Assembly (NCBI GenBank): GCA_026707225.1
Contig: JAPOXG010000025.1
Span: 62,001-126,000, forward strand
Length of the DNA stretch: 64,000 nucleotides
From: Chloroflexota bacterium
GTDB lineage: Bacteria > Chloroflexota > Anaerolineae > Aggregatilineales > Phototrophicaceae
Reading direction: 5' to 3'
The notes under the pieces were generated by a model. It did not search any database, had not been told where the DNA came from, and saw only the letters and a program-made list of their open reading frames with translations. Made by a program: the position numbers and the translations under genes. Of this stretch, positions 1 through 64,000 are shown piece by piece. Every line of letters begins with the position of its first letter. The stretch's first letter is position 1.

Positions 1-1197
1 ACTTTGATGCGTACAATCGGAACCGACAACCGTGCCCGCGCCAATCGAAAAGCCCGGCGGGATGCGCGCGTTCTTGCCGATGCTGGTGATCTTGAGGTCG
101 CCCATGTCCTGCCAGGAGCCGACGCGCGCCTCCTTGCCAATGACGGCGATCTTGTCCACTAAAGCCCGTTCGACGCGGGCGCCGGCCTCGATGTAGGCGT
201 CATTCAAAATCACTGACTCGCGAATGACCGCCCCGGGACCAATGAAGACGCCCGGCGACAAGATTGAACGCTCGATGACCGCGCCCGCGCCGATCACCGA
301 GCCATCGGTAATCATGCTGTCGACGATGTTGGTATCCGCGCCAATGCGCACCGGCGGCCGTTCTTCGCTGCGCGTATGGATCACCCAGGTGCGGTCGTTA
401 AGGTTCAAGGACGGCGGCCGCGATAGCAGGTCCATATGCGCTTCCCAATAGGCATCTACCGTGCCAACGTCAATCCAGTAGCCGCCATAGGGATAAGCAA
501 AAATATTCATCTTGTCCGCGACCATTTTCGGCAGAATATTTTTGCCGAAGTCATTCTCCGAATCCGGATCGGTTTGGTCTTCCATCAGTACGCGTTCCAG
601 GACATCGTAATCAAAAACGTAAACGCCCATGTTCGCCAGATTGCCCGGCGGCGTCGCCGGCTTTTCGACGAACCCGGTGACGCGATAATCGCTGTCCGTA
701 TCTACAATGCCGAAGCGACTCGCCTCATCCAGCGGCACCCGAATGGTGCAGACGGTGGCGGCCGCGCCCTTGTCGCGATGATATTGCACCAGCATGTCGT
801 AATCCATCTCGTAGATATGATCGCCGGAGAGGATGAGCACATACTCGGGCCTGCCCTGTCGAACGAAGTTGAGATTCTGTGTGACAGCGTCAGCCGTCCC
901 CGCGTACCAGTCGGTATCAAAACTACCCTGATAAGGCTGCAGCATACGCACGCCGCCGGTGAAGGAGCGATCCAGATCCCAAGGGCGCCCTTTGCCAATA
1001 TGATCATTTAGGCTGTGCGGACGGTATTGGGTCAAAACCAGCACGTCAAAGACATTGGAGTTGACGCAATTGCTGAGCGCGAAATCAATAATGCGATACT
1101 TTCCGCCAAAGGGCACAGCCGGCTTGGCGCGCTTGATCGTCAGCACGCCCAGTCGCGTCCCTTTGCCGCCCGCGAGGATCACTGCCTTAATCTTCAC
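1..1197 (-). CDS. glgC: Glucose-1-phosphate adenylyltransferase, 3' end beyond window edge
   Basis: Reverse strand reads [47 protein letters not shown]... then left-handed beta-helix-type repeats; GTG start at 1197; open at the left edge. Confidence 0.9.
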
Positions 1198-1273
1198 CGC
1201 CCGCTCCTGATATCACTCTGCCACTCCTGTATTGAACGAATCACGCTGCTCAAGATCGGACTGCCGATTGCCG

Positions 1274-2737
1274 TCAGTTCGAGCGCGCTTTGGCCAGGGC
1301 ATCCTCATAAAGCGCAATATACTCGCCCGCGCTCTTCGTCCAACTGAAATCAGCCCGCATGCCGCGCTCCTGCATCCGCCGCCAGGCAGCGGGCCGCCCT
1401 TCATACACGTCCAGAGCCCATTCCAAGGCGCCTTCCACCGCCTCCGATTCCTGCCAGTGGAAGACGAAACCGGTGCCAACATCGGCATTCGCGTTGTCAT
1501 AATTGACGACCGTGTCAGCCAATCCGCCCGTTTCGCGCACCAATGGCAGCGCGCCATAACGCATCGCCACCATCTGACCCAAGCCACAGGGCTCAAAGTG
1601 GCTCGGCATCAAAAAGATATCACAGCCGGCATAGATTTGCTGAGCCAGCGCCGCATCGAATTGCAGGAAGGCGCTGGCTTTGTCGCCGAAGTCTTGGTCA
1701 AGCTGCCAGAAATCATACTCCAGTTGGGCTTCCCCCGTGCCCAGGACGACCAACTGCATATCGCGCCGCGCTAAGGTATTTCGCAATGCCGACAGCGCGA
1801 GATCATATCCCTTCTGCGCCGTCAGCCTGCTCACGATACCGACCAATGGAACGTCCGACAACAATGGCAAGCGACATAAGGACTGTAAATGTCGTTTGTT
1901 AAGCGGACGCAAACTTTCAAAATTGTCCGCGTTGAACTTCGCCACCAACGTCGGATCGCTTTCCGGATCCCATTTTCCCAGATCCAACCCGTTGAGGATG
2001 CCGCGCAAATCATCGGCGCGTTTGCTGATCAACGGCGCCAGCTCGTAGCCGGCGTAGGGATATTGTATCTCCACCGCATAGCGCGGGCTGACCGTCGACA
2101 CCATGTCGCTGTATGCAATGCCGATGCCGAGCAGATTGTCGGTCAAGCCGAACTGCATCAAATCAGGATGATGGCGGCCGTGAATCCCAGCCTGCCACAA
2201 GAAACCGCCCGCGTCTTTGCCTTGGTAGGCAATATTATGAATGCTGATCACCGTCGCCAGCTCGCGCCAGCGGTCGTCGCCATGTTCACGCGCCAAAAAG
2301 GGCAGCAAGCTCGTATGCCAGTCGTTGACATGCAGGACATCGGGAAACCAGCCTGCGCGTTCATCCAACCGCGACAGCGCCGCCATCAGCGCTTGATTGA
2401 GATAGATGAAGCGTTCCATATCCCAATCCCAATGGCTGTAAACATCGCCCTCTATACCGAAGAACGGCGGCGACTGAAGCAGATAGAACGGGATGCCATC
2501 GACTTGGCAATGAAAAAGTTTGACCTCGTTGGACCCCAGGCGATGGTGAATATCGAAGCTGAGCAGCGACTCGATACCGTTTGCGCTGTGGTCGATGAAT
2601 CCGTACCCGGGAATGATGACGCGGGCGTCCAGGCTCTGTCGACGCAAGGCGGCGGGCAGCGAACCAGCGACATCGGCCAAACCGCCAACTTTGGCTAAAG
2701 GCGCCGCCTCAGCGCTCGTAATCAAGACTCGCATCAA
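1274..2737 (-). CDS. glgA: Glycogen synthase (ADP-glucose type, GT5)
   Basis: N-term MRVLITSAEAAPLAKVGGLADVAGSLPAAL; HVNDWHTSLLPF; SHFEPCGLGQMVAMRYGALPLVRETGGLADTV. Confidence 0.95.
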   Translation of the reverse strand: MMRVLITSAEAAPLAKVGGLADVAGSLPAALRRQSLDARVIIPGYGFIDHSANGIESLLSFDIHHRLGSNEVKLFHCQVDGIPFYLLQSPPFFGIEGDVYSHWDWDMERFIYLNQALMAALSRLDERAGWFPDVLHVNDWHTSLLPFLAREHGDDRWRELATVISIHNIAYQGKDAGGFLWQAGIHGRHHPDLMQFGLTDNLLGIGIAYSDMVSTVSPRYAVEIQYPYAGYELAPLISKRADDLRGILNGLDLGKWDPESDPTLVAKFNADNFESLRPLNKRHLQSLCRLPLLSDVPLVGIVSRLTAQKGYDLALSALRNTLARRDMQLVVLGTGEAQLEYDFWQLDQDFGDKASAFLQFDAALAQQIYAGCDIFLMPSHFEPCGLGQMVAMRYGALPLVRETGGLADTVVNYDNANADVGTGFVFHWQESEAVEGALEWALDVYEGRPAAWRRMQERGMRADFSWTKSAGEYIALYEDALAKARSN

Positions 2738-2885
2738 AAGTCATCAATCTCAAATCATGCCCGCTAAAGCGCGATTGTAGCCGAACACTGGCTCATTACA
2801 AGCAATCAATTGCGCAGAAGAATTGCCAGCCTAGTACGCCTGTGCTAGGATTCCAATCAGGCAGCCCGACCGAATAGGCAGGCTT

Positions 2886-3830
2886 ATGATCGAACCATCC
2901 AGCGCATCGCGGCGCAAAAATATCCTCCCCCAGCTCGTATTTCTCGCTCTGACCTTTCTGGCAGCGGCCAGCGGCGCCTACCTCGCGCTGAAATTTATCG
3001 GCGCCGAATCAGATCAGACGGATGTTCCCGAAATCATCACAGTCGAAATTGTCATCACGGTCACGCCGCTGCCGCCCAAGCTCGTTACCGTCTTGCCAAC
3101 CGGCGCCCAACCGGCGCAGGTGGACCTGCCCCTGAGCCTCGCCGAAGAAGCCGCGACCGAGGCCGCCGCCACCATTGACGCCGATGACCTGGGGGCGCGG
3201 CCCGTTGTGCTTAGCACACCCACTATTTCGAGAGCTGGCGCGCCCATACAAGCGCAAAATTGCATCTATCACAGCGTGCTCAGCGGCGACACGCCCTACG
3301 GCGTCGCCTTGCGTTATGGCGCAGACTTTCAAGAGCTACTCGACGTCAACGATTTGACGCTTGAAACATCGCAGCATCTTCAGATTGGCGACATCCTGGT
3401 GGTGCCGCTGGAAGGCTGCCTCGACGAATCCGCTCAGAGTGATTCGCCAGCCCAAGATTCGGGCCGGGCTCAGGCGCCCGCGGCCGAAGCCACCAGTACG
3501 CCGGTGTACGCGCAATTGGAAATCGTCGCCGTCGAGGGCTTGGGTGATATTACCGCGGAGGGCATCCGCCTGCGCAATGCCGGCGATCGCGTTGATATGA
3601 GCAACTGGACGCTATCCGACGAAGATGGCAACCGTTTCACCTTTCCGGTTTCGATGCTCTTCCCACAAGGCGAAGTGGTCATCTATACTCGCAGCGGAAC
3701 TAGCACCGGCGACGCGCGCTTTTGGGGAAGAGACACGAGCGTATGGGAAGCCGGCGAGACGCTCACATTAAGCGACGAACTGGGCCGCGCCTTGCAGACC
3801 TTGCGGATCCCAGCCGCCGCCGACGAATAG
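2886..3830 (+). CDS. Membrane-anchored LysM plus lamin-tail-like (LTD) domain protein
   Basis: N-terminal TM segment; LysM-like YHSVLSGDTPYGVALRYGADFQELLDVNDL...LQIGDILVVP; C-term AEGIRLRNAGDRVDMSNWTLSDEDGNRFTFP like LTD. Confidence 0.75.
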   Translation: MIEPSSASRRKNILPQLVFLALTFLAAASGAYLALKFIGAESDQTDVPEIITVEIVITVTPLPPKLVTVLPTGAQPAQVDLPLSLAEEAATEAAATIDADDLGARPVVLSTPTISRAGAPIQAQNCIYHSVLSGDTPYGVALRYGADFQELLDVNDLTLETSQHLQIGDILVVPLEGCLDESAQSDSPAQDSGRAQAPAAEATSTPVYAQLEIVAVEGLGDITAEGIRLRNAGDRVDMSNWTLSDEDGNRFTFPVSMLFPQGEVVIYTRSGTSTGDARFWGRDTSVWEAGETLTLSDELGRALQTLRIPAAADE

Positions 3831-3865
3831 CGCCGAAATCGGTGCCTGGAACGAAAGAAGGACAA

Positions 3866-4330
3866 ATGAAAAAGTGGGAACGCATCGTTGATCGGCTTAT
3901 CTCGGATGCCATCGGTGATGGCGACGTGTCGCAATTGGCAGGCGCCGGCAAGAGACTGCCGACTAAAGACGAGAGCCACACGCCGAGAGAATGGCGCGCG
4001 GCCTTCAAGATGATGGATGATCACAATGTGCTGCCGGAGTGGATCGCCGCAGGGGCGCGGCTGGATCAAGCGGAAGCGGCGCTGCGCAAGCAGATTAACT
4101 CGCGCGCTCAACAACATCGCCGGAAGCTGGCTCGCGCTGAAACGACATCTCAAGCCGAGGCCGCAGTCGAATCAGATTGGACTCGCTATCGGGGACGATT
4201 CCTCGAGCGCGTCAAGAGCTACAATCGCGAAGCGCTGGTATACAATCTCTCGCTGCCCAGAGGCATCCCGCACCGGCAAATCCTGCGAGGCGAGGCGCTA
4301 ATTGAGCAGGCCTTGCAACGCGATAGTTAG
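3866..4330 (+). CDS. DUF1992 (DnaJ-C28-like) family protein
   Basis: ERIVDRLISDAIGDGDVSQLAGAGKRLP and DDHNVLPEWI motifs; ATG at 3866 preferred over the upstream start. Confidence 0.75.
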   Translation: MKKWERIVDRLISDAIGDGDVSQLAGAGKRLPTKDESHTPREWRAAFKMMDDHNVLPEWIAAGARLDQAEAALRKQINSRAQQHRRKLARAETTSQAEAAVESDWTRYRGRFLERVKSYNREALVYNLSLPRGIPHRQILRGEALIEQALQRDS

Positions 4331-4348
4331 AAGGCGCTAGCCCGACCG

Positions 4349-4531
4349 CTAGGCGCTCTCCGGCTGATCAGCCTCTTCAGTCTTGCCCTTGGCGCCTTCC
4401 TGCAAGCCCTTGCGGAAATTCGCCACCGCCGAGCCCAACTCGCCACCAATGCGCGAAACGCGGCCGACGCCAAACAGCAATACAACGATGATCAGAACGA
4501 TAAACAATTCAGTTGGTCCCAGATTCGGCAT
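4349..4531 (-). CDS. tatA: Sec-independent translocase TatA/TatE-like protein
   Basis: MPNLGPTELFIVLIIVVLLFGVGRVSRIGGELGSAVANFRKGLQEG: TM, hinge and amphipathic helix. Confidence 0.85.
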   Translation of the reverse strand: MPNLGPTELFIVLIIVVLLFGVGRVSRIGGELGSAVANFRKGLQEGAKGKTEEADQPESA

Positions 4532-4704
4532 AGTATTCCAATTCTCCCGCTCTTCAAATTCAGGGTCATTATAACACGCTTTGCCAAATTATCGAGAGTC
4601 CGCTGTCCCAGGCCGGATGAGGCCAGCCTAGGCGCGGCATTTCCCCCGGTAGCGGCGCAAAGTGAGAATTCGCGGACAATGCTATACTCGACGGAAGCGG
4701 CTCC

Positions 4705-6570
4705 GTGAGCAGATTGCAGTACATGAAGAATAACGTGGGTCTGGCAAGCATACCGCTATTCGCAAATCTGAGCCCGTCGCAGCTCGACTTGATTGCTGCC
4801 GCGCTGGAGAGACGCGCCTATCGCGCCGGCGAAGACATATTCCTGCAGGGCAGCGCCGCCGACAGCATGATCATCGTTGAGTCCGGCGAAGCGGTGCTTT
4901 TCCGCAGCGACTCTGACGGCAGCCAGCAGGCATTGGCGACCATCACTGCTGGCGAAAGCATCAATCAGGAAGCCCTGTTCAAAGACAGCGTGCAATCCGC
5001 CACCATGCGCGCGGCCCAGCCCCTCATTGCGCTCAAGTTGACCCGGGCCAGCTTCACCCGCCTGCTTGAGCAGCAGCCTGAGCTGGGCGCGGCATTCGGC
5101 CTCGGCCGGGTACGAGAGCAGGCGCAAATCAGCCCCCAATTTGCCGAACAGCGCGAAGATGAAGAGATACTGATCCAGACACGGCGCCACTGGTGGTCCT
5201 TTCTGCGCAGCGCTTGGCTGCCCTTGCTGTTCATGCTCGCCATGTGGGGCGGCGCCATTTTGCTTGAGATCCAGGTTTTATCCCTCGTTCTGCTTGTGCT
5301 GTCGGTCCTGCTGCCGGGCGCCGCGTTGGCTTACTTCTATCTGGAATGGCGCAATGACGCCGTGATCGTAACCGACCAGCGGATCATTCGCATCAACCGA
5401 ACTATCTTGTCGATGGTTCGACAAGTGACGCAGGTTGGCTTGGAAAGCGTCCACGAGATCAATTTCGAGTTTCCCTCTTACGATCCCTTCGCCCGTCTGT
5501 TTCGCTATGGCAAGGTTCTCGTCAAGACGGCCGGCGCGCAGGGCAATCTGGAACTGGATTTCATGCCGAATCCAGAACAATATCAAAAACTGATAATTGA
5601 AGACCGGGCATATTTTGAAAGCCGCCAAGCGCAAAGGCATCACAAAATCGTGCGCGCCGAATTGCAGCGCTGGCTGGCAGGCGACAATGAGGACGCGGCT
5701 GCCGCTGCGAGTTTCGCAGACAGCGATGAAGCGCCGAAGCCGATCGCCGGCGCCAATGGTTTTCTCAGTTCGCGCATCGAGATGAGCAACGGAGACATCG
5801 TCTATCGCAAGCATTTGAGCGTCTGGGCGCAGCATACCTTCATCCCGCTGGCGATTATCCTCGTCGCGCTGGCGTCCTTGGCGCTAAGCCTGGCTCTCAT
5901 CAGTCCAGACTTGCGCATCATCACCATGCCTGTCGGCCTCGCCGCGCTGCTGATCGGCTGCCTCGCCTTCTACTGGATGGATTGGGACTGGCGCAACGAT
6001 CTCTACATCATCTCGGATGACACCATTACGCTAGTGCACAAGCGCCCCTTCTTCTTGCAGAGCCTGCGCGACCAAATCCTGGTCGAGCGCATCGACAATG
6101 TGGAGTCGATGACGCGCGGCATCCTGGCGGCATTGCTGAAATATGGCGATGTGCGCATGTCGCTGGTGGGCGCAGATGAACCCAAGATGTTTCACCGCGT
6201 ATCGAAGCCGCAGGAAATCCAGCAGGAAATCTCTCGCCGTCAACATCAGAAAGCCGAGCGCCGCGCAAGATACGACGCCATGCAGCAGCGGCAGATTCTG
6301 GGCGAATATCTGAATACGGTGAATGGGGGCAGCGCGCCAAATGCGACCGAGGCCGCATTGCCGAGCGAAAATTCATTTGCTAGCCAGCCGTTTGCCCCGG
6401 AGGACGGGGCAATACGCCCGGCCGCCAATCCCGACAGAAATCGTCCGCCGCGGCTGCCGCGCAAGATCATGCCAGCGGCGCCCCGCGCCTCTCATGCCCC
6501 CCAAGACATCGAGAGATCGACAAGCCGCCGCCCGCGCCGTTTTCGTTCGGACAGGAGCGATCCGGCGTAA
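4705..6570 (+). CDS. Cyclic nucleotide-binding-like domain plus bacterial PH-like membrane protein
   Basis: N-term cNMP fold (LFANLSPSQLDLIAAALERRAYRAGEDIFLQGSAADSMIIVESGEA); two TM pairs each followed by PH-like NDAVIVTDQRIIRINR / NDLYIISDDTITLVHKRP. Confidence 0.7.
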   Translation: MSRLQYMKNNVGLASIPLFANLSPSQLDLIAAALERRAYRAGEDIFLQGSAADSMIIVESGEAVLFRSDSDGSQQALATITAGESINQEALFKDSVQSATMRAAQPLIALKLTRASFTRLLEQQPELGAAFGLGRVREQAQISPQFAEQREDEEILIQTRRHWWSFLRSAWLPLLFMLAMWGGAILLEIQVLSLVLLVLSVLLPGAALAYFYLEWRNDAVIVTDQRIIRINRTILSMVRQVTQVGLESVHEINFEFPSYDPFARLFRYGKVLVKTAGAQGNLELDFMPNPEQYQKLIIEDRAYFESRQAQRHHKIVRAELQRWLAGDNEDAAAAASFADSDEAPKPIAGANGFLSSRIEMSNGDIVYRKHLSVWAQHTFIPLAIILVALASLALSLALISPDLRIITMPVGLAALLIGCLAFYWMDWDWRNDLYIISDDTITLVHKRPFFLQSLRDQILVERIDNVESMTRGILAALLKYGDVRMSLVGADEPKMFHRVSKPQEIQQEISRRQHQKAERRARYDAMQQRQILGEYLNTVNGGSAPNATEAALPSENSFASQPFAPEDGAIRPAANPDRNRPPRLPRKIMPAAPRASHAPQDIERSTSRRPRRFRSDRSDPA

Positions 6571-6598
6571 ACAGGATTCGCCTGAAGGCGAGACTGTC

Positions 6599-7615
6599 TT
6601 ATAAATCGTGTCGCATGTGCCAGAGCTCGCGGTTGACCGTGAACCCATGGCGCTTGAAGAGATCGTTTGCGCTGGCGTCGTCCTGCGGATGCTCGAAGTG
6701 GATTGTTGAACGCTCGTTGCGGCTCACGACATAATCGAGCAATGCTTCCGTATAGGCATGATGATCGAGTTGCGGCGAGACAAATAGCCAGCCGCGAACG
6801 CTGCTGAAGCCCATAGCATGCTCCAACCAGCATGAGGCCAGGATTGCCTGGCTCGTCTCATCACGGATGACCAGCCGTTCCGCGCCGCTCAGTGAAATCA
6901 ATCTGAGCAGCCGCTTCCACCAGGGACGGTAAAACACTGAGCGGTGCGCCGGCTTTAGCCAGCCGATGCCGCCCCGCCTGTTTGGGCGCGCCGATCGGGC
7001 CAGGGCGAGCTCCGCCGCCCACTCGTTCCCATTCAATCGCGCGATTGGGAAACTGGGCGCCGCCGCAGCCGCCGAACCAGCAAAACCGCTGCGGCGCCAA
7101 ATACGCCAGGCTCGTTCATAAATGAAACCATGCCGCTCGTAGAGCCGCTGCGCCGCTACATTTTCGTAGTTCACCTGCAATATGACGCGGACGCCGGCCC
7201 GACGGCGGATCATATCGAGGCAGGCTTCGACCAAGCGGCCGGCGATGCCGCGCCGTCGATAATCCGGATGGACGGCGACATTCGCCAGAATCCAGGTTTC
7301 GCCCATCTCCTTCGGGTACTGCGCCGGATAAAGCGAGACGTTGCCGACGAGCATGCCATCTAGGACGTAAACGAAGCCCAGGCTGATGCCCAAGGCCAGA
7401 TCGTTCAGCCGCGCAATCAGATTGAGCCCGTATCCCAGGTGGCTAAGAGTGCGCATTTCACGGATGGCGGAGCGTCCCGCGCCATCCATCGAATCGGCGA
7501 ACACCAACTCGATCAAATCCGCTAGCGCCCGCAGATCTGTGCGCAGATTGACGGGGCGCAGGCCACCGTCCGCGGCCGCCGGCGACGCCATCGGCTTGAC
7601 GCTGATTCCAGTCAA
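6599..7615 (-). CDS. GNAT family N-acetyltransferase
   Basis: LANVAVHPDYRRRGIAGRLVEACLDMIRRRAGVRVILQVNYENVAAQRLYERHGF. Confidence 0.85.
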   Translation of the reverse strand: MTGISVKPMASPAAADGGLRPVNLRTDLRALADLIELVFADSMDGAGRSAIREMRTLSHLGYGLNLIARLNDLALGISLGFVYVLDGMLVGNVSLYPAQYPKEMGETWILANVAVHPDYRRRGIAGRLVEACLDMIRRRAGVRVILQVNYENVAAQRLYERHGFIYERAWRIWRRSGFAGSAAAAAPSFPIARLNGNEWAAELALARSARPNRRGGIGWLKPAHRSVFYRPWWKRLLRLISLSGAERLVIRDETSQAILASCWLEHAMGFSSVRGWLFVSPQLDHHAYTEALLDYVVSRNERSTIHFEHPQDDASANDLFKRHGFTVNRELWHMRHDL

Positions 7616-7862
7616 GTTCTAGGGTTCCCGCTCCAAGTTGCTGCTACGTCCGAGCAGTTCTTACAAGCCTAATCCCTAGGCTATCCCCTGTCAAGCAGGC
7701 TGCGGCGAAGCTGGCAAGCAGCGACTGGGGAGCAGCGCGGCGAGAGCCCGCCAACTACAATTGCAGATCGACGCATTGTGCTTTACGCTATGATAGCGGG
7801 AAGAGCCGGACTTGTTCATCTATCAGCGTGGGCGCAAAGCAGCGACGCGCAGGAGAGTCTGA

Positions 7863-9290
7863 ATGTCCTATAAACCTATCGGCGGCAGGCGCCAGCGCAG
7901 CGCCGCCTGGCAATGGGCGCTGATTGGCTTCATTCCGGGTCTGTTCTGCGGCTTGGGCGTCATGATCGCGGTCATGCTGGAGGGTTCGCTGCCAGCCTAT
8001 TTTCTGCCCACGTCGGAACCCGAAGTGGTGACCACGGTGGTGCACGTTGTCATGACCGCCACCGAAGATGCCAGCCTTCCCACAGCCACTCCGCTGGCGC
8101 AGTTCATCGTGGTCACGGCAACACCAGATCCGGCCTCCGCGGGCGGCGAAAGACCGGCGCAACAGACCGAGGCGGGATCCGCCGGCGACGTCGTTTCCGT
8201 GCCGGTGCAGGCGACGCCGATACCCACCGATGTCCCGGCAATTGTCACGCCTCCGACGCAAGCGCCCAGCAGCGATATCCCGGAGTTGCTGAAAGTCATT
8301 CGCAGTCTGACGGTAACGATTCCGAGTGGCGTCTTCGTAATGGGCACGACGCCGGGCGAAGTCACCGAAGCCGTGCGCCAATGCGTCACGCGCGACACCG
8401 GCGCCTGTAAAGCGAGCTACGCGCAAGACTCCTTCCCGGCGCACCAGGTTACTGTCGACGCCTTTTTGATGGAAAGCACGGAGGTGACATTTGAACAGTA
8501 CGTGGCTTTTTTAAATATTCGCGGACCCGACGCGCATGTAAATCGCTGCGCCGGCTTCCCCTGTATTCAAACGCAAAACGAGAGCCGCAACGCCCCGATC
8601 ATATTTGATGGCGCGACTTATACCATCGGCGCCGGTCTGGCGCAGCATCCAGTCTATGGCGTCACCTGGTACGGCGCCCGCGAATACTGCGAGGCGGTGG
8701 GACGCCGCTTGCCGACGGAAGCCGAATGGGAGCGAGCCGCCCGCGCCGACGACGGACGCATTTATCCCTGGGGCAATACATGGGACAACGCCTTAGCCAA
8801 GACCCGCTTGCCCCGGGACGCCCCGCCCGGCTCGTTGCAAGTGGGCAGCCTGCCGTTGGGGGCGAGCGTCTACGGCGTCTACGACATGGCAGGCAATGTC
8901 GCCGAATGGATCAGCGACTATTACAGCGAACGCCATTACGAGCAGCAAGCGAGAGCGGGCAACGCTATCAACCCGACCGGCCCAATAAATGGACAGCAGA
9001 AGGTGCTGCGCGGCGGCTCCTGGAACGGCCTGCCCTTCTTCAGCCGTACCGTTCACCGTCAATTCGCGCGCCCCGACGAGTTTCTGCGTTGGATTGGTTT
9101 CCGCTGCGTCGAAGACCCGCCGAACGAAGATGTGATCGGCTCGGCCGACTTGAACCCGGCGAACTTGGGCGTCGACGTGCCGCCCGCCCCACCGGAGAAC
9201 ACGGCGATACCCAACGCGCAGCCAACCTTGCCGCCGCCGCCAGAAGTAAATCAAGCCGATGACTCCAGCGCTGAAAATTCTTCCGGCTAG
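7863..9290 (+). CDS. Membrane-anchored formylglycine-generating-enzyme (SUMF1/FGE-sulfatase) domain protein
   Basis: N-term TM and low-complexity linker; FVMGTTPGEV, RLPTEAEWERAARADDGRIYPWGNTWD, GVYDMAGNVAEWISDYY, VLRGGSWN, RWIGFRCV. Confidence 0.85.
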   Translation: MSYKPIGGRRQRSAAWQWALIGFIPGLFCGLGVMIAVMLEGSLPAYFLPTSEPEVVTTVVHVVMTATEDASLPTATPLAQFIVVTATPDPASAGGERPAQQTEAGSAGDVVSVPVQATPIPTDVPAIVTPPTQAPSSDIPELLKVIRSLTVTIPSGVFVMGTTPGEVTEAVRQCVTRDTGACKASYAQDSFPAHQVTVDAFLMESTEVTFEQYVAFLNIRGPDAHVNRCAGFPCIQTQNESRNAPIIFDGATYTIGAGLAQHPVYGVTWYGAREYCEAVGRRLPTEAEWERAARADDGRIYPWGNTWDNALAKTRLPRDAPPGSLQVGSLPLGASVYGVYDMAGNVAEWISDYYSERHYEQQARAGNAINPTGPINGQQKVLRGGSWNGLPFFSRTVHRQFARPDEFLRWIGFRCVEDPPNEDVIGSADLNPANLGVDVPPAPPENTAIPNAQPTLPPPPEVNQADDSSAENSSG

Positions 9291-9311
9291 TCGAACGCAA
9301 GGAGCGCAAAC

Positions 9312-10241
9312 ATGGATGGCGAGTTTGTCTTGGTTGTTGGCTCGGCGGTGCTTGAAATCAGCGGCAGAACTGGCGAAGGCCTGCAGCAGGGCGCGCGGCA
9401 ATATGGCCATATCCACGCGTCGGTGAGCGGCGTGGCGCGCAATATCGCCGAAAACCTAGCGCGCCTGGATATTGAAACCGTGCTCCTTTCCGCGATCGCC
9501 GATGACGACATTGGCCAGCACCTCATCACGCATTCAACACGAGCCGGCATCGACTGCCGCCGTATGCTGCGCGTCAGCGGGGCGCGCACCGCCACATCCA
9601 TGCTGCTCTATGAGGCGGAAGACAGCTGCACCCGCGTCGACGACCTAAGCATCGCCGACTCGCTGGATTCGGACTACTTGCTGGAGCATGAATGGCTTTT
9701 CGAAAAAGCCGCTCTCGTCGTTATCGATGCCACGCTTTCCAACGATGCGCTCGAAACGCTGTTTGAATTGGCGGCGCGCCACCAGATCCGTGTTTGCGCC
9801 GATCCCACTTCGCCTCTGTTGGCCAGCCGCCTCTGCCGATTCATCGCCAGTTTCTATCTCATCGTGCCCAATGCCAGCGAAACGGCGTCGCTCTGCTCGC
9901 TGGATGCGCCAGCCAACGAGCGCGATTCCGCTATCGACGCCGCGCAGCATCTCGTCAACATGGGCGCGAACATCGCAGTCGTGACGCTCGGCGAGCAAGG
10001 TCTCGCCTATGCCGACAGCAGCGGCGGCGGTTACATCCGCGCGATTCACACCAAGGCGGTCGATACAGCGGGCGCGGGAGACGCCTTCTCCGGCGCTGTG
10101 ATTTTTGGCATCCTCAACAATGTGCCGATCGATGAGGCGATGCGGCTCGGCGTCACCGCGGCCTCGCTCACGCTCGAGAGCGAAGATACGGTGCTTCAGT
10201 CGCTCAGCCAGGAGCTGCTCTACGACGAGCTTTCAGCCTAG
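9312..10241 (+). CDS. PfkB family carbohydrate/pseudouridine kinase
   Basis: HASVSGVARNIAENLARLDIETVLLSAIADD and DTAGAGDAFSGAVIFGI. Confidence 0.85.
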   Translation: MDGEFVLVVGSAVLEISGRTGEGLQQGARQYGHIHASVSGVARNIAENLARLDIETVLLSAIADDDIGQHLITHSTRAGIDCRRMLRVSGARTATSMLLYEAEDSCTRVDDLSIADSLDSDYLLEHEWLFEKAALVVIDATLSNDALETLFELAARHQIRVCADPTSPLLASRLCRFIASFYLIVPNASETASLCSLDAPANERDSAIDAAQHLVNMGANIAVVTLGEQGLAYADSSGGGYIRAIHTKAVDTAGAGDAFSGAVIFGILNNVPIDEAMRLGVTAASLTLESEDTVLQSLSQELLYDELSA

Positions 10242-10247
10242 GAATCA

Positions 10248-11147
10248 CTAGGGCGCAATCGGCGGATAGCGTTCCAGCACCCAGCGCAGCAGCACAAAAT
10301 GCCCGGCCAGTCCGGCGTATTCTCCATAGCGACTCAGTGTGTTCGTAACCAGGTCAGGGCTCTTCTGACCCTTGCCATCGTGGAAGAAAAGCTGAACCGC
10401 GGCTTGCAGCGCGACATCGTTTTGGCTGACGAAGGGATAGGCGCCCAGCGCCCGCCCGATCACATTGTTGGCGGTCCAATGTCCGACTCCGTTGAGCTTC
10501 ATCAGATGGTCGTAGGCCGCCCTCGGTTCCATAGCGTCGATTGATTCCAGATCGAGAGCGCCGCTGGCGACCGCTTTAGCTATATCGATGATCGTATCTA
10601 TCCGACGGTTGGTAATCTTGAGCGCTTTCAACTCAGATCGGGACGCGCGCGCCAATTGCTGAGGGGAAGGAAATTGGTATACAGCGCCTCGGCCAAGAAA
10701 GGGGCCGCTGTCGAACATGCGCATCAGCGTCCGCTGGTAACGCAAGGCATTCTTCCAGCTGATATGCTGCTCGATTATCAGCGTAATCAGCGCTTCAAAG
10801 ACGGTCTCGCTGCAAAATATGGGAAGTCCGACCAAGGGCGCCACCACATGCCAGAGCGCCGGGTCGCGCGCGGCAAGATCATAAAACGCGCTAAGATCCC
10901 GCCCCAGCCCCAGGCAGTGGCGGGAAATTCGCTTGATTCGCTCTTCCTTGCCCTGGGACAAGCCTTCGCCGCGAACGACGATTGCGTCACCCTCTTGACG
11001 GTACGCGATCAACTCCCCGTCGGTGTAGCGCCACAGGGTATCGTCCTGGACGACGAGGCGCGCCGGATGGGCGATGCGCTTGACGAATTCCAAGAGCAAA
11101 TTGAATCGGTAGGCGAAGGGCGGCAGCGGAAGACGAGCTTCCTTCAT
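10248..11147 (-). CDS. HhH-GPD DNA glycosylase (AlkA/3-methyladenine type)
   Basis: FEALITLIIEQHISWKNALRYQRTLMRMFD; LMKLNGVGHWTANNVIGRALG. Confidence 0.8.
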   Translation of the reverse strand: MKEARLPLPPFAYRFNLLLEFVKRIAHPARLVVQDDTLWRYTDGELIAYRQEGDAIVVRGEGLSQGKEERIKRISRHCLGLGRDLSAFYDLAARDPALWHVVAPLVGLPIFCSETVFEALITLIIEQHISWKNALRYQRTLMRMFDSGPFLGRGAVYQFPSPQQLARASRSELKALKITNRRIDTIIDIAKAVASGALDLESIDAMEPRAAYDHLMKLNGVGHWTANNVIGRALGAYPFVSQNDVALQAAVQLFFHDGKGQKSPDLVTNTLSRYGEYAGLAGHFVLLRWVLERYPPIAP

Positions 11148-12382
11148 TCGGCTGCGCCTGCGTCGGGCGAGTCCTCCGCTGTCGGCTGCGCGTCTTGCCC
11201 GCGCGCCATTGCCGCGAGCAAATCAGCCTGGCTCTGATAACGGCGGCGCGCCAATTCCTGCAAATCAGCGACTGGATCCGATTCATCCAGGATCTCGATG
11301 CCGAGCAAGGTCTCCAAAGTATCTTCCAGCGTGATCAGTCCCGCCGTCCCGCCGTATTCATCAATGACGAGAAAGATTTGCTCCTGTTTGCTGATGAACT
11401 CGTCGAGCACTTGCGCCACCGAGTTGGTCTCTGGCACCACTTCCAGCTTCCGCAAGATGTCGCGCATCTTCACGCCGTGTTCATCTGCTGCCGCCCGCCG
11501 GTAAATCTCGTGGCGCAGCACATAGCCTTTGACATCGTCGGCTGATTCACCGAAAACGGGAACGCGCGAGAATGGCAGAAAGGCATAGGACCGCATCACC
11601 TCCGCGACCGTCTGATCTTCTTGAAACATGAGCGCCACCGTTCGCGGCGTCATGATGGTTTCGACCAGAACATCGGCGAGTTGCAGCAGATTGGCGACAA
11701 TGCGATTCTCGCGCTCTTGTATACCGCCCTCTTCCGCGCTGATCCGCGCCATCACTTGCAATTCGGAACGCGTCACCGTCGGCGGCTCTTCGCTCGGCCG
11801 CATAGATCGGGTGACAAACTCAAAGGCGAACACAGCGGGCCGCAGCACCCACAGCAGCGCGCGCAAAGAATGGGCGGTGAAGGGCGTCAGTGGCTTGGCA
11901 TATACCGCGCCCAGGGTCTTGGGGATGATTTCGGAAAAGACGAGAATGAGCAGTGTCAGCACGACAGCGATGAGCCCTTCAAACTCGCTGCCAAAGATGA
12001 CCGTCGCTTCGGCGCCAGCGCCAAACGCGCCCACCGTATGGGCGATGGTGTTCAGTGTCAAAATCGCCGATATGGGCTGCTCGACATTTTGACGCAGACC
12101 TTGCATGATAAAGCCCGCTTGCCGGCCCTCCTGCACCAGCAATTCGATGTGCGAAACCGGCGTCGACAGCATCGCCGCTTCCCAAATTGAACAGAGGAAA
12201 GACACGACCAGCGCCATGCCAACATAAAGCAGCAGCGCGGACCATTCGCCTGACCCGCCCGCGCCGGTCGTAACTGCCAGGATGGGGATGCCGTTAAGTA
12301 TGCTGTCCATGCAATTCCACATACGAGCGACTGGAGCGACGATGTGCGCCACCCGCGATCCCAGTTGCGTTAAGCATACCAA
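11144..12382 (-). CDS. CNNM/HlyC-CorC family transporter-like protein with CBS domains
   Basis: N-terminal TM region; NRIVANLLQLADVLVETIMTPRTVALMFQEDQTVAEVMRSYAFLPFSRVPVFGE; VIDEYGGTAGLITLEDTLETLLGIE. Confidence 0.88.
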   Translation of the reverse strand: MVCLTQLGSRVAHIVAPVARMWNCMDSILNGIPILAVTTGAGGSGEWSALLLYVGMALVVSFLCSIWEAAMLSTPVSHIELLVQEGRQAGFIMQGLRQNVEQPISAILTLNTIAHTVGAFGAGAEATVIFGSEFEGLIAVVLTLLILVFSEIIPKTLGAVYAKPLTPFTAHSLRALLWVLRPAVFAFEFVTRSMRPSEEPPTVTRSELQVMARISAEEGGIQERENRIVANLLQLADVLVETIMTPRTVALMFQEDQTVAEVMRSYAFLPFSRVPVFGESADDVKGYVLRHEIYRRAAADEHGVKMRDILRKLEVVPETNSVAQVLDEFISKQEQIFLVIDEYGGTAGLITLEDTLETLLGIEILDESDPVADLQELARRRYQSQADLLAAMARGQDAQPTAEDSPDAGAAE

Positions 12383-12474
12383 TCATGCCGCATGGCGACA
12401 AGCAGATGGGCAGCCGCTCAACCGCTAACGAGACTGCGCAGGCCGCGCCGATTTCACTCGTATTCCCCAGCGGC

Positions 12475-13128
12475 TTATGTCAGTTTCAGCAAGGCTCCAG
12501 GCGGTAGTACCAGGCGCAAGCGCCCCTCAAGTTCGCTTAGCAGCATGGCGGTCGCCCCCCAGACTTTGTGCCCGCGCGCCTGGTAGTAAGGCACGCGCGC
12601 ATCAACGCCGCGTATGCGACGGCGCTCCACAAACTTGTAACGTGGCCGCAGCAGATCTTCCAGCGCGAAACTGAAAATCTCCGCCACTTCGTCCGGATTG
12701 GGAATAAACACCGGCGCGCCATCAAAATAGGCGATAGTCGGACAAACCTCATGATGCGACGCCGGGATGTAAAATTGCGGGAAATGCCCCAAGATGGACA
12801 GTCGCTCGCCGCAGACGCCAATTTCCTCGCAAGTCTCGCGCAGGGCGGTCGCCGTCAAGTTCTCATCCCCTGGATCCAGACGTCCGCCAGGGAAGCTGAC
12901 TTGGCCGCTGTGCCCGCGCAGTTCCGCTGCTCGCAAGGTCAGCGCCGTATAGAGAATCCCTTCAGGACCGGGATAAACCAGAATCATGACCGCGGCCGGG
13001 TGCGCTGGATCATCTCGCTTCAGCCAGCCGCGCGGTGCCGGCGCCATCCGCTGCAGCGCCGCCCGCGAGTCAAAATCATTCAAGTCCAGAGCGCTGCGGA
13101 CGTGATCCAAGGTGATCAGTGGAATCAT
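12475..13128 (-). CDS. NUDIX hydrolase, CoA pyrophosphatase-like
   Basis: LRGHSGQVSFPGGRLDPGDENLTATALRETCEEIGV. Confidence 0.85.
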   Translation of the reverse strand: MIPLITLDHVRSALDLNDFDSRAALQRMAPAPRGWLKRDDPAHPAAVMILVYPGPEGILYTALTLRAAELRGHSGQVSFPGGRLDPGDENLTATALRETCEEIGVCGERLSILGHFPQFYIPASHHEVCPTIAYFDGAPVFIPNPDEVAEIFSFALEDLLRPRYKFVERRRIRGVDARVPYYQARGHKVWGATAMLLSELEGRLRLVLPPGALLKLT

Positions 13129-13362
13129 AGATGAGGATATCTGTCTCGCGGTTTGGCTGTCTGGTCCAGTTCAATCGGTGATTCGATCCTTTGCCAGGGC
13201 GCGCGTTTGATTGCGTCTGACAATCGTGGCGAGGCGGCCAAGCGCCGCGCCGCGGTGGGGGCTTCCGCGATTGGAAACGGTGGAAGACGCAAATCGGCGC
13301 GATTCACCAATTTCACGCCAGCGCATGCGAGCATTTCTTTGGGACGAAACCGCCCTACCTGC

Positions 13363-13653
13363 TCATGAGGCAACTGCGCGAGACCGGTCGCGATCATACC
13401 AGGCTCTGCGCTTGCGCAACGATACGCCAGCTTCCGCGCCGCTGCGCCGCGCCGTGCGGACACGACCGCGAGAATCAATGTGCACCTGCCCGGCTTTTTG
13501 CAGCCGCTCGAATTCTTCGGGAGTTATCGCAGGCGCCGGTTCACCGCCCAGCCGCTCCAGCCGGTCCCCCATGTCATCCGCCGAAGATCCGCTCGGGGAA
13601 TTGTTCAGATTCTCGTCCAGATTATCGTTGGGATTTCTGTTCTCGTCGCTCAT
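13363..13653 (-). CDS. Small hypothetical protein (96 aa)
   Basis: ORF starting MSDENRNPNDNLDENLNNSPSG; no recognised domain. Confidence 0.4.
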   Translation of the reverse strand: MSDENRNPNDNLDENLNNSPSGSSADDMGDRLERLGGEPAPAITPEEFERLQKAGQVHIDSRGRVRTARRSGAEAGVSLRKRRAWYDRDRSRAVAS

Positions 13654-13911
13654 TTCAACCCTCTGTTTTGACGCAGTATGGCGACGCGCGCGCCTCGAAA
13701 TCGCTGCCTTCCGCGCTTGCCACTACGATAACATAGTTTAGACCATAAGAGCATACTTTGCCAAGTTCGATTCCGAACTTGCCTCGTTCTGTTTGTACTC
13801 ATACACTGAGACGCGTGCCAGTCCTCGATCCATTCAGCCCGTCACCGGCTTCTACGCGAGAATGGCAGGAGCGTCGTGCGCAATCTGAAGGCGCCATGAT
13901 ATTGCCGGCTC

Positions 13912-14340
13912 TCATGGCGGCAGTTGCTGCGCCGCAGCAAGCTGATAAAACATGCGCATGGTCTCGACCGCCACGTCAAACGGATTCACTTCTCGCGGCG
14001 CGTCATAGGGTGCGTAAAGTCCGGTAAACGGTTCACTTAGCCCCTGCGCCGGCGCCGCCAATGGCAATTGGAGATTTGCCGTGGTCCGCGACCAGGCCTA
14101 AGCATAGAAATAAGGTCGCTCCAAACCAGGGCTGAAGCGCAGGTCCTTCGGCAATGGATCGGAGCCGGCGTCGCGCCCATTATCAGCGCAATTTGCTGCG
14201 GGGCGTCGCGCGTCGCCTCCCAGTTGGCCAATGCGGGCATCGCCATAATCATGCCCTTCTCATTGTTCGACGCCGTTCATCGCTCCCGTCTGTTGAATAT
14301 CCACGCAAGCGCCTCAAGCGTCAAACTTGTCTAGTCCGAC
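13912..14340 (-). pseudogene. Decayed coding remnant, family not identified
   Basis: Minus-strand reading gives DPLPKDLRFSPGLERPYFYA*AWSRTTANLQLPLAAPAQGLSEPFTGLYAPYDAPREVNPFDVAVETMRMFYQLAAAQQLPP* with in-frame TAG at 14098-14100; a protein-like upstream part (MPALANWEATRDAPQQIALIMGATPAPIH) lies in another frame. Confidence 0.4.
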
Positions 14341-14495
14341 ATAATGAGCGAATAGTCCGCAGAGATTGGCGCTACATGCACCTCTCATCCTACACAATGT
14401 AGTAAAACACCGCTGATAATTGGACATGCCTGTGTAGTGAATTGACCGCGCAACTGTGATACAAAGATTATAGACGACAGCCTAGAGGGACGCGT

Positions 14496-15695
14496 TTGAT
14501 GAGTCGATACCTTTCCAGAAGCGTGCAACGCTTGCGCCCATCGGGCATTCGCCGGTACTTTGACATCGCCGCCACCATGGATGATGTGGTGACGCTCGGC
14601 ATTGGCGAGCCAGATTTCGTAACGCCCGCGCATATCGTCGATGCCGGCGTGGAAAGCCTCCATCGCGGTCAGACTGGCTATACCTCAAATGCCGGGATTT
14701 ACGAATTGCGAGCGGCGATCGCGGCGCAAGTCGAGAAGCGCTACGGTCTGCGCTATTCACCTGCGAACGAAGTGCTGGTCACAGTGGGCGTTAGCGAGGC
14801 GCTGTTTCTGGCGCTGAAGATTCTGCTTGATCCGGGTGACGAGGTCTTGGTGGTGGAACCCTGTTTCGTCGCCAACCCAGCCTTGGTCGAGACGGCCGGT
14901 GGCCTGCCCGTTATGGTACCGTCATCGGTTGACGCTGATTTCCAGGTGACCGGAGCGGAACTTGAAGCGCGAATTACCGCGCGCACGAATGCGATTCTGC
15001 TCAGCTATCCCAGCAACCCGACCGGCGCTGTGCTGACATGCGAACACATGATGCAAGTTGCCGCCGTCGCCGAAAAACACGATCTCGTCGTCATTTCTGA
15101 TGAGATATATGAACGCCTCGTTTACGACACTCAACATATTAACTTCGCGACCCTGCCAAACATGCGTGAGCGAACCATCGTGTTGAGCGGCATGAGCAAA
15201 TCCTACGCCATGACCGGCTGGCGCATTGGTTACGTGACCGCGCCCGCGGCCTTCACCGAAGCGATGTACAAGATCCACCAATACCTGATCATGTCCGCGC
15301 CGACCACTGGACAAGCCGCGTCGCTGCAGGCGATTCGCTCTGGCGAAGACGATGTTGAAACCATGCGTCAACATTATGACCGGCGGCGCAAGCTGATCGT
15401 GGACGGATTCAATCGGTTGGGCTTAGCCTGTTTCGAGCCGCGCGGCGCATTCTATGCCTTCCCCAGCATCGCGGCCACCGGCTTGGATGATGAGACCTTC
15501 TGCGATGCCCTGCTGCAAGAAGAGCGGCTCGCGCTCATCCCCGGCAGCGCATTCGGAGAAAGTGGGCGTGGTTTCGTCCGCGCCAGCTACGCCACCAGCG
15601 AGGCGAACATTCACGAAGCGCTTGACCGGCTCGAACGCTTCCTCGCGAAGCAGGGACTGATCGAGCGGGCGGAAGCCTCCGTCTACGCGGCTTGA
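14496..15695 (+). CDS. Pyridoxal-phosphate aminotransferase class I/II
   Basis: GIGEPDFVTPAHI; LLSYPSNPTGAVL; VISDEIYERLVYD; VLSGMSKSYAMTGWRIGYVTAP. Confidence 0.93.
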   Translation: MMSRYLSRSVQRLRPSGIRRYFDIAATMDDVVTLGIGEPDFVTPAHIVDAGVESLHRGQTGYTSNAGIYELRAAIAAQVEKRYGLRYSPANEVLVTVGVSEALFLALKILLDPGDEVLVVEPCFVANPALVETAGGLPVMVPSSVDADFQVTGAELEARITARTNAILLSYPSNPTGAVLTCEHMMQVAAVAEKHDLVVISDEIYERLVYDTQHINFATLPNMRERTIVLSGMSKSYAMTGWRIGYVTAPAAFTEAMYKIHQYLIMSAPTTGQAASLQAIRSGEDDVETMRQHYDRRRKLIVDGFNRLGLACFEPRGAFYAFPSIAATGLDDETFCDALLQEERLALIPGSAFGESGRGFVRASYATSEANIHEALDRLERFLAKQGLIERAEASVYAA

Positions 15696-15926
15696 TGATG
15701 ACATCCAAGAAGCTTGAGTTTCCAGGTTCCGGCTGACTTGCCGTCGATATCGCTGCTTATACTGGCAAAATAGCGCTTGATACGCTGCGCCTTTGCTGGC
15801 GGAACCAAGGGCATCTGCCCGAGCCAGTGCCGACAGGCTATCCGAAACTGTATCTGTCACCTTTTCAAATCCGTGCTTTTGTGTCAGGCTAGTCCGAACA
15901 CCTGTCCCGCTGACTTAAAGGGTGCC

Positions 15927-17387
15927 ATGAGCGAATGGACAACGGTGATCGGCCTGGAAGTCCACGCCGAGCTGGAAACCGAGAGCAAGATGTTCAGCAG
16001 CTGCCCGGTCGTCGACAGCGTCGAAGCCGAGCCCAACACCGCCGTCGACCCCCTGTCTTTGGGCCTGCCCGGCACGCTGCCCGTCATCAACATGCAGGCG
16101 ATGGAATATGGCATCATGGTCGGCTTGGCGCTCAATTGCGAGATTCCGCCGATCAATCAATTCGCGCGCAAGAATTACTTCTATCCCGACCTGCCCAAGG
16201 GTTATCAGATAAGCCAATACGACCGGCCGCTGGCGGTCAATGGTTATATCGACATCGAGTTGGAAGATGGCTCCAGCAAGCGCATCCGCGTGCGCCGCGC
16301 CCACATGGAAGAGGACACGGGCAAACTCTCGCATATCATGGGCGGCAGCCTGGTCGATTACAACCGCGCCGGCGTCCCGCTCCTGGAAATCGTCTCCGAA
16401 CCGGATATCAGCAGCGCGTCAGAAGCCGAAGTCTACGCGCGCAAGCTGCGCTCGATCCTGCGCTATCTCGGCGTCAACAGCGGCGACATGTCCAAGGGCT
16501 TGCTTCGCTTCGAAGCCAACGTCAGCGTCCGGCTCGAAAGCGATACCGAATTGCGCGAACGCACGGAAATCAAGAATCTCAACAGCATCCGCAATATGGT
16601 CAAAGCCATCGACTTTGAAGTGAAGCGCCAAATCAAGCTTTATGACAACGGCGAAACAGTCAAGCCGGCGACCCTCGGTTGGGACGAAGCGGCGCAAAGG
16701 ATCACGGTGCAGCGCTACAAAGAACGGGCTGACGAATACCGCTACTTCCCCGAGCCGGACCTGCCTGTGGTCGAGGTCAGCCGCGAACAGGTCGCCCAGA
16801 TCGCCGCTGAGCTGCCCGCCCTGCCCGCCAAGCTGCAGGCGCGTTTCGTCGACGAATTGGGCTTGAGCGCCTATGACGCCGGCGTGCTCACGGCGGAGCG
16901 CGCCGTTGCCGAATACTTCCAGAAAATCGTGGATGCCGGCGTCGACCCCAAGCTGGCCGCGAACTGGCTGACCACAGACCTGTTTCGCATGATGAACGCG
17001 AACGATATCGAACGAGAATGCATTGAGCGGATTCCAGTTACCGCGCAAAACTTCGCCAGCTTGTTGACCTTGGTTCAGCAAGGTACGATCAACCAGAGCA
17101 CAGCGCGCAAACAGGCGCTGCCGGCGATGTGGTCGTCCGGCGCTGACGCCCGCGCCATCGTTGACGAGCAAGGCTTGGCGCAAATCTCCGACCAGGACCT
17201 CATCGCGGCCTCCGTCAGCAAGGTGCTGGGCGAGAACGACGATATGCTTCAGCGCTTTCTAGGTGGCAACAAAAAAGTGCTGAACGCGCTCTTCGGTAAA
17301 ATCATGGGCGAGTTGCGCGGCAAAGGCGATCCGGCGGTCGTCCGCCGCTTGCTAATGGATACAATAGAGAAAATGGAATTAAACTAA
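15927..17387 (+). CDS. gatB: Asp-tRNA(Asn)/Glu-tRNA(Gln) amidotransferase subunit B
   Basis: [68 protein letters not shown] at 15927 used. Confidence 0.96.
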
Positions 17388-17410
17388 ACCATTTTCAGGA
17401 GCAGACCAAA

Positions 17411-17872
17411 ATGTCGTGGCATCAAACCATTATCGTCGGAAACTTGGGTGGTGACCCCGAACTGCGATACCTGCAGAGTGGACAAGCAGTTTGCAATTTC
17501 AGCGTTGCCGTTAGCGAACGCTGGCGCGACCGTCAGTCCGGCGAACAGCGTGAGCGGACCACCTGGTATCGCGTGGCGGCCTGGGGCAACTTGGGCGAAA
17601 CCTGCAATCAATACCTGTCGCGCGGACGGCAAGTCATGGTGGTGGGCAATGTGGCGGCGCGGGGATACATCAACAATAACGGCGAGGCGGCAGCTTCATT
17701 GGACCTTCGAGCGCGCGATGTGCGCTTTCTGGGCGGACGAGATGATGGCGGCGATCAGGGCAACTGGAGTGGCGGCGGGCAACGAGGAGGCGGGCAGCAA
17801 CGACAGCAGCGCGACGATCGCGCGTCGAACTACCCGGAGTCGCCCGGCACGGTCGATGATATCCCCTTCTAG
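17411..17872 (+). CDS. ssb: Single-stranded DNA-binding protein
   Basis: OB fold MSWHQTIIVGNLGGDPELRYLQSGQAVCNFSVAVSERW; Gly/Gln-rich linker; tail ending VDDIPF. Confidence 0.95.
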   Translation: MSWHQTIIVGNLGGDPELRYLQSGQAVCNFSVAVSERWRDRQSGEQRERTTWYRVAAWGNLGETCNQYLSRGRQVMVVGNVAARGYINNNGEAAASLDLRARDVRFLGGRDDGGDQGNWSGGGQRGGGQQRQQRDDRASNYPESPGTVDDIPF

Positions 17873-17910
17873 GCGCTTTCAATTCTTTACCGTTCCATTC
17901 TCCCATACTC

Positions 17911-18621
17911 GTGACTGATGTAGAAGTTGACCTTGCCGGTAGAACGGCGCTGGTCACCGGCGCGGGCGCGGGGATGGGACGAGCCATCGCGCTGGCGCTC
18001 GCGGCCAATGGCGCGTCAGTGGCGGTCAGCGACCTCAACATCGAACGCGCCGACAGGACCGCAGAGGCGATTCGCGCTGCCGGCGGCATCGCATGCGCGC
18101 TTCATGCCGATGTTTCCAATCGCTTTCAAGTCGCCAACATGATTGAACGAGCGCGCGACGCCTTCGGCGGCATCGACATCCTCGTCAACGCTGTAGCCAT
18201 CCTGCATGCCGAGCCGCTGCTGCACGTCGATGAATGGAGTTGGCGGCGGCAGATCGAGGTCAATATCACCGGAACGTTTTTCTGTACGCAACTGGTCGCC
18301 CGCGTCATGGCGGACGAAGGCGGCGGCTGCGTCATCAATCTTGCCTCAATCGAAGCCAGCAAGGCATCCGTGCCAGCGGGAATCGGCTTTATCACCGGCG
18401 GCGCGGGCCTCATCGGCATGACCCGGCAAGCGGCCCGCGAACTGGCGACTCACCATATTCGCGTCAATTGCATCGCGACCCCTTCGCCAGCTGAATCGAA
18501 GGAGGAAGTCGCCAACGCCGCGCTCTTCCTCTGTTCTGACGCGGCGAAGTCCTTGACCGGTCAAGTGCTGGAAGCCGGCGGCGGCAGCGCCTTTGACGCT
18601 TGGCATGCGGCCGCCAAGTGA
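17911..18621 (+). CDS. Short-chain dehydrogenase/reductase
   Basis: TALVTGAGAGMGRAIALALAANGASVAVSDLN Rossmann motif; INLASIEAS. The canonical YxxxK is not preserved (GIGFITGGAG). Confidence 0.8.
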   Translation: MTDVEVDLAGRTALVTGAGAGMGRAIALALAANGASVAVSDLNIERADRTAEAIRAAGGIACALHADVSNRFQVANMIERARDAFGGIDILVNAVAILHAEPLLHVDEWSWRRQIEVNITGTFFCTQLVARVMADEGGGCVINLASIEASKASVPAGIGFITGGAGLIGMTRQAARELATHHIRVNCIATPSPAESKEEVANAALFLCSDAAKSLTGQVLEAGGGSAFDAWHAAAK

Positions 18622-18684
18622 CGTCCTGAAGTTCCGCCCCTTCTTGTGCAGCTTGACACTACGGCAATCGAAACCAAGGTTCGC

Positions 18685-19203
18685 TCAAGTCACCTGCAGC
18701 CGACGCAAATACTCTTCTCCTAGAGCGTGCCAGGGCGCCAAATCCCAATATCCGCGCGCGGCGCCGGATGGGGAAGGCAGCACATAGAACGCCGTCTCTC
18801 CCAGCGTATCGTCCTGCCAGCCATAGGAGACGGCTACACGAGCGCTTAATCCCTTCCAGCGACGCCAGGCCGTCTTGCTCGTGAATGCCAAGATCTGGGG
18901 CTGGAAGCGACATATCTTGCTGGACAATTGCTGACGCTGGAAATCTCGGGGGCGCAAACTTCGGTCTGAACCGAAAGCGTCCTTTGCCAGATCAGTCAAG
19001 CCAATCTTCATGTCAAGCACATCGCGGAAGTCCATCGGATGCAAGCGGCGCGGCGTCATGCCGGCAAGATGCAAGGTCGGCCAGAACGCATTCGTTGGAT
19101 TGGCGTAGTAAGCGCCGACCCGGGCCGATTCTTCGCTGGCTGCCGTCCCACAGAATACCAAGACGAGGCCCCGAGCCAAGACATCGGGCAAAACTTCATT
19201 CAT
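18685..19203 (-). CDS. Mismatch-specific (Mug-type) uracil-DNA glycosylase superfamily protein
   Basis: VFCGTAASEESARVGAYYANPTNAFWPTLHLAGMTPRRL; GLTDLAKDAFGSD; LPSPSGAARG. Confidence 0.85.
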   Translation of the reverse strand: MNEVLPDVLARGLVLVFCGTAASEESARVGAYYANPTNAFWPTLHLAGMTPRRLHPMDFRDVLDMKIGLTDLAKDAFGSDRSLRPRDFQRQQLSSKICRFQPQILAFTSKTAWRRWKGLSARVAVSYGWQDDTLGETAFYVLPSPSGAARGYWDLAPWHALGEEYLRRLQVT

Positions 19204-19987
19204 GCAGGACGAGCCCGCCGTCGACAACAATCAGATTCTTTTGGTGTGTTTCACGAAAAAAGTCATCAAGTGCGCGCGGCAGCTTGAATTGCCGGTCCCC
19301 GGCCAAGGCGCGCAAATAGGCGACCGTTTGGTCGAGGCTCTCGCGCCCAGCCGCGCTGCCATGAGAAGGGATGCAATATTTGAGGCTGTCATTATCCTGC
19401 CAAGACGCCAGCGCATCCAGCCAAGCTTCCAGAAGATGGGCATTGTTGACGACGGGAAGCGGCGTTTCGATCGCGTCGCCCCCCAGCAGAACACCCCACT
19501 CGGGAATCCAGCCGACGATACTATCCGCCGTATGCCCGGGGAGGTGATGCAGCTCCAGCGTAAGATCTCCCAAATCGAGAGCGAGAACTGTGCTAAAGGT
19601 GATGTTCGGCGGGACGAGGCGAACGCTGTCCCACTTGCCGAATTCGGCCATTTGCATTCGCTGCAGGGTTCGCGGCACATCATCGCCAAAGCGGCGCAGG
19701 CACTCCGAGTGGGCGACAACGCCCAAGCGACCGTCGCCGAGGCCCGCCGTGCCCCAAGCATGATCATAATCCCCGTGGCTATAAACCACAAAATAAGGTT
19801 TGCCGCCAATCGCATCAGCCAGGGGCGCTGCTTCGTCCGGCAGGGTCATGGTGTCCCAGACTACCGCCCGTTTCGCGCCCTTGACCACAGCGGCGCGTAC
19901 CATAAGGGGCGGCGCCTCAAGCTCGTAAATCCATAAATTAGGACGGAATTCTTCCAGTCGCGGCATTACTCTCGCCCGCAGGACCAA
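19196..19987 (-). CDS. MBL-fold metallo-hydrolase
   Basis: VYSHGDYDHAWG; LHHLPGHTADSIVGWIPEWGVLLGGDA. Confidence 0.85.
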   Translation of the reverse strand: MVLRARVMPRLEEFRPNLWIYELEAPPLMVRAAVVKGAKRAVVWDTMTLPDEAAPLADAIGGKPYFVVYSHGDYDHAWGTAGLGDGRLGVVAHSECLRRFGDDVPRTLQRMQMAEFGKWDSVRLVPPNITFSTVLALDLGDLTLELHHLPGHTADSIVGWIPEWGVLLGGDAIETPLPVVNNAHLLEAWLDALASWQDNDSLKYCIPSHGSAAGRESLDQTVAYLRALAGDRQFKLPRALDDFFRETHQKNLIVVDGGLVLHE

Positions 19988-20034
19988 CCCGCATTGCGCT
20001 CTTTCAGGCGCTGCAAGCAGATCCCTTCACGACT

Positions 20035-21153
20035 TCAGTTGATTTCGATTTCAAGATTGGGCAATAGCCGGAAGCTATCCAGCACGGCCAACCAGGGATA
20101 TACAGCGGGATCCACCGCCAAGAGATCTTCATCCAGATGCGGCATCCTGATATTGGCGATATGGACTTGGTCGTCGGTTCCGCGCAGCATCAGCATCGAG
20201 CCGCTGGCCAGCGCCCCGTCCAGCGTCTTGAGCCGGTAGGACACTTGGTAGCCGCTGGCGCCAGCAACTTCAACCGCCCGAGCGCTGCGAGCCGTTACGC
20301 CAGAACGCCAACTCTCGGTCCAGTCCATTGCCGCGTCTTCGCTTGCCAGCGCCACATCCGCTTTGCTGACAACCAAGACGAGTGAATCGCCTTCGATGGT
20401 CGCTGGCAAGCCATCGGCCGAGTCGGTCACTTCCCAATTAGAGGGAAAGCGCACCATATGCTTGTCGCTATTGTCAAAGTACGCGTCCCAGTCATAAGGC
20501 GCGCCCGCATAGTCGCCGATGCGCTCTACGCTATTCGCCAGGCCCCGCAGCAGGTACTTGAGCTCCCGCGACGCGTTTTCCGCCGTGACGACGCGCGCGC
20601 TGTAAATATCGCCGCCTTCAATCCACGATTCCTGACGTGCAATGAGATGAGACCGCCCGCGCCACAGGTTGAAGTCGATCCGCACCACCTCGTCGCCCAG
20701 TATTTTGCGACTGGTCTCGTCCCAGCCGCTGTAGCCGCTCCAGGTATGCCCCAGCCAGACCGTGTCGAGGAAGTCGCTCAGCGATTCCACGTCCGATAAC
20801 CCAGCGTGGTTCTTGTTGATGCGCAGCTCGACAACGCTCTGTACTTCGCTGTTGTTCAAGCCGGCGCGCAATTCATCGGCGCTGCTGCTGTCCGAGGCCG
20901 GGCTCCAGCCGGTTGGCGCGCCTATGGTAAAGAGACCGGAGCGGTGCAGATAACGGCTGTCAAAATCGATCGCGTCTGTATCGGGCGGAGGCGGCATCGT
21001 CGGCTCAGGAAACGGCGTCGGCTGCGGCGTCTCCAAATAACTGTCGCCAACGCCAACCTGGCTCGAAATCATGGGGAGGATCAGGCTGCCCACCATCGCC
21101 ACTGTCATCACAATCCCAATGATGTAGGTAAAGGTCTTGGTCGTCTTGTTCAT
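20035..21153 (-). CDS. Secreted/membrane-anchored hypothetical protein
   Basis: N-terminal TM (TFTYIIGIVMTVAMVGSLILPMI) and proline-rich linker. Confidence 0.6.
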   Translation of the reverse strand: MNKTTKTFTYIIGIVMTVAMVGSLILPMISSQVGVGDSYLETPQPTPFPEPTMPPPPDTDAIDFDSRYLHRSGLFTIGAPTGWSPASDSSSADELRAGLNNSEVQSVVELRINKNHAGLSDVESLSDFLDTVWLGHTWSGYSGWDETSRKILGDEVVRIDFNLWRGRSHLIARQESWIEGGDIYSARVVTAENASRELKYLLRGLANSVERIGDYAGAPYDWDAYFDNSDKHMVRFPSNWEVTDSADGLPATIEGDSLVLVVSKADVALASEDAAMDWTESWRSGVTARSARAVEVAGASGYQVSYRLKTLDGALASGSMLMLRGTDDQVHIANIRMPHLDEDLLAVDPAVYPWLAVLDSFRLLPNLEIEIN

Positions 21154-21345
21154 CTGTGGCCTGCTCCGCGCGCCCGGTCAAAATGCCGCCATCATACAGC
21201 AAAAGGATAAGGCTGTTAAGCAAGACTTTTTCTCCCTATAATGCGCCGCTGGCGGCGGACATTGCGCGCGCGCGCCCTGTCTCCGCCTCAATCTCGCCGG
21301 GCGAATTGACACTTCGCGACCGAATGAGAACAGGATTTTGCGACA

Positions 21346-22353
21346 ATGACGCACGCTGGCTACTGGTGGCGCGCGCTTACCATGGAAGACGCCGAGCGCT
21401 GCGCGGAAATCAGCACCGCCCTGTCCGCCTGCGCCGGCGCGTACGAGCGCTTCCAACCGCGCGACTTTCGGGCAGAGTGGACCGAACCAAACTTTGATCT
21501 GAGCGCATCGTCGTTGGGCGCTGCCGACTCAACGGGCGAGCTAATCGCCTTTGCCGTCCTCTTCGCCACGCAGGAACCGCCGGTGCGCCCCTGGTTCAGT
21601 TGGGGCGTAGATCCCGAGCATGGCGAACCCAAGCTTCGCGCCAAGCTGCTGGACTGGGCGATCGACCGGGGCGAAGCCGTCATCGCGAGTTGCCCGCCGG
21701 ATGCCCGCGTCAGCCTGTGGGGCGGCGCCTATCAAGGCTACCGCGCAGACGAATGCGCGCTGCAAGCCGCTGGTTTCTCGCCCGGGCGTCTCTGGCATGA
21801 AATGCGAATCGACATGACTGAACGTCCGGCGGCGGTCGCATTGCCAGATGGCTTCGTCACCCGTCCCTATCGTCACGAAGCGGACCTGCCCGTTCTGGTT
21901 GACCTCGTCCGCGATTCCTTTTCCGATCACTACGGCCATATCGAGCAGAGCTTTGAGAAGGATCTTGAGATGATCCGACATTGGCTCAATGGCAGCCCCA
22001 CTTTCGACCCCGATCGCGTCTTGCTCGCCGTGAACGAAGCGACGGGCATCGTGGCCGGCAGCGTGCTTCCCTTGACGGAATACAACCGCCGACCGGGTTT
22101 CGGTTACATCGACACGGTGGGCGTTCGCCGTGCCTATCGCCGGCGGGGCCTGGCATCGGCAATGTTGAGACGATGCCTCGCTGATTACTGGGATCGCGGA
22201 ATTAAGACGGTTTGCCTGGAAGTCGACGGCGAAAGCCTGACCAATGCGCTGGCGCTGTACCAGCGGGTGGGCATGCGTGTGACTCACAGCTTAGTATCGT
22301 ACGAAAAGACGCTTCGTGATGGCGTCGAGTTGGCGAAGGTGGCGCTGGCGTGA
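21346..22353 (+). CDS. GNAT family N-acetyltransferase (probable tandem GNAT)
   Basis: GFGYIDTVGVRRAYRRRGLASAMLRRCLADYWDRGIKTVCLEVDGESLTNALALYQRVGMRV. Confidence 0.85.
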   Translation: MTHAGYWWRALTMEDAERCAEISTALSACAGAYERFQPRDFRAEWTEPNFDLSASSLGAADSTGELIAFAVLFATQEPPVRPWFSWGVDPEHGEPKLRAKLLDWAIDRGEAVIASCPPDARVSLWGGAYQGYRADECALQAAGFSPGRLWHEMRIDMTERPAAVALPDGFVTRPYRHEADLPVLVDLVRDSFSDHYGHIEQSFEKDLEMIRHWLNGSPTFDPDRVLLAVNEATGIVAGSVLPLTEYNRRPGFGYIDTVGVRRAYRRRGLASAMLRRCLADYWDRGIKTVCLEVDGESLTNALALYQRVGMRVTHSLVSYEKTLRDGVELAKVALA

Positions 22354-22436
22354 GGGATCCGTGTCAATTGCTCGTAAAGGGCGCGTCGCTGCCCTGCATG
22401 TGAACTTTTTTCAAAGGATATTGGGAAGTTGGTCTG

Positions 22437-23258
22437 ATGAGAACTGCGTCCGGTTTCGCCCAAATCAACGGCGCCCGCCTCTATTACGAGCTCGCTGGCA
22501 GCGGTACGCCCTTGGTCATGATTCACGCCGGCATCGCCGACTGCCGCATGTGGGACCAGGAATTCGAGGCATTCTCTCAAAGCTATCTGGCGCTGCGCTT
22601 CGATATGCGCGGCTATGGCAAGAGCTTGCCCGTCAAAGGCGAATTCAATATCCAGGACGACCTGGAAACGCTGCTAGCCAAACTCGATATCCCAAGTCCA
22701 ATCATCTTAATGGGATGTTCTATGGGTGGCGGCTTGTCTATCGATTTCGCCTTGTCTCACCCGGATCGAGTCGCCAATTTGATTCTAGTGGGCAGCGACC
22801 CGGCCGGCCTGGAACTGGAGGCGCCTTGGCCCGACGAACTGATCGCTCAATCCGAAGCGGCTTTCAATGCCGGCGATGTGGATCGCGTCGTCGAGCTGGA
22901 CATGCGAATTTGGTTCGACGGCATCGGGCGTTCGGCACAAGATGTAGATGCTCGCGCTAGGCGGAAAGCGGGCGCGATGGCCAAGCTCGTGACCGAACAT
23001 GAGCTCAAGGGCATCGGCGACCACATCCGCAAGACCGGGTCCAGAACCTCGGCCGAGCGCCTGCGCGAACTCACTATGCCAGCGCTCATCGTCATTGGCG
23101 AAAACGACTTGCCCTACCTGAAGCTCGCCGCCGACTACATGGTCGACAATCTGCCAGCAGCCTCCATGCTGCTCATTCCTGACGCCGGGCATTTGCCCAA
23201 TCTGGAACATCCCGAACTGTTTCAGAAGGCGGTCCTGGATTTCCTGGCGGGCTCTTAA
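22437..23258 (+). CDS. Alpha/beta-fold hydrolase
   Basis: INGARLYYELAGSGTPLVMIHAGIADCRMWDQE; ILMGCSMGGGLSIDFAL; PDAGHLPNLEHPELF. Confidence 0.88.
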   Translation: MRTASGFAQINGARLYYELAGSGTPLVMIHAGIADCRMWDQEFEAFSQSYLALRFDMRGYGKSLPVKGEFNIQDDLETLLAKLDIPSPIILMGCSMGGGLSIDFALSHPDRVANLILVGSDPAGLELEAPWPDELIAQSEAAFNAGDVDRVVELDMRIWFDGIGRSAQDVDARARRKAGAMAKLVTEHELKGIGDHIRKTGSRTSAERLRELTMPALIVIGENDLPYLKLAADYMVDNLPAASMLLIPDAGHLPNLEHPELFQKAVLDFLAGS

Positions 23259-23291
23259 CCGCCGCTGATCCGGCTGTCTGCTTGAATCATC

Positions 23292-23843
23292 ATGCCCGCC
23301 GAAGACAAGAATCAGCGTTACGAGAACATTCTGAAAAACATCGAGCGCCGCCATCCCTTCGGCAGCGCCCGCAAGGAAGCAAATCTGCAGACGCCGCAGG
23401 ACCGCGTTCTCAATCTGCTGAACGCCTTTGACGCCTTGGCGGAACTGGCGCAGCGCGACTTTGAGCGGCTCCTCTGCTACGGACCGCAGATCGTGCGCGG
23501 ACCTGCCTGGTCCGGCGTGGTCATCTGGCATCACAGCAAGGGCTATCATGGCTATCAGACCTTGCGTCTGCTCGGGGTTTGGGCGCATTATCGCGAGGGC
23601 GAAATCATGCTCAGCATCGGCATCCGCAGGCTGCCCTATCGCGCGCCGGTTTATGATGCGGGCGTCTACCGCGTCGCCATTCAGAACAACTTCAGGATCT
23701 ATTACGATGACGACGGTCATCCACCGGCAGACGGAGACCGCCTGCTTTACCGCGCGCCATTCAAATTAAGAGAGCGCCTGGAACATCGTCAAGCGCTCAC
23801 TGATATGCTAGACAGTTGGATTAGCGAAATCGAAGCGCGCTAG
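23292..23843 (+). CDS. Hypothetical protein (183 aa), convergent to the E2-JAB-E1 operon
   Basis: Intact ORF with good coding character; no recognised domain; its TAG overlaps the E1-like gene's stop within CTAG 23840-23843. Confidence 0.7.
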   Translation: MPAEDKNQRYENILKNIERRHPFGSARKEANLQTPQDRVLNLLNAFDALAELAQRDFERLLCYGPQIVRGPAWSGVVIWHHSKGYHGYQTLRLLGVWAHYREGEIMLSIGIRRLPYRAPVYDAGVYRVAIQNNFRIYYDDDGHPPADGDRLLYRAPFKLRERLEHRQALTDMLDSWISEIEAR

Positions 23844-24766
23844 TCTTCCTCTTCCTCGAATAAGATATCAGTAGTCAAGCCGGACGCGGCCAAATCTTCG
23901 AGTGAAATGTCATCGCTGTCCGCCTGCGCCAGCAGACGCAGGCCTTGCTTCAGTCGCTCGCCACAGACCAGACAATCCGGGTCGCGCTCAATCTCGATCC
24001 ACAGGCTGGAATGCGGTTCGCTCTCTTGGCCTTCAATGATGTCCAGGGTGCTATTGGCGACAATCAGCGTATTCGCCGGCATCTCCTCGTGCGCGCTCGT
24101 GCCGCGCAGCAATTCGTTGATGATCAGATCCGTCTGAATGCCAGCCACTTTGGTCACATTGACCCAGAGCCCGGGCTCGGCATGCAGCGTCCCCATCGCG
24201 CCAATCATGCCGTAATCCAGATCGCCGCCCGGATTCAGCGAAACCTTGACGCCTTCGCGCGTCGCCTCAGACCAGCAGGCGTAGCAGGGTCCTTCAAGAG
24301 GCTTGATGATGACATGGTCGCCGCCTTCACCGCGCTCATAAACGCCGGCGTACGAGGCTGATAAGCGCTTGACCAAACATTGCTCATTGATCGCGTACTT
24401 CACTTGTTCGTTATCCACCGCCGCCACCACGATGTCGACATCATCCAGGCAATCCCAGTGATCCTCGATCAGACCTTCGCGCGTCTCAATGCGCGCGTCA
24501 GGGTTCCGTTTGCGGATCAGATCAGCCACAGCGGCCGCCTTGTTCTCGCCGATATAGCGCAAATCCGCCACATGACGCGTGACATTGCCGCTTTCGAGCT
24601 CGTCATTATCAACGAGCACAAATTGCCCCAAGCCGCTCATCGCCAGGCTTAGCGCCACGAAGCCGCCGCCCGACCCCAAGCCAACCACGGCCACTTTCTT
24701 CTCCGCCAGTCGGTCGAGATTTTCCGCGCCAATCAGCCCTTCGACGCGTTCCCAGAGATTGCTCAT
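23840..24766 (-). CDS. ThiF/MoeB/E1-like adenylating enzyme
   Basis: KVAVVGLGSGGGFVALSLAMSGLGQFVLVDNDELESGNVTRH nucleotide-binding motif; Cys pairs CYAC and CLVC consistent with a structural zinc site. Confidence 0.9.
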   Translation of the reverse strand: MSNLWERVEGLIGAENLDRLAEKKVAVVGLGSGGGFVALSLAMSGLGQFVLVDNDELESGNVTRHVADLRYIGENKAAAVADLIRKRNPDARIETREGLIEDHWDCLDDVDIVVAAVDNEQVKYAINEQCLVKRLSASYAGVYERGEGGDHVIIKPLEGPCYACWSEATREGVKVSLNPGGDLDYGMIGAMGTLHAEPGLWVNVTKVAGIQTDLIINELLRGTSAHEEMPANTLIVANSTLDIIEGQESEPHSSLWIEIERDPDCLVCGERLKQGLRLLAQADSDDISLEDLAASGLTTDILFEEEED

Positions 24767-26041
24767 CTAAGGCGCCTCTGCTCCGGTCTTTTCGTCCGCC
24801 GTCACTTCGCTATGGGCCGATCCACCCGCCGCTTTCGTCATCGCCTCTGCCTTGGATACGCTTGCGACCGCCGCCGCGTCGCGCCCGTCATTCAGAGACA
24901 AATCGTCTTCTTCAATCAGGACGGGAATCGAAAACGATGAAGGCGCGCGCAATCCCATTTCGACTTCGATGGCAATCACAAACTCGCACAGGTATTTGTC
25001 GGCCGACCAGGACCATCCGAGCGGATCCGCGATTGGCTCTCGCGCAGCCCACAATTTATGAAAGGTCTCCACCGGATCCATCAAATCCAAGCCGTCAACG
25101 AAAGGCGCCGTGTAGGCTTGAGGCGCGCTTTCGGGATAATCGTACTGGGTCGCAAACAGGAGGAAGAAGGAGCTGCCTTGCCGGATGGTGAAGAAACAGT
25201 ACTCCAGGGGCACCTCACCATCGCATTCGTACAGAAGCCGTCGCACCAAGTGGCCATCGTTCTCCAGCGCCGCCGTTTCGGTGTACAGGCGATCGGGATT
25301 GACCACGTGCCAACTGTATTTCATCATTTGCGGAAGCTGCTCGTCGGCCACGACTTTGGGATGGACGGGCTGAAACACGCGCACATCCCGATGCACATAC
25401 CACCAGTCGACGCGCATGACCCGGCCGTTATCCATCGGCACGTTGATATAGTTGACGGTGAGATCCGTCTCGCCAATGTTCGGCAAGTGCCCCACGGTCA
25501 CGATCGGCACCAGCAGAAAGTCCATACCCGATTCTTCGTCATCCAGCCAAGAAAGCGCCGTCATGTGATCGCCGTGGCTGGGCTGAATCATGGAACCCGG
25601 CTGCTTGTGCCAATCGCCCAGATAACGAAGGGGCACGTCAAAGCGATCGGGCAAGGCATCCGTTCCGCGGTGCCGTTCGCGATGAAAGTGCCAGTTCTCC
25701 TGCAGCCACCAAATGATCTCATCTTGCTGGGCATCGCCTTGCTGGAAGGTGTGCGAGCGGCGGACAGCGGTCTCGTCAGGCGATATCGTATCGAGCACGT
25801 AAATCGTCGGCAAACCTTCCGGCGTGTCGTCTTCGACCACAAAACCAACCATGGCTTCACCAGTTTCATCAGCCAGAAACTGGTCGGCGGCCGAGAGCAT
25901 TCTTTCGACTGCCCGGCGCGACAGGACCACGTTAGGCACAATTCCGCGTGAAATCATCGCCATCCCTCGCAAGCGCTTTCTGATGTGATCGAATTCCATC
26001 TGCGCGAGCTGCAGGAATTCGGGCTCATCCATCCTTCGCAT
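24767..26041 (-). CDS. JAB/JAMM (Mov34/MPN-like) protein with additional C-terminal domain
   Basis: Candidate JAB Glu in GEAMVGFV; YLGDWHKQPGSMIQPSHGDHMTAL matches prokaryotic JAB H-x-H-P-x(n)-S-x2-D except HxQ; adjacent to ThiF and E2-like genes. Confidence 0.78.
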   Translation of the reverse strand: MRRMDEPEFLQLAQMEFDHIRKRLRGMAMISRGIVPNVVLSRRAVERMLSAADQFLADETGEAMVGFVVEDDTPEGLPTIYVLDTISPDETAVRRSHTFQQGDAQQDEIIWWLQENWHFHRERHRGTDALPDRFDVPLRYLGDWHKQPGSMIQPSHGDHMTALSWLDDEESGMDFLLVPIVTVGHLPNIGETDLTVNYINVPMDNGRVMRVDWWYVHRDVRVFQPVHPKVVADEQLPQMMKYSWHVVNPDRLYTETAALENDGHLVRRLLYECDGEVPLEYCFFTIRQGSSFFLLFATQYDYPESAPQAYTAPFVDGLDLMDPVETFHKLWAAREPIADPLGWSWSADKYLCEFVIAIEVEMGLRAPSSFSIPVLIEEDDLSLNDGRDAAAVASVSKAEAMTKAAGGSAHSEVTADEKTGAEAP

Positions 26042-26044
26042 TTC

Positions 26045-26518
26045 TCAGCGCCTCCGTCGACGTGGAAGCGGCGTACTCGCTTTAATGCGCTCCTCAATGC
26101 CGGGCCATTTGCCGGTGGAGCGCCAAGTATAATAGGCGTACAGCCATTGTATCGCCCAGCCGCCAACGGTCACCGCCGTTGACTTGGACGGGTTCCAACC
26201 ATATTGCTCGCCGTCTTTGGGATTAAAGAGGCAGAGCTGCCCGTCCTCATACTGATGCTTTTCGCTGTAAATCCGCGGCTTGCTGCAGTATGCCTCGGCC
26301 GGCCGGTTCGGGTACTCCTTGGGATAAACCAGTTTGAGGCTGTGGTAAGGCGAATCCAGAATGCTCATATTAATCTCGATCGTGCCTTGCCAATAGAGCA
26401 AACCGCCGAAGGGGGGCACAACCAACTCGAAAGTATTGCCAAAGGTGGCTTTCATCGCCTCGACCTCCCAAATCAGGCGAGACGAAACACTCTTGCGCGT
26501 ACCCCACCAATTGGACAT
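26045..26518 (-). CDS. Prokaryotic UBC/E2-like protein
   Basis: SLKLVYPKEYPNRPAEAYCSKPRIYSEKHQYEDGQLCLFNP...WNPSKSTAVTVGGWAIQWLYAYYTW: E2-like YP-x-P, upstream His, GxLCLF catalytic-Cys context, C-terminal helix. Confidence 0.75.
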   Translation of the reverse strand: MSNWWGTRKSVSSRLIWEVEAMKATFGNTFELVVPPFGGLLYWQGTIEINMSILDSPYHSLKLVYPKEYPNRPAEAYCSKPRIYSEKHQYEDGQLCLFNPKDGEQYGWNPSKSTAVTVGGWAIQWLYAYYTWRSTGKWPGIEERIKASTPLPRRRRR

Positions 26519-26927
26519 TTACGACACCCCGCGATAGGAATCGATCAGCCACAGCTATCTAACTTTATTGCCTGGCGCAATCATTGTCTAGGTTTAGCCC
26601 GCGTGCCAATCAGGGACTGGCGCTTATCGGATTTCACCGCGCGCTTTGCCAGAACCGACAGTGAACAGCCGACAAAGCAAACTTAACCCTGTGCAAGAAT
26701 GCTGCCGCCGTCGATTAAATCCACGCTTAGCTTTCGAGCAATTCACCGTTGCCGGCGCGGGAAAAATGGAATTTACCACAAGCGTGGACAGGCGCTTCGT
26801 TTCTCTGCTAAAACGAAAAGGTCAACCGGGACTGAAGCGATCTGGCAGTAGCTCTCATGCCCAGTTGACCCTCGTATCTAAAGCAAATCCTATACGGGAT
26901 TTGCGCCAAACGCAAGGAGTTCAAAGT

Positions 26928-27941
26928 ATGTCCCTTCAACGTTTTGCCCTGTTCTTGCTCGTCGCCGCTCTGTGCTGCATCATCGCAGTCCCGGTAATGG
27001 GAGATTATGTCCTGACGGTATATTCCGGTCGGAATGAGAGCCTGATCGGTCCCATTCTGGCCCAATTCACCGAAGACACTGGCATTGAGACCGAGATCCT
27101 CTATGGCGGGACCAGCGCCGTAGCCAACCAGATTCTCACCGAAGGCGAAAATAGCCCGGCCGATGTCTTCATCGCCCAGGATGGCGGCGCGCTTGGCGCC
27201 CTGGCGGCCGCCGGCATGCTCCATAAGCTGCCCGACGCCACACTCGAGCGCGTTGCCAGCGCGGCTTTTGTATCGCCCGATGGCTTCTGGACTGGCTTGA
27301 GCGGACGCGCTCGCGTCTTCGTCTACAGTCCGGAATCGCTGGACGAACACGGTCTCGAACTGCCAACTTCGATCCTCGATCTCACCGGCGAAGCGTGGAG
27401 CGGCTTGGTAGGCTGGGCGCCAACCAACGCGTCCTTCGTCGCCAATGTCACCGCCATGCGCGTGCTGCTCGGCGAGGAAGAAACCGCGGGCTGGCTGGCG
27501 GGCATGATCGCCAACGGCGTGCAAGCCTATCCCAAGAATACGCCAATCGTGCAAGCGACCATTGACGGCGAGGTCGTCGGCGGTTTGGTCAACCATTACT
27601 ACCTGTTCCGCTTCCTGGCCGAAGACCCGGACATCACGTCGACCCTCCACTTTTTCCCCGCTGGCGACCTTGGCTCCCTGATCAATGTGGCCGGCGCGGC
27701 GGTTCTGAAGTCGACCGACCAGCCATACGACGCCTTGGCTCTGGTCGACTACCTGCTCAGCGATACGGCGCAAGAATACTTCGCCCAGCGCACCTACGAA
27801 TATCCGCTGGTGGCGACAGTCGACCCGTCGGTGGATCTGCCGGCGCTTGCCGATATCGAATCGCCCGACATTGACCTGTCGGACCTGGCCGATCTGCAGG
27901 GAACGCTGGAAATGATTGAGGAAAGCGGCGCGCTGGATTAG
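26928..27941 (+). CDS. Fe(III) ABC transporter substrate-binding protein
   Basis: Signal peptide MSLQRFALFLLVAALCC; LTVYSGRNESLIGPILAQFTEDTGIETEILYGGTSAVANQILTEG; ATG at 26928 used. Confidence 0.9.
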   Translation: MSLQRFALFLLVAALCCIIAVPVMGDYVLTVYSGRNESLIGPILAQFTEDTGIETEILYGGTSAVANQILTEGENSPADVFIAQDGGALGALAAAGMLHKLPDATLERVASAAFVSPDGFWTGLSGRARVFVYSPESLDEHGLELPTSILDLTGEAWSGLVGWAPTNASFVANVTAMRVLLGEEETAGWLAGMIANGVQAYPKNTPIVQATIDGEVVGGLVNHYYLFRFLAEDPDITSTLHFFPAGDLGSLINVAGAAVLKSTDQPYDALALVDYLLSDTAQEYFAQRTYEYPLVATVDPSVDLPALADIESPDIDLSDLADLQGTLEMIEESGALD

Positions 27942-28008
27942 CAGCCGCCCGAGCGTCCGTAGCCGGAGTGAGGAATCCATCACCCTGGCCTGACGCCCTA
28001 GGAGAGTC

Positions 28009-29640
28009 ATGCAGCTCGCGGATGCCATACGGCCGAGACTTAAAATCAACGGCCGCCATCATGCCCGGCCGCGCTGGCATGTGGGCAACCGGCAGCTGGC
28101 GCAGGCAGTCAGTTTGGCGGTGGTCGCTGTTGTCCTGATACCGATCGTATATCTGATTCTCGGCGCCCTGGGCGCTGGCCAGGAAGGCGTCGACTATTTG
28201 ATCCGCGCGCGGACGCTGCGCATCGTCGGCAACAGCATCGCGCTCATGCTGTCGGCAACGCTGTTTGCGACGTTGATTGCCATTCCTTTCGCCTGGTTGA
28301 CCAGCCGCAGCGACCTCCCCTGGCGGCGAACCTGGCTCGTGCTGGGCCTCGCCGCCATGGTCATTCCCTCGTATCTGACAGCGGTGACCTACACCGAAGC
28401 CTTCGGTCCCAAGGGCATCCTGCAATCCCTGCTGGAACCCTTTGGCGTCGAAAGACTGCCAGGCATCAAGGGATTCGCCGGCGCGGCTCTGACGCTGACA
28501 GTGGTCACCTTTCCATATATTGTTCTGCCTGTTCGGGCGGCGCTGCTGCATTGTGACCGCAGCCTCGAAGAAGCGGGACAGAGCCTGGGATTGAATCGCT
28601 GGGGCGTCTTCCGCCAGATCATCATGCCCCAATTGCGCCCGGCTCTGTCGGCCGGCATGCTCATGACCGCCCTCTACTGCCTTAGCGACTTCGGCGCGGT
28701 CGCCGTCATGCAATTCAACGCTTTCACACGAGCCATCTTTATCCAGACCGAGTCTTATCGCATGGACAAGGCATCGGCGCTGGCGCTGCTGCTGGTCGGC
28801 ATGACCTTTGTCCTGCTGCTGCTTCACTCGCGAATGCAATTGCGCGGCCGGCACTATCGCGTCGGCACGGGCGCGTCGCGGCACTTGGAAGCGCAGCCCT
28901 TGGGCAAGTGGAAAGCGCCCGCGCTGCTCTTTTGCGCCTCCATAGTTTTCCTCGGCGTCGTCATCCCGTTGCTGATCTTGTTCAGTTGGCTGGTGGGCCA
29001 CACCATCACGGATCCTGTGCAGGTACCGCTTACCCTGCTTCTGCAAAACACGGTTGGCGTCAGCGCGGTTGCGGCGCTCGTCGTCACCTTGGCGGCATTT
29101 CCCTTGGCGCTGCTGGCGGCACGCGGCGCGACCCGCTTCAATCGCTGGCTGGTCAATCTCGCCTACGCCGGCAACGTGCTGCCCGGCATTGTCATCGCGC
29201 TGGCGCTGGTCATGTTCGCCACCCAAAACATGCTAAGCATCTATCAGACCTTGCCCCTGCTCATCGTTGGCTACGCCATTCGCTACCTCCCTTTCAGCGT
29301 CGGCGCTACAGAAAGCGCCTTCCACCAAATCAACCCGCGCTTTGAAGAAGCCGCCCGCAGCCTCGGTCTGTCCCCCTGGGCGGCGCTGGCGCGGATAACT
29401 GTGCCGCTGGCCCGCGGCGGCATCCTGGCCGGCTTGGCGCTGGTCTTCCTCAATGTCATGAAGGAATTGCCTACTACGCTGATTCTGCGTCCGATTGGCT
29501 TCCGCACCTTTGCCACGCGCATCTGGAGCGCCTACGACGAGGCTTTTCTGTCGTCCATCGCGCTGCCGGGCTTGGTGCTGATCCTGGTTTCAGCCTTCGC
29601 CCTGGCGATCATCCTCCGGCGCGAAGAGGCAGTCGCCTAA
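28009..29640 (+). CDS. Fe(III) ABC transporter permease (fused two-module type)
   Basis: Two BPD-type EAA loops (EEAGQSLGLNRWGVFRQIIMPQLRPAL; EEAARSLGLSPWAALARITVPLARGGI); many TM helices. Confidence 0.92.
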   Translation: MQLADAIRPRLKINGRHHARPRWHVGNRQLAQAVSLAVVAVVLIPIVYLILGALGAGQEGVDYLIRARTLRIVGNSIALMLSATLFATLIAIPFAWLTSRSDLPWRRTWLVLGLAAMVIPSYLTAVTYTEAFGPKGILQSLLEPFGVERLPGIKGFAGAALTLTVVTFPYIVLPVRAALLHCDRSLEEAGQSLGLNRWGVFRQIIMPQLRPALSAGMLMTALYCLSDFGAVAVMQFNAFTRAIFIQTESYRMDKASALALLLVGMTFVLLLLHSRMQLRGRHYRVGTGASRHLEAQPLGKWKAPALLFCASIVFLGVVIPLLILFSWLVGHTITDPVQVPLTLLLQNTVGVSAVAALVVTLAAFPLALLAARGATRFNRWLVNLAYAGNVLPGIVIALALVMFATQNMLSIYQTLPLLIVGYAIRYLPFSVGATESAFHQINPRFEEAARSLGLSPWAALARITVPLARGGILAGLALVFLNVMKELPTTLILRPIGFRTFATRIWSAYDEAFLSSIALPGLVLILVSAFALAIILRREEAVA

Positions 29641-29766
29641 CGCGAGTATCATGTGGCCGAAAACGTTGCGCGCTGCCGCCAAGCTGCCTAATCAATTTGC
29701 CCTTTATGCTTTTCGCTTTTCCACTATGCTTGGTCGAGAAAAATTCTTGAATCTATCCCGCCGCCA

Positions 29767-30828
29767 ATGGAATACTCGCTGCAAGCCGACCATCTCACCA
29801 AGCTCTACAACGGGCATGCGCCAGCCGTCAATGATATTACCTTGCGGGTGCGCCCCGGTGAATTCCTGACTCTGCTCGGCCCCAGCGGGGGCGGAAAGAC
29901 GACAACGCTGCGTCTGCTCGCCGGATTCGAAACGCCGACGCGCGGCCGCATTCAGATCGGCGAACATATCGTCGCCGACGATTCGCATTTCACGCCGCCG
30001 GAGAAACGCAAAGTGGGCATGGTCTTCCAGGATTACGCGCTCTTCCCCCATGTCGATGTCGCCGGCAATATCGCATTTGGCTTGCGCGGACCGCGAAAGG
30101 AGCAGGCCAGGCAAGTCGAGCGTTTGCTAACCCTCATCGGCTTGACCCAATTTGCCGAGCGCATGCCCTATGAGCTTTCGGGCGGGCAGCAGCAGCGGGT
30201 GGCGCTGGCCCGCGCATTGGCGCCGAATCCCGATATTCTGCTGCTCGACGAACCTTTCTCAAATCTCGATACCGGCTTGCGAGCGCAAGTTCGCACCGAA
30301 GTTCGCCATATCTTGCTAGAGACTGGCGCCACTGCCATCTTCGTCACCCATGACCAACACGAAGCCTTGAGCCTCTCTGACGAGATCGCGGTCATCTTCG
30401 ATGGAAAACTCATTCAAGTCGCCACCCCGCACGTGCTCTACAATCGTCCCGTAAACATGCAGGTGGCGAAGTTTGTCGGCGACGCCAACTTCCTGCCGGC
30501 TGACGCCCACGGGATGACAGCAGACAGCCGCCTGGGTGAAGTCAAGCTCTTTCATCCCAAGACGGGACCCGTCCAACTCATGATCCGGCCCGAGGCGCTG
30601 GCGGTCAGGCTCGACGAAGCAGGCAAGCGCGCTACGGTGCAATGGCGCGAGTTTTACGGACATTATCAACGGCTTGGCTTAGCTTTGGCGGATGGCGCTG
30701 AATTGATTGCCCAGGCGGGCGTCGACCGATACTACCGGCGCGGCGACCAGGTATCGGTGTCGCTGGCGCTGCCCGCCCTGGCTTATGACAGCGAGAGCGA
30801 GCGCGCGCTGACTCAAAATGCAATTTAA
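29767..30828 (+). CDS. Fe(III) ABC transporter ATP-binding protein
   Basis: Walker A GPSGGGKTT; LSGGQQQRVALARALAPNPDILLLDEPFSNLD. Confidence 0.95.
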   Translation: MEYSLQADHLTKLYNGHAPAVNDITLRVRPGEFLTLLGPSGGGKTTTLRLLAGFETPTRGRIQIGEHIVADDSHFTPPEKRKVGMVFQDYALFPHVDVAGNIAFGLRGPRKEQARQVERLLTLIGLTQFAERMPYELSGGQQQRVALARALAPNPDILLLDEPFSNLDTGLRAQVRTEVRHILLETGATAIFVTHDQHEALSLSDEIAVIFDGKLIQVATPHVLYNRPVNMQVAKFVGDANFLPADAHGMTADSRLGEVKLFHPKTGPVQLMIRPEALAVRLDEAGKRATVQWREFYGHYQRLGLALADGAELIAQAGVDRYYRRGDQVSVSLALPALAYDSESERALTQNAI

Positions 30829-30963
30829 TTATGACTTGAACTTGACTGGATAGAACATATGTACTATCCTTGTCTTTAGCGTAATGACAGAGCCGATTTG
30901 TCGAAGGTGCTTTACACTAGATATACTAGCGTTGGTTGGCAAAACCAAGGGGAGCACGATCCA

Positions 30964-31884
30964 ATGATTACCTATGTCGTTGGAGACCTATTTACAAGCC
31001 CAGCCAAGGTCCTGGTTAACACCGTAAACACAGTTGGAGTTATGGGTAAGGGTATTGCTCTTGACTTCAAGCGGATTTACCCGGACATGTTTATAGAATA
31101 CCAATACTACTGCGAAAACGGGATGTTGGACATTGGCAAACTGTGGCTCTACAAGACTCCGCACAAATGGATTCTGAATTTCCCGACAAAGAAACACTGG
31201 CGGAGTATGTCCAAGTCCGAATACATATCGGCGGGCCTAGATAAGTTCGTCAATACCTACGACTCAAAAGGGATCGACTCGATTTCATTCCCAATGCTGG
31301 GCTGCGGAAACGGTGAGTTAGACTGGAATACTGAAGTACAGCCCTTAATGGAGAAATATCTGGAGAAGCTGCCAATCAACGTATTCATACATATTCTTCC
31401 GCATGAGCACTATATTCGTCCTGAGCACAAAGCAATTGACGAAATGAAAAAATGGTTGCGGGAAGAACCCCATGCACTGTCATTTAGCGAGTTTTGGGAC
31501 GACTTGTCATACGTTGCCCGAAAACAGCATGACTTTTTTACCACTATTGGCAACACGCGATTTTCAATGATTCTGCTCGAAGACGAGGATAGCTTCCATC
31601 TTGCGACCCAGGATGACGTAATTGTAATTGGACTCGATGCACTCCGCGACTTCTGGCAGCTAGTGCGCAGCAGCGGCTATTGCAAGGGAAATGAGTTCCC
31701 AGCTGGTCTTAACCAATATCACCACTTCTTGATCCCGATTCTCGACCAATTGCCATATGTCCAGGCAACTCTTCTGTCGCGTCAATACAATGTAGATGCT
31801 ACCGACCTAGGCATTCAATTGATTCCGGAGTCCCAAGTCTTTGCACTACCCTCAATCGAAGTGCGACAGTCCATTACAGCATGA
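30964..31884 (+). CDS. darG: DarG-like macrodomain protein (putative antitoxin, ADP-ribosylglycohydrolase)
   Basis: MITYVVGDLFTSPAKVLVNTVNTVGVMGKGIALDFKRIYPDMFIEYQYYC...ILNFPTKKHWRSMSKSEYISAGLDKFV; precedes a DarT-like gene with ATGA overlap; ATG 30964 preferred over 30898. Confidence 0.85.
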   Translation: MITYVVGDLFTSPAKVLVNTVNTVGVMGKGIALDFKRIYPDMFIEYQYYCENGMLDIGKLWLYKTPHKWILNFPTKKHWRSMSKSEYISAGLDKFVNTYDSKGIDSISFPMLGCGNGELDWNTEVQPLMEKYLEKLPINVFIHILPHEHYIRPEHKAIDEMKKWLREEPHALSFSEFWDDLSYVARKQHDFFTTIGNTRFSMILLEDEDSFHLATQDDVIVIGLDALRDFWQLVRSSGYCKGNEFPAGLNQYHHFLIPILDQLPYVQATLLSRQYNVDATDLGIQLIPESQVFALPSIEVRQSITA

Positions 31885-32879
31885 AATACGATAGTAAAAG
31901 GGATATACAATCGTATCGCGACACGATAAACAGCGTGGCGATGAGTCTCGATACCAATCGACGATGGTGGACCAACTATGTTTTCCACTTCACTTCAATT
32001 GGTAATGCAGCGAACATACTCAAGACTGGACATCTACTTTCGCGTACACAAGTCAGTATTCGATTGCCGGAGTTTGACGACAGCGCGAGCCCTGAAGTTA
32101 TGCACCAAACTCAGGACCAGTGGAAAGACTTTGTCAGATTCTATTTTCGACCTCGAACACCTACTCTGTATCACAATGAAGGATTTCGCCCAATACGTTC
32201 ACAACAGCTTAGCGCTCACTGTCCCATACCCATATACTTTCTTTTCGATTTTCTCTCAGTCATTGGTCATTCTGAAGCCGAGTTTTCGCCTGGAACATTA
32301 GCAAGATCAAGTGCCCTAACCTTTCGAACTGCGAATGAATTTTCCCGGTTACCCTTTGACAAAATATATCATGACTCTTGGTTTGACCAGGAAGACAAAG
32401 ATGACATCATAAGTGCGCGACAGGCTGAAGTCATCTATCCAGAAGAACTAAACCTTCGTTCACTGAAATTAATCTGCTGTCGCTCACCAGCGGAGAAGGA
32501 TACGCTACGCAATCTGCTTTCTTCACAATTGTGGGACGAATGGAAGGACAGGGTCAAGATCGTCGGACACCAACCTGTATACTTCAAAAAATGGCTATAC
32601 ATCGAAAGAGTTACGCTTGAGGATGATGCCGTACAACTTGAGCTTAATCTCCCTGAGCGCAGCGAGGACTATGGTCCGTTCGAAATTCGATCTACAGTAA
32701 CTGACGACATCACAGGTGTGTCGAAAGAAGTAGTAACGGAAAATGCAACGATTGATACAGGTCGGATGCGCTACTATGGACTAAAGAAATATGGCATCGC
32801 GGGTTATCAATATAGATGTTCAATTAACGATGATCTGGCATATCTCGGCAAGCATCAAGATCGGAGCATTCCCTTCTAA
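31881..32879 (+). CDS. darT: DarT-like (DUF4433) DNA ADP-ribosyltransferase, C-terminally extended
   Basis: VFHFTSIGNAANILKTGHLLSR; ARQAEVIYPEELNLRSLKLICCRS around the expected catalytic Glu; coupled to the macrodomain gene. Confidence 0.8.
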   Translation: MKYDSKRDIQSYRDTINSVAMSLDTNRRWWTNYVFHFTSIGNAANILKTGHLLSRTQVSIRLPEFDDSASPEVMHQTQDQWKDFVRFYFRPRTPTLYHNEGFRPIRSQQLSAHCPIPIYFLFDFLSVIGHSEAEFSPGTLARSSALTFRTANEFSRLPFDKIYHDSWFDQEDKDDIISARQAEVIYPEELNLRSLKLICCRSPAEKDTLRNLLSSQLWDEWKDRVKIVGHQPVYFKKWLYIERVTLEDDAVQLELNLPERSEDYGPFEIRSTVTDDITGVSKEVVTENATIDTGRMRYYGLKKYGIAGYQYRCSINDDLAYLGKHQDRSIPF

Positions 32880-32927
32880 GTCAGCACTCCCTGTCCGAAT
32901 GCTCAAGACACGCTGTCCCTCTGGCTG

Positions 32928-34412
32928 TCATGCCCCCGGCAGCCAAACGCGAAACTCCGCGCCTTTGCCTCGACCGCCGCTGTCGACAGTGATGCGGCCG
33001 CCATGCGCCTCGACAATCTCCCGCGCGATCGCCAGCCCCAGTCCCGTTCCCCGCCGGGGACCGCGAGCCTTGTCCACCTGGTAGAAGCGCTCGAACACCC
33101 TCGATAACTCCTCGCGCGGAATGCCCATGCCACTGTCTCGAATCGAGACGACCGCGCCAGCGCCAGCGCGCTCAACCGCCACCCCGACGACACCGCCCTC
33201 CGGCGTATATTTGAGCGCATTGCTAATCAGGTTCATCAATACTTGCGCCAGGCGATCGCCATCACCGATGATTGTCGGCGCCTGCTCGATAGCCGATTCC
33301 AGATGGATCTGCTGCTTTTCCGCGACGACAGCCAGGCTCTGTACCGCGCCCTCGGCGAGCTGAGCCATGTCGATGCGGTCGCTCGCCATTGACAGCCGGC
33401 CCGCCTGCAGCCGCTCCAGATCAGTCAGCTCAACCACCATCCGGTTCAGCCGGCCGGCCTCTTCGTAGATGATCTGCGCCGCTTCGCCGCTGTCTTCGGC
33501 CGCGCCATCGATGATCGCCTGGGCGTATCCTTGAATCGATGTCAGCGGCGTCTTGAGATCATGCGACACGTTGCTCAGAAAATCGCGCTGAGCCGTGTTA
33601 GCCGCCAGCACTTCCGCCGTCATCTGATTAAATGATTCGGCCAGCGAACGCGCTTCCGGCGGTCCGCTGACGGGCGCCCGCGCGGAATAGTCGCCGCGCG
33701 CCACCGCCGTTGCCGCCCGCGCCACGCGTTGCAGCGGTCGCGCGAAATTGCGGCTGATCAAGGCTGCCAGAATGATGGCGAATGCGAATCCAGCGATGCC
33801 AGCTTGCAGGAGCGGGGGCGCCAGCGCATTGCTGAAGACCGCCAGCGTCTCTTGCAAACTGACGGTCGGCTGAAGCTCGGCCAAGAGCCAGAGGTCGTTA
33901 TGGTCCACGCGTTCGGCAAAGAAGCGCTGCTGGCCAAAGACGACGCCGCCATAAAGCCATTCTCGCCCGCCGGGGTCTTCAAAGCCACCGAAGAATTGCC
34001 GGCTGCCACGCGACAGGACAGTTGCCAGTTGCTTGCTTCGGTATGCGTCTGCGCGCAAGTGAATCAGATCGCCCGGCGCATACTGCCGCGCGCTATCATA
34101 GATGACTCTGGTTTGGTCTTGAGTCAGCAGTATATGCAAGGTCCTCACGTTGCGCGTCCTGGCGAAGACGGCTAGCAACTCGTGCACCTGTTCCTGCAGG
34201 AAACGCCTGTTGGGATCCGCGGCGATATCAGCGATGGCATCAATGTAATTCAAGCCCTGCGTGAGCGCTGCCAGGCGCTCGTAAGTGGGCTGAGGCGGCG
34301 CGTCTCGATTGCCTATCAGGACGATCAGCGCCAATGCAATCACACTCAGCGTTACCAATATCAGTACCAAATACGAAGTCAGCAGCCGCAGTCGCAAATT
34401 GAAGCTAGGCAT
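32928..34412 (-). CDS. Sensor histidine kinase (HAMP, HisKA, HATPase)
   Basis: RDFLSNVSHDLKTPLTSIQGYAQAI; NLISNALKYTPEGG; RGTGLGLAIAREIVEAHGG. Confidence 0.93.
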   Translation of the reverse strand: MPSFNLRLRLLTSYLVLILVTLSVIALALIVLIGNRDAPPQPTYERLAALTQGLNYIDAIADIAADPNRRFLQEQVHELLAVFARTRNVRTLHILLTQDQTRVIYDSARQYAPGDLIHLRADAYRSKQLATVLSRGSRQFFGGFEDPGGREWLYGGVVFGQQRFFAERVDHNDLWLLAELQPTVSLQETLAVFSNALAPPLLQAGIAGFAFAIILAALISRNFARPLQRVARAATAVARGDYSARAPVSGPPEARSLAESFNQMTAEVLAANTAQRDFLSNVSHDLKTPLTSIQGYAQAIIDGAAEDSGEAAQIIYEEAGRLNRMVVELTDLERLQAGRLSMASDRIDMAQLAEGAVQSLAVVAEKQQIHLESAIEQAPTIIGDGDRLAQVLMNLISNALKYTPEGGVVGVAVERAGAGAVVSIRDSGMGIPREELSRVFERFYQVDKARGPRRGTGLGLAIAREIVEAHGGRITVDSGGRGKGAEFRVWLPGA

Positions 34413-35118
34413 TCTCACGATCATCCAGTTTGTAGCCTACCCCCCAAATGGTATCAATCGTTGGGTCCATGCCGCGCAGTTTGTGGCGCAAATGGGCGAT
34501 GTGGACATCGACCGTGCGCGTTTCACCAGCGAAGTCATAACCCCACACAACCTCCAGCAGGCGCTCCCGGCTGAAGACGACGCCTTTGTTCTCGGCCAGC
34601 GTCTTCAGCAGATCAAACTCCTTCATTCGCAATTCCACGCTGGCGCCGGCGACCTCAACGCGGCGCCGCTGCGCATCAACGCAGAGGTTGCCGATGTTGA
34701 TCGGGGCTGGCGCCTCCTCGCGGGTGGCGCCACGATCCGCTCGCCGCAGGATCGCCCGGATCCGCGCGACCAACTCGCGTGGATTGAAGGGCTTCGTCAG
34801 ATAATCATCAGCGCCCAGTTCCAAGCCCACGATTTTGTCAATGTCATCGTTGCGCGCCGTCAGCATGATGATCGGGACATCCGATTCTTCCCGCACACGC
34901 CGACATACCTCCAGTCCGTCCATGCCCGGCAGCATCAAATCCAATACCACCAGGTTCGGTTTTTCCGTTAGAATCATACGCTTGGCAGCGGTCCCGTTGT
35001 TGGCGCTGGTGACGCGGAATCCGTCTTGCTCCAAATACATCCGCGCCAGGTCAATGATTCGCTGTTCGTCATCGACGACAAGAATGCTGTCGCTTTTGCT
35101 GTTGCCTGCTAATTCCAT
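34405..35118 (-). CDS. OmpR/PhoB-family response regulator
   Basis: SILVVDDEQRIIDLARMYLEQDGF; VLDLMLPGMDGLEVC; LTARNDD; GADDYLTKPFNPRELVARI; C-term winged helix. Confidence 0.95.
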   Translation of the reverse strand: MELAGNSKSDSILVVDDEQRIIDLARMYLEQDGFRVTSANNGTAAKRMILTEKPNLVVLDLMLPGMDGLEVCRRVREESDVPIIMLTARNDDIDKIVGLELGADDYLTKPFNPRELVARIRAILRRADRGATREEAPAPINIGNLCVDAQRRRVEVAGASVELRMKEFDLLKTLAENKGVVFSRERLLEVVWGYDFAGETRTVDVHIAHLRHKLRGMDPTIDTIWGVGYKLDDRENA

Positions 35119-35496
35119 CGTCAGCCTCGCCTGCCCATGAGCTGTGCGCTGGCCCATGATACAAGATCGCCACTTAGCCTCATCAGTTTCTCCATACGAT
35201 ACAGCAGTTCAGAGATCGTTTCACCTCGGCGGGCAGATTCTCTGCTTCAAGCCCGGCCAGGACTTCGATGTTCAATTCCGGCTCGATGTATTCTCGATCT
35301 GGATTGCAAATGGGCATAACTCAAATTCTCACTCAATTGGCCCAACATAAACCCAATGCAAGAGCAGCTGCGCTCAATGAATGCGCGCCCGCGGCGATGA
35401 TGTGACACGGTGGCTTCACGCGCCTCTCCATCGAATTCGTCGCAGGAGAGGCCCGCGCCCCTCAACGAACAGTGTGCCGTACAGTCATAACAAGTC

Positions 35497-35524
35497 TGTA
35501 AACGCCGTGTAAACTCCATGTAAA
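35497..35524 (-). promoter_or_regulatory. Three 11-bp-spaced direct repeats (TTTACA x3), candidate OmpR/PhoB-type operator
   Basis: TGTAAA at 35497-35502, 35508-35513 and 35519-35524 (TTTACATGGAGTTTACACGGCGTTTACA on minus strand). Confidence 0.6.
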
Positions 35525-35642
35525 ATATCTACGATCGAAGCGCTCATTCGCGTTCCGAAATCCGGCTGAATAATCCATACATTTGTTGCGTTATCTGCGA
35601 TACAATATCGGCTTCTTCTACTGGACGATACGAGAATGCGCG

Positions 35643-36182
35643 ATGACGGTGCTGCAAGTCATTCAACCGGACAATCCGCTCCTGCGCCGCCCAGCCGCGC
35701 GCGTCGAAGACTTCGGGCGACAATTACAAGTTCTGATAGATGATATGCGCGACACCATGGTGCAAGCCCAAGGGATGGGACTGGCTGGTCCCCAAGTCGC
35801 TCGAAGCCTGCGCATCATTATGGCGCGCGCCCCGGAGAGCGAGGACAGCAAAGCGCCCTCCGCCGAAGCTGCCGGCAAGCTATACGTGGTCGCCAATCCC
35901 CAAATCATCAGGCGCAGCGAGCAAATGGTCAGCGGCGTGGAAGGCTGCCTTTCGCTACCAGGGCTGCTCGGCAATGTCGAGCGTCACGAGAGCATCGAAA
36001 TCGCTGGGCAGGATCGCGAAGGTCAGCCAATGCGGCTGCCGGCGTCGGGTCAGCTGGCGCGCGTGTTTCAGCACGAAATCGACCATCTCAACGGCATTCT
36101 CTATATAGACATTGCCACGAGCGTCTGGCGCCTTACCGAGGAAGACGAAGCTGCATTCGCCGGCGCCGCCAAGAGCCAATGA
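35643..36182 (+). CDS. def: Peptide deformylase
   Basis: GMGLAGPQV, EGCLSLPG, QHEIDHLNG: three PDF motifs. Confidence 0.93.
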   Translation: MTVLQVIQPDNPLLRRPAARVEDFGRQLQVLIDDMRDTMVQAQGMGLAGPQVARSLRIIMARAPESEDSKAPSAEAAGKLYVVANPQIIRRSEQMVSGVEGCLSLPGLLGNVERHESIEIAGQDREGQPMRLPASGQLARVFQHEIDHLNGILYIDIATSVWRLTEEDEAAFAGAAKSQ

Positions 36183-36775
36183 GCGCGGTCATTCGCCTGG
36201 CAGCATCGGCCGACGCTGCCGATATCCATCAGATTTATCGCCCCTTCGTGCAGCATACGCACATCTCTTTTGAGCGAATCGTGCCGACGGTTCAGGAGAT
36301 TGCTGACAGAATCGACAGTACAATGAGGCAATACCCCTGGCTGGTTTGCGAAATCAATGGGCGGCTGGCCGGCTATGCTTATGCGAGCGCCTTCCGCGTC
36401 CGCGCCGCTTACCAGTGGACGGCTGAAACCACCGTCTACATCCATGCCGATTTTCAGCGGCGTGGCGTTTCGCGCGCATTGTACAGCTCGATGATCGCGA
36501 TCCTGCGCGAACAAGGCTATTGCAGCGCGGTTGGCGTTATCGCCCTGCCAAATGAAGGCAGCATACGGGCGCATGAATCAGTCGGATTTCGCAAAGTCGG
36601 CGTGTTCAGAAATATAGGCCACAAGGCGGGCGCCTGGCGCGATACCGGCTGGTGGCAGCTGGAGTTGCGCCAACCACCGGAAAAGCCGCGAGCGCCGCTG
36701 GCCATCACGCAGTTGGCAAATGAAGACAGATTCGACAATCTGCTGAAATCCGGCTTGCGATACATCCGCGCCTGA
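36179..36775 (+). CDS. GNAT N-acetyltransferase, phosphinothricin-acetyltransferase-like
   Basis: IRLAASADAADIHQIYRPFVQHTHISFE; ETTVYIHADFQRRGVSRALYSSMIAIL; HESVGFRKVGVF. Confidence 0.85.
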   Translation: MSAVIRLAASADAADIHQIYRPFVQHTHISFERIVPTVQEIADRIDSTMRQYPWLVCEINGRLAGYAYASAFRVRAAYQWTAETTVYIHADFQRRGVSRALYSSMIAILREQGYCSAVGVIALPNEGSIRAHESVGFRKVGVFRNIGHKAGAWRDTGWWQLELRQPPEKPRAPLAITQLANEDRFDNLLKSGLRYIRA

Positions 36776-36790
36776 ATAAGGGAATCAGAT

Positions 36791-38050
36791 ATGACCCAAG
36801 CGAAACGCCCGATCACAGCCGACGACTTGAACAGAATTCACAGCCTGCAAGATCCGCAGATCAGCCCCGATGGCCAGTATGTCGCCTTCGTCAAGATCAG
36901 GCCGGACCCGCTGAACAGGACCTATAAGCGCAATATCTGGCTGCTGCCCACTCACGATGGCGACGCCTTTCAACTGACGCGCGGAAATACTGACAGCGGG
37001 CCCCGCTGGTCGCCGGATGCGACCCAACTCGCCTTTACCTCAGTGCGCGGCGAGAAACCGCAAATCTATCTGCTGCCGATAGCGGCGCCGGGCGGCGAAG
37101 CGCGGGCTCTGACCGATATGGAAAATGGCGCCCATAGCCCGGATTGGTCGCCAGATGGCAGGCAGATCGCCTTCCTGTCGCCGCTGACTGCCGGCGAACG
37201 CGCCGCCGAAGCTGCCGCTGCGGCTCCCCCGCCGGAACCGAAGGACAAGCTCGAGCGCAAGCAGCGCAAAGAACGCAAAGCCGAAGACGAGCTAAATCGT
37301 TGGGATCCGCGACCCATGTGGCGCATTCCCTATCGCCAGGGCACAAGCTACGTCGACGAACGCTACGATCAAGTCTACGTGATCAGCACCGCGGAAACAG
37401 ACGATTCCAAGCCCCGGCGATTGACCAATCTGAACGCCAGCTATTCGCAGCCGCGCTGGTCAGCCGACGGCGATTCCATATATAGCGACCGCACAACGAC
37501 ACCGCAAGGCGACGAACCCTGGCGCGCCAAGAACATCTTTCGGTTGGATGCCGAATCGGGCGAAGAAACCGCCTTGACTGACGGCGAGTACAGCGCCGAT
37601 GAGAATCGCATGGCTATCACCGGCGGTTCCTATGGCGGCTACATGACGGCCTGGATCATCTCCCATACCGACCGCTTCAAAGCCGCCGTCTCTCAGCGCG
37701 GCGTCTACAATATTTCCAGCTTTTATGGTACCTCGGACGTTCCCCTGCTGATGTCCAATGAATTCGATGCCGAGCCCTGGGCGAATCACCAAGTGTATTG
37801 GGATAACTCGCCCTTGAAGTACGCGGCCGATATTAAGACGCCGCTGCTGCTGATCCACTCGGAAAACGATTTTCGCGTGCCGATTGAGCAGGCCGAGCAG
37901 CTATTCGCCTGGGTGCGCCGCGCCACCGATACGCCCGTCCACATGCTCCGATACCCACGCGAAGGGCATGAGCTGTCCCGCAGCGGCGAGCCGGGACATC
38001 GCGTCAGCCGGCTGACGGAGATGATCGATTGGTTCGATCGCTATGTGTAA
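36791..38050 (+). CDS. S9-family (acylaminoacyl/DPP-like) peptidase, apparently internally deleted
   Basis: N-terminal beta-propeller repeats then AITGGSYGGYMTAWIISHTDRFKAAVSQR; Asp in HSENDFR, His in REGHELS; 419 aa, much shorter than typical for the family. Confidence 0.8.
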   Translation: MTQAKRPITADDLNRIHSLQDPQISPDGQYVAFVKIRPDPLNRTYKRNIWLLPTHDGDAFQLTRGNTDSGPRWSPDATQLAFTSVRGEKPQIYLLPIAAPGGEARALTDMENGAHSPDWSPDGRQIAFLSPLTAGERAAEAAAAAPPPEPKDKLERKQRKERKAEDELNRWDPRPMWRIPYRQGTSYVDERYDQVYVISTAETDDSKPRRLTNLNASYSQPRWSADGDSIYSDRTTTPQGDEPWRAKNIFRLDAESGEETALTDGEYSADENRMAITGGSYGGYMTAWIISHTDRFKAAVSQRGVYNISSFYGTSDVPLLMSNEFDAEPWANHQVYWDNSPLKYAADIKTPLLLIHSENDFRVPIEQAEQLFAWVRRATDTPVHMLRYPREGHELSRSGEPGHRVSRLTEMIDWFDRYV

Positions 38051-38210
38051 AACGGTCCCGCGGCTTATGACGTCGGCTCACATTCCAATTGCGCGCGCTT
38101 GCAAGTGAGAATGCTCGACGCCGCGCTCTGTTCGGACTGAACCGTCATCGATTCATGCTAAACTGGATTGAACTCTGCCGCGAACATCGCTTAGGGAGCG
38201 CAAACGTAGC

Positions 38211-39164
38211 ATGCATTCGCCTGCGGTTTCGGTTTTGCTGGCAGTCTATAATGGCGAGCGCTTTCTGGCCGAAGCGATCGAAAGTATCCTGACGCAGACC
38301 TACACCGACTTTGAGCTGATTGTCATAGACGATGGCTCTGTAGACGGTACGGCAGAGATCATCGGCGAATACGCGAGGCTCGACGCACGCATCCGCTTCT
38401 TACAGCTTGCGGAGAATCGTGGGCAATCCGCCGCCCTGAATCGGGGAATGGCCGAAGCGCGCGGGGACTATGTCGCCAAGATGGATAGCGATGACATCAG
38501 TTTGCCGCGGCGCTTGGAGATTCAGGTGGACTTCTTGCAATCCCATCCCGAAATCGGCGTCGTTGGCGCGCAGCGGAAACAGGTTGATGAGAACTTGAAG
38601 CCGCTTCGAGATATTGATTTCCCACTGCGCCATGCTCACATTGTCGCAAACTTGTTTTTTGGGGGCTGGAGTATTGGTGGCGGCGAAGCCGTATTTCGGC
38701 GTGAAGTAATGAGAGGGCTTGGAGGCTTTAACAGTCGCGTTATTCTGGGCGATTGGGAACTGTATTGCCGACTGGTGGAGCGCGCGCGCTTCGCCAATGT
38801 GCCGGAGCGGCTCTACTGGGCGCGCCGTCACGGAAACAATATCACCGCTTCACATCAATCGCGACGCAGCGAAGAATTGCGCGGAATCCGCGCGCGCTGG
38901 TACAAGCGCCTATGGGGAGAGGCGCCCGACGCCCGCCTCGACCGACTGGACCGACTCTACGCTGGCGAGAAGTTCAGTTGGGCGGAAAGGCGAAAGCTCC
39001 GGCGCGACCTTGAACAATTGATCGATCGCTTAATCGCCACCAATTGCCTTGAAGAAGACGACAGGCTTTTGCTCGAGCCTGACTTCGCCCGCCGCCTGGA
39101 AAGCACAATGCCGCGCGCCTGGCAGATGTTTCTGCATTGGCGCCGTTATCGATTGGGCTGGTGA
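38211..39164 (+). CDS. Glycosyltransferase family 2
   Basis: VSVLLAVYNGERFLAEAIESILTQTYTDFELIVIDDGSVDGT. Confidence 0.93.
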   Translation: MHSPAVSVLLAVYNGERFLAEAIESILTQTYTDFELIVIDDGSVDGTAEIIGEYARLDARIRFLQLAENRGQSAALNRGMAEARGDYVAKMDSDDISLPRRLEIQVDFLQSHPEIGVVGAQRKQVDENLKPLRDIDFPLRHAHIVANLFFGGWSIGGGEAVFRREVMRGLGGFNSRVILGDWELYCRLVERARFANVPERLYWARRHGNNITASHQSRRSEELRGIRARWYKRLWGEAPDARLDRLDRLYAGEKFSWAERRKLRRDLEQLIDRLIATNCLEEDDRLLLEPDFARRLESTMPRAWQMFLHWRRYRLGW

Positions 39165-39238
39165 GTCCTGCCGCAGGGACCGGTCATCGCAAAAGAGCCT
39201 GTGTATTGGAACTGCCAGAAGCTGGCTGCCGACCGAAG

Positions 39239-39751
39239 TTAGAAACGCTCCAGGGGAAACTGCTGCGAAAAGACGGCGAAATACTGCCGGACCTTGGCGA
39301 TGATGTCGCGCCGCTCCGCATCCGGCAGCAGTCCAAACACGGCCCGCAGTTGAACCATCAGACCGCGCTGCACGGCGACGAAGCGATCTTCGCCGGCCGC
39401 TGTCAGCACAACATCAACCGAGCGACCGTCGCTTTCGTTGCGCCGGCGCCGTACCAGGGGCGGATCCATCGCCTCCAGCCGTTTGACCAGCCCCGTCATC
39501 GTGGCGCTCGTCAAATGATGATCGCGCGCGATGTCGCCGATGCGGCATTCACCCGCATTTTCCGAGAGCGTCTTCAAAACGTAAAATTGCGGCGGCGTGA
39601 GCTGATGGGCTTCAATGTGATAGGCCAGCCGTTTCTCGCTATCAGTGACGATTTCAAATAAGGTCGACCAAAGATCCGCCGCGTCACGATCGAGGTTGTC
39701 GTCCAATCTCAGTCGCCTCCAAGCGGGCGTCAATCGCCCAAGGCATCCCAC
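39239..39751 (-). CDS. MarR-family transcriptional regulator
   Basis: LTPPQFYVLKTLSENAGECRIGDIARDHHLTSATMTGLVKRLEAMDPPLVRRRRNESDGRSVDVVLTAAG. Confidence 0.88.
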   Translation of the reverse strand: MGCLGRLTPAWRRLRLDDNLDRDAADLWSTLFEIVTDSEKRLAYHIEAHQLTPPQFYVLKTLSENAGECRIGDIARDHHLTSATMTGLVKRLEAMDPPLVRRRRNESDGRSVDVVLTAAGEDRFVAVQRGLMVQLRAVFGLLPDAERRDIIAKVRQYFAVFSQQFPLERF

Positions 39752-40821
39752 ACTTCCAGTTTACCACGCACTTCGCGGATCACCTCGTCAACGAATTCGG
39801 TCGTGCTGGCCTGCCCGCCCAGGTCCGGCGTCTTGAAGCCGTTGTACACCGACTCCAGCGCCGATTCATATATGGCGCGGCTGGCGAGCGCCGCTTCGTG
39901 GGTATCGACATAACGCAGCAGAGCGCCGCAAGCCAGGATCATCGCCATGGGATTGGCGATATTCTTGCCCTGCAAGCTGGGCGCCGTGCCGTGCGGCGCT
40001 TCCGTCAGCGCCACCTTCACCCTAAAGTTCTCATCAAATGCGAAGACGATGGATTCGGCGCCGGCGATGGTGCCAAACATCTTGATGACCAAGTCGCTGA
40101 GATTATCGCCATCTCGGTTGAGCGCCGGAATCACCAGCGCTTCGCCATGGGTCTCCAGCAGCAGCGCATAGGTCGCGTCAATCAGCTGCGGGTTGTAACG
40201 AACGCCGGGATGCAAGTCGGCCGCGCGGTCCAGCTCTTCCTTGAACATGCCCTCGTAGATCGGGCTCACGGTGTATTTGGGTCCGCCGAAGACAGTCGCA
40301 TGGTGCTGGGAAGCGTATTGAAAAGTGAACTCGGCGACGGCGCGGCAGGTGCGGCGTGTGATGTGGCGCTTGTTGTAGGCAACTTCATCAAGACCTTCGC
40401 CTTCCCGCCACTCTTCCGCGGAATAAGCGCCCTCGACCGCCATGCGCGCCACCGCGATCGGCGCGTGCAAGCCCGCGAACGGCATCACCGAGGGGATCCG
40501 CCGCCCAGTGCGCAAGATGACGCTGCCATGCAGCAGCTCGCGCAGCAGCGCGTTGGGGCTGCCCACATCATCGGGATCGCCAGGCGTGATCGTCGCCGCT
40601 TTGATGCCGAGCCCAGTCTCCAGCATGCGCGCCGCCGCTGCATGCACGACCTCGTTTTTCGTCCGCCGTCGATTCTCCAGAGACAGGTCAAAGGTCTCGA
40701 ATCGCAGATTGTTCAGGCGCGCCACACTGGGATCGAGCACTCGCAAAGCCTCGTCCAGCAACTCCTGCCCCGTCTGATCGCCCTGCAATACACAGATTGT
40801 TGTCGCGCTCGAGGATTCCAT
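39730..40821 (-). CDS. Isocitrate/isopropylmalate dehydrogenase family protein
   Basis: ITPGDPDDVGSPNALLRELLHGSVILRTGRRIP; NRDGDNLSDL; EAPHGTAPSLQGKNIANPMAMILA. Confidence 0.88.
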   Translation of the reverse strand: MESSSATTICVLQGDQTGQELLDEALRVLDPSVARLNNLRFETFDLSLENRRRTKNEVVHAAAARMLETGLGIKAATITPGDPDDVGSPNALLRELLHGSVILRTGRRIPSVMPFAGLHAPIAVARMAVEGAYSAEEWREGEGLDEVAYNKRHITRRTCRAVAEFTFQYASQHHATVFGGPKYTVSPIYEGMFKEELDRAADLHPGVRYNPQLIDATYALLLETHGEALVIPALNRDGDNLSDLVIKMFGTIAGAESIVFAFDENFRVKVALTEAPHGTAPSLQGKNIANPMAMILACGALLRYVDTHEAALASRAIYESALESVYNGFKTPDLGGQASTTEFVDEVIREVRGKLEVWDALGD

Positions 40822-40990
40822 CGCCTGCCGCCCCTATCATTCGGACTCATCTTTCATTGTATGACAAGAAGCTCATCCGCGTATCGCCTGCGCGCGACAG
40901 TGCCGCGAGATGGACATGAGCAATTTTCTCATTTGCGGTAGAATAGAAGCGATAGACTGTCCGCTTCGATCTAGACAGGAACAAGCCCTA

Positions 40991-42040
40991 ATGCGCAGAC
41001 TCTCGATTCTTCTCAGCCTGATTCTTCTTCTGCTTGCATCGGCCGCGAGCCAAGCGCAGGACGACAGCGGCTATACCTCGACGGTCAATTGGTTTTACAG
41101 CGCTTGCGAAGACCGCATGGTGATTGATCTGCGGGGCCGAATGCAGCTTGGCTACGACCTGTACTTTCAAGCATTCGATCAACTTGGCGGTCAGGGCAAT
41201 GCCATCACGGCACTGCGGCGCGTCAGCGTAAATGGCGATTACGCGGTCAGCCAGGTGATCCTCTGGCTCAATGGGCAAACGCGCGCGCTGGGCACGCCAA
41301 TCAGCGTGGTCATCCGCATCGGACGAGAGAACAACCCCGACAGCACGATCTTTCAGCAACCCTCCGATGATTTCCTCGGCGAATGTGAAGAACCGGGGGC
41401 GACCCTGGTGGAAGGCATCGAGATCGCCGCCGATCCTGAGATGGTCGTGAGTTCGGGCGTCTACACGCCGGATGGAACGATGTTGAATCCGGTATATCAG
41501 CGTTCCCCCGAGAGCCTGGTGCATATTGGCGCGCGACCCAGCGTGGAGAGCCCGGTGGGGCGGACTGCCAACCCCGGCTTAATTTTTGCCGAATGCCTTG
41601 ATGTCACTGGCGCCGATCCTGGAATCCTCTACGACACTGATGAGTTAAAGGTCTTTTGGTCCTGGTACGCCAAGACGCCCGAGCAAGTTCAGGACCACGT
41701 GAATAACGTGCAATATGTCGTAAAGGTCGACACGCAAACCATACCGAACTTCGAGACGAGCGAGATTAAGCAAGTGCCCGGCAGCAGCGACTGGTGGGTC
41801 TTTTATACCGTCAGCCTGGGCGACCGCTGGCGACCGGGCGGTTACGTCATCAGCTTTGTCGTTACCTGGTCGAACGCGATCAGCGACGGCTATGAAGACT
41901 TCGGACCGGGCACGGCCAACGAGCGTCTGGAAAGCGGCTGCCGCTTCGCCATCCGAAAGAATCCCTATGGGCTCGAGATCATGCCTGAACGGCCAGCGTA
42001 TCCATTAGAGACCTTTCCATTTACCGAGACTGAAGAATGA
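40991..42040 (+). CDS. Secreted hypothetical protein
   Basis: Signal peptide MRRLSILLSLILLLLASAASQAQ; no recognised domain. Confidence 0.6.
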   Translation: MRRLSILLSLILLLLASAASQAQDDSGYTSTVNWFYSACEDRMVIDLRGRMQLGYDLYFQAFDQLGGQGNAITALRRVSVNGDYAVSQVILWLNGQTRALGTPISVVIRIGRENNPDSTIFQQPSDDFLGECEEPGATLVEGIEIAADPEMVVSSGVYTPDGTMLNPVYQRSPESLVHIGARPSVESPVGRTANPGLIFAECLDVTGADPGILYDTDELKVFWSWYAKTPEQVQDHVNNVQYVVKVDTQTIPNFETSEIKQVPGSSDWWVFYTVSLGDRWRPGGYVISFVVTWSNAISDGYEDFGPGTANERLESGCRFAIRKNPYGLEIMPERPAYPLETFPFTETEE

Positions 42041-42083
42041 GTCTCGGCCAAGGCCGTCTTGAACTTCCCAAGACTCGCCAGCT

Positions 42084-42806
42084 TTGACTCACCGGCCAAT
42101 TTTCGCCGAATACGCCGCGTCGCTGCTCGGTATAGAATTGTCTGACGCGCAGCTTCATCAGTTCGTACGCTTGACACAGCTCCTGCTGACCTGGAATCAG
42201 CGGATGAATTTGACCGCCATCACCGATCCATCGGAGATAGCCGTCAAGCATTATCTGGATGCCTTGACGCTAAAGCGTGTCCTGCCACAATTCGATAGGC
42301 TGCATCTGATCGACGTCGGTACTGGCGCCGGTTTCCCGGGTTTGCCGCTGGCGATCGCTTTCCCGCGACTGCAAGCGACGCTGATGGATGCGACCGCAAA
42401 AAAACTTCGCTTCATTGATCACGCCGCAGAGTCGCTCGCCTTGGACAATGTCCGTACTTTGCACACGCGCGCCGAAGATGCGGGCCGAGATCAGTTCCAT
42501 CGCCAATCCTACGACATCGTTGTCGCCCGCGCCGTCGCTCGCCTGCCTATCTTGCTGGAATATAGTTTGCCTCTCTGCAAGCTGGGTGGACAGGTGATCG
42601 CCATGAAGGGCGCCTCCGCCTTCGACGAAACCAATGCCGCCGCCAAAGCGATCGACGCGTTGGGCGGCGAGTTATTCGCCATTGAAGAAGTCACGCTGCC
42701 CACGCTGGACAATCCGCGCTACCTCATCGTCATTGACAAGGTGGAGGCGACGCCAAAGCGATACCCGCGCCAAGCCGGCCTGCCTTCTCGCCAGCCCCTT
42801 CTCTAA
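42084..42806 (+). CDS. rsmG: 16S rRNA (guanine527-N7)-methyltransferase
   Basis: LLTWNQRMNLTAITDPSEIAVKHYLDAL; LIDVGTGAGFPGLPLAIAFP; VVARAVARLPILLEYSLPL. Confidence 0.92.
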   Translation: MTHRPIFAEYAASLLGIELSDAQLHQFVRLTQLLLTWNQRMNLTAITDPSEIAVKHYLDALTLKRVLPQFDRLHLIDVGTGAGFPGLPLAIAFPRLQATLMDATAKKLRFIDHAAESLALDNVRTLHTRAEDAGRDQFHRQSYDIVVARAVARLPILLEYSLPLCKLGGQVIAMKGASAFDETNAAAKAIDALGGELFAIEEVTLPTLDNPRYLIVIDKVEATPKRYPRQAGLPSRQPLL

Positions 42807-43255
42807 ATCGCCCGCGTCTCTACCAGGACAAAGGGATCGGTTTGGTAAGCGTCGTATCGCGCTTGCGCGTCATCCCGCAGCAGCTCGCGCAAGTTCAGAT
42901 GCAGCGCCGGATGCCTAATCAAGCGCAGCGCGGTTTCGGAATCAGCCCAGCGGACCTGCGGCGTCTCGTCGCTGGGCCGCAACTCGCCACTGACATAAGT
43001 CGCCTGAAACAAGAAGATGACAATCGAAGCGCTCAAATTGCTGCGCACATGCATTAGCCGACCCAGCTCAACCTCGATGCCGCATTCCTCGAGTATTTCG
43101 CGCTGAAGACCATCCGGCAGCGATTCGCCCAATTCGATCTGTCCACCCGGCAGCTCCCAGCCGCGGCGCGCGGTTTTGACCAGCGCGATCTCGCCCTGGT
43201 CGTTTCGAATCAACGCGCTGGCGGCGACGATATGCCGCGGAGGCGAGTCCGACAT
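42803..43255 (-). CDS. NUDIX hydrolase
   Basis: GWELPGGQIELGESLPDGLQREILEECGIEV. Confidence 0.9.
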   Translation of the reverse strand: MSDSPPRHIVAASALIRNDQGEIALVKTARRGWELPGGQIELGESLPDGLQREILEECGIEVELGRLMHVRSNLSASIVIFLFQATYVSGELRPSDETPQVRWADSETALRLIRHPALHLNLRELLRDDAQARYDAYQTDPFVLVETRAI

Positions 43256-43432
43256 CGGCCACTCCTTCGTCCTACTTGTTTCATTCCATCGACGTTGCTA
43301 GTTTTCCAAATCTTAACAGTACGTAAGTAAATTCAAATATTTAGGGTGATTTTCAAACCGCAACTGTAATCTACAAATCTTCCAGCTTGCAATAGGCTCT
43401 CCTGCGACAAATCAATCTGGAAAGGATTCAGC

Positions 43433-44056
43433 ATGAAACGCAAACTGATGATCGCAGTACTCTTGCCACTGTTGTTGGTTTCTTCAGCCGCCGCTGATGG
43501 TATTACGTTTCAGGGGAATACCTAAAGTTCGATCGATGCGATGCGGGCCGTAGCTCTCGCGGATAACCCAGACTTGATTATCGGATGCGGACCCGCGACT
43601 TCACAAGCCGATGCCTTGCGCGGCTATTATGATGAGAACACGCAATGGGTGTGTTACATTGGAGATGATGCAAACAACGCGCAATTCTTGAGCAATCAAG
43701 CAATGCGTGAATCGTATCCCTCTACAGCGATAACGCCGCAGCCAACCAGCGCGCGCTCTTCCACTCAGAGATGCCAATGTTCCGATCCCAACCGGGGGAC
43801 TCCGTATCATTACATGTTCTACATTAGTCCCATGGACGACGTGTGCCGCAGTAATCCTCGCGAGAATGTAAGCCACTATGTCCGAATCAGATCTTACTGG
43901 CAGAATGGATACGGGCGGACTTGCTTCTACTACTTGCATTATCCCAATCAGTACTTCTGGCTTGATGGTTCCATAGCCATTACGCCGCCGGAAGTGCGAG
44001 GGCATGCAATGCGATACTATCAGTGGCGCTTCTACGTTAGTGGACGCTGCATTTGA
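43433..44056 (+). pseudogene. Secreted Cys-containing protein gene interrupted by in-frame TAA (or readthrough)
   Basis: MKRKLMIAVLLPLLLVSSAAADGITFQGNT*SSIDAMRAVALADNPDLIIGCG...; TAA at 43523-43525 is in frame with both the signal peptide and the downstream ORF. Confidence 0.65.
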
Positions 44057-44071
44057 GCGCGATCAGCAAAT

Positions 44072-44099
44072 AATGGCTCGACCAGACTGGTTGAGCCAT
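44072..44099 (+). terminator. Strong hairpin downstream of the interrupted secreted-protein gene (no T-tract)
   Basis: ATGGCTCGACCAG/CTGGTTGAGCCAT near-perfect inverted repeat. Confidence 0.4.
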
Positions 44100-44135
44100 C
44101 TAAACTGTCCCCAAGCAATTAGAAGGAGGTGAAGA

Positions 44136-44360
44136 ATGAGCAGCAACCGAGTATGGCTATTGGCTAAGGCCGTAGTAGTGGCAGCAGCTATTCTTGCCCT
44201 TGCCTTTACAATCCAGACACACGATCACTTGGGCATCTTGCTAGATTCAGAGAAGGGATTTATTAGGCAGTTCGCCCTATCGCTTGCACGCATCGAACAG
44301 GAGCTAGGCATTGACCCGAAAGCCGAATTGTTTGGCGCGGAAAAACCTCGATGCCATTAA
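44136..44360 (+). CDS. Small membrane hypothetical protein (74 aa)
   Basis: RBS-like AGAAGGAGG before ATG; one N-terminal TM segment. Confidence 0.5.
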   Translation: MSSNRVWLLAKAVVVAAAILALAFTIQTHDHLGILLDSEKGFIRQFALSLARIEQELGIDPKAELFGAEKPRCH

Positions 44361-44415
44361 TGGCAACTGGAGAAGTGGCCGCGATGATATGCCGGGGTGG
44401 CGAATCCAACATCAA

Positions 44416-44736
44416 CTAGTCCTTCTCACTGTTTTCCGGCGCGTGCAGCGCGATGCGATAAGGGAACCACTCGGCGCGAAACAGCTTCTCCGCCACACCC
44501 GGATCGCCCGCCGTAATCTCGCGCATGTGCGCGTCATCGCGCGCCTCAAAGATAGCGATGCCAAAGGCGGAGTAATCGCTGTTCAGACTGCGCCCGGCCA
44601 GAACCAAGCTCCCCTCAGCCAGCAATCGCTTGAGGTATTCGAAATGCTCGCTGGCGATTCGCTCTTCTTCGGCTGTCGCTCCCTCCGACAGCATCGCCGG
44701 CCGCACCGGCTGAATCCGATAAATGTATGTCGGCAT
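44416..44736 (-). CDS. YCII-related domain protein
   Basis: YIYRIQPVRPAML...HFEYLKRLLAEGSLVLAGRSLNSDYSAFGIAIFEARDDAHMREITAGDPGV. Confidence 0.8.
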   Translation of the reverse strand: MPTYIYRIQPVRPAMLSEGATAEEERIASEHFEYLKRLLAEGSLVLAGRSLNSDYSAFGIAIFEARDDAHMREITAGDPGVAEKLFRAEWFPYRIALHAPENSEKD

Positions 44737-44899
44737 CGCGCGCGTCCTCGTCGCCAAAGATGAAGTTTAGCCGCTAGGATAACCCACACATCCGCTTGCG
44801 GGCAGTCATATTCAAGACGGCGTCATTGGCGAATTACGCTCATGACCGTTCCAGGCATCCGCTATAATGGCGATATCTTTTTCATCCTGCGAGGACCCG

Positions 44900-45586
44900 A
44901 TGACCGAAAGATTTTTCCGCGAAGGTGAAGAACGGTACGGGCTGGGCGAAATCTGCAGCGCCCTGCGCGAAGACCTTGAGCGCCGCAACGCCGCTCGCGA
45001 CCAGGCGATTGTGCTCTCTCGCCAGCTCATCCGCCATTGTTCGGAGAGCATCCGCGCAATCCACCGGCGAGATTGGGACGGCGCCGACGCCAAGCTGGAA
45101 GAGGTCACCGCCGGCGCCGCCGAGCTGAAATCAGTGGTCAGCGACTATCCTGATCTTTATCACACCGGCTACACCCAAGATGCGCTGAAAGAAGTCGCCG
45201 AAGCCTTCATCACCCGCGCAATCATCGCCGGGCAAGCGCTGCCCTCCGCCGCCGACCTTGACATCGAAAGCTCGACCTACCTCAAAGGCTTGGGCGAAGC
45301 CGCCACCGAATTGCGCCGATTCATTCTCGACATCATGCGGCGAGACGAAGATCACAGCGTCGAAGCCGAGCGCCTGCTCACGGTCATGGACGCTATCTAC
45401 GACCAGTTGGTCACCTTTGATTTCCCCGACGCGCTCACCCGTGGCTTGCGCCGGCAGACGGATGTCGTGCGTGGCGTGCTCGAGCGCACCAGAGGCGACC
45501 TGACCCAAAGCCTGCGCCAGCAAAAGCTGCAAGACGCGCTCAATCGCATCGAAAGCCAGGTAGATGCGGCCAGCGAAAGCGAGTGA
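44900..45586 (+). CDS. Translin-family protein
   Basis: ARDQAIVLSRQLIRHCSESIRAIHRRDWDGADAKLEEV; all-alpha; ITRAIIAGQALPSAADLDIESSTYLKGLGEAATELRRFILDIMRR resembles archaeal/bacterial translin homologs. Confidence 0.7.
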   Translation: MTERFFREGEERYGLGEICSALREDLERRNAARDQAIVLSRQLIRHCSESIRAIHRRDWDGADAKLEEVTAGAAELKSVVSDYPDLYHTGYTQDALKEVAEAFITRAIIAGQALPSAADLDIESSTYLKGLGEAATELRRFILDIMRRDEDHSVEAERLLTVMDAIYDQLVTFDFPDALTRGLRRQTDVVRGVLERTRGDLTQSLRQQKLQDALNRIESQVDAASESE

Positions 45587-45610
45587 AGAGGGGGCTGAGG
45601 AGCGTCTCCC

Positions 45611-46495
45611 CTAACTTTTCGGTGTCCACTCGATCAAGGCGCCGGCCACCCAGGTCGGCTTCGGCTGGTCGTAAAGCTCGGAAGCGTCTGTGTAGCTGAT
45701 ATCCAAGACCGCGCCCGACATGGGACCGCGAAGATAGCGATACACTTGCCCAGTGTCGCGCGCATCGCTCTTCGCTTCGACGCAGTGCTGGTTGTACCCC
45801 CAATAGTCGCCTTGCTCAAGCAGGCTGATGCCGCTTTCGATAACCGACCGCGCATGCGCCAAGCCCTCCTCATCGTGATCGTAGGTTTCTTCCGGCGCGT
45901 CTCCGTAGCCGATGCCGTGATGAAAGGGATCAGCCGTTGAAACGACGGCGGCGCCTTCCATCAGCCGCGCCAGCTCGTCGATGCCGGGCAGGTCCTGCGG
46001 CCTGCCGCCCGCCAAATAGGGATAGCGCTCATAGACCGGCGGCGCCTCGTCTTCGGTGATGCCGCGCCTCTTCAGCTCCGCGCGCCAGAAGTGACGCCAG
46101 CTGATCAGGGCATGGTCGCCCCGCCATTCTTGCCGCCCGCCGATGCCCGGCCCCTGGATGCCCCAGAATTTGAAAGCGGCCGGGTCGTCGCCCGCCGCGA
46201 CCGCCACGCGCGCCGCTTCCATCGCCGGCGTAAAGGCGTGGAGGACGCTAAGCGCGACCACTTTGTCCGCGCCACTGTCGAGCGCCGCCTGCGCGCAAGC
46301 TGCGATCTGATATCCGCAATCGTGGACGCTTGCATGCGGGAAGATAAGAATGCCGCCCGCGCGTAATGTGTTCGCCAGCTTCCATTCTCGCCCTCTGTCC
46401 AGATGCTCCAGCGTGCCTCGCTCGCCCAGTTCGGCATGTTCGCGGGCGTAAAGCGCGTGTATTTTCTTCTGCAAGGCATCACGATTCAGTTCCAT
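45611..46495 (-). CDS. Hypothetical protein, possible MEMO1/AmmeMemoRadiSam-B-like fold
   Basis: GGILIFPHASVHDCGYQIAACAQAALDSGADKVVALSVLHA, weak resemblance only. Confidence 0.45.
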   Translation of the reverse strand: MELNRDALQKKIHALYAREHAELGERGTLEHLDRGREWKLANTLRAGGILIFPHASVHDCGYQIAACAQAALDSGADKVVALSVLHAFTPAMEAARVAVAAGDDPAAFKFWGIQGPGIGGRQEWRGDHALISWRHFWRAELKRRGITEDEAPPVYERYPYLAGGRPQDLPGIDELARLMEGAAVVSTADPFHHGIGYGDAPEETYDHDEEGLAHARSVIESGISLLEQGDYWGYNQHCVEAKSDARDTGQVYRYLRGPMSGAVLDISYTDASELYDQPKPTWVAGALIEWTPKS

Positions 46496-46575
46496 AATTC
46501 TTCGTCTCAGGCAAAAGGTCAGTCCGTCACTTTGTAGTGTATCGGTCAGCCGCCGTCAACTCAACAGATTCAGCC

Positions 46576-46603
46576 TTGACCGCAGCGGCGAATTCCCTAT
46601 AAT
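46576..46603 (+). promoter_or_regulatory. Sigma70-type promoter for rplJL
   Basis: TTGACC (46576-46581), 16-nt spacer, TATAAT (46598-46603). Confidence 0.7.
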
Positions 46604-46639
46604 GCTGCCTCGGCTATCATATGCATAGCGACGCAAACC

Positions 46640-46760
46640 GCAGACAGCAGGTGGGCAAAGGCCCTTAATTCCCTGCCGAGGGACGCGCCGAGTTCATCGT
46701 GTATGTCCGCATGATCAACTGATTGGGCGACCTCGCATCTCGGGTCGCTCATTTGTTTTA
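46640..46760 (+). ncRNA. Ribosomal protein L10 leader with downstream attenuator
   Basis: AGACAGCAGGTGGGCAAAGGCCCTTAATTCCCTGCCGAGG matches the L10-leader core; hairpin GGGCGACC (46725-46732)/GGTCGCTC (46743-46750) then ATTTGTTTT. Confidence 0.75.
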
Positions 46761-46819
46761 GCCGCCGCTGCCACGCGCGCGAAAACGCGACCGCGGGGCG
46801 AACAGGAAAGGAGCGTCGC

Positions 46820-47371
46820 TTGCCGATATCAAGAGAGCGCAAGGGTGAACTTGTCAGCAGCTATGTCGATATGCTGAAGGAGTGCGACGGCTTCATCATC
46901 GTGAAGACGCAAGGCTTGAGCGTGTCGCAAATACAAGGGCTGCGGAACACCATTCGCGAGCAGAACGGTCAATATATCGTGGCCAAGAACACGCTGATGC
47001 GAAAAGCGCTGGAGACAGCCAACTGGATCGTGCCGGATGACCTGCTGGTTGGTCCTGTTGCGATCATCTTCGGGCGAGACAATATGCCCGGCGTCTCCAA
47101 AGCCTTGCTGAAGCACATCGAAGACCAGGAATTCGCCGAGAAGATGCAGGTTACGGGCGGCATCATGACCGGCGATCTGCTGGATGCCCAGCAAGTTGAC
47201 GCCATTTCGAAGCTGCCGACGCTCGATGAATTGCGCGCGCAGCTGGCGGGCCTGGTGATTTCGCCAGCGCAGGGCGTCGTCAATGCGCTGCATCAAGCGA
47301 CCGGCGGCGTCGTCAACGTCTTGCAAGCCTACCTGGACAAAAACGAAGAAACCGCTGGCGCCAGCGCTTGA
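46820..47371 (+). CDS. rplJ: 50S ribosomal protein L10
   Basis: ADP-independent L10 features: SYVDMLKECDGFIIVKTQGLSVSQIQGLRNTIREQNGQYIVAKNTLMRKAL; upstream of rplL. Confidence 0.95.
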   Translation: MPISRERKGELVSSYVDMLKECDGFIIVKTQGLSVSQIQGLRNTIREQNGQYIVAKNTLMRKALETANWIVPDDLLVGPVAIIFGRDNMPGVSKALLKHIEDQEFAEKMQVTGGIMTGDLLDAQQVDAISKLPTLDELRAQLAGLVISPAQGVVNALHQATGGVVNVLQAYLDKNEETAGASA

Positions 47372-47452
47372 TCTTACTGAACGCATAATCGAGCGGCGCC
47401 ATCGCCAGACGGACGCGCAGCTCATGATGAATACCTCAAGAAAGGGAGAACA

Positions 47453-47842
47453 ATGGCTGACCTGGACAAATTGGTAGAGGACCTCAGCGCTTTGACCATC
47501 CTCGAAGCGGCTGACCTGAAGACAAAGCTGGAAGAGGCTTGGGGCGTCGAAGCGGCTGCCGGCGGCGGCATGATGATGATGGCGCCCGGCGCTGCTGGCG
47601 CTGTCGCCGATGCCGAGCCCGAAGAAGAAAAGACCGAATTCGACCTGGTGCTCAAGGAAATCGGACCCAAGAAGATCAACGTCATCAAGGCGATCCGCGG
47701 CATCACGCCGCTCGGCTTGAAAGAGGCGAAGGAACTGGTCGAATCGGCTCCGGCAACCGTGCTGGAGGAAGTCAGCAAAGACCTGGCTGAAGACGGTAAA
47801 TCCAAGCTGGAAGAAGCCGGCGCCGTTGTTGAGCTCAAGTAG
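47453..47842 (+). CDS. rplL: 50S ribosomal protein L7/L12
   Basis: [49 protein letters not shown]. Confidence 0.97.
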
Positions 47843-47901
47843 AACTGATCCACAGTCCCGCGCTAGAATTCGTCTCGCGTGCGCAGCAGTATCATCATAA
47901 A

Positions 47902-47940
47902 CGAAGCAGCTGGATCATTGCCGGCTGCTTCGTATTTTTT
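47902..47940 (+). terminator. Rho-independent terminator of rplJL
   Basis: CGAAGCAGC (47902-47910)/GCTGCTTCG (47924-47932) followed by TATTTTTT. Confidence 0.9.
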
Positions 47941-48087
47941 AAGTGGCTATGCTGACGCGCCATGGAAACTGCGGCAGCGCTTCAAGCAATTCCCTTGTGT
48001 GACCACGCTCCGCATTCCTCATAATCGCGCGACGCCTCGTTTTCATCTGCTATACTTATAGTAAGCGTAGAGTCCGAGCGTCCCGGT

Positions 48088-48918
48088 GTGCCAAATATAA
48101 TCTATAGTAAACTGCTCGATCCCGTCAGCGATAACATCTCGCTCATGGAATCTTTGATGCGGGCTGAATTCGGCGCGACCACCGGCGACCAGCGCGAGTG
48201 CTTCAAAAGAATCCATGCCTATTGCTGGGGCTTGCATACCCTGGTGATGGATGTCATTACATCGCTCGGCATTGAGCACGCCGCAACCCGACCGGCGGTC
48301 CTTGAGCGTTTCAACGCGCTCAACGATCCCATCAAGCAGACGCTGGGCAATCTGGCCGCCGGCTTTGATGGGGACCTGAGCGGCGCGCAGCATCAAGTCA
48401 TCGCGCACGTGAGTGATACCGTGTTATCCATCGAGCGGATGATGACCCATATCTGGCATTATTCGCTGCTGCAGCATGACATGCTCGAATATGCCAGCGA
48501 TGAGTTTGACGGCGCCGTTCTCATTCAGCGCATGAAATCCATCCTCCAGGATATGGAGCTGGAAGAACCGCCGGCGCGCTTTCTCGTCATCGGCGACGAA
48601 ACCTATATCTCCCTTGCCTTTGCCGAATTGGCGCGCAACGTCTGGCGACACAGCGGCGTCAAGACCGTGAGCATCCAAACACAAGACTTCGGATATCGCG
48701 TCGACTTCACCATTCGCGATCGTGGCCGGGGCTTTCGGCTGGCTGATAAAGCGACGGCATTCCTCCCCTTCTGGCAAGCCTCAGCGGATGACCCGGGCCT
48801 GGGGCTGGGTTTGCACTTGGCCAAAGCATTCATCGAAGGCAGCGGCGGCAAAATCGCCATCGGAAGCGCGCCAAGCCGCGGAACGCTGGTCAAAGTATCG
48901 CTTGAAGCGGTCCCTTGA
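48088..48918 (+). CDS. HATPase_c-domain sensor-kinase-like protein
   Basis: LAFAELARNVWRHSG (N box), IRDRGRGF (G1), GLGLGLHLAKAFIEGSGGKI (G2). Confidence 0.75.
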   Translation: MPNIIYSKLLDPVSDNISLMESLMRAEFGATTGDQRECFKRIHAYCWGLHTLVMDVITSLGIEHAATRPAVLERFNALNDPIKQTLGNLAAGFDGDLSGAQHQVIAHVSDTVLSIERMMTHIWHYSLLQHDMLEYASDEFDGAVLIQRMKSILQDMELEEPPARFLVIGDETYISLAFAELARNVWRHSGVKTVSIQTQDFGYRVDFTIRDRGRGFRLADKATAFLPFWQASADDPGLGLGLHLAKAFIEGSGGKIAIGSAPSRGTLVKVSLEAVP

Positions 48919-49054
48919 TCGCGCCCATTGCCCGCTGCGGATGCCCCCATTCATGCCCGTCAAAGGCACTGCGCTGAACCCGCCCTGATAGATTTCACCT
49001 TCACGTGTAACTGCGCTATAATCTCGCGTGGCAAACTGCACCGGGAGCGCAACA

Positions 49055-50038
49055 ATGAGCAGAGACAAGGTATTCGCCACCCGTCAAATGCCAGGGGCGA
49101 CTCTGGAACGCTTGGCGCAACATTGTGAATTGGAGATTTGGGGAGACTTCCTGCCGCCCGACTATGAGATCATCTACGACAAGATGCCCGATCTCACGGG
49201 TCTGCTTTGCCTGCTGACCGACCGCATTGATCCACCGCTGATGGACGCCGGCGCCAACCTCAAGGTAATCAGCAACATGGCGGTGGGGTTCGACAATATC
49301 GATGTCGCTGCCGCCAGCCAACGCGGCATCCCGGTTGGCAATACGCCCGGCGTCCTGAACGAAACTACCGCCGATTTCGCCTTTGCCCTGTTGATGGCGG
49401 TCGCGCGGCGCATCCCGGAAGGGCGACAATACGTCCAGGATGGCAAGTGGCGGACCTGGCATCCGACGGTTTTGGCCGGGCAAGACGTCTTTGGCGCCAC
49501 CTTGGGCATTGTCGGCAGCGGGAGAATCGGCGCCGCCGTCGCCCGCCGCGCCAAAGGCTTCAACATGCGCCTCCTGGTCAACAGCCTGGAAACTGAAGAA
49601 GAAATCCGCCAGCTCGGCGGGGAGAAAGTCAGCCTGGACGATTTGCTGGCGCAGAGCGACTTCGTCAGCATGCACGTGCCGCTCACCGACGAGACGCATC
49701 ACATGATCAGCGAGCGCGAGCTGGCGCTGATGAAGTCGACGGCGATCTTGATCAATACCGCGCGCGGCAGCGTGCTCGATCCAAAGGCGCTCTTCGCCGC
49801 CTTGCGTGACGGCCAAATCCTGGCCGCCGGGCTTGACGTCACCGATCCCGAACCGATCGCGCTGGATGACCCGCTGCTGACCCTGGACAATTGCCTGATC
49901 GTGCCCCATATCGCCAGCGCCAGCGTCGCCACGCGGACTAAAATGGCGGAGATGGCGGTGGACAATGTGATCGCCGGTCTCCGTGGCGAGCGGCTGCCCA
50001 CCTGCGCCAACCCGGAGGTCTACGAGCGGAGCGAATAG
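49055..50038 (+). CDS. D-2-hydroxyacid dehydrogenase (glyoxylate/hydroxypyruvate reductase type)
   Basis: [43 protein letters not shown]. Confidence 0.92.
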
Positions 50039-50121
50039 ACGCGTACACCGTCATGCGCGCAAGTGTGATTGATCTCCACCCCGGCGATTCCGTCCTGCGT
50101 TGACATCAGAATGCGCCCCAT
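50020..50121 (-). CDS. Candidate 33-aa small ORF with strong Shine-Dalgarno
   Basis: AGGAGG then [36 protein letters not shown]. Confidence 0.25.
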
Positions 50122-50459
50122 GGTCCGGCCTCCTATTGTTGATGATTGACATTCGCGCTAGATTGTATCAGAATGGTTGAAATTACATGTCTCGATGAAG
50201 GATGTCTGAGGTCATCTTAAGGCACGTAGACATTGAGTCGCGCGGCTTGAGCGAATGCGGCGCTTTAGCAAATTTGTGCATCTAACGGATTTCTTATAGA
50301 ATACGAATAAATTGGGTTGCAGATGAATCACTGCGCGTCCTGTCCTGTGGGCAGGGCGTTTCATCTAATGGAAGCGTTTCCGTCAGTTTAGGCGCTAGCT
50401 AAGACCTAAGGCACTGGCCGCCGTATAGACGGGTGACTGCATTTCGAAAGGAAGATCAC

Positions 50460-50948
50460 ATGGTTGAACGACGCATTCAATTGACGCGGCAAGGCTACCA
50501 GAAGCTGCAGCGTGAGCTCAACATTCTTACCAGCGAAGAAAACTCGAAAGTCGCCGAAATGCTCGCCGAAGCGCGCGAAGACGATCAGGGTGAAGAGGCG
50601 GTTTTCTTCGACGCGATGGTATCCAAAGAACGACTGGACGAACGCGTGTCCCATTTGCAGAATGTGCTGGCGCGCGCCGAGATCATCGATGCTGACGAAG
50701 ACCCAAACACCATTACAGCGGGCAATCGCGTGACCGTCTACGACTCGGCTGAAAAGGAAGAGTTCACGCTGGACCTGCTGGATCACGAAGAAATCACGCA
50801 CGGACGGCGCGGCGTTTCGCTGGATTCGCCGGTTGGACAGGCGCTCCTGGGCCAGAAAGTGGGCGCCCGCGTGAAGGTGGAAGTGCCTGACGGGCTGGTC
50901 ACTTACAAGGTGCGCAAGATTGAAATGATCCCGGACGGCGCCAACTGA
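50460..50948 (+). CDS. greA: Transcription elongation factor GreA
   Basis: QLTRQGYQKLQRELNIL; LAEAREDDQGEEAVFFDAMVSKERLDERVSHLQNVLARAEII; C-terminal FKBP-like domain. Confidence 0.92.
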   Translation: MVERRIQLTRQGYQKLQRELNILTSEENSKVAEMLAEAREDDQGEEAVFFDAMVSKERLDERVSHLQNVLARAEIIDADEDPNTITAGNRVTVYDSAEKEEFTLDLLDHEEITHGRRGVSLDSPVGQALLGQKVGARVKVEVPDGLVTYKVRKIEMIPDGAN

Positions 50949-50972
50949 CGGCAAGCCCGCTAAATCGAATCG

Positions 50973-51003
50973 GGGATACTGCCGGTCAGTATCCCTTTTT
51001 GTT
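50973..51003 (+). terminator. Rho-independent terminator of greA
   Basis: GGGATACTG (50973-50981)/CAGTATCCC (50987-50995) then TTTTTGTTT. Confidence 0.92.
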
Positions 51004-51052
51004 TACATTCGGGATCCAAATTGCTTAAGTGAGCCGGGTCCCGCTGACCGCG

Positions 51053-51613
51053 CTAGGCCTTTTGCGGCAGCTCATCGAGATAATCGAGCACGGATCGCAG
51101 CAAATAAGGAGTGAGCGCGAGCGTCGCCGTGGCTATCTCAGGCTCGCTGCGCGCCCGATTCTCCGCATCGTCCAACAGTTGAATCAAAGCGTCAGTGACC
51201 AGGGTCATCCAGCCGATGGTCTCAATCATGACGCTGCTCAAGAGCTTGGGATCGCGCTGCGCGTTCAGCACCAGCCAGGACGCCGCCTCCATCATGGGCA
51301 TCATCGCCATCATCGAGGCGGACAGACAGAGCATCATCACCTGCTGCGTCTCGGCTGGCAAGTCGGCCAGCGCCGTCTCGGCTTGGACGCGCTGCGCCAG
51401 ACGCGCCATTATTGTGGCCGCCAGACGCGCCGGCGCTCGCTGCTGCGGCGCCCGCTTAAGCAAACTGTCCACCCGCTGCAAGCGATCGTATTCCCGCGCG
51501 GCCGATCGATCGCTGCCCAAAATGTCGACCAGCTTACGCGCCATGTCCTCGGAAAGCTGTCCATCGATGGCGTCTTGCATCAGCTGCTGCCGCGGGTCTC
51601 GCTTTAGGGACAT
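51053..51613 (-). CDS. Putative anti-sigma factor-like membrane-associated protein
   Basis: Immediately downstream of the ECF sigma gene; N-term DAIDGQLSEDMARKLVDILGSDRSAAREYDRLQRVDSLL. Confidence 0.55.
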   Translation of the reverse strand: MSLKRDPRQQLMQDAIDGQLSEDMARKLVDILGSDRSAAREYDRLQRVDSLLKRAPQQRAPARLAATIMARLAQRVQAETALADLPAETQQVMMLCLSASMMAMMPMMEAASWLVLNAQRDPKLLSSVMIETIGWMTLVTDALIQLLDDAENRARSEPEIATATLALTPYLLRSVLDYLDELPQKA

Positions 51614-51614
51614 T

Positions 51615-52232
51615 TCATCTTCCTTTCGGCAGCGGATCTGCCAGCCGGTCATCGCCTTCAAGGTGAATCTGTTCTACCGTTTCCATCAGCTCTGCCAGCT
51701 TTTTGCGCGCGCGATGCAGCCGGCTCTTGATGGCGCTTTCGGTCGTATCCATGAGTTCGGCGATTTCGGCGTAAGAATACTGAAACCAGTACCGATAGAT
51801 GACGGCAAGCCGGTAATGCTCATCGAGCTGCAGCAAGAGTCTCTGTATGAATGAGCTGAGCTCGCCGGCAACCGCCGCCTGCTCCGGCGTCGGATCTTTG
51901 CTGCGCAGCGCAAGCGCGGCCGCGGTCGGCTCATCGTCAAGCGACACGAGCTGCATTCGACGCTTCCGCAGACGGTCAATGCAGTGATTTGAGGCGATGG
52001 ACAGTATCCATGTCTTGAATGGGCGGGTCGTGTCGTAGCGATTCAAGTTCTTATAGACGCGCAGAAATGTTTCCTGGGTGGCGTCTTCCGCCTCGCCGCC
52101 TTCGCCCAACATGCGATAACACAGGTTGTAGACTGGATCTTGAAAGAGGTAGAGCAACTCGGCAAAGGCATCCGAGTCGCCCACTTTTGCCAACGTCACC
52201 CATTCGAGTATGACGGGATCGATTTCCGGCAC
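51615..52232 (-). CDS. ECF-family RNA polymerase sigma factor
   Basis: DAFAELLYLFQDPVYNLCYRMLGEGGEAEDATQETFLRVYKNL; AEIAELMDTTESAIKSRLHRARKKL. Confidence 0.93.
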   Translation of the reverse strand: MPEIDPVILEWVTLAKVGDSDAFAELLYLFQDPVYNLCYRMLGEGGEAEDATQETFLRVYKNLNRYDTTRPFKTWILSIASNHCIDRLRKRRMQLVSLDDEPTAAALALRSKDPTPEQAAVAGELSSFIQRLLLQLDEHYRLAVIYRYWFQYSYAEIAELMDTTESAIKSRLHRARKKLAELMETVEQIHLEGDDRLADPLPKGR

Positions 52233-52378
52233 GTTTTATCCCTGCCCCACCAACGGCGATCGGGAGCCGGCGCCTTTGCCAGACCAGGTCCGCTTGCGCA
52301 GGCGGTCGCTCCTCAAGTTAGATTATGCCGCAGGACCAGCCAGCGTTTAAGCAAGAAAACCGTAAGATCGGCGCTGAT

Positions 52379-52756
52379 TCAGGCATTGATGAGTAGCACG
52401 GCGGTCGCGATATTGGTCGCCAGCGGCACATTATGCACATTGCAGATTCGAAGCAGGCTTTGGATGTCGGGATCATGCGGATGTTTGCCCAGCGGATCGA
52501 GGAAGAAAAACACGGCGTTCACGCGCCCTTCCGCCACTGAGCTCGCGATTTGCGCGTCGCCGCCATAAGGTCCGGAAAGCATGCAGCGCACGTCGAGGCC
52601 CGTCTTCTCCCGTATCAGCGCGCCCGTCGTTTGAGTCGCCACCAGATCAAAATCGCGCAGGCGCTCCTTATGGTCCATCACAAATGCGACCATGTCGGCT
52701 TTCTTGCCATCATGGGAGATAAGAGCGAGCGTCTTTTTTGCCGGCGGTTCTGTCAT
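52379..52756 (-). CDS. mgsA: Methylglyoxal synthase
   Basis: LALISHDGKKADMVAFV; TQTTGALI; LSGPYGGDAQIASSVAEGRVNAVFFFLDPLGKHPHDPDIQSLLRICNVHNVPLATN. Confidence 0.95.
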   Translation of the reverse strand: MTEPPAKKTLALISHDGKKADMVAFVMDHKERLRDFDLVATQTTGALIREKTGLDVRCMLSGPYGGDAQIASSVAEGRVNAVFFFLDPLGKHPHDPDIQSLLRICNVHNVPLATNIATAVLLINA

Positions 52757-52797
52757 ATCGTTATGGTCTCATTCCGCGAGTACGAGTCCCCGCCAAG

Positions 52798-54120
52798 CTA
52801 GGACAAGCTCTTGGGACGGCGCACCAACTGCGCGGGAATGGATAAGGGCATGTGATAGCGCGTGAAACCAAACAGGCTCTTGAAGCGCTGGTTCATTGTA
52901 TAAGCTTCTTCGTAGTAGCCCTCGAGCTGCGCCATCAAAGCCGACCATGGGCGCTGCTCCGCCATTTGTCGCGCCCGGCGGCTCATCGCCTCTCTAGCCG
53001 CGCGCCGATCGCGCAGCCGGAGGATTTCCGTGGCGAAGGCAGCGGCAGTCGGCGCCACGGCGATGCCACTCACACCGTGTTCAATGACATCAGGCGCGCC
53101 GCCGGCCTTTACGACTATGGATGGCAAACCCGATGCCATCGCTTCTTGGATGACCTGGCCAAAGGTCTCGTATTCGCCCGGAAAGGCGAAGACATCGGCG
53201 CTGGCGTAGGCTTGAGCCAGTTCCTCTCCAATCAAGTATCCGGTGAAACAGGCGTCGGTATCGCCAAACTCGGTTTCGAGTTCCTCGCGCAAGGCGCCGT
53301 CGCCGATGATCGTCAGAGCCACGCCGGGCGTCTTGGCGACATCATGCAACAGGTCGACGCGCTTCTCCTGAGCCAGCCGCCCGACGAAAATGCAAAGTAA
53401 TGATTCGGGGTCGCGCCCATTCAGGAGACGCCGGCGCATCTCGGGCCGCGCGTGCCGCGGATGGAAACGCTCCGTATTGACGCCGCGCCCCCAATGACGA
53501 ACGCGGCGATAGCCCACCGCGCGCAACTGCCCGATGATGGTGCGCGTCGGCGCAAGCGTCAAATGGCAGCCGTTGTGGATATATCGCAGCCAGCGATTGA
53601 CCGGACCCGACAGCAAAGGAAAGCCATAATGTTCGGTATAACCGGGCAGGTCGGTCTGATAATTGGCGATCACTGGCAAGTTCAAATGTCGGCCGACCGC
53701 CATGCCATTGACCGCCATCGCCGCCGGGCTGAAGAGATGAATCAGATCTGGATTGAAGTCCTCAATGTGCCGCGCCACAACCGGATTCGGCAAAGCCATT
53801 CGTGTCTCCGGCGCTTGCGGCAAGCTTATCGACGGCAGCGGGATGACCTGTGAGTTCCCGACCTGGTCGACGGCGATATCAGGCGCAAACACCAGCACTT
53901 CGCGTCCCGTCTCCTGCAAATAGCGGACCGTCAGGAAAGCCGTCTTGACCACGCCGTCAACTTTCGGCAGGAAAGATTCGGTCAGAACGGCGACGCGCTT
54001 CACCGCCGCAAAGGGCGACGCCGAATGCGCTTCGTCGATCAAACGCGGGCTGCCAAAGAAGGCTTCAAGCTCTCTGTCCTGCTGGGCATGCAGGTTTTCA
54101 AGTAGGCGCTGCGCTTGCAT
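52798..54120 (-). CDS. Glycosyltransferase family 4
   Basis: VAVLTESFLPKVDGVVKTAFLTVRYLQETGREVLVFAPD; FVGRLAQEKRVDLL; FAFPGEYETFGQVIQEAMASGLPSIV. Confidence 0.9.
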   Translation of the reverse strand: MQAQRLLENLHAQQDRELEAFFGSPRLIDEAHSASPFAAVKRVAVLTESFLPKVDGVVKTAFLTVRYLQETGREVLVFAPDIAVDQVGNSQVIPLPSISLPQAPETRMALPNPVVARHIEDFNPDLIHLFSPAAMAVNGMAVGRHLNLPVIANYQTDLPGYTEHYGFPLLSGPVNRWLRYIHNGCHLTLAPTRTIIGQLRAVGYRRVRHWGRGVNTERFHPRHARPEMRRRLLNGRDPESLLCIFVGRLAQEKRVDLLHDVAKTPGVALTIIGDGALREELETEFGDTDACFTGYLIGEELAQAYASADVFAFPGEYETFGQVIQEAMASGLPSIVVKAGGAPDVIEHGVSGIAVAPTAAAFATEILRLRDRRAAREAMSRRARQMAEQRPWSALMAQLEGYYEEAYTMNQRFKSLFGFTRYHMPLSIPAQLVRRPKSLS

Positions 54121-54275
54121 GTTTACCTTTATCACGGCGGGTTTGCTTATCTTCAGTGTAGCACAGCAACACAATCAGAATCGACCACGAGCCTCGCCAT
54201 TAGGAACACCGAAAACGGCGGCGAGATATGGGGCTAACGCGCAATTGCGGTCCGCCGTTCCAGCCGACAATGCGC

Positions 54276-56735
54276 TCAGCCGCTGTCCCCGTAAAGCTCG
54301 CGATAGATATTGTAATTGCGATATATAAACTGTACGTAATGGCGCGTCGAATCGATCGTAATGGTCGTCATAAACAGGTCGGGATCGCCGCCAGACAGGT
54401 TGTTCCAATTGTAGGCTCGCCCCGGCCCCGCATTGTAGGCGGCCAACGCGACGACCGCGTTCCGGTCGAAGAGAGTCAATTGCTCATCAAGATAAAATGC
54501 GCCAAAGGCGACGCCGGCGTAGGGGCGGAAGAGATCCGCATGTTGGTAGTCCCGCCACGCCAGCTTTTCGGCAATATACTGCGCGGTCGACGGGATGACC
54601 TGCGTCAAGCCCTTCTCGCCAGCCGCGGCTGTGGCCAAGGTATTGAAGAGGCTTTCCTGCCTGATCAAAGCGAGCGTCAACAGGGGATCCACCGCGCGTT
54701 CTTCGGCCGCCGGTCGGATCACGTCAATGTAATACGGCGGAAAACGCAGTCGGGCAATGAAGCGCGGCGCGTCCAGCGTGCCCAACCCGGACGCGATAAT
54801 CACATCGGCCGCCGCGATAATGCTCTCCCGATAGACTCCCGCGTCACGCAGATAGATCGCCAGGCGATAGCTGCTTAAGACATCGCCATTGTCACGCGCT
54901 TCGTCAACCAGATCCTCAAACTCCTTGAATGCCTCGTCAAAAGCGCTCAGCGCCAACAATTCGCGGCCGCGTTTCATGCGCGGTTCGTTATCCAGCGCCT
55001 CGGAAAGTCGCCATAGCTCAGTTGAATCGTCAATGTTGAAGCGGCGGCGAAGCCAGTCCTCGGCTATGTTCCGCTCGGCCGCTTCGTCGAATTCGAACTG
55101 ATAGGCTGCTGGCGCCTGAAATGGCAGCCGACTGATGCGGAAATCCCCCGCCCGCGCCGCGAAATAACTGTCGGGCGCCGCCGCGATCGCCTGGTCGAAC
55201 GCCTCGTTCGCCGCCTCGGAATCCCCGTTGCCCAGCGTGATGCGGCCGATCCACAGATAAGCCGCCGCTTGATCCTCCCCCGACGTCAGCGCCGCGATTC
55301 GCTTGTAAAGTGCTTCGGCGATGCGCCACTCTTCATCTCGCACAGCCGCCGACGCCGCGATGAAAAGTCCGTTTGTGGTCAGCTCGTGATCGGGATAGCG
55401 CTCGACCAAACGGGTGAACACTTGACGCGACAAGGTCGTTTGACCATTGATGCCGTAAAGATAACCAGCGCGCCAGAGCGCCTCGCCCGCCGCGCTCGCC
55501 AGCTGATCATAGTCTTCAGCCAGCGCCAGATAAATCTCTATCGCCGCCGGGCTGTCGCCGGCCAGAAAGCGGGTCCTTCCGCGCTCGAGCAGCGCTTCAC
55601 CGAATAGTGGATCTTGTGGATAGCGGTCGATCAGCGTCTGGAATGCCACCGAGGCGGCTTGGAAATTACCGATCTGGCGATAGGCGCGCCCGAGCAGCAG
55701 GTACAGCTCCGCCGGAATCGCCGTCGACTCTTGCCCCGCCGCGAACTGATTAAAAGCCTCGATCGCCGCCTGCGCTTCTCCGGCGATGAATGCCGCTTGC
55801 CCACGGCGAAAGCCATCAAAGGCCGTCCCATGCCGACGCAATTGCTCTTGCGCAGCCCAGGCCGCGCTTGTGCCTGGGTAAGTCTCCGCGACCGCTGTCA
55901 AACGCGCCAAGCCGGTCTCGACATCGATGCTATCCAGCGTAACCTGCGCCGCCGACAACGCGATCTCAGCACGGTAAGGAACATTGCGCGCAACCCTCAG
56001 AATCGCGTCATACTGGGCGACCGCCTCAGCGTAGCGACCAAGCTCGATGTTGATCCGCGCCAGTTTCTCGCGCAGTATCAGCAGCGGCACTTTGGACCGC
56101 TTGGCTTGGATCGCGCGCCCGTAGTTTTCCAGCGCCGCCTCCGGCATTCCCAGCGCGATCTGCGCATCGGCGATTCGCTCATGGACGTAGCTGTCGATCA
56201 AGCCGGGACGCAGCAGCAGATAACGTTGGAGATCGTCGATCGCCTCGCGCCATTGTGACAGACCCAGGCGGGCGTCTGCTCGCAAGAAATGGGCTTGCGC
56301 CAGCCGCGCCTCCGCTGGCAATACGTCGATATACAGACTGAAGGCATCCCGCGCCTGCTCGTTATAGCCCGCGCGCAAGGCGACTTGCCCAAGGCGGAAA
56401 GCCGCTTCGGCCCGATGCCGCGGCGAAAGTACGTCGCCAACGTTCAGCAGTGAGCGATAGATGCCAGCCGCCTCTTCGAAATACCCGTTGCGCGTGAAGC
56501 GCTCAGCCGACTGAAGTTGGTGATGCGGGTCAATGTCAGGCGTCGTCTGCGAGACCGGCGCAACCTCGGTTGGCGCTTCCGTGGGAAGCGCCTGCGCCAC
56601 GACGGGCAGCGGCGTCGCTGTGACGTATATGATGTTGTCTTCGTCAGGCGTCGGCAGCGGCAGCTCCAGCCCGGGAAAGTTGCAAGCGTTAAGGGACAGA
56701 CAAAGCGTCAAAACAATGACAGGAAAACGGAACAT
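54276..56735 (-). CDS. TPR-repeat lytic transglycosylase (Slt70-like)
   Basis: Signal/lipobox-like N-term; many TPRs; C-term DPLLTLALIRQESLFNTLATAAAGEKGLTQVIPSTAQYIAEKL and ALAAYNAGPGRAYNW. Confidence 0.92.
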   Translation of the reverse strand: MFRFPVIVLTLCLSLNACNFPGLELPLPTPDEDNIIYVTATPLPVVAQALPTEAPTEVAPVSQTTPDIDPHHQLQSAERFTRNGYFEEAAGIYRSLLNVGDVLSPRHRAEAAFRLGQVALRAGYNEQARDAFSLYIDVLPAEARLAQAHFLRADARLGLSQWREAIDDLQRYLLLRPGLIDSYVHERIADAQIALGMPEAALENYGRAIQAKRSKVPLLILREKLARINIELGRYAEAVAQYDAILRVARNVPYRAEIALSAAQVTLDSIDVETGLARLTAVAETYPGTSAAWAAQEQLRRHGTAFDGFRRGQAAFIAGEAQAAIEAFNQFAAGQESTAIPAELYLLLGRAYRQIGNFQAASVAFQTLIDRYPQDPLFGEALLERGRTRFLAGDSPAAIEIYLALAEDYDQLASAAGEALWRAGYLYGINGQTTLSRQVFTRLVERYPDHELTTNGLFIAASAAVRDEEWRIAEALYKRIAALTSGEDQAAAYLWIGRITLGNGDSEAANEAFDQAIAAAPDSYFAARAGDFRISRLPFQAPAAYQFEFDEAAERNIAEDWLRRRFNIDDSTELWRLSEALDNEPRMKRGRELLALSAFDEAFKEFEDLVDEARDNGDVLSSYRLAIYLRDAGVYRESIIAAADVIIASGLGTLDAPRFIARLRFPPYYIDVIRPAAEERAVDPLLTLALIRQESLFNTLATAAAGEKGLTQVIPSTAQYIAEKLAWRDYQHADLFRPYAGVAFGAFYLDEQLTLFDRNAVVALAAYNAGPGRAYNWNNLSGGDPDLFMTTITIDSTRHYVQFIYRNYNIYRELYGDSG

Positions 56736-56793
56736 GGAAGGGCTCAGCCAGAATGAGAACTGCCCGTCATGGTACGAAGCTGAAATTCACTTG

Positions 56794-57291
56794 TCAAGCG
56801 AGGTCGCCCGCTTGCTTTTCGGCCGGCGGGATCAAATCGCCAGCCAACCAGGGTATGCCATAGCCGACAACGAGATGCCCCGCTTCCGCCAGCGCCGCGC
56901 CCAGCGATTCCGTGTCATGGAAAGCCCACCAATGGTCAGCCGATGGCAGAATCGCCACGCCGAAGTCTTCAACCACCAGTTGGCTCAGTCCGCGCGCCGC
57001 CTGCCCCGCGCTGCTGTCAACCAGGCCATGGCGATTGCGCGAGCGCCTTAGCTGAACGTTGAAACGCGATTGCGCGCGATCCGACCACATGGTATCGCTG
57101 TATACGAGGACTTGGAAATCGATCAAGCCGAAGCAACCATCGGGCAAAGCTCTTAAGAAGCGATACTTTCCGCCCGCCCATTGCATAGGCGCGTCTTGCA
57201 ACTGATAGCCGGCGGCGCTGAATGCCTGCCCCACCACAGTTTGCAGCAAAGTCTTGAAGTAATCCTGCCCAGCTTGCCGTTCCTGCACCAT
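56794..57291 (-). CDS. Hypothetical protein
   Basis: ORF from MVQERQAGQDYFKTLLQTVVGQAF; no recognised domain. Confidence 0.5.
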   Translation of the reverse strand: MVQERQAGQDYFKTLLQTVVGQAFSAAGYQLQDAPMQWAGGKYRFLRALPDGCFGLIDFQVLVYSDTMWSDRAQSRFNVQLRRSRNRHGLVDSSAGQAARGLSQLVVEDFGVAILPSADHWWAFHDTESLGAALAEAGHLVVGYGIPWLAGDLIPPAEKQAGDLA

Positions 57292-57392
57292 GAGCGAACC
57301 TGTCTGACGAGACGACCGACCCGTTTGCTTACAGCAATGGCGGCGAACGCGCGGCCTTCCAGGCATCATTGACGAACACATGCAAGCGGCGC

Positions 57393-59462
57393 TTAACGCT
57401 CGGAAAGCAACGCCTCGGTCTCGGCAGCTGTTGTCACCGGCATCTTGCAGGCGAAATGGCGGCAAACATAAACTGTCGCCTTGCCGTCGCGTTTCCTGCG
57501 CGCGCTCAGCAGCGGAATCAGTTCATGTTGCTCGACATCGTCTTCCGCAAAGGCGCTGATCAGATTCGGACGATAGGGCTGGTGAAGAGCATCCAAGAGT
57601 TCGATAGCGGCGCCGTCGGCGCGGTCGCCGATGACCGCCACTTCAGCGATGCCCTGAATCAGCATATCCGCGGCGTTCAGGGATTCGGCGAATGCTTGTG
57701 GATATTGGCGCATGGCATCAGACAGTTTCCGCAATACCTCGCGCGCCGCTTCGTCATAACGTGGATCAGCGGTATATGCCGCCAGGCGCAGAAGCTGCTT
57801 GGCCATCATCGCGTTGCCCGATGGCGTGACGTTGTCTTGCAAGTTTCGAGGCCGCACAATCAGAGCTTCGTGATCGTCGCTCGTGTCATAGAATCCGCCA
57901 TCTTCGGAAGGGAAATGCGTCAGCGCCACATCGGCCAGCCGCCGCGCCGCCGCGAACCAGTCTTCCTCATACGTTGACTGATACAGCTCCAGCAGCGCGT
58001 CGATCAGGTTGGCGTAATCTTCCAAATAACCATTGAGCTTGCTCCGTCCATCCTTATGCGTGCGATACAAACGCCCGCTCTCGTCCACCAGCTGATTGAG
58101 CAGGAATGCGCCGGCTCGTCGTGCGGCCGCCAGGTAGTCGTCGCGTTTTAATACGCGAGCCGCTTCCGCCAGGCTCGCCAGCATCAAGCCGTTCCAGGAC
58201 GTCAGAATCTTGTCGTCCAAGCCCGGTGGCACGCGCTCAGCGCGAACGGCATATAGTTGCCGCTTGATCCAGTCCAGGGCGCTGATCAGATCATCAACCG
58301 ACAGCCCGAGCAATTGGGCAGTCTCATCCAGGGGGCGCGGCAGGTGCAGGATGTTGGCGCCTTCGAAGTTGCCCTGCGGCCTCATGCCGAAGGTCTCGAT
58401 GACAATTTCCAGCGCGCGCGGAACTTGCTCGCGAATCGGCTCCAGCGCTTCCACCGCCTCCTCAATGGTCCAAACGAAGAACTTGCCCTCTTCGCCCTCG
58501 CTGTCGGCATCGGTGGCGCTGTAGAAGCCGCCGCTCGAGGCAGTCATCTCGCGCAAGATATAATCGTAAATGTCCACGGCGATAGACTTGAAAAAATCAT
58601 CGCCGCTGATCTGCCAGGCATGCAGATAGAGCCGGCTAAGTTGAGCGTTGTCATAAAGCATCTTCTCAAAATGCGGTACCAGCCAATGGGCGTCGACACT
58701 GTAACGGGCGAAGCCGCCCCCGATCTGATCGTAGATCCCGCCATGCGCCATCTGCCGCAACGTGAAGGTCGCCAAATTGAGCGCCTCTTCGTCGCCCGCG
58801 CGCGCATGATGACGCAGCAGAAATTCCAAACTGATCGGATTCGGGAACTTCGGCTGAGCGCCGAAACCGCCGTTTTGCCGGTCAACGCTTGACAGCATGG
58901 TCCGCGCCGCCTCGTCCAGCATGTCGTTGGTCAGGCCGCTGTCGTCCGCGCGACCAATCGCCAGCACATCACGCTTCAGCGCCTCATGCAGATTGTCCGC
59001 TTGCTTCTCGAGGTTCTCTCTCTGGTTGCGATAAGCGTTATGTACAGCGCCCATCAGCTGCGTGAACGACGGCGTGCCATAGCGCTGTACTTTGGGATAG
59101 TAGGTGCCGCCATAAAATGGGCGGCCGTCCGGCAGCAAAAAGACGGTCATGGGCCAGCCGCCCTGCCCGGCAATCGCCTGCACCGCCCCCATATAGATGT
59201 CATCGACATCGGGCCGCTCTTCCCGATCGACCTTCACGTTGACGAAGAGGGCGTTCATCATCCCCGCCGTCGCTTCGTCTTCAAAGCTTTCATGCGCCAT
59301 CACGTGACACCAGTGGCAGGCGCTGTAGCCAATGCTCAGCAGGACCGGCTTGTCCTGCTCGCGCGCGATGCGAAAAGCCTCCGCGCCCCAGGGATGCCAA
59401 TCCACCGGGTTGTCAGCGTGCTGCAGCAGATAGGGACTGGTCTCGTCTTTCAATCGATTCAT
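57393..59462 (-). CDS. Thioredoxin-domain (DUF255/YyaL-type) protein
   Basis: [62 protein letters not shown]. Confidence 0.95.
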
Positions 59463-59779
59463 GCTGCATCTCGGTCGGCTCTCATGTCCATTGACATCAC
59501 ACACAGCGTCTGTTCCCAAAATAATAACGGTGATTCGCCGCTAGCGAAATCGTGATTCGCGCCTCAGCGGCGTCAGCATGCGCCGCCCGCGCCGTGAACG
59601 GCAGCAAGCGAGGCCGCAACCGACCGGCGAAATCGCTCGTATTTCATGGTATCATCGCCTAGCGCAGCCCTACATTGAAGGCGCAGCCGAGGCATTCTAA
59701 GACAAGTCTTGCACAATTCCCGCCGCTGATACGGTATAATCAGGATATACAAGCCGCTTTTCGAGGCTACGATCTATCG

Positions 59780-61807
<2,028 letters not shown>

Positions 61808-61848
61808 AGCGATTGCCCGGCAATCAGCGCGCAGTCTTGCGCAATTCA

Positions 61849-61880
61849 AAAGGGCGAGATTACAACCGGTCTCGCCCTTT
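61849..61880. terminator. Bidirectional terminator between convergent ftsH and EF-G-like gene
   Basis: AAAGGGCGAGA (61849-61859)/TCTCGCCCTTT (61870-61880), 10-nt loop, A/T flanks. Confidence 0.85.
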
Positions 61881-61904
61881 GTCATAGCTACATTTCAAAT
61901 CTGC

Positions 61905-63971
61905 TTATTGCGCCGTTTCCGCCTCGACTTCGGCGATGATGTCATCCTGCACGTAGTTCGGCACGCGATCGTAGCGGTTGAAATCCATGGTGTAGATGCC
62001 GCGCCCGCCGGTCATTGATCGGAGGTCATTGCCGTAGCGCAGCATCTCCGCCAGCGGCGCCTCCGCCGTGACGACGCTCTTGATGCCGATCGTGTCCATG
62101 CCTTGGACGCGGCCGCGACGCGTGTTGAGATCGCTCATGATGTCACCCATCATCGACTCGGGGACGGTGATTCGGACATCCATAATCGGCTCCAGCAGAA
62201 CCGGTTTGGCTTTGCGGAATGCTTCGCGAAAAGCCTCGCGCCCCGCGATCTGAAACGCGATGTCTTTTGAATCGACCGGATGCTCCTTGCCATCGAAGAC
62301 GTTGACCTTCACCCGCTCAACCGGGAAACCGGCGATGACCCCCGTCGGCAAGACCGCGCGAATGCCCTTCTCGGTCGACGCGACAAATTGCTGGGAGATC
62401 GCCCCGCCAAAGACCGACGATTCGAACTCGAAGCCCTCAATCGTCGGCTCGATTTTCAGATCCACGCGCCCGTATTGCCCGGCGCCGCCCGTCTGTTTCT
62501 TGTGCGTATAGCTCGATTCGGCGTTGCCAGTAATCGTCTCGCGATAGGGTACCTTGGGCATGTAGGTGTCGATGCCGACCCCCAAGGCTTCGGCCCGCTT
62601 CAGCGTGACGTCAAGGTGAATCTGGCCCATGCCCTCAAGGACGGTCTGCCGCGTATCGCCATCTTGGCGCCAACGCAAGGTCGGGTCGGCATCACAGAGG
62701 TTGCTGAGCGTCGGTCCCATTTTAGCGCTATCGGCTTGCGTGCGCGGCGCAACCGCCATCATATAAAGCGGCGCCGGGAAATCAGGCGCGACGACGCGGA
62801 CATCAGAATCGGCAGCGACAAAGGTATCGCCCGTCTTGGTCTCGCTCAGCTTCGCCACCACGCCAATATCGCCCGCGCGCATCATCGAGATCGGCAGCTG
62901 TTCCTTGCCGCGCATGACGAAAAGCGAATTGAAACGCTCACTGGCGCCGCTGTTTCCATTTGTGTAGCGTCCATCATCTGAAATCGAGCCGGAAAAAATG
63001 CGGAAGTAGTTAAGCGTGCCGACAAATCGGTCATTCAATGTTTTGAAGACATAAGCCACCAGGGGATCGTCATCGGCATGAGGCGCGCCCAGCACATCGG
63101 TTTCTTCGCCGCGCATGATATTCACGCGCCGCTCGTTTGGCGCTGTGGTGTAGGCGACCAGCGCCTCCAATAACGGGATGGTGCCGATGTTTTCGGTGGC
63201 GGATGTGGTGAAGACTGGCACCGTCTTCAGCTCGGGCGAGCGCGATGCCTTGCGCATGCCCTGGCGGATCTCGTCAAAGGACAGCGACTCTTCTTCAAAG
63301 TATTTCTCCAGCAGATCGTCATCGGCTTCGGCAGCGGCTTCCATCAATTCCATATGCGCCTCGTCCAGCGCGTCGGCATAGTCATCAGGAAGATCGGAAC
63401 GTTCCGCGCCATCGCCCAGATAAGCTTTCCGCGTCAGGGCATTGGCGACTCCTTTGTAGTCCTCCTGCTGCCCGATTGGCAGCATGATGGGGATGAACTT
63501 GTAGTCGTCAAATTGGCCGCGCAACTGGTCGAGCACGACTTCGTAATTGGCGTTTTCACGGTCCATCTTGTTGATAACGGCAATGATTGGCTGTTCGCTG
63601 ATGCGGGCATACTCCCAAGCCAGTTCCGTACCCACTTCCACACCGGCGACCGCGTCGATCACCACAATCACGGAATCGGCGGCCAGTATCGCATTCTTGA
63701 GCTCCCCTTGAAAGTCGGTGAAGCCGGGCGTGTCCAGCAAGTTGATCTTGATGTCATTGAATTCTACGGGCGCCAAAGATGTGGACAGGGACAAGCCGCG
63801 CTCCCTCTCTTCATCATCCCAGTCGGAAACCATATTCGATTCGGAAATATGCCCCATCCGATTCGTGGCGCCGGTGCTGTACAAGAGCGCCTCCACTAAT
63901 GATGTCTTGCCACAGCTTTGATGCCCCACTAAGGCGACGTTTCTAATGTTTGCCGTCTGGTATTCCTTCAT
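61905..63971 (-). CDS. Elongation factor G-like GTPase (EF-G2 type)
   Basis: NIRNVALVGHQSCGKTSLVEALL; INLLDTPGFTDF; VINKMDREN; divergent G1 motif GHQSCGKTS. Confidence 0.88.
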   Translation of the reverse strand: MKEYQTANIRNVALVGHQSCGKTSLVEALLYSTGATNRMGHISESNMVSDWDDEERERGLSLSTSLAPVEFNDIKINLLDTPGFTDFQGELKNAILAADSVIVVIDAVAGVEVGTELAWEYARISEQPIIAVINKMDRENANYEVVLDQLRGQFDDYKFIPIMLPIGQQEDYKGVANALTRKAYLGDGAERSDLPDDYADALDEAHMELMEAAAEADDDLLEKYFEEESLSFDEIRQGMRKASRSPELKTVPVFTTSATENIGTIPLLEALVAYTTAPNERRVNIMRGEETDVLGAPHADDDPLVAYVFKTLNDRFVGTLNYFRIFSGSISDDGRYTNGNSGASERFNSLFVMRGKEQLPISMMRAGDIGVVAKLSETKTGDTFVAADSDVRVVAPDFPAPLYMMAVAPRTQADSAKMGPTLSNLCDADPTLRWRQDGDTRQTVLEGMGQIHLDVTLKRAEALGVGIDTYMPKVPYRETITGNAESSYTHKKQTGGAGQYGRVDLKIEPTIEGFEFESSVFGGAISQQFVASTEKGIRAVLPTGVIAGFPVERVKVNVFDGKEHPVDSKDIAFQIAGREAFREAFRKAKPVLLEPIMDVRITVPESMMGDIMSDLNTRRGRVQGMDTIGIKSVVTAEAPLAEMLRYGNDLRSMTGGRGIYTMDFNRYDRVPNYVQDDIIAEVEAETAQ

Positions 63972-64000
63972 TGCGATTTTTCCCCAACACAAACCTGGAT

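What the first reader, a model, noticed from the sequence alone, without database searches (positions are those of the whole stretch)
30829..32880. DarTG-like toxin-antitoxin module in reversed (antitoxin-first) order on a low-GC insert
A DarG-type macrodomain gene (VNTVNTVGVMGKGIALDFK, NFPTKKHW) is followed by a DarT-like DUF4433 gene with an ATGA start/stop overlap (31881-31884). Canonical darTG operons place darT first. By eye this segment is clearly AT-richer than the flanking ABC-transporter and histidine-kinase genes, consistent with horizontal acquisition. DarTG modifies DNA thymidines and acts in phage defence.
Basis: partly seen in the sequence, partly recalled or inferred. Interest (0 to 1): 0.68.

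Follow-up and report, generated by a model that had tools for sequence, protein, structure and literature searches.

The report
SOS-linked, antitoxin-first DarTG module variant
This is an intact two-gene toxin-antitoxin pair of the DNA-modifying DarTG kind, with the antitoxin gene first, a new type of antitoxin tail, and a promoter carrying what looks like the host's DNA-damage (SOS) control site; it matters because DarTG has been tied to DNA damage only as a cause of it, not as something switched on by it.

Summary
darG (30964-31884) and darT (31881-32879) overlap by ATGA, are intact, keep the catalytic residues, and sit on a ~2.1 kb insert at 46% GC in ~60% GC DNA. The antitoxin-first order is no local oddity: all 24 non-fused loci I class with this family have it, across several phyla. 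(1) DarG's C-terminal half is unrelated to the DarT-blocking domain of canonical DarG, and DarT carries an extra C-terminal beta-sandwich. (2) The promoter has a LexA-type operator in its 17-bp spacer, nearly identical to the host's imuA-like promoter; a matrix built only from host SOS genes puts this site first in the 64 kb window (25.5 bits; next 13.9). (3) Of 34 genomes of the genus seven carry the module, all at this one site, each beside an empty relative, and the module tree contradicts the host tree: repeated acquisition. (4) Relatives in the host family include TIR-DarT fusions whose DarT catalytic Glu is always Gln (7/7, against 0/25 of the others). Best reading: a new variant of the macrodomain-type (DarTG2-like) system, SOS-gated, probably anti-phage. 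Toxicity, target base and LexA binding are untested.

The parts
30806..32931 (.). approximate extent of the insert between the ABC-ATPase gene and the convergent histidine-kinase gene; absent in the closest relatives
   Evidence: comparison with the empty sites of G002 and G028; no direct repeat of 8 bp or more at the ends; GC dip
30842..30870 (+). predicted sigma70-type promoter TTGACT-17 bp-TATCCT
   Evidence: same layout in the same-site relatives G018, G013 and G009 and in G000 recA and imuA-like
30851..30866 (.). LexA-type operator TAGAACATATGTACTA filling the promoter spacer
   Evidence: top site of the 64 kb window with a matrix made only from host dinB-like, imuA-like and LexA-like promoters: 25.5 against 13.9 for the next
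30947..30954 (+). ribosome-binding site AAGGGGAG, 9 nt before the darG ATG
   Evidence: sequence
30964..31884 (+). darG-type antitoxin gene, 306 aa
30964..31392 (+). DarG macrodomain (aa 1-143), predicted thymidine-ADPr hydrolase; equivalent of the catalytic Lys80 of T. aquaticus DarG is Lys76 (31189-31191)
   Evidence: 44-47% identical to solved DarG macrodomains in the fold search; phmmer E 1.2e-35 to 5m3i
31411..31881 (+). DarG C-terminal domain (aa ~150-306), no known family; presumed DarT-binding part
   Evidence: no Pfam, PHROGs or NCBIfam match over this part; hhalign against canonical DarG C-terminal domains 0.2% probability; conserved in the relatives
31881..32879 (+). darT-type toxin gene, 332 aa, start overlaps the darG stop (ATGA)
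31968..32561 (+). DarT ADP-ribosyltransferase domain (aa ~30-227); catalytic Glu183 at 32427-32429 in RQAEVI, His36 conserved
   Evidence: Pfam 35-226; Foldseek 7omy E 4.7e-11; alignments
32577..32876 (+). DarT C-terminal beta-sandwich domain (aa ~233-332), outside the DarT Pfam domain and beyond the ends of solved DarT structures
   Evidence: AlphaFold2 model, mean pLDDT 82, pTM 0.85; weak fibronectin-III-like hits, E ~2e-3

Best explanation
A DNA ADP-ribosylating toxin-antitoxin module under the host's SOS control. Shown by sequence: darG and darT form one overlapping, intact operon; both enzymes keep the catalytic residues of the macrodomain-type (DarTG2) system; the promoter carries an operator of the type found in front of the host's own SOS genes. 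Inferred: LexA (or the genus's HTH-only LexA-like protein) represses the operon; DNA damage or stalled phage replication de-represses it; DarG is made first and holds DarT through its unrelated C-terminal domain and by hydrolysing ADP-ribose off DNA; when phage infection upsets that balance, DarT ADP-ribosylates ssDNA, most likely on thymine, stops replication and aborts the infection. DarT lesions would themselves feed the SOS signal, so antitoxin and toxin are topped up together. The module moves horizontally and keeps landing at, or being exchanged at, one intergenic site.
For: Family assignment. Catalytic Glu183, His36 and Lys76 conserved. SOS box: a matrix from dinB-like, imuA-like and LexA-like sites ranks 30851 first in the window and the darG upstream site first in 8 relative loci (L023-L027, L029-L031). 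imuA-like TTGACT-GAATAGTACAAATGTTC-TATACTTG against darG TTGACT-GGATAGAACATATGTAC-TATCCTTG; recA TTGCGC-CTTTAGAACAACAGTGC-TATCCTTG. The genes behind those host sites are an IMS-family polymerase, RecA-family proteins and LexA-domain proteins. In 34 genomes AGAACATNTGTTCT occurs 18 times against 0 for the reversed control; 11 of the 18 lie at the HTH-only LexA-like gene. Site history: 7 of 34 genomes carry the module, all at one site, at least 7 changes on the host tree; holding the modules of host neighbours G000, G011 and G016 together is rejected (p-AU 1e-60).
Against: No experiment. The C-terminal domain's role as DarT binder rests only on its position. NCBIfam equivalog cut-offs for DarT (43 against 150) and DarG (188 against 250) are not reached, so function may have shifted. 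The SOS box is absent in same-site G016 and in the Latescibacterota, Schekmanbacteria, Alkalibacterium and Rhizobiaceae loci and in the class-wide members, so SOS control would be a property of this host group's copies, not of the family. The box in front of the dinB-like gene is not in the same promoter register. The matrix rests on three sites.
Confidence: 0.62

Rival explanations
1. Ordinary DarTG2 in every functional respect; gene order and C-terminal differences are neutral, and the operator only lowers expression.
For: Same enzyme folds and catalytic residues; canonical toxin-first pairs use the same macrodomain.
Against: The C-terminal domain is not recognisable as a diverged canonical one and is shared across phyla together with the long DarT and the order; the operator matches the host SOS promoters closely.
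Confidence: 0.2
2. Related mechanism on another target: the long DarT with its beta-sandwich domain modifies a different base, or RNA, and the macrodomain reverses that.
For: DarT scores far below the DarT equivalog cut-off and is only ~20% identical to solved DarT2; DarT1 shows that the base can change (PMC11543638); T. aquaticus DarG also removes ADP-ribose from uracil (PMC13036486).
Against: The partner is a DarG-type macrodomain with the catalytic Lys, not a NADAR.
Confidence: 0.15
3. The operator serves an autoregulator or another repressor rather than LexA.
For: Toxin-antitoxin operons are often autoregulated (general knowledge); an EPEC island holding DarTG2 is repressed by RptR (PMC12255303); the genus has an HTH-only LexA-like protein whose own promoter carries the best box.
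Against: The same box type precedes host recA, imuA-like, dinB-like and lexA in the same genome; no DNA-binding domain is seen in DarG or DarT.
Confidence: 0.2
4. A passenger or decaying insert without function.
For: Absent from most relatives.
Against: Both frames intact; catalytic Glu conserved in all 25 non-fused DarT compared; coupling and promoter kept in divergent copies.
Confidence: 0.05

Closest known systems
DarTG2 (DarT2 plus macrodomain DarG; T. aquaticus, M. tuberculosis, EPEC)
   Same: DarT ART fold and catalytic Glu; DarG macrodomain with catalytic Lys; two-gene operon
   Different: antitoxin first; DarG C-terminal domain unrelated; DarT has a C-terminal beta-sandwich; LexA-type operator; below the NCBIfam equivalog cut-offs
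DarTG1 (DarT1-NADAR)
   Same: DarT-type toxin with a hydrolase antitoxin
   Different: the partner here is a macrodomain protein, not a NADAR
RptR-controlled EPEC island holding DarTG2 (PMC12255303)
   Same: a DarTG under a transcriptional repressor
   Different: RptR is a separate small regulator with another site; here the operator is of the host's LexA type
YbiA-YarT of myxobacteria (PMC11125620)
   Same: hydrolase antitoxin gene upstream of an ART toxin gene
   Different: NADAR-type hydrolase and a different ART; no macrodomain

Membership tests
DarTG2 | DarT-type ART domain with catalytic Glu | tested here: met
   PF14487 102.7 bits against cut-off 22.5; RQAEVI Glu183; fold hit 7omy
DarTG2 | macrodomain antitoxin with the catalytic Lys of DarG | tested here: met
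   best structural hits are DarG 5m3e, 5m31 and 5m3i; Lys76 in NFPTKKHW
DarTG2 | homologous DarT-binding C-terminal domain in DarG | tested here: not met
   hhalign 0.2% probability against 13 DarG of the canonical C-terminal type; PADLOC and NCBIfam DarG models match residues 1-150 only
DarTG2 | NCBIfam equivalog score cut-offs for DarT and DarG | tested here: not met
   43.1 against 150 and 188.3 against 250
DarTG2 | darT upstream of darG | tested here: not met
   toxin-first comparators L126, L129, L138
DarTG2 | ADP-ribosylates thymidine in ssDNA; toxic; neutralised by DarG | not testable with these tools
   needs expression and mass spectrometry
DarTG1 | NADAR antitoxin | tested here: not met
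   partner is a macrodomain protein
host LexA (SOS) regulon | operator of the host type in the promoter | tested here: met
host LexA (SOS) regulon | LexA binding and damage-induced expression | not testable with these tools
   needs gel shift and expression data

The most novel reading that the evidence does not exclude
A third class of DarTG (antitoxin-first 'DarGT') with its own neutralisation domain and a two-domain toxin, wired in this host genus into the SOS response so that DNA damage arms a DNA-damaging defence. In the same host family the class has given rise to TIR-DarT fusions in which a dead DarT would be the sensor and the TIR domain the effector.
Probability: 0.35. Interest if true: 0.72.

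Novelty: new variant of a known kind. Interest (0 to 1): 0.55.

Why it matters
DarT lesions are known to trigger SOS, and SOS lessens DarT toxicity (PMC7003065). A DarTG operon whose own promoter carries a LexA-type operator would close that loop and make an open question, what arms DarTG, directly testable with one promoter fusion. An unrelated DarG tail in the same place would show that DarT can be neutralised by more than one domain. The TIR-DarT series suggests a switch of DarT from DNA-modifying effector to sensor.

Tried and rejected
Flank-mediated exchange between the occupied genomes G018 and G000: no sign, because G000's flanks stay closest to empty G002 and G028 (88-92%) right up to the insert. 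Target-site duplication or terminal direct repeats of 8 bp or more: none. Vertical inheritance within the close hosts G000, G011 and G016: rejected; one clade for all seven same-site modules is not rejected (p-AU 0.55). Phage records: no match to DarT. A second DarT elsewhere in the genome: none. Known family for the DarG C-terminal domain: none in Pfam, NCBIfam or PHROGs; fold searches were dominated by the macrodomain, so they say little about this domain. The primary phage-defence paper on DarTG was not held. No paper found on antitoxin-first macrodomain DarTG, LexA control of DarTG or TIR-DarT fusion; the library is open-access only, so this is weak evidence of novelty.

Full report
What is there. 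The window holds two overlapping genes on the + strand: a 306-aa macrodomain protein (30964-31884) and a 332-aa DarT-domain protein (31881-32879), joined by ATGA. The start of the first gene is taken as ATG 30964 because AAGGGGAG lies 9 nt upstream; the longer TTG ORF is not preferred. Pfam, PADLOC and fold searches agree on macrodomain plus DarT. The segment is at 46% GC between flanks at about 60%, with lower GC3.

Catalytic residues. DarG keeps VNTVNTVGVMGKG and the Lys of NFPTKKHW (Lys76, the equivalent of Lys80 of T. aquaticus DarG, named as catalytic in PMC5179494). DarT keeps the His of FHFT and Glu183 in RQAEVI, which I take as the equivalent of the Glu160 whose mutation abolished toxicity in PMC5179494.

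What differs from canonical DarTG. First, order: of the non-fused loci of this family every one I could read is antitoxin-first: the window, L023-L030, L014 (Latescibacterota MAG), L015 (Schekmanbacteria MAG), L016 (Alkalibacterium), L018 (Rhizobium), L020 (Agrobacterium), L106, L107 and L110 (viral contigs), and L187-L191, L193 and L195. Canonical pairs in the same scan (L126, L129, L138) are toxin-first, and L103-L105 are divergent with a canonical DarG tail. Second, the DarG C-terminal half (aa ~150-306) matches no family and, in a profile-profile comparison, does not match canonical DarG tails (0.2% probability); in three Rhizobiaceae and two viral-contig loci it is too diverged to be recognised by BLASTP. 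In the canonical system this tail blocks DarT; the title of Deep et al. 2023, cited in PMC11125620, describes it as ssDNA mimicry. That the new tail does the same job is inference. Third, DarT carries about 100 extra residues, modelled as a beta-sandwich, with only weak fibronectin-III-like hits. Fourth, neither protein reaches the NCBIfam equivalog cut-off. I therefore do not file it as a plain DarTG2 but as a variant that probably works like one.

Promoter. TTGACT-17-TATCCT at 30842-30870 has its spacer filled by TAGAACATATGTACTA. The host's lexA promoter carries GAACATTTG and CAAATGTTC half-sites; an HTH-only LexA-like gene, an IMS-type polymerase (dinB-like), a RecA-family protein resembling ImuA, and recA itself carry related boxes. 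A matrix made from only the dinB-like, imuA-like and LexA-like sites scores the darG site 25.5 against 13.9 for the next best place in 64 kb, and ranks the darG-upstream site first in eight relative loci, but not in G016, L014-L016, L018, L020 or L033 or in the class-wide members. The imuA-like and darG promoters are nearly the same sequence through the -35, spacer and -10. The 14-mer AGAACATNTGTTCT occurs 18 times in 34 genus genomes and its reversed control never; 11 of the 18 lie at the HTH-only LexA-like gene. So the operator is of the host LexA type; binding is not shown.

History. The locus could be read in all 34 genus genomes. Seven, this one included, carry the module between the ABC ATPase and the kinase; the closest relatives of this genome, G002 and G028, have 33 and 35 bp there. 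Each occupied genome is a lone tip on the host tree (at least 7 changes). The modules of close hosts G000, G011 and G016 are only about 42% identical in DarT, while that of distant G018 is 58% identical; the AU test rejects grouping by host. No other genus genome has a non-fused long DarT elsewhere. G033 has a different insert at the site, with a lone DarG-type macrodomain of 146 aa. This is repeated gain, or replacement and loss, at one site; by what route is unknown, as there are no terminal repeats and no sign of flank exchange.

TIR-DarT fusions (noticed in passing). Seven DarT relatives, all in the host's own family, are fused to an N-terminal TIR domain. All seven have Gln where DarT has its catalytic Glu; all 25 non-fused members compared have Glu. 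Six of the seven have also lost the active-site His, and most macrodomain partners are altered in the catalytic loop. One operon (L031) reads macro, UDG-like, TIR-DarT, dUTPase. A dead DarT used as a DNA sensor for a TIR effector is the obvious hypothesis; not tested.

Limits. All functional statements are inferences from sequence and from named papers.

Noticed in passing
L031 5995-7428, L032 6879-8291, L033 2809-4236, L192, L194, L196, L197: TIR-DarT fusion proteins in the host's family; all 7 have Gln in place of the DarT catalytic Glu while 25 of 25 non-fused relatives keep Glu. Suggests a dead DarT as sensor for a TIR effector.
   Followed up: partly
L031 4561-8222: Operon macrodomain, UDG-like protein, TIR-DarT, dUTPase and a small protein with a weak DUF6077 match, with a weaker LexA-type box upstream.
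   Followed up: partly
L084 1611-1889 (G000:C20): An HTH-only LexA-like gene (92 aa, no peptidase domain) with a LexA-type box in its own promoter; relatives with the same exact box in about 11 genomes of the genus.
   Followed up: partly
L064, between the ABC ATPase and the kinase: In G033 the same site holds a different 2.4 kb low-GC insert with a lone 146-aa DarG-type macrodomain, a putative membrane protein and a potassium-channel-like gene (last two judged by eye).
   Followed up: no
L028 1645-2904 (G016): DarG of 419 aa with an insertion in its C-terminal half that resembles a GIY-YIG/T5orf172-like segment by eye (YVYIQR...YKIGHTSNP); Pfam shows only the macrodomain.
   Followed up: no
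L103-L105: Viral contigs with darG and darT divergently transcribed: long-type DarT paired with a canonical DarG tail.
   Followed up: no
L114-L185: Many viral contigs carry stand-alone DarG-type macrodomains of about 150 aa, candidates for anti-DarT proteins.
   Followed up: no
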